Source: Desulforamulus reducens MI-1
Lineage (GTDB): Bacteria; Bacillota; Desulfotomaculia; Desulfotomaculales; Desulfotomaculaceae
NCBI RefSeq assembly: GCF_000016165.1
Contig: NC_009253.1
Coordinates: 2,824,332 to 2,888,331, forward strand
Direction: 5' to 3'
DNA length: 64,000 nt
A program made the translations under genes and the position numbers. Positions 1 through 64,000 of this stretch are shown here, piece after piece. The notes under the pieces were generated by a model. That model worked only from the letters and a program-made list of their open reading frames with translations. It was not told the DNA's origin and did not search any database. The stretch's first letter is position 1; each line of letters begins with the position of its first letter.

Positions 1-1224
1 CGGAACTAGTTTTCCTGCAATCCCGACTACCGATGAAAATCCAGTTGCCATACTACCTACAGCAACAAGTGTTGGGCCTGCGGCTGCGGCAACGCCACCA
101 ATAGTAAGTATTATTTTTTGCGTTGCAGGATCAGCCTCGTTAAATTTGTTAACTAGTTCGGTAATTTTATTAATTATTGGTGTTAGCAAAGGCTCCAAAG
201 AGGCCCCAAGCTTAGCCATAGACTGCTGCATGCGAAAATTGGCTTCTTCTGCTTTGACCATTTCCTCGTTGTTTTTCCGGTAGGCTTCATATGTTTTAGC
301 AAGGCCTGTCTTGGCGAGCACGTCTAATACATATTGTTCCTGTGTACCTTTTGCTATGGCTTCTGTCAACCCATCGTTAAATCCGTCCAGTGCAATGCCT
401 GACCGTTCTAATAACTCAGCAAATGGACCAACAGCTGCACCTGTAGCCAGCGTTTCTTGGAGTCCGTCGGAGATACCCTCGAATTTCATGGTGTCTTTAA
501 ACTTGATGGCTGCTCCGTATAGTGAATCAAGCAACTGAGTTAATTGCTCATCTCTAAATCCAGTGGCAAGCAACTCGGATAAACCTTCTATGTTAGAGTC
601 AGTCTCTCCGGTAACTGCCTGCAGTTTGACAAGAGCATCATTTAGAATACCCATGTTCTGGCCTGCTATCTGAGCGTTAGTTTCCAATACAGCAAGATCT
701 CCGCGTAGCTCCTTCGTACCCTGGGTGACAGCAAAGAAACCACCTACAAGAGGAGCAGTAAAAGCCACAGACATTGATTGACCAATGCCTTTTAGCCTAT
801 CCCCAGTGTTTTGCAAAGAGTTCTTAAAATTATCCAATGATTTATCAGCATTATTACCAAATTCAGTTATTGCCTGGCTATTTTGCTTTAGCTCGCTTTC
901 CATTCTACTTAGAGCTGCAGTAGCATTGTTCAGCTTGATTCTGTATTCATCAGTACGTCTATCGGCGTCACCATACTTCTGGGCACTTTCCTCAACGGCC
1001 CTTGCAAGAGCAGCAACTATTTCTTTTTGTTGCTCTACCTGTTTTCTGTAAATATTGCCGCGGGAGGTAAGCGCTTCTAGCGAATCCTCATTGCCCTTAA
1101 ATGCTGCAGTGTTAGCCTTCATTTCGCTGCCAAGAACTCTGAGTTGTCTGCTTGCATTTTGCAGTTCCTGTTTAAACTTCTTCTCGCCGTCAAGTGCAAG
1201 CGTAGTTTTGATTTCACGCTTCAT
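1..1224 (-). CDS. Phage tail tape measure protein (N-terminal part, runs off the window)
   Basis: An open frame on the minus strand runs without a stop from an ATG at 1224 to base 1, giving 408 visible codons. The N terminus (MKREIKTTLALDGEKKF) is followed by about 130 residues of heptad-like, Lys/Glu/Gln-rich sequence. A Gly/Ala-rich stretch with hydrophobic segments follows near the window edge (PATQKIILTIGGVAAAAGP). This is the layout of tape measure proteins, which set tail length and occupy the tail tube. It starts 1 base after the stop of the frameshifted tail-chaperone extension, the usual position. The C-terminal part is outside the window. Family assignment rests on layout plus neighbours. 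Confidence 0.9.
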   Translation of the reverse strand, partial: MKREIKTTLALDGEKKFKQELQNASRQLRVLGSEMKANTAAFKGNEDSLEALTSRGNIYRKQVEQQKEIVAALARAVEESAQKYGDADRRTDEYRIKLNNATAALSRMESELKQNSQAITEFGNNADKSLDNFKNSLQNTGDRLKGIGQSMSVAFTAPLVGGFFAVTQGTKELRGDLAVLETNAQIAGQNMGILNDALVKLQAVTGETDSNIEGLSELLATGFRDEQLTQLLDSLYGAAIKFKDTMKFEGISDGLQETLATGAAVGPFAELLERSGIALDGFNDGLTEAIAKGTQEQYVLDVLAKTGLAKTYEAYRKNNEEMVKAEEANFRMQQSMAKLGASLEPLLTPIINKITELVNKFNEADPATQKIILTIGGVAAAAGPTLVAVGSMATGFSSVVGIAGKLVP

Positions 1225-1410
1225 TTACTCCACCTCCCGTTGCTTTTTCTTTGGTATCCAGTGCAGGTATTCGTCATATCCACGGGTCCATTTCCAAAAC
1301 CTAACTATACGCCCGGGTGTAGTTAGCCAAGCCTGTTTCTCACTTAACCCACAGCGTATGCCTAAAAAAACAAGGCGCAAAGGATCTATTTGCCCTCTGC
1401 GCCCTTCCCG
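1225..1410 (-). CDS. -1 frame extension of the tail assembly chaperone (gpT-like part of a G-T fusion)
   Basis: This frame has no suitable start of its own. Reading in the -1 frame from the slippery site gives 61 further residues (R-E-G-R-R-G-Q-I-D-P onward, with an aromatic and basic end) and stops at TAA 1225-1227, immediately before the tape measure ATG at 1224. The joined product would be about 191 residues. The extension exactly fills the gap between the chaperone stop and the tape measure start, as in lambda G-GT-type cassettes. The short form and the G-T form normally both help tail assembly. The shift itself is inferred. Confidence 0.8.
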   Translation of the reverse strand, partial: REGRRGQIDPLRLVFLGIRCGLSEKQAWLTTPGRIVRFWKWTRGYDEYLHWIPKKKQREVE

Positions 1411-1799
1411 TTTTTTGAGGCTAGTACCTCTTCAAGCACTTCGTCAACTTCTTCTGTTTCTTCTTGTTCTCCGGAGTCCATGCCATCATTTATTGCGCCA
1501 ATTATCGTTGGCTGCTGGCTGAATAGTTCCTTCGGAGTCATAATTATCTCAAGCTGTTCTGGGGTCGGTGCTTTCTCATTCGTGTCTTCCTCAAAATTCT
1601 TAAGTGCAAGGCCCTGACGAATTAACAAAGAAATAACCCAGGCATATTCGCTAATAGCTTTTTTATAGTCCTCTTGAAGTTTTTCCCCGAGTTTTTCAAC
1701 TCCGCCGTACCTCTCACATACTTCTTTCAAGGCAATCACATTAAACAAAAGAGGGTATGTTTTATTTCTGATTGTTATTTTTCTATCGCTTTCAAACAT
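1386..1799 (-). CDS. Phage tail assembly chaperone, frame-0 product (gpG-like)
   Basis: This 137-residue protein lies between the major tail protein and the tape measure protein, the fixed place of the tail assembly chaperone in siphoviruses. The N-terminal half (MFESDRKITIRNKTYPLLFN) is a small folded domain. The C-terminal tail is acidic and ends in a Lys/Gly-rich patch. Codons 128-130 read TCA AAA AAC, which contains an in-frame A AAA AAC slippery heptamer, so a share of ribosomes should shift to frame -1 before the TAG stop. Such chaperones coat the tape measure protein during tail assembly. The function is known for the family and inferred here from position and the frameshift signal. 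Confidence 0.85.
   Translation of the reverse strand: MFESDRKITIRNKTYPLLFNVIALKEVCERYGGVEKLGEKLQEDYKKAISEYAWVISLLIRQGLALKNFEEDTNEKAPTPEQLEIIMTPKELFSQQPTIIGAINDGMDSGEQEETEEVDEVLEEVLASKNGKGAEGK
1410..1416 (-). promoter_or_regulatory. Programmed -1 ribosomal frameshift site (A AAA AAC)
   Basis: The minus strand carries A AAA AAC, correctly phased as TCA|AAA|AAC in the chaperone frame. Slippage by one base opens the 61-codon extension that ends next to the tape measure gene. I did not identify a strong downstream pseudoknot by eye. Confidence 0.85.
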
Positions 1800-1811
1800 T
1801 CCATCACCTCG

Positions 1812-2597
1812 TTAAACCCGGGGCACCAATGCAGCCACGGCAGTCTCGAGCAGGCTCTTTGTATCATCAACTCTGGTCTGTGATGGGCTTTCCATAGCAG
1901 CCACAGCAACAGCATCGCTAAGAGCATTTGCAACATCCACCCAAGATACTGAAGTATAAGTTTCTGGGTCAAGAGCCTGAGCACTCGCAATGGTTGCATT
2001 AAGATTAGCTTTGTCTGCCGGTTCCCCAATATTGGCCAGTTCATTTAACCATGCAACAGCCTCTGCTTCCGTTGAAAAAGTTGCCTGATCACGCCATGAA
2101 TTTACACTATCCTGTGTAGCCATGATAGTGCCTTGCACTTCCGGTGTTTGCCACTCAATAGCTCCATCTGGTTTTGTGGAAGCATCTTCGGATGGCATAC
2201 CCCATTTGGTTTTGTAATACCAGTAGGCCCTGTATGAGCGTACACCATTCTTTTTCCGGACCCGGTAATAACCAAAACCTCCATTGGGTGCTTCATAGCT
2301 TGCAGCTGATCTGATAGTAGCCACTCCATTCAAAGTAGCAGCTTGCTGCCCTAGCCAAATTTTTAACGCCTCATCCGAAAGGTCATCAATACCAGTTGTA
2401 ATTGTTCCGGAAATAAAACTGTTATCAATCTCAACGATTGTATCGTCAGCTGGTAATTTGCTATCAGATAGCTCGATTGAGACGTTTGCAGCAATTGCAC
2501 GACCTACAACTAGCCCGGTTCCATAGGTTGGTAGACCATTAGCCGGTTCCGATACAATCGGCGCAAAGACCGGATGTTTTAGTCCGATGTATGCCAT
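1812..2597 (-). CDS. Phage major tail tube protein with C-terminal FIVAR-like domain
   Basis: This 261-residue protein lies between the head-tail joining genes and the tail chaperone, where the major tail protein belongs. The first ~190 residues resemble phi13-type tail tube proteins (start MAYIGLKHPVFAPIVSEPAN), with many small and beta-forming residues. The last ~70 residues form a separate alpha-helical module. Its repeated pattern (ADKANLNATIASAQAL, then YTSVSWVDVANAL, then TRVDDTKSLLETAVAALV) matches the FIVAR repeat common in Gram-positive surface proteins. Appended domains on tail tube proteins usually sit on the outside of the tail. The C-terminal call is by pattern only. Confidence 0.82.
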   Translation of the reverse strand: MAYIGLKHPVFAPIVSEPANGLPTYGTGLVVGRAIAANVSIELSDSKLPADDTIVEIDNSFISGTITTGIDDLSDEALKIWLGQQAATLNGVATIRSAASYEAPNGGFGYYRVRKKNGVRSYRAYWYYKTKWGMPSEDASTKPDGAIEWQTPEVQGTIMATQDSVNSWRDQATFSTEAEAVAWLNELANIGEPADKANLNATIASAQALDPETYTSVSWVDVANALSDAVAVAAMESPSQTRVDDTKSLLETAVAALVPRV

Positions 2598-2604
2598 TTA
2601 TCAA

Positions 2605-3018
2605 TCATTCCCTTCCGTTCATGAAATTATCAAAAACTTTTTCCATTGCTTCCTGCACTTGGGGGGCAGCTGCCTCGTCTGCTTCATCAACCCAATGCGT
2701 CGGCTTTATAGAGGATGAACCATAATGCAAAATAAACGCCTTTTCAGCGTTCATTACTCCCTTTCGATCTTTTCCCTTGGGATAAATATCGATTGTGCGA
2801 ACATCCCCAACATTTTTAGGCTGGCGTGGATAACCGATTGAATTAATCATATCTCCAGTATCTTTTAAGTTGTGCCTTTGGGCACTGTCCTTCCAAGCCT
2901 CTTTTACTTCGACTGCAGCGGCTATCAACATTTTGTCGCCGACTTCTTTACCAGCGTCACCGAGGCGGATGACATCATTGATTAAATCATCTAATCCGGA
3001 AGTGTTAAACCGAGCCAT
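2605..3018 (-). CDS. HK97 gp10-like head-tail / tail completion protein
   Basis: About 137 residues starting MARFNTSGLDDLINDV, with the gp10-like pattern of an N-terminal helix, a charged middle and a short C-terminal helix (MEKVFDNFM). It lies between the connector genes and the major tail protein. The open frame extends 7 codons upstream of this start. GAGGTGG at 3023-3029 favours the ATG at 3018 over the one at 3021, because the 3021 spacing would be only one base. The ATG at 3018 overlaps the TGA of the upstream gene, suggesting coupled translation. It probably helps complete or join the tail. Confidence 0.75.
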   Translation of the reverse strand: MARFNTSGLDDLINDVIRLGDAGKEVGDKMLIAAAVEVKEAWKDSAQRHNLKDTGDMINSIGYPRQPKNVGDVRTIDIYPKGKDRKGVMNAEKAFILHYGSSSIKPTHWVDEADEAAAPQVQEAMEKVFDNFMNGRE

Positions 3019-3329
3019 CATGCCACCTCGCAATCCCAAATATGATGGACATAACCGGTATCTTGCTCATAATCTACTAAATAGCTAAATGATATGTCCT
3101 CACGGTCAAGTAACGAGCTTATCTTTTCAACGTTTGGGTCGAATTCAGTTTTTGTAAAAAAATCAACCTGAACACGCCACGATATTTCCTGTATTTCACT
3201 GTCAGCATTTAAACCCTGGGTGCCGTATTCAGACCACACGATATAACTATCATGTTTTTTATGAGCATGGTAGTGATACACATTTGGGGTTACAGTAAGC
3301 AGTAAGTCACGCAAATTAACCAAACTCAT
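3018..3329 (-). CDS. Phage tail component, probable tail terminator / gp11-like
   Basis: A 103-residue protein (MSLVNLRDLLLTVTPNVYHY) located between the head-tail adaptor and the gp10-like protein. It overlaps the adaptor gene by 14 bases and the next gene by one base. Short N-terminal helix followed by predicted beta strands with several Tyr and Trp residues (SYIVWSEYGTQGLN) fits the small tail terminator class. The assignment comes mainly from gene order, since such proteins diverge strongly in sequence. It could equally be an uncharacterised minor tail protein. Confidence 0.6.
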   Translation of the reverse strand: MSLVNLRDLLLTVTPNVYHYHAHKKHDSYIVWSEYGTQGLNADSEIQEISWRVQVDFFTKTEFDPNVEKISSLLDREDISFSYLVDYEQDTGYVHHIWDCEVA

Positions 3330-3669
3330 AATCGGCCTCCAATCTCTCGAGAGATAGGTCCATGACCGGCGGTTCTACATCCTCCTGGTACTGAATTTGC
3401 TTAATTTCATACTGTTTACCATCCATCAAAACGGCTATATCTTGGGTGGATACGCTACGTATCTGCGGCACCCGGATTACCTGGTCAATTCTGGTCTGGG
3501 CTTGCATAGCCGTCCAGAACCGGCCCATGCCTACGGTACGCTCTTTATACCTCAAAGGACCGACCTTTAAGGTCAGTCCTTCTTTCGGCATATTGCCTAG
3601 TTGAGCTATGTTGCCAACACTGTAAATGTTCACAATGCCATCATTGAATGTCTGTGTTTGCTGCTTCAT
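3316..3669 (-). CDS. Phage head-tail adaptor / head closure protein
   Basis: A 117-residue beta-rich protein (MKQQTQTFNDGIVNIYSVGN) directly after the gp6-like connector and overlapping it. The central segment (RYKERTVGMGRFWTAMQAQT) and the 'KQYEIKQIQYQED' strand resemble the SPP1 gp16 / HK97 gp7-type head closure family, which plugs the portal-connector channel and provides the tail docking surface. It overlaps both neighbours by a few codons, as expected in a tightly packed late operon. Confidence 0.7.
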   Translation of the reverse strand: MKQQTQTFNDGIVNIYSVGNIAQLGNMPKEGLTLKVGPLRYKERTVGMGRFWTAMQAQTRIDQVIRVPQIRSVSTQDIAVLMDGKQYEIKQIQYQEDVEPPVMDLSLERLEADYEFG

Positions 3670-3949
3670 AGGAAGCCACCTCCTGGTTAAGCTGCAAGGT
3701 TAGCAGTTCATGGAGATAGTTTTTCTGGAATTCATCCAGAGCATTGGAACGAGCGTAACGGCAATAGTCAAAGAGCAACTCCCGGGGCTTGTCTTCTACG
3801 GTGTAATCCATTTCTGCCCCGGCGATTCCATCAACATACTTAATGCCACGGGCAATAATGCCGGAGAGTTTTTCATCTCCGGCAGGATCTTCCCATGTGA
3901 TGTCGAGGTAGTTTTTAACAGCCTCCAGTAATCCTTCTGGCAATGCCAT
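3641..3949 (-). CDS. Phage head-tail connector protein (gp6-like)
   Basis: About 102 residues, mostly helical (LPEGLLEAVKNYLDITWEDP, then RELLFDYCRYARSNALDEFQ), typical of the gp6-like connector that adds a ring to the portal after DNA packaging. It follows the capsid gene directly. The frame is open from a GTG at 3958, but a GGGGTG Shine-Dalgarno lies six bases ahead of the ATG at 3949, so 3949 is preferred. It overlaps the head closure gene downstream. Confidence 0.75.
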   Translation of the reverse strand: MALPEGLLEAVKNYLDITWEDPAGDEKLSGIIARGIKYVDGIAGAEMDYTVEDKPRELLFDYCRYARSNALDEFQKNYLHELLTLQLNQEVASYEAANTDIQ

Positions 3950-3963
3950 CCATATCACCCCAA

Positions 3964-5160
3964 TTAAACTACCTCATGGGTATTTACAGTATTTGTTACA
4001 ACAACTTCATGTACTGCAGGTTGTAATCCGGAAATATTAGCATAAACAAAAGCTGTATTATCCAACGGTTCCCCATGGCCATACAGCTTAACGAGATATA
4101 CTCTTTCATCCTCGAGGAATTTGTACTCGTCAGAGTATTCGATTTTACCTGACTTGGCTGTCCCGATACCCATAAAATAGCGATTACCTAAACCAAATAT
4201 TGCTTTACCCTGTGCAATCTGAGTTGATTGAATAATTGTCGTGGGGAAAGGTAACACATTGTTTACATAGGCTCCATCGGCCCCACGGATAGTAGTAGCT
4301 GGCATAACCTTTTGTAAATAGTCAACAGGGTTGACAATCATAATAACGCTTCTTACAACCCGTGTTTTTCCATTAGGGCCAACAGCCATGCCAGAGATTA
4401 ATTGACCATAAGAAACTGGATCAAGGCTTGTGACAGCCACAGTATCCTTCAAAGGATACACACCATCGGTAACAGTTACGCCTTCACCTACCTGTCGATT
4501 CATGCCAATAGGCATATCCTTACCTGTACCGTTAATAATGCCCTCTTCAAGTCCGTTAGCCAAAGCCTCGCCTAGGATTGCTCTAACATATCTGTCTAAC
4601 CAGGTTGGACCAAGATCCAGCATGGACTTAGCTACTGGCAGGAAAGCAGATAACTTATGGAAGCTCATATTGATTTTCTTAAATCCAGAGGTTAGCTCTT
4701 TGACGATAGTGGATGTAAGAGTTCCCCAGGATGCTAATTCAGAACCATTGGCGTTAACTAGATATTCAATCAATCCGCTAGTATTTTGGAAATTGATCGC
4801 ATCGAGCAAGGGATGGGTTTCAACTAAGTCATCGAATACTGCATCAATAACAGTTTTCGGCATAACCACGTCCAGATCGGTAAGAGCTTGCTGAGGATTG
4901 CTTGTCCGCATAGCCTCGATAACCTTCTGGAAGTAGTTGTTTTCTTCCGATGTCAGTTGTCTTACTCCACGTCCTACCAGTACATTGGCATCAGCAGCCT
5001 GCACTAGCCCTTTGGCTTCATCCATGACAGCCTCTTGGATGGTTTCGGTGAACTCGGTAAAAGCCTGGGCAAAAGCTTCCTCGTTACCGTCTTTGATGGC
5101 CTGGTTAAGCTTGTTCATGATTTCTGCTTTCTTGGCCTGTAATAAATCAAGGTTTCTCAT
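3964..5160 (-). CDS. Phage major capsid protein (HK97 fold)
   Basis: A 398-residue protein of the HK97 major capsid family. Residues 1-90 are a helical, charged scaffold-like delta domain (MRNLDLLQAKKAEIMNKLNQ), normally cut off by the prohead protease encoded just upstream. The remainder has family-like segments, such as the N-arm/E-loop region around 'MPKTVIDAVFDDLVETHPLL' and 'GLIEYLVN', then the P-domain helix containing 'WLDRYVRAILGEALANGLEE', and the A-domain 'GNRYFMGIG'. Length is normal for the family. AAGAAGGGAG precedes the ATG. Confidence 0.93.
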   Translation of the reverse strand: MRNLDLLQAKKAEIMNKLNQAIKDGNEEAFAQAFTEFTETIQEAVMDEAKGLVQAADANVLVGRGVRQLTSEENNYFQKVIEAMRTSNPQQALTDLDVVMPKTVIDAVFDDLVETHPLLDAINFQNTSGLIEYLVNANGSELASWGTLTSTIVKELTSGFKKINMSFHKLSAFLPVAKSMLDLGPTWLDRYVRAILGEALANGLEEGIINGTGKDMPIGMNRQVGEGVTVTDGVYPLKDTVAVTSLDPVSYGQLISGMAVGPNGKTRVVRSVIMIVNPVDYLQKVMPATTIRGADGAYVNNVLPFPTTIIQSTQIAQGKAIFGLGNRYFMGIGTAKSGKIEYSDEYKFLEDERVYLVKLYGHGEPLDNTAFVYANISGLQPAVHEVVVTNTVNTHEVV

Positions 5161-5186
5161 CGCTTTCTCCCTTCTTTAAATAAAAA

Positions 5187-5963
5187 TTAGCGGAACAATG
5201 CCGCCATAAATTTTATGGTTTTATTTTCTTTTGGCGGTTCCGGTGGTGGTTCGCTAGGCGGTGTCTTCTGAATTGGTTCCTTAGCCAATTCCCTGAACTG
5301 AACCGCTATAGCTCTGTTATAACTTAATTGCTGCTCCAGCGTTTTGTTCATTTTTTGAAGAAGTTGTTTAGCTTCGGTCAGGTCAGCATCTTTCTCCAAC
5401 AACTCATCGGCAAAACCATATTCAATACACTGTTCAGCCGTTAACCATGTCTCGGCATCCAATAATTCAATGAGTTTTTCTTCGGTTATTTTGCCATTTG
5501 ATTTCTGGAGGTAAGATTGCCGGTTGCCAGCCATGATGGTATCCAGGTCGTCTGCTGCCTTCCTTAGTTGGGTGGCATTTCCGGCCACAATATTCCATGC
5601 ATTGTGGATCATCATCATGGTGTTTTTAGGCATAATCACTCGGTCACCTGCCATTGCTATGACGGAGGCCACAGAACAGGCAAAGCCGTCAATGTAAACT
5701 GTCTTTTGTGCAGGGTGCCTCCTTAACTGGCTATAGATTGCAGTCCCTTCGAACACGCTACCACCATAACTGTTAATGAAAATCTTGATCTCTTTAACAT
5801 CCGGATATTTGGCAAGCTCATTCCTGAAGTGGTTTGCAGAGGTTTCACTTTCAACCATATCCCATGTCCACCAATCAAAATAGTCGCTTTTGACATCCCC
5901 GTAAATATACATTTCTAAGGTATCAGGAGTAGCTGCTTGCTTTAGTTCCCAAGTCCTTTTCAA
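5187..5963 (-). CDS. Phage ClpP-like prohead protease (peptidase S14)
   Basis: A 258-residue protein with the ClpP fold. The oxyanion segment is 'INSYGGSVFEG' (~residues 64-73), the nucleophile region 'DGFACSVASVIAM' has the Ser at about residue 97, and 'MMMIHNAW' has the His at about 120. A later Asp-containing region (LLDAETWLTAEQCIEYGFAD) can complete the triad. The last ~40 residues are Pro/Glu/Lys-rich and probably flexible. It sits between portal and capsid and overlaps the portal gene by 4 bases (ATGA). In this position S14 enzymes mature the capsid by removing the delta domain. Confidence 0.92.
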   Translation of the reverse strand: MKRTWELKQAATPDTLEMYIYGDVKSDYFDWWTWDMVESETSANHFRNELAKYPDVKEIKIFINSYGGSVFEGTAIYSQLRRHPAQKTVYIDGFACSVASVIAMAGDRVIMPKNTMMMIHNAWNIVAGNATQLRKAADDLDTIMAGNRQSYLQKSNGKITEEKLIELLDAETWLTAEQCIEYGFADELLEKDADLTEAKQLLQKMNKTLEQQLSYNRAIAVQFRELAKEPIQKTPPSEPPPEPPKENKTIKFMAALFR

Positions 5964-7126
5964 CTTGCTTCACCCCCTCCATTGAGTACTTTTAGTAAAT
6001 CCTCCACCGAAGAATAGTTCTTGGTCATCCAATGCTGCCAAGCCCATGGTTCGTCAATTGGTTCATCTCCAACCAGCATTCGAATATCGTTAATGCAAAA
6101 AGCACCGGAAGAAATTAGTTTATCAATGGCTGTAGCCACATTCAGCAGGTCAACATGCTTAATTGATTTCGTATTAATTTTCAAGAACGTGCCTTGCTTA
6201 AACCCTTCAAACCCATTCCGCTTTCGGTTAACTTCTTCTTGCATCATGTCAGTTAGAGGGTCAATGCAAAATGTTAGATAGTTATTTACTGCATCCTCAA
6301 TGTTAGCAATATCACCCTTTAGCAACACCGGCGGTATACGAAATGCACGAGCAGTAAAGTCGTATATATCATCAATCATGGCCTTGATGTCCCTGGTTCC
6401 TTCGTTACTGTAGGTTTTGGAACCCAGGTCCGTATAGGTATAACCGTCAAACAACGGTAACACCGCATTTTCAGCATTAAAAAAAGTCTTAAAGCGTTCA
6501 TTCATGAGCTTACTGAAAGTCTCATGGAAATTTGGTTTCCCTTGAGCAACGGCACCGACATCCAAAATACCTCTACTACCACGTGATTTTTGGTAGCTTT
6601 TTTGGCCGTAAGAAATAAGTTTACCGTAGCTTTCATACATGCCATTAATAAGCTTGCGGATATCCTGGTTATTTAGCTTGAAATACAAAACATCTTTCAT
6701 GCTGAAAGTCTTGTTGAACGTAAAATTATCAACTGATACCTGGCTAAACTGGTAGTCGAATAAGGCGTATTCAGTTTTACTGAATGTATCCGCTACCAAT
6801 AACTGACCGTTTGCATCGCTGATAATTAGGCATTCGTTATTTTCATAAAGCTTGGTTATCCACTTCTGGATAAACTGGCTTGAGTTTTGATTCCTATTCG
6901 GCTCAACATTAAACAGGTAATATTCCTTGTCCTTAATCTCTTTGCCTCGCAGGTAGGTTTTAAATTCACACTTACTGATAGAATTTGCAATCAGGTTAAT
7001 AGCTGAGTAAAAGGCAAGATTTCTTATTACAAGCTCTGCCTGCAGATTAAAAAATTCTTCAATCTCTAACTCTGTTGGTTCAGGATCTCCACTGATTCTA
7101 TTTACGAGCCATGATATTAGTCCCAA
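5960..7126 (-). CDS. Phage portal protein (HK97 family)
   Basis: A 388-residue portal protein, forming the dodecameric DNA channel at one capsid vertex. It begins MGLISWLVNRISGDPEP. It contains the family-like 'FYSAINLIANSISKCEF' helix near residue 45, 'YLFNVEPNRNQNSSQFIQKW' (~70-90), and the late segments 'TARAFRIPPVLLKGD' and 'NYLTFCIDPLTDMMQEEVNR' (~255-300). Its place after TerL and before the protease, its length and these blocks agree. Start and stop overlap tightly with its neighbours. Confidence 0.92.
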   Translation of the reverse strand: MGLISWLVNRISGDPEPTELEIEEFFNLQAELVIRNLAFYSAINLIANSISKCEFKTYLRGKEIKDKEYYLFNVEPNRNQNSSQFIQKWITKLYENNECLIISDANGQLLVADTFSKTEYALFDYQFSQVSVDNFTFNKTFSMKDVLYFKLNNQDIRKLINGMYESYGKLISYGQKSYQKSRGSRGILDVGAVAQGKPNFHETFSKLMNERFKTFFNAENAVLPLFDGYTYTDLGSKTYSNEGTRDIKAMIDDIYDFTARAFRIPPVLLKGDIANIEDAVNNYLTFCIDPLTDMMQEEVNRKRNGFEGFKQGTFLKINTKSIKHVDLLNVATAIDKLISSGAFCINDIRMLVGDEPIDEPWAWQHWMTKNYSSVEDLLKVLNGGGEAS

Positions 7127-7141
7127 ATTCCCACCCCCTCT

Positions 7142-8818
7142 CTAGTAAACATACACACCAACATCAGGTGTCTCACCGCAATAACCGTCACCCAGTTCAC
7201 TTTCAATAGTCATGGCAGCTACCAAAGCCATGAATGGGTCTGTCTTTCGGCTCTTAGCCTCAATCTTGCCATAGTAAAAGTTCCCAGTGTCAGTCCCCTG
7301 CTTTTTCCCAGAGGCAATTTTCTTTGTATTATTCGTGGCCCATCGCAGTGGTGGGTTATCTCCCCACACAAAATTTTGGTTCGCAAAGCAGCTATCAATC
7401 ACCGGCACAATCGCCATGATATCGGATGGACGAACAAGTTTAACATTTTTATTATCTTTAGCATCAAAGCCAATTCGCTTTAGGCTAGTAGCTAGCAGGG
7501 CATAGCGAAAGTTATCTAACGCCAACTTGATTATGTTATATTTCGTAGCCTTCTCGGCAAGCCAGTTAACGATCAGGTCTGGGGATATTTCCACATCATC
7601 GACCAGGGTAAGATACCCCTGCTGGGCCCATTCTCGCCAGGGTATTTTCAGCCTTGGAAGGTCGGCTGAATTTAAGCAAAGCCACGAATGGTTGATGTCA
7701 TACCGAATATCTCCCTCACGGAAATGAAGGTTCACACTTGCGAAGTCAGTTATTTTGGAGTAGTCTATTCCAGCGACGCATGTCCTGTAGGATAAATCCG
7801 GAAGTGGTTTATTTGTTGCCTTGATATTATCCCATTCGGTGACAATAATTTCCCGGTTTTGCCTCGGCCAGTTAAGCCGCTTGGTGTAGAATTCCTCCTC
7901 TATGGCAGGCTTGTACTTCATCTCGATAAATTCATTTTGCATTTCCTTTTGAAGTTCCGGGAAAAACCTCAGAGAAGGATTCGCCTTATGCCACATATTC
8001 GGGTCAAGTGCCTCTTCCTCACTGTCAATTCTGTAGATTAAAGGTAGCCACCCCAAGTCCTTAATTGTCCCGTTGAGTATATCAGCAGCAATAGCTAGCA
8101 TGTCATCAAGAACGCCCTCACGAACATTACCATTCGTAGTAATATAAAAAGCTCTGGAATGCTTGCGCTTTCCAAAGCCGGAGGTAAATACCTTGATGTT
8201 ATCGTATGTTTCGTACCCGTGAACCTCGTCAAAGATCAGGCAGCCGGTACGCTTACTGTCTTTTGTTTTGGCATTAGATGTATTGAACTTAATGTAGGAA
8301 TTTGTCTTGGTATTTACGATAACTTCCTTAGACTTGTAAAAAAACTTCTTCGATTTTTTCCAGGTTCTTTCGAGTACTTCATATACATCATTGAATGATG
8401 TTTTGGCCTGGTCCTCAGCGTTAGCAACGATGTCTATATTGTAACCTTTTACCCCATGATAGTGGGTTGTTAGATACCATGCGACTGGTGAGATAAACCC
8501 ATTCTTGCCATTGCCACGCCCCATCATAATAAAGATGGTGCTGAATACTACCGTATCATTTGACTTGTAGTAGCAGTGAATTAGAGCTGTAACGAATAAT
8601 TCCCAGTCAAGCAGTTTAACTTCAAAATACCGCTCCATAAGCTCGATAGCTTTGTCAATCTTTTCGGTATCGATAAACACGTCAGGATCGCTAAGCTTAA
8701 ATTCAACATAGTCCATAGCCTGCAGTAAGTCTTTACTAGCCGGGACACCACCAGACCGGATCGTATCCATGTATGCATCGATGTAAGGATGATAGTTACA
8801 TTTCCTCATCGTCATCAT
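7142..8818 (-). CDS. terL: Phage terminase large subunit
   Basis: A 558-residue packaging motor. The ATPase has a Walker A-like 'MGRGNGKNG' (~99-107) and Walker B 'CLIFDEVHG' with the DE pair at ~197-198. The nuclease half contains 'CVAGIDYSKITDFASV' (an RNase H-like first Asp), 'LALDNFR' and a late acidic segment. Three closely spaced in-frame ATGs occur (8818, 8815, 8809). The first is used, and it overlaps the end of terS. The enzyme cuts concatemeric phage DNA and drives it into the prohead through the portal. Confidence 0.95.
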   Translation of the reverse strand: MMTMRKCNYHPYIDAYMDTIRSGGVPASKDLLQAMDYVEFKLSDPDVFIDTEKIDKAIELMERYFEVKLLDWELFVTALIHCYYKSNDTVVFSTIFIMMGRGNGKNGFISPVAWYLTTHYHGVKGYNIDIVANAEDQAKTSFNDVYEVLERTWKKSKKFFYKSKEVIVNTKTNSYIKFNTSNAKTKDSKRTGCLIFDEVHGYETYDNIKVFTSGFGKRKHSRAFYITTNGNVREGVLDDMLAIAADILNGTIKDLGWLPLIYRIDSEEEALDPNMWHKANPSLRFFPELQKEMQNEFIEMKYKPAIEEEFYTKRLNWPRQNREIIVTEWDNIKATNKPLPDLSYRTCVAGIDYSKITDFASVNLHFREGDIRYDINHSWLCLNSADLPRLKIPWREWAQQGYLTLVDDVEISPDLIVNWLAEKATKYNIIKLALDNFRYALLATSLKRIGFDAKDNKNVKLVRPSDIMAIVPVIDSCFANQNFVWGDNPPLRWATNNTKKIASGKKQGTDTGNFYYGKIEAKSRKTDPFMALVAAMTIESELGDGYCGETPDVGVYVY

Positions 8819-9110
8819 CGCCCGATCCTGAGCTGTTGGCTTTCAACCCTAGCTCGTTTAGGATTTTCAGCATCTGAGCGTTAGTCTTGTTGAGTTCGGC
8901 AATGGAGTCGTTTTTCTTAAACCCCTTTTGACCGCCACCATTATTCCACTCAACCGATACCCCCCGAGTCTTGATATCCTTGATAAGTCTATTCTTAATT
9001 TCCCAGAGACTCATGTAGTCGTTAATGAGGTCAAGGTAATGACTGCCATAGACCCCGTTTCTTTCGAGCTGGTTTTTAAGATCTTTTTTAATTTCAGTTT
9101 TTCTGGCCAC
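8796..9110 (-). CDS. terS: Phage terminase small subunit (P27 family)
   Basis: The reading frame is open from 9176, but a GGGGGGTGG Shine-Dalgarno at 9118-9126 points to GTG 9110 as the start. That gives 104 residues beginning MARKTEIKKDLKNQLERNGV. The body is helical (HYLDLINDYMSLWEIKNRL), typical of P27-type small terminase subunits, and ends in an acidic tail (SGDDDDEEM). It overlaps terL by about 20 bases. It recognises the packaging site and regulates TerL. Confidence 0.85.
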   Translation of the reverse strand: MARKTEIKKDLKNQLERNGVYGSHYLDLINDYMSLWEIKNRLIKDIKTRGVSVEWNNGGGQKGFKKNDSIAELNKTNAQMLKILNELGLKANSSGSGDDDDEEM

Positions 9111-9220
9111 GTCATACCACCCCCCATCACGTGAAAATTGAAAAAATCTCTTTTGTCGACCACCCTGCCGAGTCAAGCCCCCTCAAATTAAAATACGTTT
9201 TATTTCAACCGGGGGGTGTC

Positions 9221-9577
9221 TTACCACCTCTCTGGAGTCAAAGGTTTCTTCTTAACCCTTCTCCTATAATCATGTACATGCTCATGACAACCATGGCAAA
9301 GCGGAACGAGATTTAATTTTACATTTCCCTCATTGTCAATGTACGTCTTACTCAAAGCTAAACGCGGATACTTTTTAACGTATTGAACGTGGTGTACAGT
9401 GTCAGCCTTCTTGTAGAATCCTCTAGCCTTGCAATGTTGACATTCAAACTTAAATTCCTGTAATACTTCAAACCTTACATTAAGCCAAGGGCTAGAAGTA
9501 TAAAACCCATGGGGATTGTTATTATCGATAAAGTCTTGCACCCAACGTCCAACTTCATCCTGGTTATGTATGTTCAT
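9221..9577 (-). CDS. Phage HNH endonuclease
   Basis: About 118 residues. Zinc-binding cysteines occur as CQHC and a second pair as CHGC, with the catalytic part 'TVHHVQYVKKYPRLAL' between them and 'EHVHDYRRR' after. This is the HNH nuclease pattern found next to terS in many siphoviruses, where it assists packaging-associated DNA cleavage. AAAGGTG lies seven bases before ATG 9577, which is preferred over the GTG at 9586. A gap of ~110 bases separates it from terS. Confidence 0.9.
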   Translation of the reverse strand: MNIHNQDEVGRWVQDFIDNNNPHGFYTSSPWLNVRFEVLQEFKFECQHCKARGFYKKADTVHHVQYVKKYPRLALSKTYIDNEGNVKLNLVPLCHGCHEHVHDYRRRVKKKPLTPERW

Positions 9578-9602
9578 AACTGTCACCTTTCAGAAGGCAA
9601 AA

Positions 9603-9625
9603 AGAAAAGAGCCCGGAGGCTCTTA
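9603..9625 (-). terminator. Rho-independent terminator after the 9626-10141 gene
   Basis: On the minus strand AAGAGCC TCCG GGCTCTT is followed by TTCTTTTT. It closes the transcript of the upstream membrane protein gene and so separates the accessory genes from the late packaging operon. Confidence 0.75.
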
Positions 9626-10141
9626 TTATCTATTTATGTGTTTATAATATTTGGGTAGATATTTACATACATGCCACCACAAACTTCTTAATATTTTTTC
9701 ATATGGACTTGCTTGCTGATAATACTCTTCACCACTACTATCTAAAGCATAAAAAATTTTTAGTTTATCTATGGTTTCAGCATATTTATTAGAACTTAAA
9801 TCAAATTCTATAGCAATATGTTCTCCAGGTCCTAAATGTTTTGGCAAGGACTTTAATCTGTCCTCACTAGTAGTGTAAAATGCGTGCGGGAATCTATAAC
9901 CAACACTGATTATATCAACTGGGAGCATACCTATGTTTGTTATTATAACTATGGTACTCCCACAATGTTTTATAGGTTTCAGTGTTTTTGGATCACATAA
10001 ATATTGTCCATCTTTACGTACTCTAATCTTAATTTTGGGTTTGCGCTGGTTTAGAGCAGTTATTACAGCGAGTAGCGTTGCTGTCGCGCCTGCCCATTGC
10101 CCTAACGAACCAAATATATTCCAATTCCATTCCATAACCAA
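9626..10141 (-). CDS. Hypothetical membrane-anchored prophage protein
   Basis: 171 residues from a TTG at 10141 (AAGGAG six bases upstream), or 169 from ATG 10135. One N-terminal hydrophobic segment (FGSLGQWAGATATLLAVITA) is followed by basic residues, so the rest is probably cytoplasmic. The soluble part looks beta-rich, with 'STIVIITNIGMLPVDIISVG' and 'LGPGEHIAIEFDL'. I do not recognise the family. It sits in the region between early and late genes where prophages often carry accessory or superinfection-exclusion genes, and it has its own terminator. Confidence 0.7.
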   Translation of the reverse strand: MVMEWNWNIFGSLGQWAGATATLLAVITALNQRKPKIKIRVRKDGQYLCDPKTLKPIKHCGSTIVIITNIGMLPVDIISVGYRFPHAFYTTSEDRLKSLPKHLGPGEHIAIEFDLSSNKYAETIDKLKIFYALDSSGEEYYQQASPYEKILRSLWWHVCKYLPKYYKHINR

Positions 10142-10325
10142 CCAAAACTCCTTCCACCACCACTATTCGGCAAAAGGAGGCTAATACCTCTAAACAAATT
10201 GCGACATAACTTACAAGTTAATTTATTTAAATAATTAATCTTTAAATTAAATACAGAAGGAAAACCCTCCAATGCTGTCAAAGAGATTAGTTGCGACTAT
10301 CATCGACAGAAAGGAGGGCTATTCT

Positions 10326-10433
10326 TTGTCCAAAGGTCCGGTTAGACCAACCGGTTCTAGTAAACCTAATGGTCAAAACTCAGCTACCAAACCAAGCATT
10401 GTCCCTAAACCTGGTACAAAACCTCAGAAATAA
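10326..10433 (+). CDS. Small Pro/Lys/Ser-rich protein on the strand opposite the phage operons
   Basis: A 35-residue frame starting at TTG 10326, seven bases after a strong AAAGGAGGG, and ending at 10433. The same frame is open back to an ATG at 10272 (53 residues, weaker Shine-Dalgarno). Composition is Lys, Pro, Ser, Gly, Asn and Thr with almost no hydrophobic residues (SKGPVRPTGSSKPNGQN), so it is probably disordered. It is followed 20 bases later by a similar small ORF. It is transcribed against the flanking phage genes. Function unknown. Confidence 0.5.
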   Translation: MSKGPVRPTGSSKPNGQNSATKPSIVPKPGTKPQK

Positions 10434-10453
10434 GTGTTAAGGAGAAAAGCCAT

Positions 10454-10618
10454 ATGTCAAGCAACCAAGGTAAACCAGTTGCAGTAACTGATAGTGCAAT
10501 TAGGGCATCAATAGTGAGTGAGAATAGATCAGCAGTAAGACCAAGTATTTGTTCTAACTCATCAAATACATCATCAAATAATAGTAACAGTAGCAACAGC
10601 ACTAATCAGAATAAATAG
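10454..10618 (+). CDS. Small Ser/Asn-rich low-complexity protein
   Basis: 54 residues from ATG 10454, with AAGGAGA ten bases upstream. The first ~30 residues are mixed (KPVAVTDSAIRASIVSENRS) and include the only cysteine at about position 33. The last ~20 are nearly all Ser, Asn and Thr. It forms a two-gene unit with the preceding 35-residue ORF, and its 3' end overlaps the convergent DUF6338-like gene by 17 bases. Two strong ribosome sites in a row make chance less likely. Function unknown. Confidence 0.5.
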   Translation: MSSNQGKPVAVTDSAIRASIVSENRSAVRPSICSNSSNTSSNNSNSSNSTNQNK

Positions 10619-11270
10619 CATTTTGAGAATGCTTTTTATTATACTCAGCTAAAAATTTCTCAGAATCGTATATTTCTACAGCCACACCTGACTTCGTATC
10701 AACATAAGTTTCACGGACGGGGACATTGTGATTTTCTACAATGTCCTTTACTATTTCTGAATCAGCTAGCAACAGACATCTCTCATCAGAAATGTTTTCT
10801 GACATATTAGTTGGACTTCCATACACCTTAGCATCTTTTAAGATAACTCTTACTGCTAGTCCTTTTCTACCATGGAATGCATCTTCCCACACTAGGTTAC
10901 CTTCATTTAAGTCACATTTATCTTTATCTCTTCTAATTTTGTTTATTAATTCAACCACAAAATTTTCTTTAATATACCCATGCCATAAATAGCAAAAAAA
11001 GATTGAAAATAAAATACTAGAAATGGTAAATAATATTAGACCACTTAGTCCTTTTATTTCTTCCTGGAGTTGTGGTACGTTAGCTATCCCTGTTTTTAGA
11101 TATAGTAAAAGCATATTGCCTATCAGCACTGGCAGAGTGAACAATACTGACATTACTAATTTTTCTGTATTGGTATATTTTGCGGATGGATGCGACCCAA
11201 CTCGCTCATTAATTAGCATGATAATAAGACCTGGCGCTAGTAAAATAATATAGGCAAGAAGGTTATCCAA
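10602..11270 (-). CDS. DUF6338-like membrane protein
   Basis: About 222 residues from TTG 11270, chosen because GAGGTGA lies five bases upstream. The frame itself is open to 11291. Three hydrophobic segments occur in the N-terminal half (LLAYIILLAPGLIIML, LVMSVLFTLPVLIGNMLLLY, LILFTISSILFSIFF). The C-terminal half is soluble. 'VWEDAFHGRKGLAVRVILKD' followed by 'KVYGSPTNMSEN' resembles the DUF6338 soluble module. The role is unknown. Its position between early and late regions suggests an accessory (moron) gene. Confidence 0.6.
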   Translation of the reverse strand: MDNLLAYIILLAPGLIIMLINERVGSHPSAKYTNTEKLVMSVLFTLPVLIGNMLLLYLKTGIANVPQLQEEIKGLSGLILFTISSILFSIFFCYLWHGYIKENFVVELINKIRRDKDKCDLNEGNLVWEDAFHGRKGLAVRVILKDAKVYGSPTNMSENISDERCLLLADSEIVKDIVENHNVPVRETYVDTKSGVAVEIYDSEKFLAEYNKKHSQNAIYSD

Positions 11271-11321
11271 TACTATCACCTCACACCACACATTATACCA
11301 ACATTTACCGATTTAAAATAG

Positions 11322-11352
11322 AAAAACCGCCCTCATTTGGACGGTTCTTTTG
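11322..11352 (-). terminator. Rho-independent terminator of the early/regulator operon
   Basis: The minus strand reads GAACCGTCC, a short loop, then GGGCGGTT and TTTC. It is the first good hairpin downstream of the ArpU-like gene. The stem has one mismatch. Confidence 0.6.
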
Positions 11353-11443
11353 AACACAATATTTTACAGTACCATTTTACCACGTTTGAATAATCATGTA
11401 AAAATCAACTTTTAATCACGGTTCAATCAAAGGTTTCAGTCCT

Positions 11444-11965
11444 TTAAATGTCTAGCCTCAGGCCATCTACACCGAATATTAGTATGCTTAATTCGTTAAC
11501 CATTTCGTTTTTCCATCGACGTACCGAAGGCTCGCTGCAGTGTAATTCTTCAGCTACTGTCTTGACTAATTCACCAAACTGAATATCCCTTCTTGCCTTA
11601 TCAAGATATAAGCTATTAATAACCTCATACTTTTCAGTCTGGCCTTTGGCAGACATTCTTAGCTTCAGAATTTCCAGACAAGTTTCAATCAAGGTGATCA
11701 TTATCACCGTTCTGGTCCGGCTTCGCTTGATCGCTTTTACAATAACCTCGTCCAAGTCAAGGTCATCAAGATCCATGATATCCGATGCCCTATCCTTGGC
11801 GTTTTCGTAGTGGTCCATAAGGTTTAGGTAATTTTTAAGAAGCATCTCCGTATTCTGATACCGGATTCTTTTAACACGTTGCCGTTCTTCTTCTTTATGC
11901 TCTTTCAAGGCTTCCTTGGCTGCAGCTCGTGCTATTGCTTGAATATCTACTTTTGATTTGCCCAC
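11444..11965 (-). CDS. ArpU/RinA-like phage late-transcription regulator
   Basis: A 173-residue, highly charged helical protein. Residues 1-40 are Lys/Glu-rich (AAAKEALKEHKEEERQRVKR). The C terminus holds a helix-turn-helix-like segment (VAEELHCSEPSVRRWKNEMV, ~140-160), as in sigma-like regulators of the ArpU/RinA group. These sit at the end of the replication region and switch on packaging and structural genes, which matches this position. The call rests on layout and context. Confidence 0.65.
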   Translation of the reverse strand: MGKSKVDIQAIARAAAKEALKEHKEEERQRVKRIRYQNTEMLLKNYLNLMDHYENAKDRASDIMDLDDLDLDEVIVKAIKRSRTRTVIMITLIETCLEILKLRMSAKGQTEKYEVINSLYLDKARRDIQFGELVKTVAEELHCSEPSVRRWKNEMVNELSILIFGVDGLRLDI

Positions 11966-11972
11966 CTTAGGA

Positions 11973-12176
11973 TCACCTCCATTCCGTCATTCCAATAGAT
12001 GGCAAAGGCCCTGGCTTATATCTTGGGCAACTGATTACAATTACTACCTCATAGGTTTTTTTATCGCCATAAGGTGAATTTTTAGATTTATATTCTAAGC
12101 CAGTTCTATCACCTTTATTGATCCACTGACAAAGTTGGGGAACTGCCTTAGCGCATGTTTCACAGAGTGTTGCCAT
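11973..12176 (-). CDS. Small Cys-containing phage protein
   Basis: 67 residues. It starts MATLCETCAKAVPQLCQWIN, with CxxC and two further cysteines (one late in 'VISCPRYKPGPLP'), which may bind a metal. Similar small proteins lie next to ArpU-like regulators in clostridial phages. It lies 7 bases ahead of the regulator and 2 bases after the previous gene. Function unknown. Confidence 0.6.
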   Translation of the reverse strand: MATLCETCAKAVPQLCQWINKGDRTGLEYKSKNSPYGDKKTYEVVIVISCPRYKPGPLPSIGMTEWR

Positions 12177-12178
12177 GC

Positions 12179-12577
12179 TTAATCCTCCAAGTAATAATCC
12201 CTGACAATATTCTTTTTGATAACCTTTAAGAAAATATGCCGAACGTCTACCCCTTCCCTCTCCCGGATCCGGAAGTAAGTTTCACAGGAATGAAGCAAGT
12301 CAGCCATTTCCTCATCAGTACGATTTTGATTTTCTTGAGTTGCATTGGCTACCTCAATCAGTTCACTAACTATATGGAATAATTGTTTTGGTACACTGTT
12401 GCTGGCTACAAACTTTACCGCTGGAAAGGCATATGAAAACTGATAATCCCGCTCCATTCGTTCTATTTCAAGGACTTTTTTGCTGCACTCCAGAACTTCA
12501 TTGGCTCCATATTTCTGCAGCAAGTTATTCAGCAGCTGCTTTTCTGTTTTTGTCATACCAGCTATATTGATATCCAT
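12179..12577 (-). CDS. Hypothetical phage protein
   Basis: 132 residues, helical and charged (MTKTEKQLLNNLLQKYGANE, later 'FHIVSELIEVANATQENQNR'). No motif that I recognise. It is the first gene downstream of the candidate origin repeats and heads the short operon that ends with the ArpU-like regulator. Confidence 0.6.
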   Translation of the reverse strand: MDINIAGMTKTEKQLLNNLLQKYGANEVLECSKKVLEIERMERDYQFSYAFPAVKFVASNSVPKQLFHIVSELIEVANATQENQNRTDEEMADLLHSCETYFRIREREGVDVRHIFLKVIKKNIVRDYYLED

Positions 12578-12595
12578 CGAATAGCCCCCTTTACT

Positions 12596-12920
12596 TGTGG
12601 ATAATTTGGATAGAATGTTGATAATTTCTGTACCACTAATAGTGGTACAAGATCCAAACCCGTCAGGCCTTGATTTTACTGGTGTTCAGGTCACTTGTAT
12701 CTCTGTACCACTAATTTCCGAAGGGTGTAATATCTTTTTTATACCCCCCTTATACCTTACCTTTAAGGGGTAGGGTATATTTCCTATAGAGATATATAAT
12801 ATTTAGTGGTACAGTGGTACATTATATATATAAATACCCTTCAACCCTTACCATTCAAGGCTTCGCCTCTGTACCACTACCTGTACCACTAACCTATTCT
12901 GTACCACTATTAGTGGTACA
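12596..12920. repeat. Iteron array with DnaA-box-like sites: candidate prophage replication origin
   Basis: Two DnaA-box-like sites, TGTGGATAA (12596-12604, a perfect box in reverse) and TGTTGATAA (12616-12624), precede repeated TGTACCACTA or its complement TAGTGGTACA. Full copies are at 12629-12638(+), 12640-12649(-), 12704-12713(+), 12804-12813(-), 12870-12879(+), 12882-12891(+), 12900-12909(+) and 12911-12920(-). A nine-base copy lies at 12813-12821. The first and last pairs are inverted arms with one base between them. An AT-rich stretch (about 12780-12840) lies inside. It adjoins the primase-helicase gene and overlaps its last codons. Role as an origin is inferred. An operator for the downstream operon is the alternative. 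Confidence 0.75.
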
Positions 12921-15857
12921 AGTGCAAAGATTAAATTCTTTTAGTTTTATCACCCTGGCCCTAAAACCGCCCTCCAATGCCTTACTTGGAGCATCATATC
13001 TTGTCTTACCACCATGGTTATAAGACTCAATCTTCCCCTCAGTAGCCCACTCACGAATAATCTTCCGGCTACTTGAAAAACGTTCTGTTAGAAACTGATC
13101 AACAACACTCCGAATTACAAAAATCCCACCATTATCAAAAGGGTTAGCAGCTTTTTCAATGTATCCTAACCGTGGCCCAACGGCTCGTTCTTTTAACCGA
13201 TCCTGATTTTCCGCCAACCAGTCAACGAACGCTTCCCATGCACGACCGGATTCGCTTGCTTCTGTTTTTGTGACCAGCCCCGCTAGTATGTGCATTCCTG
13301 TGGCCATAGCACCGGCCTTAGCCTGCTCCCAAGGCTCGCCAAACACCCAGGCAGACGCTAGGTAGTCGGCTGTAGCCACACAAGCCACGGCATCAATATG
13401 GGAATCTATCCGATCCGGGAAACTGGCCCTAAAGGCCGTCTGAAATTCACGATAAGCGGTAAATATGGTTCCAAAATCAGCAGCTAGTAGCTGGTGAAGG
13501 AATTCTGGTCCAGCATGGCCATGATGCTTTGGAAGCACATAATACAGAGAACGGGCAAATTCCCGATCATGGGCCAAGGGTCCGTCACTGATCTCTAGCA
13601 CCCTAGTCATGACCCCATCAAAGGATCCGGCATTAGAGAGTGTACCTTCTCCTGTTGACATGACCACGGTTCTCCATGTGGCCATATCTTGGAGACCGGT
13701 CTTTGTTCCCCGGCCACGTCCACGACCCTCACCCAGTACATACAGCAGCGGATTAATATCATTCTTACGATTCTGGCTTAATACCTCGCGTTCATTAATG
13801 GCTAGGGGAAGATCAGAGTGCAGGGCAGCCTTCCGCTCCATCGCTGTGGAAGTGGTATCAAAGGTTCCTATAAGTTTATCCGGGTTACCCCATACAGACA
13901 TGGCAGCCCATAGGGTGGCTGTTTTACCGTCTTGGCTACCACCCCAGTTATGGACAATAAAGTTACGCTGCCCCAGGATACGAAGCAAGGGAGCCGCAAA
14001 GCTGGCCGACAGGATAAATCGTGCCTTTGGTGATTGCCTTAGGTACTGCATCCTGGAGACCCATTCCGACCGGTCGCCTATTACAGTAAAACCAGACATG
14101 GTACGCTGGCTGCCATCGTCATCAATGTCGATTCGATACTTCGGATTAAAGTTTGGTAGGATGAATTCACGGTCACCCCGCCAGCCAAGTTTTGACACTG
14201 CTTGAGTAACTGGTATTCGGTCCTGGTTAGCATCCAGCAGAGAATCAAACCACTTTACCGCATACTTTGCCGACTCTGAGGATATGGCCACACCAAAGTC
14301 AGCCAGACGCATTATCTTACGTGAATCCATTACCGTGGAACGGGTAAACAATAATTTGCGCCACCCGTTCAGGTACTGGTAACACAATTCTAGTTTTTCG
14401 GTCTGAAGGTCTACGTTAAATACCCGCTCAGATACGATGGCCGGAGACCCAACAGCCTTATAGGCCATAATGTCATCATTCTGAGTCCGGCGAATAAACA
14501 ATACTCCGCCTTGCTCAAACTTAAAGTTAGTTGGTAAGGCTAGATCAACCGGAATATTAGGGACAGTATTACTGAGCATCCTAGTGCCGGGCTTTTCCCC
14601 ATCCTGGACCACATGAAGGTGGCTATCTTGACGCACCTGGCGGCTATGTTGCTTAACTTGTTTCTCGAGGTCGTTCAGGTTAACACGCCCCTTACAGGTG
14701 GCTTTGAATCTGGTGTATTCTAACTGGTCATCTTTCTTCAGCACCGCCAGTGCTCCTAATACCTCTGAAGTTAATACTGTATCCGGAGTGGGAGCCGGTA
14801 TTCCACGTACAACAGCCCTAGCCTGTCCAACCTTAGATAAGCTCCATCCACAAGGGGCCTGCACTCCACAGCCCCCCTGAGGGCACCCAGGGAACCCGAT
14901 AACGGAACGAATATACTCGCAGTTTTGGGGATTCATCATGTTTAAGGCTTCGTCTATCTTTTTATCGGTATCCTTTGCCTGGTACCGAGCCTGATCTAGG
15001 GCAGATACCTTGTGTGCTGCATCGATGCCATCGTTTGCCCTAACAATATTCGTCAGGGCTGCCAGCCATTCAGCGTAGCTAATACTGGCGGCATTTAATT
15101 GACAGTGCTGTAAAAAACGGCAGTTCCTAAGCATCAATTCCGCTGGGCCATCCGTTGGGCGGCGTTCAAACTTCTCTGTCCGGATTTGTCCGGTGACAAC
15201 CGGTACCGGTGGTAATAGGTCTGCGATGTCAGACGGGTTATAACGGGCATCTGATCTCTCAATAACCAGCGCCTGGACGGGATTGTCCGGAATTTTCCTG
15301 TTTAGTGTCCCGGGTAGCCTGAGCACTCTGGCTAAATCCGCAGTAGGATCTATCTTCCACCCCCGCTGACTGGCAGCATGTTTTACAGAACCCTGAATTG
15401 ATCTGAGTAATTCGGTAGCACTGGCTCGTTCCTCCGGTGAATCCAACTCCCAGGGCTCACGGAATAACCAATACACGTGAATACCATACCCACTCCAGAC
15501 AATCATAGATGGAGGTATATTGTTCTGTAGTAAATCCATTGCTGAAGCCATATCCGGCGGTAACTCCTGGATCTTATGCACAGGATGCTTAATATCGATA
15601 TCAACCCACAGACCCGGGATTGCCATAACATAATCATTTTTAGCCCGCTCATAGGGACCTAATGGTTGAGATAGTGAACCAACCCCAAAATAAACATCAT
15701 GAATAGGAGCTAACCTTTCAGCTGTAGCTGCCATATCTGTTAATGCATCTGCGGTAAATGGGTGTGTTTGTTTATCCGGTAGTGTCCATAAGTACAGGAC
15801 ACTACCGTCATCAAAATATCCGTACAGGGAGGACAGAAAATCGTATATCGAATTCAA
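12894..15857 (-). CDS. Phage primase-helicase (RepB-like primase + DUF927-type ATPase)
   Basis: 987 residues from a TTG start preceded by GGAGGGAGGAAAC. The N-terminal part is a primase-polymerase-like domain with 'PGLWVDIDIKHP' (Asp 86 and 88) and the later 'SGYGIHVYWLFREPWEL'. A cysteine cluster (GFPGCPQGGCGVQAPCG) follows near the middle. The C-terminal third is a P-loop helicase of the DUF927 type with Walker A 'GGSQDGKTATLW' and a downstream 'LPLAINERE' acidic motif. It would prime and unwind DNA at the nearby origin. Its last codons lie within the iteron repeats. Confidence 0.88.
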   Translation of the reverse strand: MNSIYDFLSSLYGYFDDGSVLYLWTLPDKQTHPFTADALTDMAATAERLAPIHDVYFGVGSLSQPLGPYERAKNDYVMAIPGLWVDIDIKHPVHKIQELPPDMASAMDLLQNNIPPSMIVWSGYGIHVYWLFREPWELDSPEERASATELLRSIQGSVKHAASQRGWKIDPTADLARVLRLPGTLNRKIPDNPVQALVIERSDARYNPSDIADLLPPVPVVTGQIRTEKFERRPTDGPAELMLRNCRFLQHCQLNAASISYAEWLAALTNIVRANDGIDAAHKVSALDQARYQAKDTDKKIDEALNMMNPQNCEYIRSVIGFPGCPQGGCGVQAPCGWSLSKVGQARAVVRGIPAPTPDTVLTSEVLGALAVLKKDDQLEYTRFKATCKGRVNLNDLEKQVKQHSRQVRQDSHLHVVQDGEKPGTRMLSNTVPNIPVDLALPTNFKFEQGGVLFIRRTQNDDIMAYKAVGSPAIVSERVFNVDLQTEKLELCYQYLNGWRKLLFTRSTVMDSRKIMRLADFGVAISSESAKYAVKWFDSLLDANQDRIPVTQAVSKLGWRGDREFILPNFNPKYRIDIDDDGSQRTMSGFTVIGDRSEWVSRMQYLRQSPKARFILSASFAAPLLRILGQRNFIVHNWGGSQDGKTATLWAAMSVWGNPDKLIGTFDTTSTAMERKAALHSDLPLAINEREVLSQNRKNDINPLLYVLGEGRGRGRGTKTGLQDMATWRTVVMSTGEGTLSNAGSFDGVMTRVLEISDGPLAHDREFARSLYYVLPKHHGHAGPEFLHQLLAADFGTIFTAYREFQTAFRASFPDRIDSHIDAVACVATADYLASAWVFGEPWEQAKAGAMATGMHILAGLVTKTEASESGRAWEAFVDWLAENQDRLKERAVGPRLGYIEKAANPFDNGGIFVIRSVVDQFLTERFSSSRKIIREWATEGKIESYNHGGKTRYDAPSKALEGGFRARVIKLKEFNLCTCTTNSGTE

Positions 15858-15920
15858 GTAGTTTCCTCCCTCCTTTGATAGTTAATTAATTGATGGTGCG
15901 TTTAATGGTTGAAATGCGAA

Positions 15921-16166
15921 TTATTCTTCCTCGATACTAAAATCAACTAAATCCGGTTCCTGAACATTGCCTTGTCTAGCTTCGTCAACCATGTGCCATT
16001 CCTGTTCAATTATTTCACACACAGGGTTGTCATCGTCATCAACCAGACTTATAGGACAATTTGCGTCAAACAGCTTTCTAATAGCCTCCTCCTTACTATC
16101 TGCTTCAATGCAAAAAGTAAGTTTAGCAACTATGCTTACTTCGCCTGTAAATTCTTTTTTAGCCAT
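15921..16166 (-). CDS. Hypothetical small acidic phage protein
   Basis: 81 residues (MAKKEFTGEVSIVAKLTFCI), then a helix (ADSKEEAIRKLFDA) and a strongly acidic end. The pattern of a beta strand plus 'SKEEAIRK' resembles small DpnD/PcfM-like proteins often found in phage replication blocks, but the match is weak. It lies 63 bases upstream of the primase-helicase gene in the same direction. Confidence 0.6.
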   Translation of the reverse strand: MAKKEFTGEVSIVAKLTFCIEADSKEEAIRKLFDANCPISLVDDDDNPVCEIIEQEWHMVDEARQGNVQEPDLVDFSIEEE

Positions 16167-16214
16167 AAATATAACCTCCCATTTACTTCGCTACATTTAG
16201 CTACTGCGCACTAA

Positions 16215-16439
16215 CTATCTGGCACCGATTAAAGGAACACTCCGCTTTGCCGACACAAAGAAGTTCTCTTTTTTCGGTTTCTGACCGGGAGGGCCATATT
16301 TTTTATGAATCTCTGCCAGTTCTTCCTGACTTAAGGTGTACTCTTTTAAATTTTCGGGGCTAGCATAACCGTTAAACTCGTTACCGCCGACTTGATAAGG
16401 TAGTAAACAATTATCACCATTAATCTTGAGGTTACGCAT
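16215..16439 (-). CDS. Hypothetical phage protein
   Basis: 74 residues beginning MRNLKINGDNCLLPYQVGG. ATG 16439 follows a tandem AGGTGAGGTGA, and the frame is open two codons further. The middle holds 'LSQEELAEIHKKYGPPG'. It follows the VRR-NUC gene with almost no gap, so it is co-translated with the replication block. Function unknown. Confidence 0.55.
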   Translation of the reverse strand: MRNLKINGDNCLLPYQVGGNEFNGYASPENLKEYTLSQEELAEIHKKYGPPGQKPKKENFFVSAKRSVPLIGAR

Positions 16440-16446
16440 AATCACC

Positions 16447-16812
16447 TCACCTCACTTCAGCCACACGGAATATCCGCTCCGCATCCTCTGGGGAACGGGC
16501 TACACCAGCATAGGCCCCCATCTGACGCATACGTTTTAGGAAATTCTCTTGTTCCTGACGGAGGCGACCGGTCGCTGATTTCACCTCGACGAATACGGCC
16601 TTACCATTCTCGGTAACTCCAAACAAATCAGAGAAACCAACCGGCAGACCTGTTTTTAATCGACGCGGATTATGGATAGTGATGCTGCCGTCTAGGTTTT
16701 TCACGATTTTTTCGCCGGTCCAGCCTTCGCCCACGTTGGCACGAAACAGGATGCCCAGCCCTTGCTGAGATACGCAAATCCTAATTTGATTTTGAATATC
16801 AGATTCTTTCAT
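16447..16812 (-). CDS. VRR-NUC domain nuclease
   Basis: 121 residues. The nuclease motif 'GFSDLFGVTENGKAVFVEVK' carries the Asp and ExK catalytic residues, followed by 'TGRLRQEQENFLKRM', typical of stand-alone phage VRR-NUC proteins. It overlaps the helicase stop by four bases. Members of the family are structure-selective DNA nucleases and usually sit beside a phage SNF2/DEAD helicase, as here. Confidence 0.9.
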   Translation of the reverse strand: MKESDIQNQIRICVSQQGLGILFRANVGEGWTGEKIVKNLDGSITIHNPRRLKTGLPVGFSDLFGVTENGKAVFVEVKSATGRLRQEQENFLKRMRQMGAYAGVARSPEDAERIFRVAEVR

Positions 16813-18188
16813 TTTGTCCCTCCATTCGGTATCCTCTTAAGTTCAGCCATCTTATTAATCCATCCAAGTTTATAACCCCGACGGAGCGCAATTTCTTCTA
16901 AGTCAGTTATGTTTCTAGCCTGCCTAATCTCTTGTTTCTTTCTCTGGCGTTCAATCTCGTCAACCTTAACCAGCTCACCCTGGCGTTTATCAGGTTCTGC
17001 CCGCTCAGTTGGTGCGTATTGATAACCACACAGCGGACAGACAGGTGCAGGTCGGTGGGCTGCGTAACATTTTGGGCACTGCCTTAGGGAGACTTCCCTG
17101 GGACCGGTGCTGTTTTTCTTTTTTCCTTCGAGAGACCACGACCGGTCCTCATCCGGTAGACCATGACGGTAACAGTTCCCCACGTGGTCAATAATAATGG
17201 CCACCTTATCAGGGTTATCCTTATCTGGACGCATAGGGCGCATAGATTGTTGAATATGCAGCGTCAGAGACTGGGTAGGCCTAAGCAGCAATACCGCCTC
17301 CATAGCCGGAACATCAAACCCCTCGGAAATTAAGTCAACGTTACACAGCACCTTAATATTACCGGTGCGAAACTGGTCAATAGCCGCCTTCCGTACTCCC
17401 TGCTCTGTTTCCCCATCTATGTGCTGAGCTGGTATCCCAGCAGCACGAAACATTTCTGCAGTGTGCTCAGAGTGAGCACGACTCACACAGTAAGCGATGG
17501 CCCGCTTGCCATCAGTCAGTTTTTTATACTGCTCGATAGCATCCCCGATGATCTCTGATCTGTCCATAGCAAGGGTGATATCTGACTTAATGTAGTCCCC
17601 ATACTTCACCCGCAAGCCGTCCAGATTTGCCTTTACGGGCGGGGCAAAGTATTTGTAAGGGGTTAGGTTACCCCACTCAATTAACTGTTTCACAGACGGC
17701 CCCAGCACCAGTGATTCGAAGATATCTCCCATGCCGTCGCCGTTTGTCCTGGCCGGCGTGGCAGTTAAACCAATAACAAAGGCTTGAGGAAATGCCTCCA
17801 TTAGCTTGACCCATGTATTTGCCTTGGCGTGGTGGCTTTCGTCGAAAATTATCACATTTGGCGGATTGATACGATCTAGCCTCCTGGCGACAGTGAAAAT
17901 GCTACCAATCTGGATCTGGTCCCCGGTAGCCGAACACCCTGGGGCGATAATCCCATGCTGTATACCCATGGCTGTAAATGTTTCACTTGACTGGTCTATA
18001 AGCTCCTGACGGTGGACAGCAAATAGTACGGACTGTCCACGGGTGGCGGATTGTGCGGCCATCCACGCCATAATTACCGTCTTTCCAGCACCACAGGGAG
18101 CAACTATACAGGTTTTACGGCGTCCGGAACGAAATTCATCCCGGACGCCTTCAATGAGTAATTCTTGATATGGTCTTAACTTGAACAT
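16809..18188 (-). CDS. Phage DEAD/DEAH-box helicase (type III restriction-like)
   Basis: 459 residues with an N-terminal 'LRPYQELLIEGVRDEF' Q-like motif, Walker A 'APCGAGKT' (30-37), DESH at ~117-120, 'GLTATPAR' motif III, and 'CNVDLISEGFDVP' plus 'QSMRPMRPD' motifs V and VI. A zinc ribbon (CPKC and CPLC) follows near residue 380. It belongs to superfamily 2 and is adjacent to the VRR-NUC nuclease and SSB genes, so it probably acts in phage replication or recombination. Confidence 0.92.
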   Translation of the reverse strand: MFKLRPYQELLIEGVRDEFRSGRRKTCIVAPCGAGKTVIMAWMAAQSATRGQSVLFAVHRQELIDQSSETFTAMGIQHGIIAPGCSATGDQIQIGSIFTVARRLDRINPPNVIIFDESHHAKANTWVKLMEAFPQAFVIGLTATPARTNGDGMGDIFESLVLGPSVKQLIEWGNLTPYKYFAPPVKANLDGLRVKYGDYIKSDITLAMDRSEIIGDAIEQYKKLTDGKRAIAYCVSRAHSEHTAEMFRAAGIPAQHIDGETEQGVRKAAIDQFRTGNIKVLCNVDLISEGFDVPAMEAVLLLRPTQSLTLHIQQSMRPMRPDKDNPDKVAIIIDHVGNCYRHGLPDEDRSWSLEGKKKNSTGPREVSLRQCPKCYAAHRPAPVCPLCGYQYAPTERAEPDKRQGELVKVDEIERQRKKQEIRQARNITDLEEIALRRGYKLGWINKMAELKRIPNGGTK

Positions 18189-18191
18189 GGT

Positions 18192-18866
18192 TTAAAAGGG
18201 GATATCGTCAATATTGCCCTGGAACCCGTTAGCCGGAGGTTGCTGTCCTTGCCCCTGACCCTGGAACTGGAAATCAATCTGTCCCTGGGGAGGCTGACCA
18301 TTAGGTGGCCCAGCAGGTGTTTGTTGATATCCTGGTGGTTGTTGCTGATACTGTCCGGGTTGCTGGCTGTACTGCCCTGGCGGCGGCCCTTGTGGTGGCA
18401 TTTGTCCAGGGTATCCTTGTGGTAGTGGGTATCCTCCCTGAGAAGGCGGAATATAACCAGGTGGTTGTTGGAAACCCTGCTGCTGGTATCCCTGAGGTGG
18501 CCCCTGGTATTGTTGCTGTTGAGCAGGTGGCTGGTTAGGTGATTGCTGTTGATTATCCTGTTTTGGCCCAATAAAGGTAATTGAATTAACCATAATTTTT
18601 ACTGCGGAACGTTTCTGACCTGTTTGTTGGTCATCCCAGCGTTCTTGCTGTAAGCGGCCGGAAACACCAACCTCACGGCCCTTAGTTAAGTTATTGGCAA
18701 TTGTTTCAGCGGTCTTTTCAAAAGCAGTGCAGTCAAAAAAATCAGCCTCATCCTTATTGCCATATCTCTGTACAGCGATAGACATATTGGTTACCGCTTT
18801 ACCATTCTGGGTATATCTTAGTTCTGGGTCACGGGTTAAGCGACCAATAATGTTGACAGAGTTCAT
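18192..18866 (-). CDS. ssb: Single-stranded DNA-binding protein with long Gln/Pro/Gly-rich tail
   Basis: 224 residues. The first ~110 are an OB fold (MNSVNIIGRLTRDPELRYTQ, then 'FFDCTAFEKTAETIANNLTK'). Residues ~115-215 are an unusually long Gln/Pro/Gly/Tyr-rich linker, followed by the acidic tip DDIPF that recruits partner proteins. It lies between ERF and helicase. The linker is encoded by imprecise repeats, so its length may vary between relatives. The last codons are three bases from the helicase gene. Confidence 0.95.
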   Translation of the reverse strand: MNSVNIIGRLTRDPELRYTQNGKAVTNMSIAVQRYGNKDEADFFDCTAFEKTAETIANNLTKGREVGVSGRLQQERWDDQQTGQKRSAVKIMVNSITFIGPKQDNQQQSPNQPPAQQQQYQGPPQGYQQQGFQQPPGYIPPSQGGYPLPQGYPGQMPPQGPPPGQYSQQPGQYQQQPPGYQQTPAGPPNGQPPQGQIDFQFQGQGQGQQPPANGFQGNIDDIPF

Positions 18867-18868
18867 AT

Positions 18869-19513
18869 TTACACCATCCTTTGTTGTAAGTATCCTTGTG
18901 CTTCGCTGACCATGGTTGCCAACTCTGGGTCTGTTAGTTGGTTAGCTGGTTTATGGTAACGCTGTTGCAGATAATTTGGCAGGGAATTCACATCCCATCC
19001 TAGTTGATGCCAGAGGCCGACAAGCTCCTGCACTCTGGGTGTGTTTGGTAAGGGGGCTACTGCTGGTTGTTGCCCTTGGTTGGTGAATTCGGTTTTATCA
19101 GTATTACTGTCGGCTTCGGGATTATCCCCGGTTTCAATATTCAAAGCTGTCAACCAAGCGTACTTAAGGGCCATGGTTTGGGCCTTAGCGACTGCCTTGT
19201 CACCCGGATCTGTACCGGTACCCAAACTGGTGACGGTTACTGATTCGCCGGAATCGGCATCAATGATGGTTAACTTGCACTGAACGGTTACAAGCTGCCA
19301 TACGCCACCCCGGGAAGTGGATTTTTCTTTTTCTGACAGGATTGAAAACTCCGGCACACTAGCCATATTGGCCTGCACCAGGGCATCGTTAACTTTGCCA
19401 AGAATAGCGGCAGCTGAAACATACTTATATTTTTGCTCCTTATTGGTAGAATCTTTTTGTACATATTCGCAGGCTTTAGCCACTTGGACTAGTTTCGCTG
19501 CAATACTCTTCAA
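18869..19513 (-). CDS. erf: ERF family single-strand annealing recombinase
   Basis: 214 residues. The ERF core is seen in 'AKLVQVAKACEYVQKDSTNK', 'YVSAAAILGKVNDALVQANM' and the conserved 'SLGTGTDPGDKAVAKAQTMA' followed by 'LKYAWLTALNIETGD'. The C-terminal ~90 residues are variable and end with a helix. ERF proteins anneal single strands and circularise phage DNA, working with SSB, whose gene is next. Confidence 0.92.
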   Translation of the reverse strand: MKSIAAKLVQVAKACEYVQKDSTNKEQKYKYVSAAAILGKVNDALVQANMASVPEFSILSEKEKSTSRGGVWQLVTVQCKLTIIDADSGESVTVTSLGTGTDPGDKAVAKAQTMALKYAWLTALNIETGDNPEADSNTDKTEFTNQGQQPAVAPLPNTPRVQELVGLWHQLGWDVNSLPNYLQQRYHKPANQLTDPELATMVSEAQGYLQQRMV

Positions 19514-19523
19514 TTAGCCCACC

Positions 19524-20018
19524 TCACTGAATCCGAATGTGATAACCCTGGTGGATCTCAGCACCGGGAACTTCAGCCCCACGCTTTATATCGTCTAATA
19601 TTGCTTTCTTATCCACAGCAGGCGGCGGAGGTGGCGAAATAACCAGGTATTTAAACGGAAGTAATGAGGCATCTAGGACATTGACACTGGCAGGGTTTTT
19701 CTGCCTACGGACAGTGCCGATATCGGTCTGTACCTTATCCTTAGCGGTTGTCTCTAGCGCCCGAAGCAGATAATCTTTGAGCCACTTAATGCGATTTTCC
19801 GTTGCCTTTTTCTTGTCAGCCAGACGTTTTGCCTCGCGTTCAAATCCCTCACCTGAAACTTCGAGAGATTTAATTATTTTTGCCACTCCACCCACCTTAA
19901 CCTCAAAGGCTTCTTCGATAGATTGCAGGGTATTCTCCAATACCTGAAGGTCTACATCTTCATCGTTTAGAAGATTAAAAATCTCGTTAAACGTACCAGT
20001 AAGCTCATAAAGTTTCAT
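19524..20018 (-). CDS. Siphovirus Gp157 family protein
   Basis: 164 residues starting MKLYELTGTFNEIFNLLNDE. A long helical middle contains 'EREAKRLADKKKATENRIKW' and 'LKDYLLRALETTAKDKVQTD', then the typical 'TVRRQKNPASVNV' and a proline run. This is the Gp157 pattern. The family is linked to phage replication and host interference, but its function is not fixed. Its ATG overlaps the stop of the 29-residue ORF upstream (ATGA), suggesting coupled translation. Confidence 0.9.
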   Translation of the reverse strand: MKLYELTGTFNEIFNLLNDEDVDLQVLENTLQSIEEAFEVKVGGVAKIIKSLEVSGEGFEREAKRLADKKKATENRIKWLKDYLLRALETTAKDKVQTDIGTVRRQKNPASVNVLDASLLPFKYLVISPPPPPAVDKKAILDDIKRGAEVPGAEIHQGYHIRIQ

Positions 20019-20104
20019 TCGGTGTCCTCCTCAAGATCGTCTTTGACCAGTTCGCAATCAGGAGTGCAGTTAAGGCACTCCTGACCGTTTAATGCACATT
20101 TCAT
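20015..20104 (-). CDS. 29-residue Cys-rich micro-protein
   Basis: ATG 20104 to TGA 20015, starting MKCALNGQECLNCTPDCELV with four cysteines and an acidic end. Both its start and its stop overlap neighbouring frames as ATGA. Its last codons hold the GAGGAGG ribosome site for the Gp157 gene. A metal-binding knuckle is possible. Too short for statistical support. Confidence 0.4.
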   Translation of the reverse strand: MKCALNGQECLNCTPDCELVKDDLEEDTE

Positions 20105-20217
20105 TTAACACTCAACCTTTCACGACATAACCACATATCACTCATAGCTACCGGGTACCGGTCGCAGTTGCCAAGGCAATGACCAGCGTCATAGCATCCC
20201 TGCAGTGCAGGAACCAC
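20101..20217 (-). CDS. 38-residue Cys-containing micro-protein
   Basis: GTG 20217 to TGA 20101. 'GCYDAGHCLGNCDRYP' and a final 'WLCRERL' give four Cys and one His, resembling a small zinc knuckle. It lies 7 bases after the preceding gene and its stop overlaps the next micro-ORF. The start has no clear Shine-Dalgarno, so it may depend on re-initiation. Confidence 0.35.
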   Translation of the reverse strand: MVPALQGCYDAGHCLGNCDRYPVAMSDMWLCRERLSVK

Positions 20218-20223
20218 CTCAAT

Positions 20224-20634
20224 TCATCCAGGCTGTTGTTTTTCACCCTGAACTGCAAGGTAATCTATAACCATATGTCTGTGGTAATTTAGCAGATTGA
20301 TCAACTTAATTGCAGTACCATTGCACCGCCCTGGGGCATCCTTAGTAATAAACATCTTGAAACCCGTATTATTGTCTGGCGCAATTCTGACACCCTGCAG
20401 CTTTAGTGCATTAATAAGCAACTTAATATCAACAGGATTGCTATTTAGAGCAAAGTAGCCCATTAACTGCGACCGATTCTTTTTGATTTCTCTTAGGATC
20501 TCCTTGGCCGGATCCGGGACGGAATTAATATCCCATGGCATCGATATGTTGATTTGACCGTCCCTGGGAGATATGTTAATCTCGATGGACCGGGCCCGAG
20601 CAAGTAACTCAGTTATTTCCATTTCTTTAACCAC
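20224..20634 (-). CDS. TubC docking-domain-like phage protein
   Basis: 136 residues from GTG 20634 (ATG 20622 is also possible). The N terminus has the layout seen in TubC docking-like phage proteins: a first helix (MEITELLARARSIEINISPR), a short beta strand pair (DGQINISMPW), then 'PAKEILREIKKNRSQLMGYF'. The rest contains a second copy-like segment (IKLLINALKLQGVRIAP). The domain mediates protein contacts. The partner here is unknown. It overlaps the upstream zinc-ribbon gene by 22 bases. Confidence 0.6.
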   Translation of the reverse strand: MVKEMEITELLARARSIEINISPRDGQINISMPWDINSVPDPAKEILREIKKNRSQLMGYFALNSNPVDIKLLINALKLQGVRIAPDNNTGFKMFITKDAPGRCNGTAIKLINLLNYHRHMVIDYLAVQGEKQQPG

Positions 20635-20807
20635 TTTTCTTTAGGCGTAAAAGTAGTTACCGTAAGCCCAAAGGCCCAAAATCCACTGCTATCGCGATGC
20701 CATTTCACACCACAGTTTGGACAATTACTTTCTTTGCGGTTCTGGTGAAAAATCATATCTCGACCACAGATACATTGTGGAGTTAATACGATCTTTGCTG
20801 TAGCCAT
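20613..20807 (-). CDS. Small zinc-ribbon protein
   Basis: 64 residues with 'CICGRDM' and 'NCPNCGVKWHR', giving two cysteine pairs typical of a zinc ribbon, and a basic C terminus (KEKWLKKWK). Lies in the string of small early phage genes. Function unknown. Confidence 0.6.
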   Translation of the reverse strand: MATAKIVLTPQCICGRDMIFHQNRKESNCPNCGVKWHRDSSGFWAFGLTVTTFTPKEKWLKKWK

Positions 20808-20849
20808 AACCGGAAATCCTTAACGGTTCCATAGAAACTGGTTAAACCT

Positions 20850-21011
20850 TTACGCATTAGATTCACCGTCCTTAATGGGGATTGAGCCGGTGGTCTTTAC
20901 TTCAAAGATTTGGCCACAGTCATGACAGATAACAGTTACATCATTTTGGCCAATCACGGTAGCATCAAGATTAGTTCCCCAGCACACGGGACAGGATTTT
21001 ATATCTAACAT
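20850..21011 (-). CDS. 53-residue zinc-ribbon protein
   Basis: ATG 21011 follows GGAGGT at seven bases. The protein starts MLDIKSCPVCWGTNLDATVI and has a second pair in 'ICHDCGQIFEV', a complete C-x2-C / C-x2-C zinc ribbon. The strong ribosome site and intact motif make it a real gene. Role unknown. Confidence 0.7.
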   Translation of the reverse strand: MLDIKSCPVCWGTNLDATVIGQNDVTVICHDCGQIFEVKTTGSIPIKDGESNA

Positions 21012-21107
21012 TTGGTAACCTCCGATTATTTTTATTTAGCGACATCGGCTACCGCCAGACTTGACCTTATGTAGTGTTGATGGTAAGTTAATGGGTAAGA
21101 GATTTTT

Positions 21108-21134
21108 TGTGGCCCTTTTGTAGGGCTCTTTTTT
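21108..21134. terminator. Weak bidirectional hairpin after the Spo0A-like gene
   Basis: GCCCT, a five-base loop and AGGGC, followed on the plus strand by TCTTTTTT and flanked on the minus strand by a run of A then T. It may end transcription of the frameshifted gene. The short stem keeps confidence low. Confidence 0.4.
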
Positions 21135-21604
21135 ATTTCTGTAGCTTTAGGAGTTCTACACACCAACTAAGGAATTGCATATTAGTTGGTTGATCAAAGT
21201 ACTTGTCAAAATAGTCGTTGCATTTAGCTTCAGCTATCGCTATGGCATGCCTTATTGATCTTTCTACTGCTTGGAGTGGTATTAAACTCTGTCGCAACCG
21301 CAGGGTAAAGCTTTTTAGTTGCTTCGAACTTCATCGTTCTGTTTTCTATAATTAGCTTGATAGCTGACCTGGCGTAGTGATAACCTTGCACGTGAGACGG
21401 GATGCCTATATCCCAAAGCAATTGAGTGATCTGGTCATCAATACTGGCAACCGGTCTTTCAACCGTTGTTGGCTCACTAATAGGGGCTTGTCCATCTAAC
21501 GCTGGCGCCAAAACCGGATATACTGCAAGAAACTGTTCAGCCATTGTTTTAGCCTGCTCCAGTGCTTCAATTGGGTTACATTGTTGTGTGGCACTCTGCA
21601 TCAT
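21133..21604 (-). pseudogene. Phage protein with Spo0A-like DNA-binding domain, frameshifted in the recognition helix
   Basis: ATG 21604 opens a frame whose second half reads like the Spo0A effector domain (ITQLLWDIGIPSHVQGYHYA, then 'AIKLIIEN' and 'LYPAVATEFNTTPSS'). At about 21268 the frame breaks, and it stops early at 21230. Moving to the other frame restores 'VERSIRHAIAIAEAKC', the Spo0A recognition-helix pattern, and continues to TAA 21133. AGC A GTA suggests loss of two bases. An intact product would be ~157 residues. Phage copies may compete with host Spo0A for 0A boxes. A sequencing error is possible. Confidence 0.75.
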
Positions 21605-21656
21605 TTTCTACACCTCCTTTTAATGGTTTAGGCTTGCGCTCGTTTAGAGCTGCCTT

Positions 21657-21737
21657 TTACCTTCCTTCAGCCCTGCGGTTCTGTCGGGCTAATTGACGCC
21701 GTTCTTTTCGGCCTGGGTTTTTCTTCAAGCTAGTCAC
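21657..21737 (-). CDS. 26-residue basic micro-protein
   Basis: GTG 21737 to TAA 21657, with AGAGAGG upstream. The sequence (MTSLKKNPGRKERRQLARQN) is nearly all Arg, Lys, Gln and Asn. It might bind nucleic acid, but such a short frame could be chance. Confidence 0.3.
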   Translation of the reverse strand: MTSLKKNPGRKERRQLARQNRRAEGR

Positions 21738-21745
21738 CTGCCTCT

Positions 21746-22363
21746 CTAGTACCGATACTTGCTGTAAACTGCCTTACTAACCGATAAACCTAAACCGAAA
21801 TTTTGATTAACGTTCATAAGATTAACAGTGTCATCTAAAATCTGCTGGCGCTGGATTAGCATATCCGGAGACATATCACCCTTCTTAAGCATCTTCGGAT
21901 ACCCATGGATGGATGATACTGCCTTATTAGCGATAGTGTTGGCCTTAATAAAATCCACCCTTACTGGTTTTACTAAACCGGCCTTTAGGCGACTCATGGC
22001 TTCCCGCTGGTGCTCTTTGTCCAGCATCCTGAATATCTGGAATCCTTCTAAGCCGGATGCTTGGCGTAGGGTTTTAATGACTGTGAAGATCCAGTCCTCA
22101 AATTGCTCTGCTTCCTTTTTCCTGGAACGTGTGATAACCTTGTAAATTCCGGTTTCTGAGATGATGGATACTTCTTGCTGTCCGCCAAGGGTACTCATTA
22201 AGTGAGTATCCTTTTGACTAGGCTTAAGCTTACGTAACATACTGTCAATTCGTCTGTACTCCAGGGCTTTGGCAATATCAGCCGCTACAGCCCACCAGTC
22301 ACCGGGTTCTTTTTCAACAAAACGGATTTTGTGCCCGTTCCAAATCTCGGTTTTTACGTTCAT
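21746..22363 (-). CDS. BRO-N domain antirepressor-like protein
   Basis: 205 residues. The N-terminal BRO domain shows 'WAVAADIAKALEYRR', 'DTHLMSTLGGQQEVSIISET' and 'GIYKVITRSRKKEAEQFEDW', then 'IFTVIKTLRQASG'. The C-terminal part is a helical module of unknown role. Such proteins act as antirepressors or DNA-binding regulators in phages. It lies between the Cro-like gene, from which a terminator separates it, and the small early genes. Confidence 0.88.
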   Translation of the reverse strand: MNVKTEIWNGHKIRFVEKEPGDWWAVAADIAKALEYRRIDSMLRKLKPSQKDTHLMSTLGGQQEVSIISETGIYKVITRSRKKEAEQFEDWIFTVIKTLRQASGLEGFQIFRMLDKEHQREAMSRLKAGLVKPVRVDFIKANTIANKAVSSIHGYPKMLKKGDMSPDMLIQRQQILDDTVNLMNVNQNFGLGLSVSKAVYSKYRY

Positions 22364-22451
22364 GCGTACTCCTTTCTGTTAAACTCGGTATAACCTTGAT
22401 AGGTATTGCATAACATAGGGTAGACAGGTGTTTGCTTCCGGTAAAAAGTGT

Positions 22452-22481
22452 TTTTTATTAGTGGCCACCCAGGGCCACTAA
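22452..22481 (-). terminator. Rho-independent terminator after the Cro-like gene
   Basis: TTAGTGGCC, a six-base loop and GGCCACTAA, followed on the minus strand by TAAAAAA. It lies only eight bases after the Cro-like stop, so expression beyond it needs readthrough or a second promoter. Confidence 0.7.
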
Positions 22482-22488
22482 TTTTATG

Positions 22489-22752
22489 TTAGGCTCCTTT
22501 GTCAGTTCTTGTTTCTTCACGAAACATAGAGGGAAAAAAATATTTAACTATAGCCTCTGGTTTAATTCCTAAAAACTTGCATACTGCACCTATTTCAGAA
22601 CAAGTGAACTCTGAAATACCATTAATTTTAAGACTGAAAGTGTTCGGGGCTATATTTAAAAAATCTGCCATAGTTCTTGTGGTTTGCCCCTCACTTCTCA
22701 TCTTTCCTTTTAAGGCTTTTAGCTCATGATATCGTTTTTTTGTTTTTTTCAT
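22489..22752 (-). CDS. Cro-like XRE regulator
   Basis: 87 residues, with a helix-turn-helix covering 'RTMADFLNIAPNTFSLKING' and 'FTCSEIGAVCKFLGIKPEAI'. It is divergent from the S24-type repressor, and the shared upstream region holds paired repeats. A ribosome site GGAGGTGGG lies upstream. It is the first gene of the lytic direction, as Cro is in lambda-like switches. Confidence 0.85.
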   Translation of the reverse strand: MKKTKKRYHELKALKGKMRSEGQTTRTMADFLNIAPNTFSLKINGISEFTCSEIGAVCKFLGIKPEAIVKYFFPSMFREETRTDKGA

Positions 22753-22772
22753 TGACCCACCTCCTAAATTTG

Positions 22773-22863
22773 TTTCGTCAGGAAATATTTATAAACTGAT
22801 GGTACATAAAAAAATAAACCCTGTCAATGCCTAACGAAATATTTTTTAGTTAAAATGTATACT
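22773..22863. promoter_or_regulatory. Lysis-lysogeny switch region: promoter and paired operator-like repeats
   Basis: On the minus strand TTGACA (22822-22827), a 17-base spacer and TACCAT (22799-22804) form a good promoter for the Cro-like gene. Two copies of AAATATTTC followed by GTTAGG or CTGACG occur on that strand, one overlapping the region upstream of the promoter (22830-22844) and one downstream (22773-22790). TATACT at 22858-22863 may be the -10 of the repressor on the plus strand. Confidence 0.65.
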
Positions 22864-22934
22864 TTTTATTGCCAAGGGAAACATTTAGATTTATAATAAC
22901 AAATATTAGATTAGTAAGTATGAGGTGTTTAGAA

Positions 22935-23552
22935 ATGGTTGAAACCACGTTTGATATTTTAAAATTCTCAGAAAGGTTAAAAGAATTGATGGAAAATTCT
23001 AATTACAATACGTATTCATTAGCTGAAGCAGTTTTTCTCACACCTGGGACAATTTCAAAATATGTAAACGCGAAAATGGAACCAAAGCGAAACACCATTG
23101 AATTGTTGGCTAAACATTTTCAGGTTAATCCAGCATGGCTGATGGGATATGACGTAGACAAATGGCTTGATGGACAAGCCCCGAAAGCAAAAACAATCCC
23201 TTTTATTAAATCGGCCAATTATGCCGACAACGAAATTGACGGATACGAAGTTGTATCCAGCAGTGAAGAAATTGATCTTTCTTTTTTGGTTCAGGATAAC
23301 AGTATGATTAACGCTAGAATTTTTGAAGGCGACATTGCGTATATAAGTAAACAATCAACGGTAGAAAACGGGGAAATAGCCGCAGTAGTTATAGACGGGG
23401 CTATCACATTAAAAAGGCTTTACATGATGGACAACTCTATTGTTTTACACTCCGAAAATCCTACCATTCCGGATAAAGTGTTATCAAAGAAAGATAAAAA
23501 AGATATTACTATTCTGGGGAAAGTAACTTCCGTTAAATTTAAAGTGAGGTGA
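22935..23552 (+). CDS. CI-like phage repressor (XRE HTH + S24 peptidase domain)
   Basis: The frame is open from 22869, but TGAGGTG seven bases upstream selects ATG 22935, giving 205 residues. The HTH spans 'YNTYSLAEAVFLTPGTISKY' and neighbours (~20-60). The C-terminal S24 domain has the nucleophile region 'VQDNSMINARIFEGDIAYIS' and the lysine 'GAITLKRLYM', so the Ser/Lys dyad for RecA-stimulated self-cleavage appears present. It maintains lysogeny by binding the operators upstream. The integrase gene begins six bases later. Confidence 0.9.
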   Translation: MVETTFDILKFSERLKELMENSNYNTYSLAEAVFLTPGTISKYVNAKMEPKRNTIELLAKHFQVNPAWLMGYDVDKWLDGQAPKAKTIPFIKSANYADNEIDGYEVVSSSEEIDLSFLVQDNSMINARIFEGDIAYISKQSTVENGEIAAVVIDGAITLKRLYMMDNSIVLHSENPTIPDKVLSKKDKKDITILGKVTSVKFKVR

Positions 23553-23558
23553 TAGCCT

Positions 23559-24788
23559 TTGGCAAGCATTAAAAAATTACCTAGCGGCCGCTTCCAGGCT
23601 ACCGTCTTTATTGGCAGGGACGCCAATGGAAAGCAGTTAAAAAAGAAAATTACCTGTGATTCCGAAAAAGAAGTCAAAAAGCTAGCCCGAGACCTGGAAC
23701 AGGAGATTGAAGAACGCAGATATACTAACATGGATAACACAAGGGCATCTGCTTGGTTTGATAACTGGCTGGAGCTAAACAAAAACTCATTGTCACCCTC
23801 AACTTATATGAGTTATAAGATGTATGTTGAAACACACTTCAAGCCTGCCTTTGGTAGTTTCAAGCTAGGGCAGATTAAAGAGCTACACGTTAAGAAATAC
23901 ATTAATGATAAACTAAAAGACCTTTCTTCAACAACAGTAAGAAAGCATATCCTTGTACTACGGAAAATGCTATATGATGCTCTTAAACAAAAGAGCCCTT
24001 GTACTGACATTGAAGTACCAAAGGCCGAAAAGTATAAACCGTATGTGCTTTCAGAGAAGGAATTTGAAAAAATCCATGATGCCGTAAGAGGTACCAGGGA
24101 TGAGCCAATTGTACTGCTGGCTGCCTGGTGTGGCCTTCGCCTAGGCGAGATATTTGGTCTTAAGTGGGACGATGTTAGCTGGGAAAAGGGAACCATCAGA
24201 GTAGATGAAAACATGGCAATATCTGAGGATGGTTATGTTGATAAAAAGCCCAAGTCAGACAACGGACTAAGGAGTGTAGTTGTCCCGCAGCCCCTTATGG
24301 CAATTCTTAAAGATTACAGGATGGAGCAGGCCACACCAGACACAGGCAAGAAAGGCAAGGTTCCTGAGAGCAAAAAAGCCCTTAGGAAATGGATCAGGGT
24401 GCTGTTAAAGAAATACGACAGTAAAACAATCGAAGAAATACCCGAGGAACAAAAAGAAGAATTTCTGGAAGAACTAAGGGAAATTCAGAGTAGAATCTTT
24501 TTAATGCGGCCAGACAGTTACAGCACATACTTTGGTAAATTGATAGATGAAAAGAACCTCCCCCCTATCCGATTCCATGATTTACGCCACTATCATGCTA
24601 CCTGGCTATATAAGCAAGGGATCCCGGACCAATATGCAGCGATGCGCCTTGGCCATGACATCAAAGTTCTTAAAGGGATTTATCAGCATTTAGAGGTAGA
24701 TGTAAAGACGGAAACGGACAATTTAATCAGGGCCGGCTTCGGGGAACACGGGGAACAAAAAGGGAACAAAAGTATTCAAACCATCTAA
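23559..24788 (+). CDS. int: Phage site-specific tyrosine integrase
   Basis: 409 residues from a TTG start. An N-terminal arm-binding domain (MASIKKLPSGRFQATVFIGR) and a SAM-like core-binding domain (~60-150) come first. The catalytic residues are visible: R194 (CGLRLGEIFGLKW), H340 and R343 (FHDLRHYHATW), H366 (RLGHDIKVLKG) and Y375 (IYQHLE). A charged insert (~255-315) lies between them. It sits next to the attachment site in a tRNA-Arg gene, which is its expected target. Confidence 0.95.
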   Translation: MASIKKLPSGRFQATVFIGRDANGKQLKKKITCDSEKEVKKLARDLEQEIEERRYTNMDNTRASAWFDNWLELNKNSLSPSTYMSYKMYVETHFKPAFGSFKLGQIKELHVKKYINDKLKDLSSTTVRKHILVLRKMLYDALKQKSPCTDIEVPKAEKYKPYVLSEKEFEKIHDAVRGTRDEPIVLLAAWCGLRLGEIFGLKWDDVSWEKGTIRVDENMAISEDGYVDKKPKSDNGLRSVVVPQPLMAILKDYRMEQATPDTGKKGKVPESKKALRKWIRVLLKKYDSKTIEEIPEEQKEEFLEELREIQSRIFLMRPDSYSTYFGKLIDEKNLPPIRFHDLRHYHATWLYKQGIPDQYAAMRLGHDIKVLKGIYQHLEVDVKTETDNLIRAGFGEHGEQKGNKSIQTI

Positions 24789-24904
24789 ACGGTTTTTTTA
24801 TTTATCTAAACATTTCCTACTAGGAAACAAATATTGCAAAATATAAAGCACTGAAATATATGACCCAAAGATTATATGCCTATTATTTCTTTGCAAGAAA
24901 TACA

Positions 24905-24954
24905 ACGGACTTCTAATCCGTAGGTCAGGGGTTCGAATCCCTTCTGGGACGCCA
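24905..24954 (+). other. Prophage attachment site: 3' half of a tRNA-Arg(TCT) gene
   Basis: Bases 24905-24921 form a five-base anticodon stem with loop CTTCTAA (anticodon TCT at 24912-24914). Next come AGGTC, a T-arm with the TTCGAAT loop, the 3' acceptor strand CTGGGAC, a discriminator G and encoded CCA ending at 24954. The 5' half (expected GTCCCAG acceptor strand) is absent upstream, where integrase-proximal phage DNA lies. This is the chromosomal remnant left after integration. The restored tRNA should lie at the other prophage end, outside the window. Confidence 0.9.
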
Positions 24955-24966
24955 GTAAAATCAAGC

Positions 24967-25003
24967 ACTCCGAGGTTTTTAAAGCCTCGGAGTTTTATTT
25001 TTT
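24967..25003 (+). terminator. Rho-independent terminator of the original tRNA-Arg transcript
   Basis: ACTCCGAGG, a nine-base loop, CCTCGGAGT and TTTATTTTTT. It lies 12 bases after the CCA end, so it is probably the native tRNA terminator. Confidence 0.85.
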
Positions 25004-25009
25004 GCAAAC

Positions 25010-25369
25010 CATTTGCAAACGTTAAATTATTTACATTATATTTATTATGGATATTTTTTCTTATTTATTAAATAAACCATCTTCTATATTCTGCCAACCA
25101 TACTACTAACACCCCCTATCTCTCTTATTCTTTTCCCCCTCTCCACCCCTTGGTTTACAAGCCATCCCCCATAACTTTTATTCACTGTTCAATTAACCAA
25201 CGTCCATAATAGCGAATCAACTAACGAATGAATAAATCTTAATTAAACAATGAAACGAATAAAAAACAAACAAAAAATAAATAAATAAACCAGGGGAACA
25301 ACGGGGGCACAGATTCCGAACCTTAAAACGAACAAAAATATAGCCCGTATCTAACGGGCATAACGGACA
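25010..25369. other. AT-rich intergenic stretch without a gene
   Basis: No convincing frame or RNA gene is seen. The sequence is very A/T-rich, with a pyrimidine-rich block around 25080-25150 and an A-rich block around 25230-25300. It separates the prophage attachment site from a SprT-like gene. Confidence 0.5.
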
Positions 25370-25939
25370 TTACTCAAATATTTTAAATTCTTCCCCACAC
25401 CTCTTACACTTAGCCTCCAGAGGAAACGGAGTACGAATCACCAGGGTCTTATTCTGCTCATCCCTGCAGCCACACACATACCGGTAGGAGTGGTTCTTTA
25501 CATTGCCTTCCGGCATCTTAATTGGGCAATTAGTACCCTGCACTAGTACGCCTAACTCCTCAGCCTTAGCTTTAAAATCTTTGTTGTGCCAGTTCTTAGG
25601 CTTTTTCTCACCGGTGTATAAGCATTCGTCTTGCCACTGGTGGATCATCTCATGCTTCAGGACTTCACATATGGCCTCTTCTTGATCCTCATTAAGATTG
25701 ATAAGTTCTATATTAAACCGGATATGGTTTTCCAGCCTCAGCCGGTTCTTGCCTGCTGTATAAGTAGCCAGTGTCTTAGTATTCATTTTCTCAAAAGAGA
25801 TTAGAGGAAAAGATAATTCGCCCTCAAAATACTCCTGGTTAAAGTCTTGGTGTTTTTCATAGAGCATTGCAATAACTTTATCATCACTAGTTAGCAGAGT
25901 TTTTAGTGCTTCCTTGGCTTGCAGTTGCACGTCAGCCAT
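25370..25939 (-). CDS. SprT-like zinc metalloprotease-type protein
   Basis: 189 residues. The active-site motif HEMIHQW (H96, E97, H100) matches the SprT HExxH zinc site, and a C-terminal zinc ribbon uses 'YVCGCRDE' and 'CKRCGEEF'. SprT/Spartan-like proteins are linked to DNA-protein crosslink repair, and similar genes occur on phages and integrative elements. It probably forms a unit with the small membrane protein gene upstream, 12 bases away. Confidence 0.88.
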   Translation of the reverse strand: MADVQLQAKEALKTLLTSDDKVIAMLYEKHQDFNQEYFEGELSFPLISFEKMNTKTLATYTAGKNRLRLENHIRFNIELINLNEDQEEAICEVLKHEMIHQWQDECLYTGEKKPKNWHNKDFKAKAEELGVLVQGTNCPIKMPEGNVKNHSYRYVCGCRDEQNKTLVIRTPFPLEAKCKRCGEEFKIFE

Positions 25940-25951
25940 TTATAACCCTCC

Positions 25952-26191
25952 TTATATCCCCGGAACAATAAACTCAATCAGCTTAATACAGTGCTCAATC
26001 AACTTCATTAAAAGATTCATCACATAACAGAACTTCTCATAAACTTCCGAGTTAAAAAACATATTCAAAGCCGCCACCCAAAGACATATTTTAATTATTC
26101 GAGCTACAAAATTATCAAAGGTCTTAGTTAGGTAGTAAAAGATAGTACCTACAGAAAACAAAACCACAATTTTAGAGAAAAATACTGCCAT
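25952..26191 (-). CDS. Small membrane protein
   Basis: 79 residues with at least two hydrophobic segments (FFSKIVVLFSVGTIFYYLT and 'RIIKICLWVAALNMFF') and an amphipathic end (MKLIEHCIKLIEFIVPG). Family not recognised. It is followed by the SprT-like gene and preceded by the truncated end of another gene cut by an IS, so the cluster is likely the rest of a mobile element. Confidence 0.6.
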   Translation of the reverse strand: MAVFFSKIVVLFSVGTIFYYLTKTFDNFVARIIKICLWVAALNMFFNSEVYEKFCYVMNLLMKLIEHCIKLIEFIVPGI

Positions 26192-26203
26192 ACTATCCCA
26201 CCC

Positions 26204-26280
26204 CTAGAAAAGGGTAAATCCAAGAGGTTTCAGGATGCCATTAACCATATCGTAGATACTGCCGGAAGCTTTGAATAAAA
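26204..26280 (-). pseudogene. 3' end of a gene truncated by the IS1380 element
   Basis: The minus strand is open into the IS boundary and reads FKASGSIYDMVNGILKPLGF before a TAG at 26204-26206. It is followed 12 bases later by the small membrane protein gene in the same direction. The upstream part is missing beyond the IS, so this is a broken gene of unknown function. Confidence 0.5.
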
Positions 26281-27974
26281 CCTGAATCCGTAAAGTAATT
26301 TTCTGTCTCACCCCATAATTTATAGGGAAATGAAGGAATATGTAGAAATATACATCTAATCGATATTTCTAATCTTCACCTCAGGGGTGCAACATGAAAA
26401 AGATAAGAAACAAGAAAATCAAAACCAAAAACAGAGACGATGATAGGCTCACTATCTTTGAAATTGAACAAGGTGACGAAGAGCTAACCACCCATTCGGG
26501 CTTAGCTCTTATTGGAGCCTTACTGACTAATACCAAGATAAAAACACGACTGAACAATACAATGTCTGCTGAACAAAAGAAACCCCATATTTCTAATGGA
26601 AGTGTTGGTATTGCCTACATTGGCTTGTTATGCCAAGGCAAGAGTGATTTTGACCACATTGAACCCTTTCGAGAAGATAATTTCTTTGCAATCTCGTTAA
26701 ACATCAAAGAGACACCGTCAAGCCCAACCCTTCGCCAACGATTAGATATGGTTGCTAAAGATAAGCAATGGAATAATATCCTGTTGGAAGAATCTGCGGG
26801 GCTAATCAAAAAAACAAATGCACCACTAACCCCAGCGTACCTGTGTAAAGAAAATAGAGCTTATCTTCCACTAGATATTGATGTGTCTCCCTTTGATAAC
26901 TCCAACACCAAAAAAGAAGGGGTCTCCCGCACCTACAAAGGCACCGATGGTTACGCTCCCATCTTTGCATATCTAGCAAAGGAAGGTTATTGCGTAAATA
27001 CTGAGCTACGCCAAGGGAGTGAACATTGCCAAAAGAACACCTCAGAATTCGTTGCTGAAAGCATTCGCTATGCCCGAAAAATTACCCAGTTGCCTTTGCT
27101 TTTAAGGATGGACTCAGGCAATGACAGCGCTAGTAATATTGAAATTTGCTTAAATGATGATACTAAGGCTGATTTCATTATTAAGCGAAACCTTCGCAAA
27201 GAAACCCCTGAAGGGTGGCTACTATTGGCAAAGAACAATAAAGATATTTACTGCCAGGAACGTGAAGGTAAAAAAGTCTACTATGGTTCCATGATGAAAT
27301 ACAAAAAGGAGCTGAAAAGAGAAATCAGGGTAGTTTACAAAATTACCGAAAGAACCTTTGGTAAAGATGGCCAGATATTTCTCGTACCCCAGGTGGAGGC
27401 AGAAACCTATTGGACCTCATTGCCAGACCCTCCACATGTAATCGAAAGACTATACCACGAACATGGCACCAGTGAGCAGTTTCACAGCGAACTTAAGACA
27501 GACCTGGATTTAGAAAGACTGCCCTCTGGCAAATTTGACACTAACAACCTAATACTACATTTTGGAGTAGTGGCCTACAATCTGTTGCGCATGATAGGAC
27601 AATCAACAACTAGAATGCAGCATGTGCCCTTGCGAAAGCAGGCAGAACGCCGTAGGATTAGGACGGTGATTCAGAACTTAATCACGTTGGCATCACGGTT
27701 AGTTTCACATGCAAGAAAGAAGAAATTACGATTTGGAAAGCACAGTCCCTGGTTTGAAACATTTAAACAAGCTTACTCTGTGTGTTTAGCAAGATAGAAA
27801 TATCCACAGAACGATAAAACTTTGCACTAAAAGAAGTGATTGTTTGTTGTTGCCAAATTTAGCCCTAATACGTTTAAGTGAATTATTGAATTGTTGTATC
27901 GCAAGACGGCAATACAAAATTTCCCATAAATACTGAGGGATATGGTTACTAAATGGGTTACTCACGGATTCAGG
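26281..27974 (+). mobile_element. IS1380-family insertion sequence (copy type 1)
   Basis: A 1694-bp element bounded by inverted ends CCTGAATCCGTAAAGTAA (26281-26298) and the complement of CCTGAATCCGTGAGTAA (27958-27974). It holds one transposase gene. No matching target duplication is visible at the flanks (AAAA left, TATT right), so the flanking DNA was probably rearranged or deleted after insertion. The left end cuts a minus-strand gene. Confidence 0.85.
26394..27797 (+). CDS. IS1380-family DDE transposase
   Basis: 467 residues, full family length. Characteristic segments include 'AYLPLDIDVSPFDNSNTKKE' (first Asp), 'DGYAPIFAYLAKEGYCVNTE', 'LPLLLRMDSGNDSASN' (second Asp) and 'HGTSEQFHSELKTDLDLERL' with the final Glu. 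The frame is intact, so the element may still be active. It lies between clear terminal inverted repeats. Confidence 0.92.
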   Translation: MKKIRNKKIKTKNRDDDRLTIFEIEQGDEELTTHSGLALIGALLTNTKIKTRLNNTMSAEQKKPHISNGSVGIAYIGLLCQGKSDFDHIEPFREDNFFAISLNIKETPSSPTLRQRLDMVAKDKQWNNILLEESAGLIKKTNAPLTPAYLCKENRAYLPLDIDVSPFDNSNTKKEGVSRTYKGTDGYAPIFAYLAKEGYCVNTELRQGSEHCQKNTSEFVAESIRYARKITQLPLLLRMDSGNDSASNIEICLNDDTKADFIIKRNLRKETPEGWLLLAKNNKDIYCQEREGKKVYYGSMMKYKKELKREIRVVYKITERTFGKDGQIFLVPQVEAETYWTSLPDPPHVIERLYHEHGTSEQFHSELKTDLDLERLPSGKFDTNNLILHFGVVAYNLLRMIGQSTTRMQHVPLRKQAERRRIRTVIQNLITLASRLVSHARKKKLRFGKHSPWFETFKQAYSVCLAR

Positions 27975-28059
27975 TATTACATATATATAAGGTTAACAAC
28001 CAACATAACTATGTTGTGAAATTTATGAAATATTTAAGACTAATTACTCATAATAAATA

Positions 28060-28086
28060 AACCCCTGGATCACTCGTCCAGGGGTT
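28060..28086 (-). terminator. Terminator hairpin containing the XRE stop codon
   Basis: AACCCCTGGA and TCCAGGGGTT enclose a seven-base loop. On the minus strand they are followed by TATTTATT. The TGA stop of the XRE fusion (28070-28072) is in the loop, so termination and the end of translation coincide. Confidence 0.7.
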
Positions 28087-28417
28087 CCCATATATCGTCT
28101 GGTCTTATATTTATTTTTTTAGCAATCTTTAACATTGTACTACCGTGAATATCGTCATAATGTTGGTTGCATATTTTTGATAGACTACTTGGAGTTATTC
28201 CTATTTCCTTTGCAAGTTGATCCAAAGTGTAACCGGCTTCCATTATTTTAGCCTTCAAGTGAATTTTAAATTTTATTTTCTTTACCATATATTCAAATAC
28301 TGCGGCACGAGCTTGTTCACGAGTTAGAAAACGTTGTCCATTGAGCCACTCGTACTTCATTTTTCCCCAGAAAGCTTCCATTGGGGCATTATCCCAGCAG
28401 TTTCCTTTCCGGGACAT
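28070..28417 (-). CDS. Chimeric ORF: IS3 transposase C-terminal fragment fused to an XRE regulator
   Basis: 115 residues. The first 43 (MSRKGNCWDNAPMEAFWGKM, then 'QRFLTREQARAAVFEY') are the end of an IS3-family OrfB integrase. From Met 44 (28288) the sequence changes to a stand-alone HTH protein (LKAKIMEAGYTLDQLAKEIG, then 'ITPSSLSKICNQ', 'STMLKIAKKINI'). The XRE part is probably the original gene, starting at ATG 28288. The fused frame is open throughout. Whether the fusion or only the 72-residue XRE protein is made cannot be told. Confidence 0.75.
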   Translation of the reverse strand: MSRKGNCWDNAPMEAFWGKMKYEWLNGQRFLTREQARAAVFEYMVKKIKFKIHLKAKIMEAGYTLDQLAKEIGITPSSLSKICNQHYDDIHGSTMLKIAKKINIRPDDIWEPLDE

Positions 28418-28493
28418 GCTGTAAATAAAACCGCGCTTCTTAAGGTAATTTTGATAGTCGTTTGAACAATATTGGCTACCACGTCAGAGTGAA

Positions 28494-28727
28494 TTAACAT
28501 CCCTGGGGCATGTCTATACCGTTTACAGGCACTATCCAGAGCGTTGATAACAAGCTCCTTCGTATTCTATCACTCATTGAGAGCCCAACTATTTTTTGAC
28601 CACATAAATCCATCACCCCAGCTATATAAAGCCAGCCTTCTTCTGTCCATAGATAGGTTATGTCGCTGACCGTTTTCATATTGGGTTTTTCTGCTGAAAA
28701 CTGACGGTTTAAAATATTCTCCGCCAC
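28494..28727 (-). pseudogene. IS3 transposase OrfB fragment
   Basis: Shows 'KTVSDITYLWTEEGWLYIAG' and 'DLCGQKIVGLSMSDR', the first part of the rve integrase core. After that it leaves the proper frame. The expected 'HSD' motif appears in another frame near 28490. Only part of the catalytic core remains. Confidence 0.8.
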
Positions 28728-28936
28728 TGGCAGGTGATGGTTTGAATTTGTTCCGGACTTAATTTCCCACTACCTGGGAAGGGAACTTCAGGCTTCTCAC
28801 AAAATTTTTTTAACCAACCATGTAGCGTGTTAGTGTTTACACCTAACTCTTTTGCAACCGAGGCTATGGAATCTTCAGAGGATTCCACCCGTTTAATGGC
28901 TTCCATTTTGAATTCTGAACTATATTGCTTTGCCAT
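28709..28936 (-). pseudogene. IS3 transposase OrfA fragment
   Basis: 75 residues. 'SIASVAKELGVNTNTLHGWL' is the OrfA helix-turn-helix. The frame then runs through 'FPGSGKLSPEQIQT' and ends abnormally in joined OrfB sequence. AGGGGT precedes the ATG. Confidence 0.8.
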
Positions 28937-29061
28937 CTTTTATGACCCCTTTCAACTTCTATTATACTTGTGTTTCTAATGTCCATCAAAAGGGGTACGG
29001 GACAATCTTACTATGGGGCAAGCAAATAATAAGTCGTTACCAAAGCCATAGTCATAGACAG

Positions 29062-29094
29062 AATAACTAACCACTTTTGTGGTTAGTTATTTTT
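29062..29094 (+). terminator. Strong hairpin terminator
   Basis: AATAACTAACCAC and its exact complement enclose TTTT, followed by TTTTAC on the plus strand. No intact gene precedes it. It resembles the hairpin at 29370-29408. Confidence 0.7.
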
Positions 29095-29211
29095 ACATAT
29101 AGGTTTTTCTTAACGAGTTAATAAGATAGTTAAAGAATTTGTTTATTCATTTGTAACAATTAATTAAAATCTCCATATTATGTACTATACTAAAGCGAAG
29201 GAGGATTACAC

Positions 29212-29331
29212 ATGGGATACTCACTTGGTGGATGCGGAGGCGGAGGATATTATGATCCTGCTTTTATTATCTTTCTAATTCTTATTCTACTACTGCTTGG
29301 TACACCATACCCTTGTACTAGAAATGAATAA
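29212..29331 (+). CDS. Small Gly-rich hydrophobic protein (YjcZ-like)
   Basis: 39 residues. ATG 29212 follows AAGGAGG at eight bases. A Gly-rich start (MGYSLGGCGGGGYYDPAF) is followed by one hydrophobic segment (IIFLILILLLLG) and a short end. This is the layout of the YjcZ/sporulation-associated small protein class in Bacillota. Its own terminator follows at 29370. Similar tiny proteins are spore-associated, but the match is by pattern only. Confidence 0.65.
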   Translation: MGYSLGGCGGGGYYDPAFIIFLILILLLLGTPYPCTRNE

Positions 29332-29369
29332 TACAATTGGCCGCCATAGCCAATATACGTAGCTTGTAT

Positions 29370-29408
29370 CAATAATAGCTAACCATTTGTTGTGGTTAGC
29401 TATTATTG
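29370..29408 (+). terminator. Strong hairpin after the small Gly-rich protein gene
   Basis: Perfect 16-base arms (CAATAATAGCTAACCA and its complement) with a seven-base loop. It follows the small gene by about 40 bases and covers the start of the permease remnant. Confidence 0.7.
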
Positions 29409-29410
29409 TT

Positions 29411-29590
29411 CACAGTTTCAGCCTGACCGTTGGTATGGCAGAAGTCACTGCAGTGGGACTCTACATAAAATTTTGGTTTCCCGATCTGCCACAGTGGATA
29501 CCAGGCATAGTGGCAATTATTATCATTGGAGCAGCCAACCTTGTGTCAATAAAATTCTATGGCGAATTCAAGTTTTGGTTTGGTTCTTCC
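29411..29590 (+). pseudogene. Fragment of an APC-family amino acid permease
   Basis: Within a longer frame, residues reading GMAEVTAVGLYIKFWFPDLP, then 'QWIPGIVAIIIIGAANLVSI' and 'KFYGEFKFWF', match an internal part of amino acid permeases (about two membrane segments). Both ends of the gene are missing. The frame runs on into unrelated sequence across a hairpin. Confidence 0.75.
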
Positions 29591-29624
29591 CCGATGGATG
29601 CTGTAGGCAGACACCATTCTACCT

Positions 29625-29669
29625 GCAAACTAAAAACGAGAGGGATAACCCCTCTCGTTTTTAGTTTGC
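29625..29669 (+). terminator. Very stable hairpin with 20-base arms
   Basis: Bases 29625-29644 and 29650-29669 are exact complements around a five-base loop (ATAAC). The arms contain A-run and T-run parts, so it could terminate in both directions. It lies between two decayed genes. Confidence 0.7.
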
Positions 29670-29750
29670 TTAAGGTTACTTCCTGGCTATCCATTACTAG
29701 AGGCTCGATTAAATACTACTTCTTCAGGAATTGCTCCGTTTAAAACAACA

Positions 29751-30044
29751 ATGTCCCCTGAATCCCATTTTATACGTGCTTTATGTTGGTTTCATCGTGT
29801 TGGTCTTATAGACCCTACGGTTCGAACATTTGTAAGTGATATAAGTGCACCATTGACACCTGAGATGCGGATTGCTTTAAGTGAACTCCTTTAAATGCGT
29901 TGGGAGGAAGCCTAATTAGAAGTTACACCTGAAGATTGGTTAGAATATCAGCGTCTATGTTCTGTGGATTCGCCTGATTTTATCCTTAATGTTCCTGATT
30001 ATTACGCTTTTTTTACATACTCTTTATTTTATGGCAAAGTATAA
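29751..30044 (+). pseudogene. Remnant of a class I SAM-dependent methyltransferase C terminus
   Basis: One frame reads SPESHFIRALCWFHRVGLID, then 'FVSDISAPLTPEMRIALSEL', a TAA stop, 'MRWEEA', a second TAA, then 'EVTPEDWLEYQRLCSVDSPD' and 'YYAFFTYSLFYGKV'. The pieces fit one continuous C-terminal region once the two stops (near 29892 and 29913) are ignored. The catalytic N-terminal part is absent. The family call is by recall of the pattern. Confidence 0.6.
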
Positions 30045-30086
30045 GTCCATTGTCGAGACATTTCACTTCTTTTTATTGCCAAATCT

Positions 30087-30620
30087 TCAATCTTTTAAAA
30101 GCTTCATAATACTTGAAGGGGACTTTTTAAAAAGAACTATATAGATTTTACTGATGGATGCGTCTGTATCTAGAAACTGTTTCACTTCCTTAACAGCAAT
30201 ATTGACAGCCCTTTCCAAAGGGAATCTATATATCCCTGCACTAATTAAGGGAAAAGCTATCGTTTTTATTTCATTCTTTACTGCAAGGTTTAAAGAATTT
30301 CGATAACAATTAGTTAAAAGACTTTCCTCATTATTTTGTCCACCACGCCAGATTGGACCCGGTGTATGGATAACCCATCTTGCAGGTAGATTATATCCAG
30401 CAGTTATTTTTGCTTCACCTGTAGGACAACCATTTAGTTTGCGGCACTCTTCAAGCAGAGCTGGCCCAGCTGCAAGGTGGATTGCACCATCTACCCCTCC
30501 ACCACCAAGTAAGGAGGTATTCGCTGCATTGACTATGGCATCAACTTTTAGTTTTGTAATATCACCTTCAATTAAGCTAATCCTATCCGTTACCTTTGTC
30601 TCTTCGTAAGTATTTATCAC
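30087..30620 (-). CDS. Macrodomain protein (O-acetyl-ADP-ribose deacetylase type)
   Basis: 177 residues, the usual length. The ADP-ribose site is intact: '[20 protein letters not shown]', '[17 protein letters not shown]' and the later '[20 protein letters not shown]'. These proteins remove ADP-ribose or hydrolyse O-acetyl-ADP-ribose in the cytoplasm. It stands alone among decayed genes and its frame is intact. Confidence 0.93.
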
Positions 30621-30946
30621 TTAGGTATCCCCCCTAAAAATGTTTAAGTTAATTGCAAGTATGTGTAAACCTATGTCATAAACGAATTTCCCTTTGTCCC
30701 CCAGGCTGTTCTATTATTTCATGGGTGAATTTAATTTTTTTAGATAAATCTCACAATATCTCCATCCTATGTGGAACATTGTTATTTAAAATGTTAAACT
30801 TATTTTATAGTTTTAGGAAAACCCATTCAAGCATCTTTAACGGGACTTCCCTATCACCCTTGTCCCTAAAAATGTAGAAACTGTTTAAAGAAGTTGGGTA
30901 AATAAATTGTTACAAAAACATTATCTTGTAAGTGAATGGAGCAGTA
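30621..30946. other. Intergenic stretch
   Basis: AT-rich, 326 bases between the divergent macrodomain and DUF2238 genes. On the minus strand a short frame around 30800-30870 (FRDKGDREVPLKMLEWVFLK) may be a gene remnant, but it is too short to assign. No clear promoter was picked. Confidence 0.35.
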
Positions 30947-31562
30947 ATGAACAACAAAAAGTATCACATGATATTAATAGTAATCTATTTTATTTTTTTT
31001 ATTTGGTCAGTTATACAGCCTTATGATTTTTTTACATGGTTTTTAGAAGTCTCTCCTGCCGTTATTGGGTTAGGGATTCTTCTTATTACCTATCAGAAGT
31101 TTAAATTCACCAATTTCACCTATAATTTAATTTTGTTACATTCAATTATTTTAATGATTGGGGGCCATTACACTTATGCAGAAGTACCTCTATTTAACTG
31201 GTTGAAAGATGTCTTTGATCTAAACCGTAATTATTATGATCGGCTTGGTCATTATGCCCAGGGGTTTATTCCTGCAATAATAGCAAGAGAGATATTGTTT
31301 AGAAAATCCATAATAAAAAATGGACACTGGATGTTTTTTATTATTACTTGCATCTGTTTAGCAATCAGTGCCTCCTATGAATTACTTGAGTTTGGGGTTG
31401 CAATGTTAACGGTTGAAAGTGCCGAAGCCTTCCTCGGGACACAAGGAGATGTTTGGGATTACACAGTGGGATATGCTATTTGCATTGGTAGGCGCCATTT
31501 CCTCACTCCTATTATTAAGTGGCTATCATAATAAGGCACTCAATAATATAAAGTATGATTAA
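30947..31562 (+). pseudogene. DUF2238 (YjdF-like) membrane protein, frameshifted near the C terminus
   Basis: ATG 30947 (GGAG upstream) opens a multi-pass membrane protein with 'MILIVIYFIFFIWSVIQPYD', 'LILLHSIILMIGGHYTYAEV', 'YDRLGHYAQGFIPAIIAREI' and 'ISASYELLEFGVAML', the DUF2238 pattern. After 'AFLGTQGDVWD' one extra T at 31459-31460 shifts the frame, which then ends at 31531. The correct frame (TQWDMLFALVGAISSLLLLS) continues to TAA 31562. A recent mutation or a sequencing error could explain it. Confidence 0.8.
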
Positions 31563-31607
31563 ACCACCCAGTATGGAGAGAACTCCTCCAAACTGGGTGG
31601 TTTAATC
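31557..31607 (+). terminator. Terminator of the DUF2238 gene
   Basis: GATTAAACCACCCAGT and its exact complement ACTGGGTGGTTTAATC frame a 19-base loop that contains a small inner stem. The true stop (31562) is within the left arm, which supports 31562 as the original gene end. Confidence 0.75.
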
Positions 31608-31717
31608 ATTTAATATTTAATTCTGCTATAGCGAGAGTAATAAAGCGGTACAATTGTACTTACCCGAAAAGGCCCTCTCAGATCTTACAGGGTGCCTAGT
31701 TTTGTAAGCAAGGTTTT

Positions 31718-32866
31718 TTATACTTTAAACTGTTTTACTACTAATTCAAGTTGCTGAGCAATTTCAGATAATGACTGGGCAGTCGTATTCATTTGTTGAA
31801 TAGAAGCAGAAACTTGTTCATTACTGGCTGCAAGAGATTCTACGCCCTCCAATGTTAGTTTAAACCTATCGTTTACTGTTTGTACCATTTCGATATTTTT
31901 ATTTGTTTCTGTTTTAATATTATCAAGCACTTCCCCGGCTTCTCTGGTTAACAGTAGGCTCTGTTCGCATTCTAGACTAGTTATGGCAAGATTCTTGCTC
32001 GTACTTTCAATGCCTTCCTTAATATTATATACCATTCGGGCTATTTCCTTAGCGGATGTCCCACTATGATCTGCCAACTTTCGTACTTCTTCTGCCACAA
32101 CAGAAAAACCTTTACCCTGTTCGCCGGCCCTAGCTGCTTCGATGGCAGCATTTAGCGCTAACAGATTTGTTTGGTCGGCAATCCCTGTAATCACTTCTAT
32201 AATTTTTCCTACCTGTTCTGATAGGTTCGTAAGTTTGTTTACATCTTCGTTTATTACCGAGGCTAATTCAGAAATCTGTCTGTCCTTCTCAATTACTTTA
32301 TTTACTATTTGTACACCCTCCAAAGCTACATTTTTAGTAACTTGGGCTTCATTAACAGACTGTAATGTAATGTTATATCCATTTTCTGTTGCTGCTGCAA
32401 TTTCCGAACTGGTGCCAGCTAATTGCTGAATTGTGGAACTAATTTCTTCGTTAGCGTCCGCTATATGGTTACTGTAGTTAGCTAGTGTTCGTGTTGTGTC
32501 TTGAATATCATCTGTTAAACGAGCTAGTTTACTGGTCATTTCATTGATATTATCTGCTAACATCCCTATCTCATCATCCGACTTATAATGAACAACTGTA
32601 TTAAGGTCACCAGTGGCTATTTGCTTCATACTGTTAGCCATCAGCAGGATAGGATTGATTAGTTTCTTTTTTTGCATAACATAGAGCAAAGCAATCCCCA
32701 CAATAATAAATACCGACACACCGGTGGTATAGTACACAAATTTATTATTTACGGCTAGGCTGGCCTTTGAACTGCTGGTGTTCAGCAGCATTACAGTAGG
32801 CTGCCCGCTGATATCTTTCATTGCAGAAAAGGAATCATAATATTTTTCATTATTGTGGGCATAGGA
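31718..32866 (-). pseudogene. Methyl-accepting chemotaxis protein, C-terminal part (split by IS)
   Basis: The frame reads from the IS edge ([20 protein letters not shown]), then a membrane segment ([20 protein letters not shown]), a HAMP domain ('[16 protein letters not shown]') and a complete signalling domain whose hairpin tip is '[20 protein letters not shown]'. From ATG 32821 it could still give a 367-residue cytoplasmic product with one membrane segment. The sensor half lies at 34714-35384 beyond the IS. Confidence 0.9.
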
Positions 32867-32871
32867 TTGAA

Positions 32872-34713
32872 CTTAGATACGGAAAGTAAAGTTTAAAAAC
32901 CCAATAACATCAAGGTCTAATAACCATTTTTTGTTGTAAAAAATTTGACAGAAAAAGAGGGTACACCGCCCCTTCTACGGAATTGTTTAGCGTCCAAACA
33001 AAACATTCCAAAAGGATGGTGACCCTCTGAAATGATGGTATCACAATTTATTACCACAAATCAACTTGAAACTTTGACCCGTCAACAACGACGTGATTTG
33101 GAACGTAAATATCAGAAGAAATTACATTCTCTTCAACGCCTGACTAGCAAAAGTGATCTTCCGATTAGCTTTGACAATACTTCTGTAACTGCTTATGGAA
33201 ATTTTGGCATACTAGAGGCGTTTAAGCAAGCCATTGATTTCAAGGGTATGCTTAAAGGGGTTTCCCTTAAGCGACATCATAACTGTAAATACTCTGATAC
33301 AGGGTTGTTAGATACAATCATTGATGCCCTTTCCTTGGGATTATTACGGTTTTCTCATATGAATGCTCTGCAAACTGACCCTGGATACCAGAAAATTAAA
33401 GAAGTAACACAAGTGCCTGACGAAAGCACTTTGCGGAACTTTCTATCTCTTATCTGTGAGCAGGAGGCATTAAACCAATTGCCTCTGGTGAATCAGGAAA
33501 TGCTGTCCTTAAAGGCCAAATCCGATCAGCCCCGTGAAGTCTGGCTAGATATTGATGACAGTGTCCTCACTGTTTTTGGGAAACAGGAAGGATCAAAAGT
33601 CGGTTACAATCCTCGGTACCACGGGAGGCCTTCCTACAAGGTAAAGGTAGCATTTATCTCTGGAACTTGCGAACTAGTCAATGCCGGGTTATATAGTGGG
33701 AACGTCGCCAGCAATGGCCAATTTATGGAATTCCTTAAAGAGACATTAGAGATCTTAGCTGCCCAGAATATCCTCGTAAAAGGTATCCGCATAGATAAAG
33801 GTTTCTTTGATGAGGATAACTTTGCCTACCTGGAAGAACAGGGCATCGAGTATATTTGTAAGGCTAAACTCACCAGTAATATGAGAAAGGTCATTAAATA
33901 CCTTGATGACCAGAACCAGTGGCAGTCTTTGAGCAACCATTATGCTGCAGCAGAAATCACCATTCCATTACCTAAATGGTCCAAAGCCCGCAGGTTTGTA
34001 TTTATCCGTGAAACTCAAGAACCTAAGGCATGCGGCGATCAACTTAACTTTGACCTGAAGACATTCGACTACCAGGTGATAATTACTTCTAGTGACGAGC
34101 ACAACCCAGAGGAGGTATGGCACGAATACAATAAGCGTTGCAATATCGAAAACAAAATTGATGAACTCAAGGTTGGCTTAGGCTTTGAAAAAATGAGCCA
34201 AGCAGAGATGGATCGAAACAAAGCCTTTATGTGGCTCAAAGTATTATCGTATAACCTTCTCAACTGGTTTCGCTTGGCCTTATTGGATGGCAAAGACAGC
34301 CGTGCTGAAGTGCCCACTATCCGCCGTAAAATACTGAATGTACCTGGGAACATTGTAGGCAACAACCGTTACCGCCATATAAAGTTAGCCCCTAATCCCT
34401 GGCTGCAAAAGGCATTGAAGAATGCTAAGGAAAAATTACAAGAATTCCTTTGCATACAGGCATGGGTTGCCGTAAGTTCAGGTTAAACAAACTCGAGACT
34501 AATCGAATTAATCAAATATGATATCACTGATCCAAAAAAGATGGGTCTTATTAACTGCACCCTAAAATCTAGCTTTTTATTGGAGTATACAGCAGTGATA
34601 ACGCTTTCCGAGTGATTAGGCATTCAGGCAACATAGCAGCTCAAGCGGTATAACCAAAAATTGGTTATTTTGGAGCTTTAACTTGGCTCGGAAAGTTACT
34701 TTCCGATTTGAAG
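32872..34713 (+). mobile_element. IS1380-family insertion sequence (copy type 2) in a chemotaxis receptor gene
   Basis: 1842 bp with ends CTTAGATACGGAAAGTAA (left) and CTTCAAATCGGAAAGTAA (right, complement), 14 of 18 matching. One transposase gene and a flanking TTGAA duplication. It is oriented opposite to the gene it interrupts. The ends and protein differ clearly from the first IS1380 element, so the two are different elements. Confidence 0.88.
33032..34486 (+). CDS. IS1380-family DDE transposase
   Basis: 484 residues from an ATG following AAAGGATGGTGA. Family features are 'EVWLDIDDSVLTVFGKQEGS' (first Asp) with 'GYNPRYHGRPSYKVKVAF', 'NILVKGIRIDKGFFDEDNFA' (second Asp), and 'EYNKRCNIENKIDELKVGLG' (Glu). 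The frame is intact and the target duplication is exact, so the insertion looks fairly recent. Confidence 0.93.
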   Translation: MMVSQFITTNQLETLTRQQRRDLERKYQKKLHSLQRLTSKSDLPISFDNTSVTAYGNFGILEAFKQAIDFKGMLKGVSLKRHHNCKYSDTGLLDTIIDALSLGLLRFSHMNALQTDPGYQKIKEVTQVPDESTLRNFLSLICEQEALNQLPLVNQEMLSLKAKSDQPREVWLDIDDSVLTVFGKQEGSKVGYNPRYHGRPSYKVKVAFISGTCELVNAGLYSGNVASNGQFMEFLKETLEILAAQNILVKGIRIDKGFFDEDNFAYLEEQGIEYICKAKLTSNMRKVIKYLDDQNQWQSLSNHYAAAEITIPLPKWSKARRFVFIRETQEPKACGDQLNFDLKTFDYQVIITSSDEHNPEEVWHEYNKRCNIENKIDELKVGLGFEKMSQAEMDRNKAFMWLKVLSYNLLNWFRLALLDGKDSRAEVPTIRRKILNVPGNIVGNNRYRHIKLAPNPWLQKALKNAKEKLQEFLCIQAWVAVSSG

Positions 34714-35384
34714 TTGAATTGTTATTTTATCGGATGATTTTATTCTCTCACGAATAGCTTTTAATTAGTTTATTTCTGATTTTTGTTCTAAAGTACTTAC
34801 TATAGCTCCATTTGTAAAAATTGTTATATCCGAGTCCGATGTTTTTTTAACCTCACTTAGTAATTCTTTTGTTATATAACGACCATATATTAACAGACCG
34901 GGCGGTTCTCCCCCGCCTTCGTTATTCTTAACATTAGCCACGGTAATAATAGCCGGACCTTTATCCGTAAGAAAAATGCCGTTTATAAAATCTAAGGTTT
35001 TAATCTTGTTGGTTATGTCAACTGGTATTTCTGTGATTAAATCAAAAGGGGCATCTTTATTTGCAATGACGCTACCCTCTTTATCTGAAACAATAATAAA
35101 GTCACAGTCTTCATCTAAAAGGTTATTTTCTAACCAATTAATATCATGTTTTTTAAGGCTTCGTAACAAGCTGTCCACCGTGCATTGGCTACAAGTGTTT
35201 TCTCTAAATTCACTCCGAATTGTGCGATTAATTTCTGCACTACCTTGTTTTTGTTAGTTACTGTCTCCTGCTCCATATCCTTGATATTCTTATTTACTTG
35301 GGTGAAAATCATAAATAACCCAAGTAGTGTTGGAAGAATAATAAAGACGGCTAGAAATATAACTAGTTTCTTTCCTACACCCAT
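34714..35384 (-). pseudogene. Methyl-accepting chemotaxis protein, N-terminal sensor part
   Basis: ATG 35384 starts MGVGKKLVIFLAVFIILPTL, a first membrane segment. Then comes a CHASE4-like extracellular region, 'NLEKTLVANARWTACYEALK', which loses frame in a six-A run at 35149-35154 (seven A would restore it). The other frame continues 'KKHDINWLENNLLDEDCDFI' to a TAA at 34765-34767, beyond which 'LKAIRERIKSSDKITIQ' leads to the IS. Three separate lesions have accumulated: frameshift, stop and IS. Confidence 0.85.
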
Positions 35385-35571
35385 GTTTTTCCCCCTACTT
35401 TTATAATTTATTATTAGACGTAGGAAAAAAATGGTTTGTGTCAGTAAGAATTAATATTCCAATATTTAATTTAATCTAAATATTCTTCCTTATTGCCAGC
35501 AATACTAGTCTATCATTTAAGCTGCCAAGACCCAATGACCATGGACTATCCACATTCTTACAAAAGAGCAC

Positions 35572-36975
35572 CTAGAGTTTTTTCTGCTCTCCTAGGAGAA
35601 TTACGGTCACCCTGGTATTCTGCCCCGGGATGCTTTCAATATGCAAGTCACCCTGATGAAGATTAATAATCTCCTTAACAATTGCCAATCCCAGACCACT
35701 TCCGGGGCGGTTGGCATTGGCCTTGTAAAATTTTTCCGTTACACGGGGAAGGTCTTCCGACCGGATCCCTTCTCCGCTATTGACAAAGTCTATTTTAATT
35801 GTTCCCTCTGAATATTCTGTGCTAATCTGTACCTTACCACAAAATGGAGTAAACTTAACGGCATTATCCAATAAGTTAATAAAGACTTGTTTCAAACGGT
35901 TTCTGTCTCCAGTTATCTCTGGCACACTGTCATTAAATTGGTACGGCATCTCAATTTTTTTCTGACGAACCCGTATGGCGTATTGCTGAATCACTTCGGT
36001 TAAAAGGGAGTTAATATTTATCTTTTCCAGGTTTAATTTAATACGACCAGACTGAAACCTTGAAAAATCCAAAAGCTCTTCTACCAAGCCGATCATCCGG
36101 TCTGTTTCCTTACAGATGATGTTCAGTCCTTCCTTCACTTCCTCCCTGTCCTGCAGTTCCTCACCGAAAAGGGTTTCGCCCCAGCCCTTGATGGAGGTAA
36201 GGGGTGTTCTTAACTCATGGGATATGGACGATATAAAATCATTTTTCATTTTATCGCTCTTAAGAATTTCTTCAGACATATAATTGAGAGTATCGGCCAG
36301 TTTTCCTACTTCGTCATCCTCCCTTTTTGTCGCTTTCACCGAAAAGTCTCCCTTGGCCATTTGCCCGGCAACCCGGGTCACTTCTTGCAGAGGAATGACA
36401 ATGCTTCTGGCTAGGACTAAGCTTACTCCCACAGCCAGGAGCACAACTAATAAACCCACGGTCACAGAAACAAGGGTTATCTTCAACACCACGTTATGTA
36501 AAGCTTCCAGGGAAACAACATACCGCAGAACCCCCACAGATCGGTTCCCATCTTTTAATGGGTTGGAAACAGCAAGAATTCTTTCCCCGGTGATGTCGTT
36601 TTTCCCCCTCCAGACCCCGGTTTTCCCTGCCAGGGCTTCCTTAAAGTCCGGTGAATCCACCCTTTGAGCCCGTGGAAAACCATTAGAATCTACCAGCACG
36701 TTCCCCTGCCAGTCTATGATCTCAATTCTAGCTGGTTCATCCTTGGGTAAAGTTTCCAATATTTTTTGGGCATTTGTTTTTAAATAAAAATTATAATCTC
36801 GTAGGTATTTATTATAAAAGTTCGCAGAAACAGTGGCACGGCTCACCAGTGCCTGCTCGGCACTGCCAAAGTAATATTGTCTTATGGTACCTATAAACAA
36901 ACCTTCAAGCACAAGCACAGTTAGAAAGATAACGATAACATAGTGCCAGACCATCCTTCTTTTAATGCCCTTCAT
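35572..36975 (-). CDS. Membrane sensor histidine kinase (PhoR/ResE-like)
   Basis: 467 residues from ATG 36975 (GGGGAGGAG upstream). Order: membrane segment (MVWHYVIVIFLTVLVLEGLF), extracellular sensor of ~130 residues, second membrane segment (LVSVTVGLLVVLLAVGVSLV), HAMP, 'ISSISHELRTPLTSIKGWGE' with the phosphorylated His, and an ATPase with N box 'INLLDNAVKFTP' and 'GSGLGLAIVKEI'. It overlaps the response regulator gene by 14 bases, so the two are co-translated. The signal is unknown. Confidence 0.93.
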   Translation of the reverse strand: MKGIKRRMVWHYVIVIFLTVLVLEGLFIGTIRQYYFGSAEQALVSRATVSANFYNKYLRDYNFYLKTNAQKILETLPKDEPARIEIIDWQGNVLVDSNGFPRAQRVDSPDFKEALAGKTGVWRGKNDITGERILAVSNPLKDGNRSVGVLRYVVSLEALHNVVLKITLVSVTVGLLVVLLAVGVSLVLARSIVIPLQEVTRVAGQMAKGDFSVKATKREDDEVGKLADTLNYMSEEILKSDKMKNDFISSISHELRTPLTSIKGWGETLFGEELQDREEVKEGLNIICKETDRMIGLVEELLDFSRFQSGRIKLNLEKININSLLTEVIQQYAIRVRQKKIEMPYQFNDSVPEITGDRNRLKQVFINLLDNAVKFTPFCGKVQISTEYSEGTIKIDFVNSGEGIRSEDLPRVTEKFYKANANRPGSGLGLAIVKEIINLHQGDLHIESIPGQNTRVTVILLGEQKKL

Positions 36976-37681
36976 TCTCAACTCCTCCCCGCCAGCGATA
37001 ACCATACCCCCATACTTTTTCTAACGTAGCGGGATTTGATGGGTCATTCTCAATTTTTTGCCTGATTCTGCGGATGTTCACATCCACAATTTTTAAATCG
37101 CCAATATAATGACGTCCCCAAATCTGGTTTAAAATATCATCCCGGCTAATGGCTTTATCTACATTGTGTAAAAACAACTTGATAATTTCAAATTCCTTAG
37201 GCGTAAGATCAATTTCTTTCTCCCCTTTGTAAAACTTCTTCTTGTCCAGGCAGATACAATAAATACCGGAGCATAGCCTGTTCTCAGCTTCCCCTCCTAG
37301 CTGAGTGTTAAAGGGCTGCAACCGTCTTATTAGTGCATTGATCCTGGCAATCAATTCCTTTGGACTAAAGGGCTTTACCACATAATCATCGGCGCCCAGT
37401 ACCAGTCCAGATACTTTATCCGCTTCCTGCCCCTTGGCAGTAAGCATAATGATGCCTAAGCCGGGATAGCGTTCCTTTAATATCCGACAAACCTCAAAAC
37501 CGTCAATACCTGGCAGCATTACATCTAAGAGAGCTACGGTAATGGGACCCGCTTGCTCTACTTTCTCCAAAGCTTCTTCTCCGCTGCAGGCCTCCACCGC
37601 CTGAAATCCGTTTCTTTTTAAGTTAACCCTAATAAAACTACGGATTGACTCCTCATCTTCCAGCACCAATATTTTTTGCAT
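36962..37681 (-). CDS. OmpR/PhoB-type response regulator
   Basis: 239 residues from ATG 37681 (GGGGATGG upstream). The receiver has 'ILVLEDEESIRSF', the phosphoacceptor Asp in 'TVALLDVMLPGIDGFEV' and Lys in 'DDYVVKPFSP'. The C-terminal winged helix contains 'KEIDLTPKEFEIIKLFLHNV', 'ILNQIWG' and 'VDVNIRRIRQKIEND'. It is the partner of the kinase gene it overlaps, with a lipoprotein gene directly upstream. Confidence 0.94.
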   Translation of the reverse strand: MQKILVLEDEESIRSFIRVNLKRNGFQAVEACSGEEALEKVEQAGPITVALLDVMLPGIDGFEVCRILKERYPGLGIIMLTAKGQEADKVSGLVLGADDYVVKPFSPKELIARINALIRRLQPFNTQLGGEAENRLCSGIYCICLDKKKFYKGEKEIDLTPKEFEIIKLFLHNVDKAISRDDILNQIWGRHYIGDLKIVDVNIRRIRQKIENDPSNPATLEKVWGYGYRWRGGVENEGH

Positions 37682-37717
37682 AGCACCATCCCCAATTGAA
37701 TCTGTTATCAACATTCT

Positions 37718-39070
37718 CTAGTACGGAGACGATATAAATTCAAATTGTTCCTTCACTTGCTCCTGTTTTAATAGCAATTCTTGATACTCCTGCAAAGGCT
37801 TACCGGAAAGCTTGTTCTCCTTTTCTGGGAATACACCCACAAACACCATTTGACCCTTTTCACCAAGAACAATGTATGGGGCCTGGCTTTTCTTGAACTC
37901 TTTTTCCTGTTCTTGCCATTTATTTTGGGGTACGATATGCAGAGTTAGCAATTTAGCCAAAGGCATTTTGCCTTTACCAATATAGTCAAACTCCACCCCT
38001 TTTTCAGGATTGTCCTCGATTTCCTTAACTGTAAATTTGCCGATCCAGTTCTGAGGAATAATAAATCTGTAACCAAATATGTAATTTGAGTATTCCTCCA
38101 GCACTGGAAGCAACCCATCTTTACCATCCCACTTGTACCACCTGTTCACCCAGGGTATTTCTGCCATTGCCATTTGTTCTGTACCCGGTGGCTCATACAT
38201 TATGCCGATCTCCATAACACCATCCTTGTCCACATCTTCGCTAGGAAGCGAATAGGGTTTAAAGGTACGGGATTGGCTGAAAACATTCCTTAGGGTATTG
38301 TTCTCTAAAAAAACTAACTGTGTAACTGCAGAATGGGCCCCCTCTCCGATATCTACAAAGATGCCTTTACGATCTTTACTGGCCTGCCCGATGACCACAC
38401 CCGCGGGGTAGCCTCCTTCATACTCCAGTTTAGCAGTTTGCTTCAGTTCCCCTGACACCGCCTGATATAGATGCAACTCAGCCGAGGGTATTTCCTTGTT
38501 ATTCCTAAAGAGTACTGCCAACTCGGCCTTACCGTCTTCGTCCAGATCCCCAGTGGAAAAGCTGTTATAAGTATATTGACCTATTCTTTTGGCTTTTTTA
38601 TCTTGAAAAGAATAAATTTCCAGTTCCTTTTCGTACCCGTCAGCTCCGGACCAGCCCACAAGCAATTCCGGTTTTTTATCACCGGTTACGTCCTGCAGAT
38701 CGCCATAATCAATGCTCTGCCCCAACCCTTTAATGTGATCTTGCAACTGCCATTTACCATCTTCTTTTTTCAATATTAAGGCTCCCATTTCATAGCCAGC
38801 CTGCAGATTTTTATAAAAAGCCAGTAACTCTTTGGAGCCATCGCCATCTAGATCCGCTTGCCTAAAGCTGCCTGTGCCGGAAGGCTTCAATGGAATTGTA
38901 AATTGAGACCCAGTGGGCAAGAATTGCTCTGCAGCCCGTTTCATCTCAGCCTGACTGACATCCATACTGGGTTGTTTAAGGAGTTCCATGGGGCTTTGCA
39001 TAAAGTTACAGCCAGTCAAAAGCGAACTAATTAGAAGTGCTGTAATTCCTGATTTGATTTTTCGAATCAT
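37718..39070 (-). CDS. FG-GAP-like repeat lipoprotein upstream of a two-component system
   Basis: 450 residues with a lipoprotein signal peptide (IKSGITALLISSLLTGC, lipid Cys at ~21). Acidic repeat segments of the FG-GAP/VCBS kind occur: 'ADLDGDGSKELLAFYKN', 'DLQDVTGDKKPELLVGWSGA', 'GDLDEDGKAELAVLFRN' and 'EDVDKDGVMEIGIMYEP'. It is exported and probably membrane-anchored outside the cell. Its gene ends 36 bases before the response regulator start, so it may modulate or be a target of that system. Confidence 0.85.
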   Translation of the reverse strand: MIRKIKSGITALLISSLLTGCNFMQSPMELLKQPSMDVSQAEMKRAAEQFLPTGSQFTIPLKPSGTGSFRQADLDGDGSKELLAFYKNLQAGYEMGALILKKEDGKWQLQDHIKGLGQSIDYGDLQDVTGDKKPELLVGWSGADGYEKELEIYSFQDKKAKRIGQYTYNSFSTGDLDEDGKAELAVLFRNNKEIPSAELHLYQAVSGELKQTAKLEYEGGYPAGVVIGQASKDRKGIFVDIGEGAHSAVTQLVFLENNTLRNVFSQSRTFKPYSLPSEDVDKDGVMEIGIMYEPPGTEQMAMAEIPWVNRWYKWDGKDGLLPVLEEYSNYIFGYRFIIPQNWIGKFTVKEIEDNPEKGVEFDYIGKGKMPLAKLLTLHIVPQNKWQEQEKEFKKSQAPYIVLGEKGQMVFVGVFPEKENKLSGKPLQEYQELLLKQEQVKEQFEFISSPY

Positions 39071-39327
39071 GTTTTTTCACCCTATTTCTATTTCTTAGTC
39101 TATGGGTTTAGTATATGATAACTTCTTTCTTAAAAAGTAACAAAATAGTTAAAGTTACTCCAAGAAAACTTTATCTAAAAACTACAAAAGACTTTAACCA
39201 CAAAAGTTAACGCCTTTCTATGTTTAACTGCAATTTAAAAATAAAATTTGAAAGAAGTCTATTCCATAATCTTCAGCGAGTTTTTTTTAATAAAGGGTTA
39301 ACAATAATGATAAGGGGGGTGTAATTT
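39071..39327. other. AT-rich upstream region of two divergent genes
   Basis: 257 bases between the divergent lipoprotein and 47-residue protein genes. Several AAGTTA / TTAACT-type pieces recur (for example near 39142, 39196 and 39216), which might be binding sites. No promoter could be fixed. Confidence 0.3.
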
Positions 39328-39471
39328 ATGTTTCATAACTATCATCGGCCTCATGGTGCAGCCTTTATGATTATGACATTGGCCTCAATAGCCATGACAC
39401 TTCCGTTTATGAGTTACATGAAACGAATGGCAAACTCCCTAGAAAAAATAGCAAACAAGAGATACTCCTAA
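39328..39471 (+). CDS. 47-residue small membrane protein
   Basis: ATG 39328 with GGGGGGTG upstream. A His-rich start (MFHNYHRPHGAAFMIMTLAS), one hydrophobic stretch and a charged end (LEKIANKRYS). A good terminator follows 8 bases after the stop. The strong ribosome site, gene-sized frame and terminator support a real gene. Function unknown. Confidence 0.65.
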   Translation: MFHNYHRPHGAAFMIMTLASIAMTLPFMSYMKRMANSLEKIANKRYS

Positions 39472-39478
39472 TTTTATT

Positions 39479-39504
39479 TACCGCCCCCGTGGCGGTATTT
39501 TTTA
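39479..39504 (+). terminator. Rho-independent terminator
   Basis: TACCGCC, a short loop and GGCGGTA, followed by TTTTTT. It ends the 47-residue gene. Confidence 0.85.
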
Positions 39505-40185
39505 CAAAAAAAATGGAAGCACTATAAGCAGGCGCACTCCCACAAAATTAAAATATTTTAAAATTGCAAACATTTAATTGTATAAATTAACTTTAAGGTT
39601 AACTAATAACTTTTAGTCCTTTATTAAAACCTTAACAATAAACAGTGCAATTTATATGCCAAAAATAAAAGTATGTTTTATAAGATTTATACATCATAAT
39701 ATAAAATTACTAAACAGCCCAATGATTTTGATACTCTCCCAATCATGCACCAGATTAGCCGCATTTCAGTGCTGGTAAGAGAGATTATGGAACACTTTCT
39801 AGTACCACTTTAGTACTCTTTTGCCATCCTAATGCACCAAATTGATACAAAAAACAGTTCAAAGAGACATTGATATCCATTAATTAAATAACCGACTCTA
39901 TACTAATTAAAATATTAGAAAATACTGCAGATAATCTTCTTTAAAAAGAGAGTTCCTAACTTCTCCATAACTTCCGGTGGAATGCCTATTCCCTCAGCCT
40001 GCACCACAAATATTACCTCATCTTTGTCAGTGTAGGTTCTCATCGCTAAACAACCGCCCCGTTGCATAGCTTCCAAGCCGGTTCAGGCTATATTAAAAAT
40101 AACCTTTCGAACTCCCTTTAATATTCAATATTGAAAGTTAAAATGATTTTATGTTTTTCATTTTCCTTTATTTATTTATCTTTAA
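39505..40185. other. Long intergenic stretch with a decayed kinase fragment
   Basis: About 680 bases, AT-rich. Apart from the histidine kinase remnant at 39925-40110, no gene or RNA is recognised. The segment 39505-39900 shows no usable frame. Confidence 0.5.
39925..40110 (-). pseudogene. Remnant of a histidine kinase ATPase domain
   Basis: On the minus strand one frame reads RKVIFNIA, a TGA stop, 'TGLEAMQRGGCLAMRTYTDK' and 'DEVIFVVQAEGIGIPPEVME' then 'KLGTLFLKK'. This matches the N box and G1 region of HATPase kinases (expected N-x-x-x-N-A-x-E-A-M and D-x-G-x-G-I). Key residues are changed and the start and end are gone. Confidence 0.65.
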
Positions 40186-40212
40186 TTGACATATTTCTAA
40201 TTCCGTTATAAT
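40186..40212 (+). promoter_or_regulatory. Probable promoter of the Fur-family / zinc ABC operon
   Basis: TTGACA at 40186-40191 and TATAAT at 40207-40212 with a 15-base spacer. TAATAA two bases on would give 17. It lies ~46 bases before the TTG start. A Fur/Zur-type operator was not clearly identified. Confidence 0.55.
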
Positions 40213-40257
40213 AATTAATAGTAGATAAGATTTATTCCTATTTGAGAAGGTGATTAT

Positions 40258-40698
40258 TTGTCAACAATACAATTATATATCCAACAGCTAAAGGAAAAGG
40301 GAGTAAAAGTAACCCCCCAGCGCCAAGCAATTCTCAAGGCTTTTCTAGATACCGAGAATAAGCATCCCAGCGCTGAGGAAATTCATCTTGAGGTTATCCA
40401 AAGCTTCCCAGGCGTTAGCCTGGATACTGTTTATCGGAATTTAAACATGCTGAAGCAGTTGGGGATTTTAAGGGAACTGAATCTGGGAGAACGGAGAGTT
40501 CGTTATGAGATGGGTAGCGATTCTCACCATCACCATCTTATTTGCACCCAATGTGGTGCGGCAGAGGAAATTCATTATTGCCCTTTGCAATTCTTGGAGT
40601 TAGACAAGAAAAATAAGTTTAAAATTCAAAGCCATCATTTTGAAATATTTGGATTATGTGAAAAGTGTTCAAATAAAGGAGGATGTTTTGATGAATAG
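40258..40698 (+). CDS. zur: Fur-family metal regulator (probable Zur)
   Basis: 146 residues from a TTG start with GAGAAGGTGA upstream. The winged helix contains 'LKEKGVKVTPQRQAILKAFL' and 'GVSLDTVYRNLNMLKQLGIL'. The metal-binding half has 'SDSHHHHLICTQCGAAEEIH' and a second Cys pair in 'GLCEKCSNKGGC'. It overlaps the zinc-type binding protein gene by 8 bases, so it is probably the zinc-responsive repressor of its own operon. PerR or Fur cannot be excluded on sequence alone. Confidence 0.85.
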   Translation: MSTIQLYIQQLKEKGVKVTPQRQAILKAFLDTENKHPSAEEIHLEVIQSFPGVSLDTVYRNLNMLKQLGILRELNLGERRVRYEMGSDSHHHHLICTQCGAAEEIHYCPLQFLELDKKNKFKIQSHHFEIFGLCEKCSNKGGCFDE

Positions 40699-41644
40699 AA
40701 TTATTGTCAGTTTTCTGGTGTTTTTCCTACTAACAGGTATCACTACAGGTTGTGGAACAAAACAAATACAAGAGAAGGATGACCAGAAGGATTTACTAAG
40801 AGTTTATACCAGTATCTATCCCCTTTATGATTTTGCCAAACAAGTGGGCGGTAACCACGTGATTGTAAAAAATATTATACCACCTGGATCAGAACCCCAC
40901 GAGTGGGAACCCAGCCCCCAGGATGTTGCCCAAATGACAGAAGCCGATGTCATCATTCTCAGTGGAACCGGTGTAGAACCCTGGGCCGATAAGATTATAA
41001 CCAGTCTGGATAGGCAAAAGATTACCGTTATTAATGCAGGCCAAAATATTCAATTAATCCCTGGAAGTATGCACCACCACGATGATAAAAATGCTGGAAA
41101 AGATGGGAATAAAGATCCCCATGTTTGGTTGGACCCAATTAATGCCAAAATAATGGTAGATAATATTTTAGCCGGTCTAGTAAAAACGGATATGAGGAAC
41201 AAAGCCTCTTATGAAGCCAATGCCCTGCAATTTAAGGCAGAGCTGGATAAACTCCATGAAGAGTATCAATCTGGTTTAGCTAATGTCAGCAAAAAAGAAT
41301 TTGTTACTTCCCACTCTGCCTTTGGTTATCTGGCCAAGCGCTATGGGTTGATAGAAATTCCCGTTCGGGGGATTTCGGCTGAAAATGAACCCAGCCCCGC
41401 AGATATGGCTGCCATCGTGGAACTTGCCCGGAAAAAAAACATAAACTACATTTTTTTTGAAACGCTGGTAAATCCAAAAGTTTCTGAGACAATTGCACGT
41501 GAGTTAAAGGCTGAAGTTTTGGTCTTAAATCCTTTGGGAGGGCTCTCGGAACAAGAACTGGCAGCGGGGGAAAATTATCTTTCTGTAATGCGGCATAATC
41601 TCAAAAATTTAAAAATTGCTCTGGGAGTTGGACAAAATGAATAA
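40691..41644 (+). CDS. znuA: Zinc-type ABC transporter substrate-binding lipoprotein
   Basis: 317 residues from ATG 40691 (AAAGGAGGATG upstream). The frame is open earlier but that start is inside the regulator gene. Lipobox at 'LLTGITTGCGTKQ'. The cluster A-1 features are 'SIYPLYDFAKQVGGNHVIVK', 'PPGSEPHEWEPSPQD', 'DPHVWLDPINAKIMVDNI' and 'FVTSHSAFGYLAKRYGL'. A His/Asp loop (MHHHDDKNAGKDGNKD) is typical of zinc binders. It delivers metal to the permease encoded downstream. Confidence 0.92.
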   Translation: MNRIIVSFLVFFLLTGITTGCGTKQIQEKDDQKDLLRVYTSIYPLYDFAKQVGGNHVIVKNIIPPGSEPHEWEPSPQDVAQMTEADVIILSGTGVEPWADKIITSLDRQKITVINAGQNIQLIPGSMHHHDDKNAGKDGNKDPHVWLDPINAKIMVDNILAGLVKTDMRNKASYEANALQFKAELDKLHEEYQSGLANVSKKEFVTSHSAFGYLAKRYGLIEIPVRGISAENEPSPADMAAIVELARKKNINYIFFETLVNPKVSETIARELKAEVLVLNPLGGLSEQELAAGENYLSVMRHNLKNLKIALGVGQNE

Positions 41645-42410
41645 GAAAATCATTACAATAGAAGGCCTGAGTTTTACCTATGGTTGCCACCCGGTACTAA
41701 ATAACATTAACCTTAGTATCTCATCCGGTGATGTGGTAGCCATTATCGGTCCTAACGGGTCTGGTAAAACTACCCTATTAAAGCTGGTACTGGGTCAATT
41801 AAAACCCACTGCTGGTTCTATTAAACTATTTGGTACTGAGGCACACAAACTAAAGGAAAGATTTCGCATTGGTTATCTGGCCCAAAAGGCAACTGGTTTT
41901 AACGCCCAGTTTCCAGCCACTGTCAGGGAAGTGATTTGTTCCGGTCGGGTCCCCCGGCGGGGACTTTTCCGCTCACTGACAAAACAAGATCATGTTCTTG
42001 TTGAGCAGATTCTGGAGCAGGTGGGTTTGAAACAATTTGCTAATCAATCTATCGGTACCCTTTCTGGCGGGCAACAGCAAAGAGTTCTCTTGGCCCGGGC
42101 TTTGGTTTCACAACCGGACCTCCTAATTCTGGATGAACCAAACACTGGAGTTGATAGCCATGCTTTAGCATCCATGTATGAGTTACTAAAGGATCTAAAC
42201 CGCTGTCAGGGTATTACCATGCTGATCGTCTCCCATGAATTGGAGGGCTTGTCCTCTCTGGTGAGTCACCAAATTTGCCTGGATAAACATATTTGTACCT
42301 GTTCTTGTCATAGTTTTAACGACCCTGAAAACCAACTACGCTTTTGCGATAGACGGATCAATAATCATGTAAAAGCAAAGGAGCCTTGTTATGGAAATCT
42401 TTCAATATGA
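41637..42410 (+). CDS. znuC: Zinc-type ABC transporter ATP-binding protein
   Basis: 257 residues from ATG 41637, which overlaps the znuA stop. Walker A 'IIGPNGSGKTTLLKLVLGQ', signature 'IGTLSGGQQQRVLLARALVS', Walker B 'PDLLILDEPNTGVD', and a His switch in 'TMLIVSHEL'. The C terminus has a Cys/His cluster (HICTCSCHSFND), unusual for the family and possibly metal-sensing. It powers the ZnuB permease. Confidence 0.93.
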   Translation: MNKKIITIEGLSFTYGCHPVLNNINLSISSGDVVAIIGPNGSGKTTLLKLVLGQLKPTAGSIKLFGTEAHKLKERFRIGYLAQKATGFNAQFPATVREVICSGRVPRRGLFRSLTKQDHVLVEQILEQVGLKQFANQSIGTLSGGQQQRVLLARALVSQPDLLILDEPNTGVDSHALASMYELLKDLNRCQGITMLIVSHELEGLSSLVSHQICLDKHICTCSCHSFNDPENQLRFCDRRINNHVKAKEPCYGNLSI

Positions 42411-43221
42411 GTTTATGCAGCGGGCCTTAATAGCTGGATTTTTAGTAGGTCTTATTTGTCCCGCTGTAGGTTTATTTATTACTGTGCGTAGAATGTCTAT
42501 GATTTCCGACGCCCTAGCCCATGTTTGTTTATCCGGTGTGGCTGCAGGGATCATAACGGGTATTCACCCGGTATTAAGTGCTTCACTATTTGCCGCCGGA
42601 GGAGGACTATTGATAGAACGGCTGCGCAAGGCCTACCATACTTATTCTGAGATCTCCATTGCCATTATTCTTTCCGCCGGGGTGGCCTTGGGGGCCATTC
42701 TTTTGGATTTAGGCAAGGGATATAGTGCAAACTTTATTAGTTATCTGTTTGGCAGCATTGTGGCAATCAGTACCGATGACCTAAAAATCATATCTTTGAT
42801 GGGTTTTTCCATTCTCCTTTTGATTCACCTGTTAAATAAGGAAATGTTTGCTATTTCCTTCGATGAAGACCATGCCCGTGTAAGTGGAATACCCGTGGAC
42901 GCCATTAGCATCTGCTTTACCATAATCACCGCCTTGACCATTGCCATGTCCATCCGGGTGGTGGGGATCTTACTGGTTTCTTCATTGATGGTTTTACCTG
43001 TTGCCACTTCCATGCGCTTGGCCTCCAGTTTCCGCAGCGCCATGCTGCTAGCCATTTTGTTTGCAGAAAGTGCAATCTTGGTAGGCTTGTTTGCCTCCTT
43101 TTACATAAACCTAGCACCCGGTGGTTCCATCGTTATGACTTCGGTGATTTTATTGGTTGCTACCCTAGTCTACCAGCACTTGATCCATAAAATAGCAGTG
43201 CATAAAGCAGCTGTTTCTTAG
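42391..43221 (+). CDS. znuB: Zinc-type ABC transporter permease
   Basis: 276 residues of the ABC-3 family, with 7-8 membrane segments (ALIAGFLVGLICPAVGLFIT, 'ISDALAHVCLSGVAAGIITG', 'SEISIAIILSAGVALGAILL' and 'AISICFTIITALTIAMSIRV'). The conserved 'SDALAH' and 'VVGILLVSSLMVLPVATSM' blocks are present. It overlaps znuC by 20 bases and is the last gene of the operon. A repeat element begins at the next base. Confidence 0.93.
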   Translation: MEIFQYEFMQRALIAGFLVGLICPAVGLFITVRRMSMISDALAHVCLSGVAAGIITGIHPVLSASLFAAGGGLLIERLRKAYHTYSEISIAIILSAGVALGAILLDLGKGYSANFISYLFGSIVAISTDDLKIISLMGFSILLLIHLLNKEMFAISFDEDHARVSGIPVDAISICFTIITALTIAMSIRVVGILLVSSLMVLPVATSMRLASSFRSAMLLAILFAESAILVGLFASFYINLAPGGSIVMTSVILLVATLVYQHLIHKIAVHKAAVS

Positions 43222-43312
43222 AAAAACTAGGCTTGCGCCAAGTCTTTAGACGCCGGCGGAAGCCTTAGTTGCCCTTATGTATAGGAAAGTTTTATACTTT
43301 CTGGTTTGCCAA
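43222..43312 (+). repeat. Dispersed repeat, copy A, immediately after znuB
   Basis: AAAACTAGGCTTGCGCC begins right after the stop. A partly complementary GCCGGCGGAAGCC follows at 43252-43264, then TTGCCCTTATGTATAGG and AAAGTTTTATACTTTCTGG. The same order occurs at 46862-46972 after the OPT transporter gene. The two GGCTT/AAGCC parts could pair to form an imperfect hairpin. Confidence 0.7.
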
Positions 43313-43317
43313 AAAAA

Positions 43318-43337
43318 TTCTCTGCCATGGCAGAGAA
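43318..43337. repeat. 20-base perfect palindrome
   Basis: TTCTCTGCCATGGCAGAGAA is its own reverse complement. It lies just after repeat copy A and between convergent genes. It could be a protein-binding site or a short terminator. Confidence 0.5.
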
Positions 43338-43431
43338 AAATGTTCAGTGCGTAGATTATGTGAACTTAATATTATCCTATGGGTCAGTATTTATTCTTTA
43401 TCAGATTAAATATTTAAAGACATTAACTAAG

Positions 43432-43483
43432 TTATCAACATTTTATATTACCTACTAACAGGTTATCCACAATGTTGTCCACA
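43432..43483 (+). other. Cluster of DnaA-box-like sites
   Basis: TTATCAACA (43432-43440), a perfect TTATCCACA (43463-43471) and TTGTCCACA (43475-43483), all on the same strand within 52 bases. They lie between convergent genes, so a promoter role is unlikely. A DnaA-binding or titration cluster is inferred. Confidence 0.5.
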
Positions 43484-43553
43484 TTTTTCACAGTTATAGT
43501 ACCAGCGTATAAAAAGTAATAAGTATTTTTAAGCATTTATATTTTACTTTTTT

Positions 43554-43736
43554 CTAATAATGATTGATCGCTTTTTCCAAGATTTCTTTGTTATCAAATA
43601 ATCGCATTAATTTATGTGCATCCTGTTCATAGTGAATAAGATCATCAATCTCCTTCAGCAGGTCTTCCATATCCTCCTTTGCTAAAAGGGGGATTAATAA
43701 TTTTAATTCCTTTGGATCCATTTGAGGTGACAACAT
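43554..43736 (-). CDS. Hypothetical small protein
   Basis: About 60 residues from ATG 43736 (MLSPQMDPKELKLLIPLLAK). AAAGGATG precedes it, and the frame is open further up. It is helical and charged (EDMEDLLKEIDDLIHYEQDA, then 'KLMRLFDNKEILEKAINHY'). No known motif. It is convergent with znuB. Confidence 0.6.
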   Translation of the reverse strand: MLSPQMDPKELKLLIPLLAKEDMEDLLKEIDDLIHYEQDAHKLMRLFDNKEILEKAINHY

Positions 43737-43911
43737 CCATCTCACATCCTTTAATTTATTTCTTGTCAAAATATGCAAAAGAAAATAAAAAAGTTACACC
43801 ATGCGAATATTGTTATTCCTTTCACTTGTTTCTGGTAAAACACCGTAGTGAAAATAATATATGAGTAAATATGAAACTTAACAGAAACAATATTCTTAAG
43901 GAGGGATTAGC

Positions 43912-44871
43912 ATGAGTAGTTTACAATTTGGTGCACAAGTTGCTTTAGATGTCTGTCTAGGCGTGAAAAAGGGGGAAACTGTTTTAGTGATTGCCGATCA
44001 GGGCACAAAAACCGTAGGTTCCACCCTTTGGGAGCAGGCCATAGAGCTGGGTACAGAAGCCCTTTATTTAGAAATGCTTCCCCGTTCAGTGAATGGCGAA
44101 GAACCTCCTGAAGCAATTGCTGAAGCCATGAAGAAGGCACACGTAGTGATCGCTGCCACTTCCAAGTCTCTGTCTCATACAAAGGCCCGTCGCGAAGCCA
44201 ATCAAAGCGGTGCCAGAATTGCTTCAATGCCTGGTGTTACAGGAGAAATGCTGGCTCGAACAATGGCTGCGGACTATCAAAGGATTAAAACCCTAAGTCA
44301 TAAGATCGCTACGATTTTAAACGCCGGCAATGAAGCCCATATAACCACACCCGCAGGTACCAACCTTACCATGTCTTTAAAGGGCCGTGCTGCCCACCCT
44401 GATACCGGTATGCTACAGGAACGGGGATCCTTCAGCAACCTGCCCGCAGGAGAAGCCTATATCGCTCCCATGGAGGGAACCAGCAACGGGGTACTGGTTA
44501 TTGATGGAGCCATGTCCGGCATCGGTATGTTGAAGGGAGAAGTTATCCATATTACAGTGAAAGACGGCTATGCCATTGGTATCCAGGGAGGTCAGGGCGC
44601 CAAGGTTCTGGAGGAGATGTTAAAACCCCTTGGTAGGGATGCTTATAATATCGCAGAATTGGGTGTAGGTACAAATGATAAAGCCATTATTACAGGCAAT
44701 GTACTGGAAGATGAAAAGGTTTTGGGTACAGTTCACGTGGCCCTGGGCAACAGTGTTAGTTTCGGTGGGAAGGTGGAGGTACCGATCCATTTAGACGGCA
44801 TATTACTTAAACCTACCCTTATAGTGGACGGGCAAGAAATTCTGAAGGAAGGAACCCTGATGGTTTCTTAG
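43912..44871 (+). CDS. M29-type aminopeptidase family protein
   Basis: 319 residues. It belongs to the leucyl aminopeptidase (M29)/NicX-like superfamily. Visible blocks are 'VCLGVKKGETVLVIADQGTK', 'AATSKSLSHTKARREANQSG', 'ARIASMPGVTGEMLARTMAA', 'GEAYIAPMEGTSNGVLVIDG' and 'AELGVGTNDKAIITGNVLED', which should hold metal-binding residues. An OPT peptide transporter gene follows 19 bases later, so the pair may import and degrade small peptides. Substrate is not shown by the sequence. Confidence 0.82.
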   Translation: MSSLQFGAQVALDVCLGVKKGETVLVIADQGTKTVGSTLWEQAIELGTEALYLEMLPRSVNGEEPPEAIAEAMKKAHVVIAATSKSLSHTKARREANQSGARIASMPGVTGEMLARTMAADYQRIKTLSHKIATILNAGNEAHITTPAGTNLTMSLKGRAAHPDTGMLQERGSFSNLPAGEAYIAPMEGTSNGVLVIDGAMSGIGMLKGEVIHITVKDGYAIGIQGGQGAKVLEEMLKPLGRDAYNIAELGVGTNDKAIITGNVLEDEKVLGTVHVALGNSVSFGGKVEVPIHLDGILLKPTLIVDGQEILKEGTLMVS

Positions 44872-44889
44872 AGAAAGGTGGTGTAAGAC

Positions 44890-46860
44890 TTGGCTAAAAA
44901 AGCAAGAGATATCATTAACCAGGACGTCGTAGAACAAAAAAGTGATAGTTTGGAGGGAGCCTACGGAGGGATCTCCGGCAAAAAATATGTACCCTTTGTC
45001 TCCACACAAAAGGCATTGGTTGAGTTTACTGTCAGGTCCCTGGTTATTGGTGCTGTACTTTCGGTGCTTTTTGGCGTAGCCAATACATATCTTGGCTTAA
45101 AAGTTGGTCTAACAGTCAGTGCTTCTATCCCCGCTGCGGTACTGGCCACCGGACTCTATAAGTTATTTTTCCGTAGCGGTAACATTTTAGAGAGAAACAT
45201 CGTGCAAACTGTGGCTTCCTCCGGTGAAAGTATTGCCGGGGGTATTATGTTCACCTTGCCAGCTCTGTTTCTCTGGGGTATGGATATGAAAGTAATGACC
45301 GTGGTCATTGCCTCGGTACTGGGTGGTCTTATTGGTGTCTTGTTTTTTATTCCCTTACGAAGATATCTAACCGTTGAAGAGCATGGAAAGCTCATCTACC
45401 CAGAAGGTATGGCCTGTGCAGAGGTGCTGGTATCCGGTGAAAAGGGCGGTGCCGGAGCAGGTTTAGTGTTTGCAGGAATTGCCGTTGGTGGCGTATATAA
45501 GTTTTTCTCCAGCGGTTTGATGGCTTGGCGCGAAAGCCCTGAGTGGAAACTCCCCTTCCTCTCCAACGGGCTTATAGGCATTAATGCTCTGCCCTCACTG
45601 CTGGGGGTGGGCTTTATCGTGGGTTTTGATGTGGGGAAGTTTATGTTGGCAGGTGGACTGTTCGCCTGGTTGGTTATTATCCCTCTCATCAGTTACTTCG
45701 GACAAGCAGTGCCCACTGCCATTTTCCCCAGTGACGTTCCCATTGCCCAGATGGATGCCTGGGCCATATGGAGTAAATATGTACGCTATATAGGTGCCGG
45801 AGCTGTGGCTGCCGGTGGTTTTATCTCCTTAGCAACCTCTGCTCCTACAATTTTTAAATCCTTTCGGGCTGCCATGTCCGGCTTGGCGTCCAGCCAGGGA
45901 GGCGAAAGCGAAAAACGTACAGAAAAGGATCTTTCTCTGGCCATCGTGTTAGGAGGCACCCTGCTGGTGGCCGCCATCATTACCTTTACACCCATTGTTC
46001 CCGGTGGGGTTGTGGGTGCCCTTTCCGTTTTGTTCTTCGGTTTCTTTTTTGCCGCGGTTTCCAGCCGAATTGTTGGCATCGTCGGTGTATCCAATAATCC
46101 TGTGTCCGGCATGACCATTGCAACGTTATTGGTACTCAGTGCCATTGTAAAAGGTTTGGGATTTTCCGGAGAAACTGGTATGGTGGTGGCTATTGTACTG
46201 GGTTCCATTGTTTGTGTGGCCATTGCGGTGGCCGGTGCCACAGCCCAGAACGCTAAGACCACCTTTATTTTAGGGGGCACGCCTAAATATGCACAGGTTG
46301 CCCAATATGTAGGTGTCATTGCCAGTGCTTATTTTGTTGGTGCCATTATTGTTATGCTGCACGGGGCCTATACAATGGGCTCTGCAGATCTGCCAGCGCC
46401 CCAAGCTACATTAATGTCAATGGTAACCAAAGGTGTTATTACCGGTACTCTGCCCTGGGAGTTTGTGATTATGGGACTGGTATTTGGGGTGGCCATATAT
46501 TTGATGGGTCTGCCCATCCTTCCAGTGGCCCTTGGTCTTTACCTGCCGGTGCATTTAAGTATGGGTATTCTCTTTGGGGGGGTTGTACGAATCCTAGTAG
46601 AAAAGGGCATTGCTGCCCAGGATGAATTGAAAGATAAAGTTGAGCGAGGTGTACTAATCTCTTCCGGACTGATTGCCGGAGATGCCTTGATCGGTATTTT
46701 GATTGCCTTCTTTGCCTATATTGAATACAATATAGCTTTCCTTAAGGGAACTGTTCTGGCAGCCAACAACTGGTTTGCTTTGGCCATGTTCCTCGTAGTG
46801 GCCTGGTTTACCTACTGGTATACAAATCGCAAGGATGTACAGAAAGATTTAAATATCTAA
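44890..46860 (+). CDS. OPT-family oligopeptide transporter
   Basis: 656 residues from a TTG start after AAAGGTGGTG. Some 14-16 membrane segments. Family features include 'VLFGVANTYLGLKVGLTVSA', 'NIVQTVASSGESIAGGIMFT', 'LIYPEGMACAEVLVSGEKGG', 'GVSNNPVSGMTIATLLVLSA' and 'GATAQNAKTTFILGGTPKYA'. It is a proton-coupled importer of peptides or metal chelates. Located just after the aminopeptidase gene and closed by repeat copy B. Confidence 0.93.
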   Translation: MAKKARDIINQDVVEQKSDSLEGAYGGISGKKYVPFVSTQKALVEFTVRSLVIGAVLSVLFGVANTYLGLKVGLTVSASIPAAVLATGLYKLFFRSGNILERNIVQTVASSGESIAGGIMFTLPALFLWGMDMKVMTVVIASVLGGLIGVLFFIPLRRYLTVEEHGKLIYPEGMACAEVLVSGEKGGAGAGLVFAGIAVGGVYKFFSSGLMAWRESPEWKLPFLSNGLIGINALPSLLGVGFIVGFDVGKFMLAGGLFAWLVIIPLISYFGQAVPTAIFPSDVPIAQMDAWAIWSKYVRYIGAGAVAAGGFISLATSAPTIFKSFRAAMSGLASSQGGESEKRTEKDLSLAIVLGGTLLVAAIITFTPIVPGGVVGALSVLFFGFFFAAVSSRIVGIVGVSNNPVSGMTIATLLVLSAIVKGLGFSGETGMVVAIVLGSIVCVAIAVAGATAQNAKTTFILGGTPKYAQVAQYVGVIASAYFVGAIIVMLHGAYTMGSADLPAPQATLMSMVTKGVITGTLPWEFVIMGLVFGVAIYLMGLPILPVALGLYLPVHLSMGILFGGVVRILVEKGIAAQDELKDKVERGVLISSGLIAGDALIGILIAFFAYIEYNIAFLKGTVLAANNWFALAMFLVVAWFTYWYTNRKDVQKDLNI

Positions 46861-46861
46861 A

Positions 46862-46972
46862 GAAAACTTGGCTTACGCTATACCCTATAGGGCACGAGAG
46901 CCTTTAGGCGACGGCGTAAGCTGTTGCTCTTATGCATGTCGGAAAATTTTATACTTCCGATATGCTAAACTA
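46862..46972 (+). repeat. Dispersed repeat, copy B, immediately after the OPT gene
   Basis: GAAAACTTGGCTTACGC, then CCTTTAGGCGACGGCGTAAGC, TTGCTCTTATGCATGTCGG and AAAATTTTATACTTCCGA. It matches copy A (43222-43312) in order and in most bases, with extra sequence in the middle. The GGCTTACGC and GCGTAAGC parts can pair. Confidence 0.7.
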
Positions 46973-47059
46973 AAAGTGTCGGAGCTTGCCGTACTCTATG
47001 TCTATTTAGACCATTGTCATAATATTATATGGATTTGTCAGCATCCAACAACTTATATT

Positions 47060-48172
47060 TTATCTAGCTTTTAGTTTACCCTGTTCCAATTTTAACAGTT
47101 GATTTTCTGGCACCACCTGAGAGATAACCAAATCCAATTTTTCCCCTAAGTTTATTAAATAGGAACTTGTTGGTTCTTTATTCTGATCCAAAAGCACTCG
47201 TACCGTAGGATTAGCGGGATACCCCTTTTCCACTTCGACCACCACCCCCAGACAGCCATTGCTTAATTCCACAAAGGTTCCCAGTGGGTAGGGCGCTATG
47301 TTTCGTAAAAAGGGATCAATAATATTGAAATCAAAAAAATAGTTCCCGGCCGCCGCAATCATTTCGCAGGCTTCCTGGGGCGGAAAAGCTTTACGATAGA
47401 CCCTGTCCGCGGTTAGTGCATCATACATATCTACCATACCGGTTATCTGAGAAAGCTGATGAATTTCTCCTTGCTTAAGGCCCTTTGGATAGCCAGATCC
47501 ATCATATTTTTCATGGTGTTCGTAAGCTATTAGGGCACTTAGGTGACTGATACCTTCATATTTTCTTAAACTATTGTAGCTATAGGTTGAATGATTTTTA
47601 ATTACGGTAAATTCTTCCGCCGTAAGTTTGCCAGGCTTGTTCAGTATGGCCCGGGGAATCTGCACCTTTCCTATGTCATGTAACAGAGCTCCCATACCTA
47701 AATGATAAAGGGAGGGTTTACTTAGTTCCATTGACAGACCAGCTAAAATAGCAAGGATACAAACATTTACAGAATGGGCATAGGTATAATCATCATAGGA
47801 CCTAATATCAGTGATATTGACCACCGCAGCCCGATTGCAAATTAACTCTGTAATAATATCCTGCACCGCTCTTTCCATCCTAGCTGCATCTTGATAGGTG
47901 AATTTTCCCGAACCGACTTCCTTACTAAAAATGTTTTTAACCTCTTTAATGGTTTGCATTCGTAGTTCATCTGGAATAACATCTTTAATGAGAATGTCCT
48001 CTGTGAATTTATCTTCAATATATAGGGATGGAATACCTAATTTTTTTAATTGTTGGATGTAGCCTGATGTTAGTTTAACACCAGCATTTAATAAAACATG
48101 GCCTGATGCACTGTAAACCCTTTTAGCAGTTTGCATACCTGGCCTTATGTAATCCAACGGTATCTTTCTCAT
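47060..48172 (-). CDS. HD-GYP domain cyclic-di-GMP phosphodiesterase
   Basis: 370 residues. The HD-GYP core shows 'DYTYAHSVNVCILAILAGLS', 'GALLHDIGKVQIPRAILNKP', 'IAYEHHEKYDGSGYPKGLKQ' (GYP motif complete) and 'ITGMVDMYDALTADRVYRKA'. An N-terminal domain (MRKIPLDYIRPGMQTAKRVY) and a C-terminal beta-rich segment of ~90 residues flank it. No receiver or membrane segment. Such enzymes lower c-di-GMP in the cytoplasm. Confidence 0.94.
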   Translation of the reverse strand: MRKIPLDYIRPGMQTAKRVYSASGHVLLNAGVKLTSGYIQQLKKLGIPSLYIEDKFTEDILIKDVIPDELRMQTIKEVKNIFSKEVGSGKFTYQDAARMERAVQDIITELICNRAAVVNITDIRSYDDYTYAHSVNVCILAILAGLSMELSKPSLYHLGMGALLHDIGKVQIPRAILNKPGKLTAEEFTVIKNHSTYSYNSLRKYEGISHLSALIAYEHHEKYDGSGYPKGLKQGEIHQLSQITGMVDMYDALTADRVYRKAFPPQEACEMIAAAGNYFFDFNIIDPFLRNIAPYPLGTFVELSNGCLGVVVEVEKGYPANPTVRVLLDQNKEPTSSYLINLGEKLDLVISQVVPENQLLKLEQGKLKAR

Positions 48173-48222
48173 AAACTCTCCTAACCAATATTAATAAGTA
48201 TTCTTTTTATTTTAACATAAAA

Positions 48223-48244
48223 GATGGCCGATAGGTCGGCCATC
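48223..48244 (-). terminator. Terminator of the 39-residue gene
   Basis: GATGGCCGA, four bases and TCGGCCATC, followed on the minus strand by TTTTATG. Confidence 0.75.
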
Positions 48245-48267
48245 TCCACCGTAATCCTTATTTAGAT

Positions 48268-48387
48268 TTAAACATAAGTAACCCCAACGGTATTATCCGG
48301 AGGTGGTTTTACAGTCTTACGATCCGTAGAATATTTTGGAACTTGTTTATGTTTTCCCGCATCTCTAGATTTAAGCTTTCTGCTCAT
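48268..48387 (-). CDS. 39-residue basic protein
   Basis: ATG 48387 with GAAAGGAGAGG upstream, stop at 48268, terminator 23 bases on. The sequence (MSRKLKSRDAGKHKQVPKYS, then 'TVKPPPDNTVGVTYV') is basic and proline-containing, probably disordered. The strong ribosome site and terminator make it likely real. Function unknown. Confidence 0.6.
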   Translation of the reverse strand: MSRKLKSRDAGKHKQVPKYSTDRKTVKPPPDNTVGVTYV

Positions 48388-48503
48388 ATTGACCTCTCCT
48401 TTCTACTGCAAATCAATATTAGTTTTCTCCTCTGGATGATATTCATGCAAATTTGGGAACTAGCAAATCTTTCAGAATATCTCTTTTTATAGTTAATTTT
48501 TTA

Positions 48504-48532
48504 TTGACAAATAAAAAAACATAGCATAAAAT
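48504..48532 (+). promoter_or_regulatory. Promoter of the SAM riboswitch - metNIQ transcript
   Basis: TTGACA (48504-48509), 17-base spacer, TAAAAT (48527-48532). It is ~30 bases upstream of the riboswitch, a near-consensus SigA promoter. Confidence 0.75.
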
Positions 48533-48562
48533 CATTATTAGTCAATTAAATAATTTGATTTC

Positions 48563-48676
48563 TTCTTATCCAGAGAGGCTGAGGGACTGGCCCTGAGACG
48601 CCCGGCAACCTTCTTAGGCATTTATCTAAGAAAGGTGCTAATTCCTGCAGAAGAATAATCTTCTGAAAGATAAGGA
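48563..48676 (+). promoter_or_regulatory. SAM-I (S-box) riboswitch
   Basis: Shows the S-box core: CTTATCCAGAGAGGCTGAGG, GACTGGCCC, CCCGGCAACC, a variable P3 hairpin, AAAGGTGCTAATTCCTGC and the closing GATAAGGA. A terminator follows at 48697-48733. High SAM should turn off metNIQ. Confidence 0.95.
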
Positions 48677-48696
48677 GGGGACGTAAGTATATTATG

Positions 48697-48733
48697 GCCT
48701 CTTCTGGTCTTGCCAGAAGAGGCTTAATTTTTT
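48697..48733 (+). terminator. Riboswitch-controlled terminator
   Basis: GCCTCTTCTGG, a five-base loop, CCAGAAGAGGC, then TTAATTTTTT. The expression platform of the S-box upstream of metN. Confidence 0.85.
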
Positions 48734-48800
48734 GGCATATCAGAAATTATCTCCCTTTGATATGCATCATTTGAACTAAGTTTTAGGAAGGTTGATATAT

Positions 48801-49823
48801 GTGATAGAAATTAAAGACCTAACCAAAGTTTACGGTTCCGGTGTCGGAGAGGTCAAAGCACTGGATCATGTAAGCCTGCGGGTTCGTAAGGGTGAAATCT
48901 ACGGGATTATTGGCTTTAGCGGTGCCGGTAAAAGCACTCTAATCCGCTGTGTAAATAGGCTGGAAAAGCCTACTTCGGGCAGCATCAAAGTAAATGGGCA
49001 GGAAATAACCTCCTTAGATGAAGCAGAGCTAAGGGCCAGTCGTCAAAAAATTGGTATGATTTTCCAACATTTTAACCTATTGTCTTCACGGACAGTGTTT
49101 GATAACGTTGCTTTTCCCTTGGAAATTTGTGGACTTAACAAGAAAGAAATTAATGAAAAGGTTATCCGTCTGCTGAAACTGGTTGGTCTGGCCGACAAAG
49201 CCAATGCCTATCCATCTCAACTATCCGGTGGACAAAAACAACGGGTAGGTATCGCCCGGGCCTTAGCCAATGACCCCATTGTTTTACTCTGTGATGAAGC
49301 CACCTCTGCCTTAGACCCGGCCACCACCAGTTCCATTTTAGACTTATTAAAGGATATAAATCGAAAATTAGATTTAACCATTCTTATGATTACTCACGAA
49401 ATGAAAGTTATCTCGGAAATCTGTGATTCTGTGGCCGTTATAGAAAAGGGGAAAATCATTGAAGAGGGTCTGGTTATTGATGTATTTACCCAACCTCAAC
49501 ACCCCACCACCCGCCGCTTTGTGCAAACCATTATTAATACTGATATACCAGACAGTATTAAAGAACGACTGCTGGCAAAGGGCGACGGGCAGATTATTCG
49601 GGTTTCTTTTATTGGAGACACCACAGATAAACCGATAATTTCTACCCTGGTAAAACAATATGATATTGATGTTAATATTCTTTACGGAAACATTGACCAG
49701 ATTCAGGATACCTCCTTTGGCATGTTAATTATTGAATGTATGGGAGCCAAAGCCAACTGTCAAAGGGCTGTTGAATATTTACAGAAACAAGGCTTAAGAA
49801 TCGAGGTGTTAAAAAATGTCTAA
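48801..49823 (+). CDS. metN: Methionine ABC transporter ATP-binding protein
   Basis: 340 residues from GTG 48801 (AGGAAGG eight bases upstream; the frame is open from TTG 48792). Walker A '[20 protein letters not shown]', signature '[20 protein letters not shown]', Walker B '[13 protein letters not shown]'. The C-terminal ~90 residues form the NIL regulatory domain ([20 protein letters not shown]), which binds methionine. It overlaps metI by 8 bases. Confidence 0.96.
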
Positions 49824-50490
49824 TGAAATTTTTTCCCATTTATCCAGCCTTTCACCGGAAATCATCAAAGCCACCTGGGACACCTTCTACATGACAATGG
49901 TATCAGTGATTCTTTCCTCGGTATTAGGCATTCCCCTTGGAGTTATTTTAGTGATTACCGACAAAGGCCATATTAAAGAAAATTTGGCATTGAACCGGGT
50001 CCTGGGATCCATCATTAATATTTTTCGATCTTTCCCCTTCATTATCTTGTTACTGGCTCTGGTTCCCTTTACCCGTTTGGTTGTTGGAACTACCATTGGA
50101 ACCACCGCAGCCATTGTACCCCTAACCGTTGCCTCGGCCCCCTTTGTGGCTAGAATGATAGAAACTTCTTTAAAAGAAGTGAGCTGGGGTGTGGTGGAGG
50201 CTTCTTTGGCAATGGGAGCCAGTACCTGGCAGATTATTCGTAAAGTGTTATTACCCGAAGCCCTACCCGGTATTATTTTAGGTACGACCATTACTGCCAT
50301 AGCTGTGATTGGTTATTCTGCAATGGCAGGTGTCGTGGGAGGAGGTGGCCTCGGGGACCTGGCGATTCGTTACGGTTATATGCGTTTTGATGCGGTGGTA
50401 ATGGTAACCACCGTAGTTATCTTGATTATTATGGTGCAAATTATTCAATCCCTGGGAAACATATTTGCCGATAAATTTAATAAAAACTAG
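49816..50490 (+). CDS. metI: Methionine ABC transporter permease
   Basis: 224 residues with five membrane segments. It contains the family blocks '[20 protein letters not shown]', '[20 protein letters not shown]' and the EAA-like loop '[20 protein letters not shown]', then '[20 protein letters not shown]'. Translation is coupled to metN by overlap. Confidence 0.95.
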
Positions 50491-50501
50491 GAGGAGTTAA
50501 A

Positions 50502-51332
50502 ATGAAAAAGAAGTTTGCATTTTTGGTTGCCTGCTTACTGACCTTGAGCTTGGTTCTGGCCGGTTGTGGTGGCGAAACAAAGGAAAAAACCGAAGCCCCC
50601 GGCAAAGACGCTAAAATATTAAAGGTGGGTGCTACCCCAGTTCCCCATGCAGAAATTTTAAAAGTTGTTAAGCCCATTCTAGAAAAGGACGGTATTCAAT
50701 TAGAGATTGTTGAGTTTAATGATTATGTACAGCCCAATCTGGCTCTCAATGACAAGCAACTGGATGCCAACTACTTCCAACACCTTCCCTACCTCGAAGA
50801 TTTTAATAAACAGAAGGGCCTGGAACTTTCCTATACAGCTAAAATTCACTTTGAGCCAATGGGTCTTTTCTCCAGAAATGTTAAAGCTGTTAGTGATTTC
50901 AAAGAAGGCGACAAAATCGGTATTCCCAATGACCCAACCAACGGCGGCAGGGCACTGGCTGTTTTAGAAAAGGCCGGTCTACTGAAGCTTAAAGAAGGTG
51001 TTGGCATCAATGCCACCGTACGGGATATTGTAGAGAAAAAAGTTGAAGTAATTGAACTGGAAGCTGCTCAATTGCCCCGTTCCGTAGATGATCTGGCCGG
51101 CGCTGTGATTAACGGTAACTTTGCTGTACAGGCTAAATTTGTTCCCACCGATGCTCTGGTGGCTGAAGATGCTAAGTCCGAGGCTGCGGACACCTTCGGT
51201 AATATTTTAGCCATCCGCAAGGGTGATGAAAATCGTGAAGAGATTAAAAAACTTACTGAAGCCCTGAAGAGTGCTGAAGTTAAGAAATTCATTGAAGATA
51301 CCTACAAAGGTGCTGTTGTTGCTACCTTCTAA
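50502..51332 (+). CDS. metQ: Methionine-binding lipoprotein
   Basis: 276 residues. Lipobox 'LSLVLAGCGG' after a short signal peptide. NlpA-family blocks are 'LKVGATPVPHAEILKVVKPI', 'FNDYVQPNLALNDKQLDANY' and 'HLPYLEDFNK', 'EPMGLFS' and 'IPNDPTNGGRALAVLEKAGL'. It completes the metNIQ importer under S-box control. Confidence 0.96.
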   Translation: MKKKFAFLVACLLTLSLVLAGCGGETKEKTEAPGKDAKILKVGATPVPHAEILKVVKPILEKDGIQLEIVEFNDYVQPNLALNDKQLDANYFQHLPYLEDFNKQKGLELSYTAKIHFEPMGLFSRNVKAVSDFKEGDKIGIPNDPTNGGRALAVLEKAGLLKLKEGVGINATVRDIVEKKVEVIELEAAQLPRSVDDLAGAVINGNFAVQAKFVPTDALVAEDAKSEAADTFGNILAIRKGDENREEIKKLTEALKSAEVKKFIEDTYKGAVVATF

Positions 51333-51344
51333 TACAATAAAGGT

Positions 51345-51376
51345 GTAAAGGCTCCCGAGTTTCGGGGGCCTTTACT
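51345..51376 (+). terminator. Terminator of metNIQ
   Basis: GTAAAGGCTCCCGA, TTT-containing loop and CGGGGGCCTTTAC, followed by TTTG. It lies 12 bases after the metQ stop. Confidence 0.8.
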
Positions 51377-51411
51377 TTGTACAAATATTTAGCTATTCAC
51401 GTTATCACCGC

Positions 51412-52110
51412 TTATGAATGCGACATTTCTCTACAAAGTTTATTGATGGTACTGCTCTCAATGCGGGAGATAAAGGAGCGGGATATATCTAGCCTCTTAC
51501 CCACCTCCCGTTGGGTCAACTCTCTTTCACCCTCCAGACCATATCGTAATTTAATGACGATTTTCTCTCTGGGATTAAGTGTTTGAAGGGCCTTTTCCAA
51601 CCTCTCCACATCCAAGCTTTTCTCCACCAGTTCATCCACCGGGATTTCGTTATTGGCCAGGGTATCCTGCAACTCCAAAGGACTGCCGTCTTTATCAAAA
51701 TCCAGAGGTTCAGAAATAGAGATGGTATTTCGCTCACTTTTCTGCTTGCGCAACATCATTAGCATTTCATTTTGAATGCAAACACCAGCATAGGTGGAAA
51801 ACTTTCTCGCCTTCTTTATATCAAAGGTATCTACACCTTTAATTAAACCAATGACCCCCACTTGAAACAAATCTTGCTTATCGACACCGCTATCTTTCAA
51901 CTTATTGGCAATCTTAGCAACCAATCGCAAATTCCTTTCGATCAGAATCGTTTTAGCTAACTTATCTCCGGTTGCCATTTTTAATAATAACTCCCTTTCT
52001 TCTTCCGGGGATAAAGGATCCGGTAAACTGCCGGAAGAAATATAAGAAACCAGAATTGCTATACCATTGAGAATAGTAAGGGCAAGTAACGTAACAATGC
52101 CAGTGATCAA
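51412..52110 (-). CDS. sigK: Sporulation sigma factor (SigK type)
   Basis: 232 residues. An N-terminal hydrophobic pro-sequence (IVTLLALTILNGIAILVSYI) ends near 'SSGSLPDPLSPEEE', a typical pro-SigK layout. Region 2 has 'LIERNLRLVAKIANKL', 'DLFQVGVIGLIKGVDTFDIK' and 'FSTYAGVCIQNEMLMMLR'. Region 4 has 'LNPREKIVIKLRYGL' and 'REVGKRLDISRSFISRIESS'. The gene is unbroken. It directs late mother-cell genes after pro-peptide removal. SigE is the main alternative, but no spoIIGA is adjacent. Confidence 0.82.
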   Translation of the reverse strand: MITGIVTLLALTILNGIAILVSYISSGSLPDPLSPEEERELLLKMATGDKLAKTILIERNLRLVAKIANKLKDSGVDKQDLFQVGVIGLIKGVDTFDIKKARKFSTYAGVCIQNEMLMMLRKQKSERNTISISEPLDFDKDGSPLELQDTLANNEIPVDELVEKSLDVERLEKALQTLNPREKIVIKLRYGLEGERELTQREVGKRLDISRSFISRIESSTINKLCREMSHS

Positions 52111-52274
52111 TGATCATCCCTCCGTAACAAAAATAGTTATCTACTCTATGCTACGAAGCAGCCTTAGGAAAAGTGCATGTTCAACACAAAAAAATTTGAT
52201 AGAAAGTTCTGGTGAAGGATTTAATTTATTTTTATGGAACAAAATAAGAGAGAAATTGAATAGAGGTGGAATTT

Positions 52275-52871
52275 ATGAAGAGAATACAGTTAACCGTTTT
52301 CTCAGATTATGCTTGACCTTTTTGTTACATCGGCAAAGGTATTGTCGAAAAATTGTCCAGAGAATATCCCTTGGATATTACTTGGGTAGGTTATGAACTT
52401 CGTCCGGAAAGAGCAGCGGAGGGAGAAAAATTAAGTAATATACTGCCCGGCGCAGATTTAAAGCAGGTCTTTGCTCATTATAACCAAGCTGCTTTAGAGT
52501 ATGGTATCTCAATAAATCAGGTTGATTTTTTACCCAACACGCATATGGCTTTAATGGCCACAGAATTTGCTAAGGATCTTGATATGTTTGAAGAGTTTCA
52601 TAGCCTTGTTTTTAAGTCTTTTTTTACCGAAGGGAGGGATATTGGCAACTCCAAGGTAGTGGTTGATTTACTGGTCTCTCTGAATGTTCCCCGGGAAAAG
52701 GCTGCTGCCATCTTAAATGATCCAGTTTACTCTGACAGGGTAAAGAAAAATAGAAATGACGCTGTAAATTTTGTGGCTGGTTTACCCACTTTTATCATTG
52801 AAAACAAGAAAAAAATTGTCGGAGCGCAACCTTTGAATGTTTTTAGGAATATTCTTGATAGCTATCATTAA
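52275..52871 (+). CDS. Selenocysteine-containing DsbA-family (FrnE-like) oxidoreductase
   Basis: AGAGGTGG precedes ATG 52275. The frame reads MKRIQLTVFSDYA, then TGA (52314-52316, codon 14), then PFCYIGKGIVEKLSREY, and is open to 52871, giving 198 residues. In FrnE-like DsbA proteins this position is the first Cys of CPxC/CPFC, so the TGA should encode selenocysteine in U-P-F-C. A hairpin 14 bases downstream fits a bacterial SECIS. The rest is a normal thioredoxin fold with helical insert ('LPNTHMALMATEFAKDLDMF', 'VAGLPTFIIENKKKIVGAQP' with cis-Pro). Automatic callers would begin at TTG 52353 and lose the active site. Confidence 0.88.
52330..52348 (+). promoter_or_regulatory. Bacterial SECIS-like hairpin
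   Basis: TCGGCAA (52330-52336) and TTGTCGA (52342-52348) form a seven-pair stem with one G-U, and the loop is AGGTA. The stem starts 14 bases after the TGA, and G is the second loop base, as in known SelB-binding hairpins such as fdhF. Confidence 0.75.
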
Positions 52872-52999
52872 TACTATGCACTGAATTTCACTTAATTGTT
52901 AATTTTTCTTTAAATACTTACATATTTTTAACATTCCGCCACACCATGTGATATACTCTTTCATGGACTAGATTAAAATATCTCCTTGGGGGGGACTAT

Positions 53000-53614
53000 A
53001 TGTTTTTTAAGAAAACTGATATCTTCTTTGAAACCTTTAAAGCCATTGCAGAAAATATTACTAGGGCCGCAGAGGATTTTAGTGCCGAGATACATAACCC
53101 TAGTAGTGACAAAAGGGGGTTAACAAACCTACAAAATTATGAAAAAACTGGGGATCGTTATACTCATACCATTATAAAAGAGTTAAACAAGACCTTTGTT
53201 ACACCCTTGGAACGAGAAGATATCATGAATTTGGCCGTAAAGCTGGACGACATTCTTGATGGCATTGAAGCTACGATGATCCGCATGGATATCTATGACA
53301 TTAAGGATATGAATATCTTTATTAAGCGTAATACAGAAATCATTTTGGAGCAATGCCAAGAGGTCGAAAAGTCCATTGGCAAACTGGTCACCAAAAGGTT
53401 TTTGGAAATTCGTACTCACGCTGTGAGGATTAATGAACTGGAGAATGAAGCTGACCATCTCTTTAACAATAGCCTAAGAGAGTTAGTGGCCTCCTGTAAT
53501 GACGCCATTCAGTTTATCAAGTATAAGCAGATTTACGAGATGCTTGAAGAAGTCACCGATGCCTGTGAAGACGTGGCAAACATTCTTGAGAGCATTCTTA
53601 TGCGAAATTCCTAA
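53000..53614 (+). CDS. DUF47 (PhoU-like) phosphate transport regulator
   Basis: 204 residues, all helical (FFETFKAIAENITRAAEDFS, 'EREDIMNLAVKLDDILDGIE', 'RINELENEADHLFNNSLREL', 'IYEMLEEVTDACEDVANILE'). The E-x-x-D metal-binding repeats of PhoU-like proteins are present. DUF47 genes nearly always precede a pit transporter, as here (16 bases). It probably controls the transporter. Confidence 0.92.
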   Translation: MFFKKTDIFFETFKAIAENITRAAEDFSAEIHNPSSDKRGLTNLQNYEKTGDRYTHTIIKELNKTFVTPLEREDIMNLAVKLDDILDGIEATMIRMDIYDIKDMNIFIKRNTEIILEQCQEVEKSIGKLVTKRFLEIRTHAVRINELENEADHLFNNSLRELVASCNDAIQFIKYKQIYEMLEEVTDACEDVANILESILMRNS

Positions 53615-53630
53615 TTAAGGAAGGCAGATT

Positions 53631-54629
53631 ATGGAACAACAGATTGTTATTATTGCCGTTGTCGTCTTAGCGTTAAGTTTTGACTTTATTAACGGGTTTC
53701 ACGACACTGCCAATGCAATTGCTACATCTATTTCCACCAAAGCCCTTAAGCCCAGAACCGCCATTGTTCTTGCCGCTTGTATGAATTTATTGGGTGCACT
53801 CACCTTTACTGGTGTTGCTAAAACCGTGGGTGGCAAAGTAGCAAATCCCGCTAACATTGAACACGGGGTTTATGTTGTGGCAGCAGCCCTGATAGCAGCC
53901 ATTATTTGGAATTTAATTACTTGGTATTATGGTATTCCCAGTAGTTCATCCCACGCTTTGATCGGTTCCTTAGCAGGTTCCGTTATTGCCGCAGCAGGGT
54001 TTACTGCCGTTAATTTTAAAGGCTTCCTAACTATTATTGAGGGTCTTATTTTATCCCCTTTACTTGCCTTTACCGTGGGCTATATTATTATGTCTATTAT
54101 TCGTATGATATTTGCTAATGTTTCGCCCCATAAATTAAACTCTAATTTTAGATTTTTACAGGTTTTTACAGCTGCCTTCCAAGCCTTTAGCCACGGCACC
54201 AACGATGCTCAAAAAACAATGGGTATTATTACCTTTGCATTGGTTGCAGGCGGGTTTCAAGAAAGCTTAGATGTGGCTCTGTGGGTAAAGGTTTCTGCTG
54301 CAATGGCAATGGCCCTAGGTACCTCCGTTGGTGGTTGGCGTATTATTAAAACTGTAGGTTCAAAAATTATCAAATTTGAACCGGCCAGTGGTTTTGCCTC
54401 AGACCTGACATCTGCCCTAGTTATTACTGGTGCTACATTAATTAAATTGCCGGTTTCCACCACCCACGTGATTAGTTCTGCTATTATGGGCGTTGGTTCA
54501 GCTAAAAGATTCTCTTCTGTGCAGTGGGGGACCGCTGTAACGATGGTTTCTGCTTGGATCATCACCTTACCGATTACAATGATTCTAGCTTCATTAACCT
54601 TTATTATTGTAAGAGCTTTACTTCTATAA
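53631..54629 (+). CDS. pit: Low-affinity inorganic phosphate transporter (PiT)
   Basis: 332 residues with ~10 membrane segments. The two PiT signature repeats are seen as 'SFDFINGFHDTANAIATSIS' and 'QAFSHGTNDAQKTMGIITFA', with 'IPSSSSHALIGSLAGSVIAA' and 'KLPVSTTHVISSAIMGVGSA'. It moves phosphate with a cation across the membrane. A terminator follows. Confidence 0.95.
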   Translation: MEQQIVIIAVVVLALSFDFINGFHDTANAIATSISTKALKPRTAIVLAACMNLLGALTFTGVAKTVGGKVANPANIEHGVYVVAAALIAAIIWNLITWYYGIPSSSSHALIGSLAGSVIAAAGFTAVNFKGFLTIIEGLILSPLLAFTVGYIIMSIIRMIFANVSPHKLNSNFRFLQVFTAAFQAFSHGTNDAQKTMGIITFALVAGGFQESLDVALWVKVSAAMAMALGTSVGGWRIIKTVGSKIIKFEPASGFASDLTSALVITGATLIKLPVSTTHVISSAIMGVGSAKRFSSVQWGTAVTMVSAWIITLPITMILASLTFIIVRALLL

Positions 54630-54675
54630 CGGAAATTGTTTGCAACCTATTGTTTACCAAAGTAGGTTACAATCC

Positions 54676-54712
54676 AAAGACCGCCCCGATTTATTCGGTG
54701 GCGGTCTTTTAA
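54676..54712 (+). terminator. Terminator of the DUF47-pit operon
   Basis: AAAGACCGCC, loop, GGCGGTCTTT followed by TAAT. Confidence 0.8.
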
Positions 54713-54910
54713 TATGTTAATGGTTCTTCTGAAGCGATCGTGGGTTTTTTGTCCACCGTCCATACTTATAAGGGTATTGATTTGAGGGCATAGGGTACAA
54801 GCTGTTTTATCAAATTAATATAAACATTTTTGGTGACACTGATCTATTCTTGATTCTATCTGGTAACTCTCTAATTTGAACTGCATATGCTGTTAGCGGA
54901 GGTGTTTCCC

Positions 54911-55177
54911 ATGGATATATTCCCAAATTTTAAGCAACCTTTGTTTCATGTTCCTTCCCAAAGGCCCTGCATCTCCCTGGGTGGTTGCCTTACCAGTAAG
55001 TTGGTTACCGCCAAGTTTAATAATGGGATGGTCCTATCCATTCGCTTAGCAGAACTGATTCCCAATGAATTGACGAACTGTGCCCACTGTGGCAATCCTG
55101 TGAAACCGGACCAGAAGGGAGTTTGTAAGAAGTGTCGTACTCCCCTCTGCCCATCCTGTGGTAAGTGTAATTGTTAA
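54911..55177 (+). CDS. Zinc-ribbon protein of unknown function
   Basis: 88 residues from ATG 54911, since GGAGGTG lies seven bases upstream (the frame is open from 54887). A mixed N terminus (MDIFPNFKQPLFHVPSQRPC) is followed by a cysteine-rich C terminus with CAHC, CKKC, CPSC and CNC pairs, a double zinc ribbon. Family not recognised. Confidence 0.6.
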   Translation: MDIFPNFKQPLFHVPSQRPCISLGGCLTSKLVTAKFNNGMVLSIRLAELIPNELTNCAHCGNPVKPDQKGVCKKCRTPLCPSCGKCNC

Positions 55178-55268
55178 TGACTCCTATCGAAAGGAGTTTC
55201 TTTTTTCATAATAATTTTGCTCGAAATGGGCATCACTTACTATAGAGCTTTCTATGAGGAGGACACCT

Positions 55269-56456
55269 ATGAGCGAATACCTTGGAAACAAAGAAGCCAA
55301 ACAGCAAATGCTAAAGACCATTATTAAAGACCTGCATCAAGGAAAGGATTTTAATCAGGTTAAAGCTGATTTTCAAAACCTTATTAAGGATATTGATGCC
55401 AGCGAAATTGCAAATATGGAGCAGGCCTTGATTGGTGAGGGTATGAATCCCGAAGAAATTACCAAACTCTGTGATGTACACGCTGCGGTATTCCGGGACG
55501 CCCTGGAAGAAAATGAAAAGCCAAATTTGATTCTTGGTCATCCCATGTACACCATAAAGCATGAAAATGAAGAAATCAAAAAGGCTCTGGAGGAACTGGA
55601 TAACTATTTTTCATCTAACCAAATGGATGCATTTAAAGATCGCCTATCCTTCTTCCGGGATAACCTGGACAGGCACTACTCAAAAAAAGAAAACATCCTC
55701 TTCCCTTACCTTGAGAGACACAACATTACCGGGCCACCATCGGTTATGTGGTCGGTGGATGATGAGATCCGGGATATGGGCAAAATCCTTTTGACAAGGG
55801 TAAAGGAAGGCGATGCTGGAGCTATTAAAACAGCCTATGAAACCATGAAAAATAAAATATCAGAAATGATTTTTAAGGAAGAAAACATTCTAACCCCCAT
55901 GCTGCTGGAAACTTTGACAGAGGAAGAATGGGCAGAAATCAAACAGGAGGATGAGGAGTTCGGTGTGGTTTTTTCTAAACCCCATGGGAACTTCTGGCAA
56001 CCGAAGGCCGTTACGACAAAAAATATTTCCTTTGAACCCACCGGTGAGGCACTGTCTCTGGATACAGGCTTTCTGACTCTGGAACAAATCAACACCATCC
56101 TTACCAACATACCCATCGATATTACCTTTGTAGATAAGGACGATACAGTAAGATACTTTTCCCAAGGCAGAGAGCGTATCTTTGTTCGTACCAAATCCAT
56201 TATTGGAAGGAAAGTGCAAAATTGCCACCCACCTGATAGTGTTCATATGGTGGAAAAAATCTTATCCGACTTTAAGCATGGCAAACATAGTACTGCTGAG
56301 TTCTGGTTGGAACTGGCTGAAAAATTTATTCACATTCGCTACTTTGCCCTACGGGATGAACAGGGTCATTATGTGGGTACAATGGAAGTAAGTCAGGATG
56401 TTACCGGTATCCGGTCCCTAGAAGGCGAAAGGCGGTTATTACAGTATGAGGACTAA
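55269..56456 (+). CDS. DUF438 / hemerythrin / PAS protein
   Basis: 395 residues from ATG 55269 (GAGGAGGAC upstream). DUF438 at ~5-75 (LKTIIKDLHQGKDFNQVKAD). A hemerythrin HHE domain at ~80-225, with His and Glu ligands in 'GHPMYTIKHENEEIKKAL', 'NLDRHYSKKENILFPYLERH' and 'MIFKEENILTPML'. A PAS domain follows (INTILTNIPIDITFVDKDDT, then 'RTKSIIGRKVQNCHPP'). Proteins with this layout sense oxygen or nitric oxide via a di-iron or haem site. The output partner is not visible. Confidence 0.92.
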   Translation: MSEYLGNKEAKQQMLKTIIKDLHQGKDFNQVKADFQNLIKDIDASEIANMEQALIGEGMNPEEITKLCDVHAAVFRDALEENEKPNLILGHPMYTIKHENEEIKKALEELDNYFSSNQMDAFKDRLSFFRDNLDRHYSKKENILFPYLERHNITGPPSVMWSVDDEIRDMGKILLTRVKEGDAGAIKTAYETMKNKISEMIFKEENILTPMLLETLTEEEWAEIKQEDEEFGVVFSKPHGNFWQPKAVTTKNISFEPTGEALSLDTGFLTLEQINTILTNIPIDITFVDKDDTVRYFSQGRERIFVRTKSIIGRKVQNCHPPDSVHMVEKILSDFKHGKHSTAEFWLELAEKFIHIRYFALRDEQGHYVGTMEVSQDVTGIRSLEGERRLLQYED

Positions 56457-56764
56457 CCATCTATGTAAATATTTACCTGATATTTTTTCTCCCCTATTTC
56501 TTTACTTTTCACTTAATATTCAATATAATCTAAATAAGGGGAGCGCCTGAAGTTAAGTAGTAAGAACTGACACGGATTTTGTTTCACGAGGTTTTCTGTG
56601 AAGTATACTGTGATTAAAGGTTTTGCTAGTTAAGTCTGGTTGTAGTTCCCTATTTGAGTTTCTATTAGGTCGATTATTCATAAGGTTGTGTGTATGTAGG
56701 TTTATTTTTGTTTTTGGCGTTCCCCAAATAAGGAAACCCGGGCTATCCCGGGTTTTCTCTTTTT
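56457..56764. other. Intergenic stretch with a terminator
   Basis: 308 bases with no convincing gene. Only the hairpin at 56734-56755 stands out. Confidence 0.5.
56734..56764. terminator. Bidirectional terminator
   Basis: AAACCCGGG, CTAT, CCCGGGTTT, then TCTCTTTTTTT on the plus strand. It lies directly after the stop of the convergent minus-strand gene. Confidence 0.75.
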
Positions 56765-57295
56765 TTACAGACTGTATTCCTCAATCTCTTCTAACACCTG
56801 GTCTACATTTTTGGAGATATTTAATTCTTTTAACACTCTTTGCCATATTTCCCTTTGACAGTCCTCTTTTTTCCAGCCATACTCTTGAAGAGCTTGATAG
56901 CCATAATCTTTGACCGCATCTTCCTCCGGCATAAAATATATATCCTCTGAACGGTTTTCAACTTTAGCCGAGGAAACCAAGTTTATATCTAAGATAAAAG
57001 CTTCTCCGTCAAGGTAAATTTCAGTCCAATGGTGAGGAAATTCCCTTCCCTCAAAGCTAACCGTTCCCCTTTGAATAAAAACATCATAATCCTTTAAGAG
57101 AAGTAACCCATAAAGGATGGAACAAGACTTTCTATCTAAGTCGATATTAAGAAACCTTTCTTCTTTTAGTATGTTTTTTACGGCTGATGCCATATCCAAT
57201 ATCTGTTTTACTTGATCCAACTGACAAAACACTGCTCTCTCTCTCCTTTTGTGGCCTCGTATTTTTATTATCTTAACATAAGTTCCTTTGATCAA
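56765..57295 (-). CDS. Transglutaminase-like fold protein (tentative)
   Basis: 176 residues. A possible Cys-His-Asp triad is seen in 'LDRKSCSILYGLLLLKDYDV' (Cys ~58), 'GREFPHHWTEIYLDGEAFIL' (His ~90) and 'LDINLVS' (Asp ~103), the order used by transglutaminase-like and papain-like enzymes. No signal peptide, so cytoplasmic. The C-terminal ~60 residues are helical and acidic. Family membership is by motif order only. The real substrate is unknown. Confidence 0.5.
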   Translation of the reverse strand: MIKGTYVKIIKIRGHKRRERAVFCQLDQVKQILDMASAVKNILKEERFLNIDLDRKSCSILYGLLLLKDYDVFIQRGTVSFEGREFPHHWTEIYLDGEAFILDINLVSSAKVENRSEDIYFMPEEDAVKDYGYQALQEYGWKKEDCQREIWQRVLKELNISKNVDQVLEEIEEYSL

Positions 57296-57407
57296 CCGTT
57301 CATACCCTAGGAATAAGCTATTTTTTGTTTATCATTAGTAGAAATTATTGATCCAAAGCATGCCGGGCATAATATGAAAGGACAATAGAACCGGGGGAGC
57401 TTTAATT

Positions 57408-58346
57408 ATGCTAAAAAAATATATATCCAGGGCAGATGGGACATTGGTAGAAACGGAAAACATTGAGACAGGCTCCTGGATTAGTATCGTAAATCCAGAA
57501 GAAAAAGAAATTGCACAGATTCTCACTCTGTTAAATATCGAACATGAATTTATCCCAGATGCCTTAGACGAGGCAGAAACACCTAGAATTGAACGAAAAG
57601 ATCATTATATTTGGATTATTATTGATATCCCGGTGACCGTTAGCAAGCAAAGGAACGCCCTTTTATATGATACCATTCCTCTCACAATTATTGTTACAGA
57701 GAATTATTTTGTAACAATAACTTTAAGGGAAAATGACATTATTCAAGACTTTATTCAAAAAAAAGTTCAAGGGTTTTATACCTTTAAAAAAACTCGCTTT
57801 GTATTACAAATACTTTATGTGATAGCAACCTACTATTTGAAATACCTGAGACAAATTAATCAGAAAACTAATAAAATTGAAGAAGAATTGCACCAGTCCA
57901 TGCGAAATGAAGAATTGTACTCCCTTTTGAGTTTGAGTAAAAGCCTAGTTTATTTTACGACCTCCTTAAAAGCAAACGAAATGGTAATGGAAAAGATGCT
58001 ACGGAATAACTATCTTAAGATGTATGAAGATGATAAGGAAATTTTAGAAGATGCCATAATTGAAAATAAGCAGGCCATAGAAATGGCCCACATTTACAGT
58101 AATGTTTTGAGTGGTATGATGGATGCCTTTGCTTCGGTCATTTCAAACAATGTAAACATTGTTATGAAGTTTTTAACTTCCATTACCATCATTCTGGCAG
58201 TGCCCACAATGATAGCAAGTTTCTTTGGTATGAATGTGGTGCTACCCCTAAAGGAATATCCCTATGCCTTTACTGGCATCATTCTATTCTGTATTTTGCT
58301 CTCCTTTATTATAGGTTTAATCTTTACCAGGAAAAGATATCTTTAG
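57408..58346 (+). CDS. corA: CorA-type divalent cation transporter
   Basis: 312 residues after a GGGGGAG site. A large N-terminal cytoplasmic domain (~1-245) is followed by two membrane segments, the first ending in the signature 'ASFFGMNVVLP' (GMN), then 'FTGIILFCILLSFIIGLIFT' and a basic end. This is the CorA layout for Mg2+ or Co2+ uptake. Confidence 0.94.
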   Translation: MLKKYISRADGTLVETENIETGSWISIVNPEEKEIAQILTLLNIEHEFIPDALDEAETPRIERKDHYIWIIIDIPVTVSKQRNALLYDTIPLTIIVTENYFVTITLRENDIIQDFIQKKVQGFYTFKKTRFVLQILYVIATYYLKYLRQINQKTNKIEEELHQSMRNEELYSLLSLSKSLVYFTTSLKANEMVMEKMLRNNYLKMYEDDKEILEDAIIENKQAIEMAHIYSNVLSGMMDAFASVISNNVNIVMKFLTSITIILAVPTMIASFFGMNVVLPLKEYPYAFTGIILFCILLSFIIGLIFTRKRYL

Positions 58347-58427
58347 AAAAAATAAAATATAAGTTATTTTTTTTGTACCAATAATTACTTTCTAATTGTG
58401 ACAAGATAATCTAGGGTTGGTGATAAG

Positions 58428-59981
58428 ATGACATTAAAAAATATTTTTGGCAAATGGAAGAGGGCTAAAAATTTAATACAACAACAGATACTTACCGGGG
58501 CAGAAGAGGGTGACGGCTTAAGTGGTAACCTCAACAAGGATGAGCAAGTCATTTTTCAAGGTCTCAGTGGTAGTAGCGATATCATCCGACGCAGGATTTT
58601 AATTGGCAGTACGCCAGCGGTTTTAATTTATATTGAAGGTATCATTGATAATGATGTAATCCATAAAGATGTATTGAACAGGTTACAACGGGTAAAGGAA
58701 ATACCCAGCATGACCGTAGGGGCACTGGATTTTATTGCCCAAAAAGTATTATCCACCTCTACAGTTAAAAAGACCACGTTGTTGGCGAATATGTTAGTGG
58801 AAGTATTAACTGGCAATGCTGTTTTACTAATAGAAGGTAACAAGCAGGTATTGATTGTTGAAGTCAAAGGCGGTGAGAGAAGAAATATTACGGAACCAGT
58901 AACCGAACGTACGATGCGTGGTTCCAGAGAGGGCTTTATCGAGGATATTGCGGTAAATTTAGCCCTTGTTAGAAGAAAAATAGTATCCACCAAGCTAGCT
59001 ATTGAAGTTACCAGAATTGGGCAACGTAGCAGAACTAAAGTGGCACTGGCATATATGTCTGATATAGCTGACCCCAAGATTGTACAGGAAGTTCGCCACC
59101 GTATTTCTCAAATTAATACTGATGTTATTCTGGAAGCAGGTTATATTGAAAGATTTATTGAAGATCATCCCTGGAGCCTGTTTCCACAGGTATTTGGTAC
59201 CGAACGCCCTGATCGGGTGGTGGCAAATTTACTGGAGGGTCGGGTAGCCATTCTGATTGACGGTACTCCCTATGTTTTGGTTGTACCCACCCTTTTTATC
59301 CAGTTTTTGCAGGGCAGCGAGGATTATAATGAACGGTTAATTGTTGGATCATTGGCCCGCACAACCAGGTATTTTGCTTTTTTGCTTACTACTACCCTTA
59401 CTGCTATTTATATCGCTTTAGTTACCTTTCACCATTCTCTGTTACCTACAGACTTATTGCTGGCAGTGGCGGAAGCCAGGCAGAAGGTACCCTTTTCTGC
59501 CCTGGCAGAAGCCATGTTTATGGAAATTGTGGTTGAGATTTTGCGGGAAGCGGGATTGCGCCTGCCGCAAACAGTGGGACAAACCCTTGGTGTGGTAGGC
59601 GGTATTGTACTGGGACAGGCGGTTATTCAGGCTAATTTGGTGAGTCCTTTAATGGTGGTGGTGGTTGCCCTGTCAGCCATTAGTTCCTTTGTATTTCCCA
59701 ATTACAGTATGGCGCTAGCCATTAGACTGATTAAGTTTCCCCTGATGATTCTGGCCTCCATATTTGGTGCTTTGGGTATAGCGGTGGGCTGGGTGTTTTT
59801 TACTATTCACTTAGCTTCTATGGAGAGTTTCGGGATACCCTATTTGGCACCACTGGCACCCACACGCTATGCTGATTTGGGAGATACCATGGTGGTTTCA
59901 AACCTTTGGAAACACAAAAAACGACCTGCTTCTATTCCTCATGTAAATAACCGGCGCATGGGGGATACTCCCCAGGAGTGA
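58428..59981 (+). CDS. gerKA: Spore germination receptor A subunit (GerKA-like)
   Basis: 517 residues. The N-terminal soluble part has the GerA blocks 'NVLLIEGNKQVLIVEVKG' (as AVLLIEGN...) and 'EPVTERTMRGSREGFIEDIA', 'RRKIVSTKLAIEVTRIGQRS' and 'KVALAYMSDIADPKIVQEVR'. Four or five membrane segments follow (TTTLTAIYIALVTFHHSLLP, 'GVVGGIVLGQAVIQANLVSP'). It sits in the spore inner membrane as part of a nutrient germinant receptor with the B and C subunits encoded downstream. Overlaps gerKB by 4 bases. Confidence 0.94.
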   Translation: MTLKNIFGKWKRAKNLIQQQILTGAEEGDGLSGNLNKDEQVIFQGLSGSSDIIRRRILIGSTPAVLIYIEGIIDNDVIHKDVLNRLQRVKEIPSMTVGALDFIAQKVLSTSTVKKTTLLANMLVEVLTGNAVLLIEGNKQVLIVEVKGGERRNITEPVTERTMRGSREGFIEDIAVNLALVRRKIVSTKLAIEVTRIGQRSRTKVALAYMSDIADPKIVQEVRHRISQINTDVILEAGYIERFIEDHPWSLFPQVFGTERPDRVVANLLEGRVAILIDGTPYVLVVPTLFIQFLQGSEDYNERLIVGSLARTTRYFAFLLTTTLTAIYIALVTFHHSLLPTDLLLAVAEARQKVPFSALAEAMFMEIVVEILREAGLRLPQTVGQTLGVVGGIVLGQAVIQANLVSPLMVVVVALSAISSFVFPNYSMALAIRLIKFPLMILASIFGALGIAVGWVFFTIHLASMESFGIPYLAPLAPTRYADLGDTMVVSNLWKHKKRPASIPHVNNRRMGDTPQE

Positions 59982-61075
59982 GTTTAATGAAAAATTATAG
60001 TAATGTAATGACCAGTAAACAATTACTTTTTACTGTTGTCAGCATTACCATTGGGGTGGGGATATTAACCCTACCGGAAGCGGTGGGAAAAAGTGCTCAA
60101 CAGGATGCGTGGATATCCCTGCTTATTGGAGGTTCATTGCCCCTAGCAGGTATATTTTTGGTTAATTTAATTGGCAGTAGATTTCCTGACTTAACTCTGG
60201 CGGAATATGCAGAAAAGATATTGGGTAAATGGTTGGGTAAACTATTATCATTGATTTTTGTGTTTTATGGACTTGTCTACGCTGCCATAATTACCAGGTT
60301 GTTTGTTGGTATGTTAAAGAATTATTTATTTCCCGTAACTCCTGTGTGGGTACTGGGGGCACTAGTTTTTTCACTTATTGCTTATTTAGTTTCCAAAGAC
60401 GCCCGGGTTTTAGGGCGGGTAAATGAATTGATGTTTTATGAGGCGCTGGTTTTATATGTGGCGTTATTATTAGCTATACCAAATTTTGATTATAACTTTA
60501 TTCGACCAGTGGGCCATGCCGGGATGATGAATATCCTAAAGGGAACATCGGAGACATTTTTAGCTTTACTTGGTGTGGAATTTTTAATGGTATTTTATCC
60601 TATGGTACAGAATAAAAAAGAATTTGTTAAAGCAAGTGTAACAGGACTTGTCATAGTCATGTTTATTTATTTAACTTTAGTTTTGGTTGTACTGGGTGTC
60701 TTTGGGCCAGTGATCATAGGCCAGTTGAGGTTTGCTTTAATGGTTTTATTAAAAACCTATACTGCACCGTTAATTGAGAGGGCAGAGTTCTTTTTTGTTA
60801 TTTTCTATGTGTTTATAGCCTTTCGCCCCATAGGTAACATGTACTTTGCCAGTCGTTATACAGCGGAAAGAATATTTGGTGTCAATGCCCCTGGTCTTAT
60901 GACGGTAATATTGCTTCCCCTCGTATTTACATTTTTTTTGTTTCCTAAAAATTTTGAGCAGACAGTAGCCATTAGTACCATGATTGGGTATGGAGGAATT
61001 GGCTTTTTAATTGTTATGCCTTTGATTTTATGGTTAATTGCTGTGATACGGGGGATTGGAAGCAAAAAGGAATGA
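59978..61075 (+). CDS. gerKB: Spore germination receptor B subunit (GerKB-like), copy 1
   Basis: 365 residues with ten membrane segments of the APC-like GerB family. It contains 'TSKQLLFTVVSITIGVGILT', 'DAWISLLIGGSLPLAGIFLV', 'ARVLGRVNELMFYEALVLYV' and 'IFYVFIAFRPIGNMYFASRY'. The B subunit binds the germinant. A second, clearly related copy follows directly. Confidence 0.93.
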   Translation: MSLMKNYSNVMTSKQLLFTVVSITIGVGILTLPEAVGKSAQQDAWISLLIGGSLPLAGIFLVNLIGSRFPDLTLAEYAEKILGKWLGKLLSLIFVFYGLVYAAIITRLFVGMLKNYLFPVTPVWVLGALVFSLIAYLVSKDARVLGRVNELMFYEALVLYVALLLAIPNFDYNFIRPVGHAGMMNILKGTSETFLALLGVEFLMVFYPMVQNKKEFVKASVTGLVIVMFIYLTLVLVVLGVFGPVIIGQLRFALMVLLKTYTAPLIERAEFFFVIFYVFIAFRPIGNMYFASRYTAERIFGVNAPGLMTVILLPLVFTFFLFPKNFEQTVAISTMIGYGGIGFLIVMPLILWLIAVIRGIGSKKE

Positions 61076-61114
61076 TTGAAAATACCACATACAGAGGATG
61101 TTTACGAGGTTAAG

Positions 61115-62209
61115 ATGAGAAAAAATGCCAATGTTATCACCAGTAAACAGCTGATTTTTATTATTGTCAGTTCCACCGTAGGGGTAGGTATTTTAACCCT
61201 GGCTGACTCGGCGGGCGAAGTGGCTCAACAGGATGCCTGGATATCGGTGGCCATGGGAGCCTTGCTACCACTGGTGGGGCTAGTTGCCATTGTTTTAAAT
61301 TGCAGCAAGTTTCCTGGGTTAACCCTGGCGGAATATAGCGAAAGGATATTGGGTAAATGGTTGGGTAAACTAATTTCGCTGGTCTTTGTATTTTATACCA
61401 TTGTTACTGCTGCTATTATTACTAGTACATTTGTCCATATGTTAAAGATATATTTGTTTCCTGCAACACCCCGGTGGGCTTTAGTAGTGCTGATTCTTTC
61501 GGTTATTACTTATTGGGGGTCCAAGGATGCTAGGGTTTTAGGCCGGGTCAATGAACTGATGTTTTATGAAGCAATTATTGTATTCCTGTCTTTAGTACTG
61601 GCTTTTCCCAATATTGATCTTACCTTTTACCAACCTATAGGCCATGCCGGGATCAGTAATATTTTAATAGCAGCCTCAAAGACAATATTTGCCTATACTG
61701 GTATGGAGTTGTTATTGGTGTTTTACCACATGGTACAAAATAAAAAAGAAACTGTTAAAGCAGGGTTAACTGCCATTACTATAGTTTTGTTCATCTATTT
61801 AGGGATAACTATTACTGCCTTGGGGGTCTTTGGACCCTTTGTCATAGGTAAGGTTCGCTTTAGTTTGATGGTTTTATTAAAAACCTATACTGCACCGTTG
61901 ATTGAGAGGACAGAGTTCTTTTTCGTTATTTTTTATGTTTTTGTAGCCTTTCGACCTATAGGTAACTATTATTTTGCCAGTCGCTATACAGCGGAAAAAA
62001 TGCTGGGCCTTAATGCCCCTGGTCTTATAACAATAGTTATTTTCCCTATTGCTTTAGCAGTAGCTTCGTATCCGGATAGTTTTGAACAGACAGTGGCCAT
62101 TAGCTCGCAAATAGGTATAGTGGGACTGGTTTTCTTAATAATTGTTCCTTTGTTATTATGGTTTATCTCTTTAATAAGGGGAATAGATGGTGAAAAAGAT
62201 CAAACCTAA
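61115..62209 (+). CDS. Spore germination receptor B subunit (GerKB-like), copy 2
   Basis: 364 residues from ATG 61115 (ACGAGG upstream; the frame is open from 61076). It is a tandem paralog of the preceding gene, sharing blocks such as 'TSKQLIFIIVSSTVGVGILT', 'LTLAEYSERILGKWLGKLIS', 'SKDARVLGRVNELMFYEAI' and 'IFYVFVAFRPIGNYYFASRY'. Two B subunits in one ger operon allow two receptors with different ligands. It overlaps gerKC by 23 bases. Confidence 0.93.
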   Translation: MRKNANVITSKQLIFIIVSSTVGVGILTLADSAGEVAQQDAWISVAMGALLPLVGLVAIVLNCSKFPGLTLAEYSERILGKWLGKLISLVFVFYTIVTAAIITSTFVHMLKIYLFPATPRWALVVLILSVITYWGSKDARVLGRVNELMFYEAIIVFLSLVLAFPNIDLTFYQPIGHAGISNILIAASKTIFAYTGMELLLVFYHMVQNKKETVKAGLTAITIVLFIYLGITITALGVFGPFVIGKVRFSLMVLLKTYTAPLIERTEFFFVIFYVFVAFRPIGNYYFASRYTAEKMLGLNAPGLITIVIFPIALAVASYPDSFEQTVAISSQIGIVGLVFLIIVPLLLWFISLIRGIDGEKDQT

Positions 62210-63308
62210 AGCTGTTTTACTGCTTTTGTTATTGATAACTGTACTTACAACTGGCTGCTGGGATGCTGCTGATGTAAAGGATATAGTGATCCCCTTTATA
62301 GCCGGATTTGATTATGAAAAAATAAAGGGCCAGGGTAAATTTTATCTATATATAAACAACCCTGTTGTAGGAGAGGCCAGGGAAAAGTCCGATGTACTGG
62401 TGGCAGAAGGGGAAACAGTGGGGGACACCCGGGTTGACCGGGGTAACAAGTCTGCCCGCAGTATATCTGTGGGGGATTTGAAGGGTTTTTTATTTGGTAA
62501 AGAACTTGCCAGCCGGGGCTTGGAGGAAACATTTGATATATTATATCGCAACCCAAGGATCAGTAAGACCCCTAATTTAGCTGTTGTGGATGGTATGGCT
62601 AAGGATATATTTTATCTTAAGCCAAAGAATTTTCAGACTGTAGGCGAAAATGTACTTGATATGTTTAAAAATTCATCTAAAAATAACTTTATCCCGGACG
62701 AGACCATACATAATTTTAGAATTAATGCCCTTACTCCTGGTTTTAATCCGGTGTTACCGGTACTTAGTATTCATGGGCAGGACAAGATAAAAATATCCGG
62801 AGCAGCTTTATTTAAAAAGTATAAGATGGTGGCTATGATTAATGCCGAGGATATGCGAGTATTAACCTGGCTAAGGGGCGAGGAAAAAAAAGGGGATATA
62901 TTGTTTGAACTTACAGATAAGCAGGGGGGAGTAAAAAAAATAGCCTTTGAAGGGGGAAATAAACGCTCTGTTAAAGCAAAGCTGGAAAATGGACAACCTG
63001 TCTTTGAAGTAGAAATTAAGCTAAAAGGAATGGTGGCGGAAGCTTTAGGAGATTTTCGGTTTGCCGGTGAAGAAAAAAATGTAGAACTAGCTGAAAAAGC
63101 CCTGGAAGAACAGGTTAAAAGGCAGTGCGAAAGTTTCATTGAAGATTTACAGTATAAATACAGAGTAGATGCAATTTTGTTGGGTAAATATGCCAGAATA
63201 TACTGGCCAGAATTGGTGGAGAAACAGGATTGGGACGAGGTATTTTGTAACAGTGAAATTAGGGTAAAGGTTAAGGTGGTTATTCAAGGCAGCGGCGAAG
63301 TGGCCTAA
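62187..63308 (+). CDS. gerKC: Spore germination receptor C subunit lipoprotein (GerKC-like)
   Basis: 373 residues. Signal peptide with lipobox 'LLITVLTTGCWDAADVKDIV', typical of GerC. Family blocks are 'SARSISVGDLKGFLFGKELA', 'DILYRNPRISKTPNLAVVDG' and the late 'YRVDAILLGKYARIYWPELV'. The lipid-anchored subunit completes the receptor encoded by the operon. Confidence 0.94.
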   Translation: MVKKIKPKAVLLLLLLITVLTTGCWDAADVKDIVIPFIAGFDYEKIKGQGKFYLYINNPVVGEAREKSDVLVAEGETVGDTRVDRGNKSARSISVGDLKGFLFGKELASRGLEETFDILYRNPRISKTPNLAVVDGMAKDIFYLKPKNFQTVGENVLDMFKNSSKNNFIPDETIHNFRINALTPGFNPVLPVLSIHGQDKIKISGAALFKKYKMVAMINAEDMRVLTWLRGEEKKGDILFELTDKQGGVKKIAFEGGNKRSVKAKLENGQPVFEVEIKLKGMVAEALGDFRFAGEEKNVELAEKALEEQVKRQCESFIEDLQYKYRVDAILLGKYARIYWPELVEKQDWDEVFCNSEIRVKVKVVIQGSGEVA

Positions 63309-63324
63309 AAAGGATGTAAACAGA

Positions 63325-63877
63325 ATGAAAAGTAAGATACTAATATTACGTTTATTACTATGCTTGCTGGTGCTTACTGGTTGTAGTAAAAATATCAACC
63401 CGGAGCCAGTTAAAAAAATAAGCCAGAAAGATAGTATTAGGAAGGATAAACAAAACCTTCCTGATGATACCGGGGCCAGGTCCAAAGTTAAGAAAGGAAG
63501 TATTAAGATAGGTAGGTTAGAGCGGGAGGTTGAGCTAAAATTGTTGGACGGGTCTCCCTTCTCCTTTTATACCTATATCCCCGGTGATATGGATGTGGAA
63601 AGAGTTAGACTAGGCGAGACAGTTTTGATATAATCGCTAACTTTGGAGGTATAAAACGTAAAGACGCCTATATGAGTATCTTTTTTTACCCCACAGGCAC
63701 AAAGACCAAACATACCTAGGTAACCTAGCTGTGTGCCAGCATAAAGACCGTGTTTTTCACGTGTTAACCCATTACCCAGAGGATATGGCCGGGGAATTTA
63801 TGCCCCGTGTGCAGAGAATATTAGATGAGTTTGTATGGACGGATAATAATGAGAAATTGAATAGTTCTGTAAAGTAA
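63325..63877 (+). pseudogene. Broken lipoprotein gene at the end of the ger operon
   Basis: ATG 63325 starts a lipoprotein (MKSKILILRLLLCLLVLTGC) with a long charged linker, then 'FSFYTYIPGDMDVERVRLGE'. It stops at 63633. An extra TA near 63630 shifts the frame. The continuing frame reads 'IANFGGIKRKDAYMSIFFYP' to a second break near 63708, after which 'YLGNLAVCQHKDRVFHVLTH' and 'YPEDMAGEFMPRVQRILDEF' run to TAA 63877. The complete gene would give ~180 residues. It lies 16 bases after gerKC. Confidence 0.75.
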
Positions 63878-63914
63878 GAGGAGTAATTAATTTATCATTA
63901 GTCGGTATCATATT

Positions 63915-63956
63915 AAAGAGCCGTTGATCTACTTATCAACGACTCTTTTGAAAAAA
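63915..63956 (+). terminator. Terminator of the ger operon
   Basis: AAAGAGCCGTTGAT, six bases and ATCAACGACTCTTT, with one mismatch, followed by TGAAAAAAA. It is the first strong hairpin after gerKC and the broken lipoprotein gene. Confidence 0.7.
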
Positions 63957-64000
63957 ATCCTGATATGAAAAAGGTCTAAATATAATTCTCACTCAAATTA

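Follow-up and report, generated by a model that had tools for sequence, protein, structure and literature searches.

The analysed window comprises 64,000 nucleotides of Desulforamulus reducens MI-1 (NC_009253.1, positions 2,824,332 to 2,888,331), and its forward strand, on which all parts of the gene are situated, carries at 52275–52871 a gene for a predicted DsbA/FrnE-like selenoprotein of 198 amino acids, with selenocysteine (Sec) as residue 14. The frame begins at an ATG (52275), 5 nt downstream of a ribosome-binding site, GAGGTGG, read from the letters at 52263–52269, and ends with a TAA at 52869–52871. Its single internal stop is a TGA at codon 14 (52314–52316), the first position of a putative U-P-F-C motif; translated with Sec, the protein reads MKRIQLTVFSDYA-U-PFCYIGK..., giving D-Y-A-U-P-F-C around codon 14 and a calculated mass of 22.5 kDa. 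The codon of Cys17, the resolving thiol by homology, is located at 52323–52325, and no residue other than positions 14 and 17 is Cys or Sec. A candidate bacterial SECIS hairpin, UCGGCAA-AGGUA-UUGUCGA, with a stem of 7 bp and a loop of 5 nt, follows at 52330–52348. Pro171 (52785–52787), situated in G-L-P-T and invariant among the 40 sequences of the alignment used for structure prediction (A3), is by homology presumably the cis-proline position of the thioredoxin fold. In the mechanical list of open reading frames, the sole product in this frame is an ORF of 172 amino acids from a TTG (52353–52871), in which residues 14 and 17, and hence the active site, are lost. The initial annotation had described the ATG, the ribosome site, the TGA and the frame open on both sides of it, and had noted that a start at 52353 deletes the active site, all of which is borne out. 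Between 52050 and 53050, the promoter scan gave 2 promoter-like sites against 3.6 in shuffled sequence, none of them upstream of the gene, and the terminator scan gave 2 sites where shuffled sequence gave 0.6; the two are located at 52981–52995, past the gene.

With the TGA read as Sec, residues 6–194 match the Pfam family DSBA (PF01323) with an E-value of 6.1e-25 and 88.6 bits, compared with a cut-off of 25.6. The best solved chains in a phmmer search are SCO1869 (3gl5, 5e-13) and Deinococcus radiodurans FrnE (5cp1 and 5cnw, 6e-11), and in this alignment the CPWC of FrnE is situated over UPFC. An AlphaFold model, for which the protein of the window was combined with 39 of 80 relatives gathered from genome contigs, has a mean pLDDT of 95.1; in a Foldseek comparison with the PDB, five FrnE entries together with 3gl5 make up its top six matches, with TMq values of 0.87–0.91. 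The model predicts a strand at residues 4–10, followed by the active site at the start of a helix spanning residues 15–30; judged from the model alone, the first strand begins at residue 4 and would leave no space for a signal peptide. The CP(W/F)C site of the FrnE subfamily is thus present as UPFC, with Sec predicted to replace the first Cys. The C-terminal CXXXXC of the FrnE type is absent from the whole protein. Both the sequence and the structure matches support the assignment of the product to the FrnE-like branch of the DsbA superfamily.

Within the order Desulfotomaculales, 25 of 113 genomes match the protein at E<=1e-20, of which 23 matches are full-length and two (L036 and L038) partial. 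In each of the 25, the match is interrupted by a single in-frame stop, which is always TGA and never TAA or TAG, coincides with the aligned codon and is spanned by the motif SDY[AVTL]UPFC[YF]. In a phylum sample of 398 genomes, 35 match at 1e-10; the search returned 38 match rows, 30 of them with loci, and in the 26 new loci read (8 match rows were left out), the site is TGA in 10 and Cys in 16. Among the 80 relatives from genome contigs (of 156 found), CPFC is present in 80 of 80, a set gathered partly with a Cys-bearing pattern and therefore uninformative on the frequency of Sec and Cys. The initial annotation had raised the question of whether Cys or TGA aligns at codon 14; across 25 + 26 + 80 + 2 homologs, the site is occupied by Cys or TGA only and by no other stop, and in the Cys homologs the codon is TGT or TGC in 96 of 96 read. 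Furthermore, among 31 of the 35 matching phylum genomes, those outside the order, selB was found in 11 of 11 whose match contains TGA versus 5 of 20 whose match does not (Fisher p 7e-5, shared ancestry ignored; G226 was counted on a TGA within residues 5–53). Inside the order, selB is present at 1e-60 in 110 of 113 genomes and does not discriminate; the three misses, G029, G083 and G110, have completeness of 84, 70 and 57%, and two of the three carry the Sec gene.

Several individual loci depart from this pattern. The Sec-type L127 (G150:C35:1209-1772) contains a second in-frame stop, TAG, at match residue 33, which may reflect error, decay or further recoding. In G226:C1:237943-238353 and in L038 (G073:C8:45902-46117), the match is split or ends early after a TGA, possibly through a frameshift or an assembly error. 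In G030, the copy is decayed (L170, G030:C23:17000-23000, from about 2926), with the start, the TGA and the hairpin intact and a TAA 17 codons past the TGA.

The hairpin occupies columns 17–35 counted from the T of the TGA, so that its stem begins 13 nt past the TGA, and the second base of the loop is G. Among 29 Sec sequences, 99.0% of the hairpin cells pair. Sliding the partner by 1–3 columns reduces the pairing to 26–55%, whereas shuffling the letters within columns leaves a mean of 96.3%, since the stem columns hardly vary. In the same 29 sequences, two-sided changes occur at pair 22–30 in three sequences and at pair 18–34 in one, and the number of additional pair types is equalled by 74 of 500 shuffles. 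With all 35 Sec sequences, 92.7% of the cells pair and three pairs are changed on both sides, a value reached by 33 of 500 shuffles; in six of these sequences (L037, L127, L129, L131, L135 and L141), which were excluded from alignment A2 and kept in A1, no more than 4 or 5 of the 7 pairs are formed. All 7 pairs are formed in 27 of 35 Sec genes versus 0 of 96 Cys homologs, whose maximum is 5. L122 and L123, the Cys homologs nearest the Sec-type L121, form 5 of 7 pairs and may represent what is left of a SECIS, although 5 pairs are reached in 18 of the 96 Cys homologs.

The codons underlying the hairpin are also conserved beyond the encoded protein. In 22 order sequences, synonymous codon identity, scored as the shared codon in row pairs sharing an amino acid (L036, L037 and L038 dropped, shared ancestry ignored), is 0.90 in codons 19–25 versus 0.42 in the other 73 codons; for these codons, picked after the hairpin had been seen, the value was reached by 0 of 100,000 random codon draws. 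By single-sequence folding, the window hairpin is not unusually stable on its own (z -0.96, 40 of 200 shuffles as good), and a permissive Rfam scan of 50000–55000 gave 4 matches, all under the gathering score and none of them SECIS. An RNA model of the hairpin region recovered all 25 order genomes at E<1e-5, a result matched by construction, since 24 of its 29 sequences derive from these genomes. The model also recovered G030 and, in G112, an intact and more distant Sec gene with TGA at the site; weak matches (E 0.002–0.05) were obtained in G031, G038, G040, G065, G078, G083 and G090. A second match in the genome of D. reducens itself (C1:3537854, E 0.025) has no relative of the protein beside it and was regarded as a chance hit. 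Comparison across the relatives thus demonstrates RNA-level selection on this predicted bacterial SECIS.

The selenocysteine genes for which the initial annotation had proposed a search were all found in the genome (3,608,104 bases searched). The tRNA-Sec scores 66.9 bits and is called SeC by ARAGORN, with the anticodon tca; selA and selB adjoin each other, both over their cut-offs; and selD, also over its cut-off, is located at L012 (G000:C1:1315309-1316232), where a single TGA interrupts the frame, in line with a SelD that is itself a selenoprotein. The searches for tRNA-Sec and selB give weak signals in other genes and in controls too, and the matches named here exceed the curated cut-offs.

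In addition, the genome contains a second match to the tRNA-Sec family, situated outside the window at L002:1501-1597 (G000:C1:2514030-2514126) and scoring 49.8 bits versus the Rfam cut-off of 47. This tRNA has the anticodon GCA and a U (U73) before CCA, and these two features, common to the selC*-type tRNA-Cys described in PMC7609411 and PMC11415595, fit its assignment as a putative member of this type. Such tRNAs were reported from anaerobic Firmicutes (PMC7609411), and according to a review, a tRNA of this kind in D. nigrificans, acting through SelB, reads Sec UGA codons as Cys (PMC11415595). A molybdenum/tungsten riboswitch (RF01055, 74.6 bits) is located downstream of the tRNA-Cys at a distance of about 1.1 kb (L002:2723-2842). 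At E<=1e-5, DNA related to this tRNA is present in 52 of the 113 genomes of the order, and the 30 loci read with ARAGORN comprise 27 tRNA-Cys (gca) and 3 uncalled. Its presence is not associated with the Sec gene: of the genomes that carry the gene, 14 of 25 have the tRNA, compared with 38 of 88 of the others (p 0.27), so that the tRNA-Cys is not needed for the TGA of this gene.

Taken together, these observations point to an at least partial insertion of Sec at codon 14, to which we assign a probability of about 0.92, lowered from 0.95 because the tRNA-Sec-shaped tRNA-Cys is present. Translation would initiate at ATG 52275, and SelB, held by the hairpin at 52330–52348, would deliver Sec-tRNA(Sec) to the UGA of codon 14, yielding a 22.5 kDa soluble protein with Sec14-Pro-Phe-Cys17 at the start of helix 1. 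The proposal of the initial annotation, a Sec-type U-P-F-C gene of the DsbA/FrnE kind, is supported by the Sec genes, by the homologs and by the alignment of the FrnE CPWC over UPFC.

Codon 14 of D. reducens might in part be read as Cys, because the genome contains both tRNAs and UGA-to-Cys decoding is reported in a species of the same-named genus. In such a dual-coded enzyme, SelB would bring either Sec-tRNA(Sec) or the tRNA-Sec-shaped Cys-tRNA(Cys) to the hairpin, giving a U-P-F-C site under ample selenium and a C-P-F-C site under selenium shortage, an arrangement that we consider possible and rather unlikely. Far less probable is a UGA read mainly as Cys through the selC*-type tRNA-Cys (GCA), SelB and the same hairpin, leaving the enzyme mostly C-P-F-C. 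The tRNA at C1:2514030-2514126, the D. nigrificans precedent (PMC11415595) and the fact that Cys is normal at the site in homologs would all agree with it, but the genome also has selA and a true tRNA-Sec (UCA), with higher scores, the tRNA-Cys is unmatched at E<=1e-5 in 11 of the 25 order genomes with the TGA, its presence shows no association with the gene, and TGC or TGT would suffice were Cys the aim.

Still less plausible is a TGA acting as a true stop, with a 13-residue leader followed by the 172-residue protein from TTG 52353; this agrees with the mechanical ORF list, but in all 25 matches from the order the conserved motif runs across the TGA, with no TAA or TAG, and the shorter protein would, according to the model, be deprived of the strand 4–10, the active site and part of the helix 15–30. 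The decayed copy in the relative G030 could be cited in favour of gene decay, but decay, like an error of sequencing, is hardly credible here, given the same TGA in 25 separate genomes (23 full-length) and the selected synonymous sites.

A quick tree was calculated from 76 proteins (35 Sec and 41 Cys, with the active-site residue masked, L038 dropped and 25 of the 80 genome-contig relatives used). In this tree, 25 Sec sequences cluster with an SH-aLRT of 88, namely 23 from the order together with L119 and L120 from outside it, and the order's L037 and L171 are placed elsewhere, with L127, L129, L135 and L141. The Sec/Cys label requires 5 changes, of which the starred branches force at least 4, so that Sec and Cys have been swapped several times.

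In the case of function, the Sec14 selenolate would attack a disulfide, and Cys17 would then resolve the intermediate. A cytoplasmic disulfide reductase or isomerase role similar to that of FrnE is, by analogy, somewhat favoured. FrnE is a predicted cytoplasmic oxidoreductase of the DsbA family, for which a role as cytoplasmic disulfide reductase was proposed, with the C-terminal CXXXXC assisting; this motif occurs in many, not all, FrnE proteins (PMC8945050). Because CXXXXC is missing here, regeneration would have to differ from the way proposed for FrnE. Among 14 relatives with about 12–13 kb each, the neighbours in the window are common only to G055, and the other neighbour families are common to at most 4 of 15 loci; the gene context, conserved in no more than one close relative, thus gives no pointer to function. 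The main texts of two D. reducens proteome papers contain 0 occurrences of 'selen' or 'DsbA'.

The novelty implied by the initial annotation does not hold, since a DsbA-like selenoprotein was predicted in the same species, then Desulfotomaculum reducens, in 2006 (PMC1794560). Zhang et al. list SelD, FdhA (2), FrhD (2), HdrA, a SelW-like and a DsbA-like protein for this organism (PMC1794560), the last as a table entry given without locus or coordinates. A DSBA search of the genome at E<=0.01 gives one gene, 52275–52871; because this sole DSBA gene carries the TGA, it is almost certainly the DsbA-like selenoprotein of 2006 and thus already known. The literature searched, with most subscription papers outside its range, contains nothing further on this gene in this group. 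The present comparison provides order-wide support for the 2006 prediction, and the locus illustrates how a plain ORF list can lose a whole active site. Furthermore, because the genome also contains the tRNA-Sec-shaped tRNA-Cys, the enzyme would offer a convenient natural case for testing the reading of one UGA as both Sec and Cys.

The family of DsbA-like selenoproteins was introduced in 2005 as COG2761 with UxxC (PMC1088965), and reviews of 2022 and 2026 include such proteins (PMC9312934, PMC13188914), the latter as 'form 1' and with their functions described as largely uncharacterised (PMC13188914). Compared by description, the gene in the window has PF01323, U-x-x-C, a hairpin closely downstream and widespread Cys homologs in common with the COG2761/PF01323 UxxC family (PMC1088965, PMC13188914), and no feature distinguishing the two was found. 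With D. radiodurans FrnE (5cnw, 5cp1; PMC8945050), it shares the fold and the CPxC site; in contrast to FrnE, the predicted protein is shorter, has no C-terminal CXXXXC and would carry Sec in the position of the first Cys.
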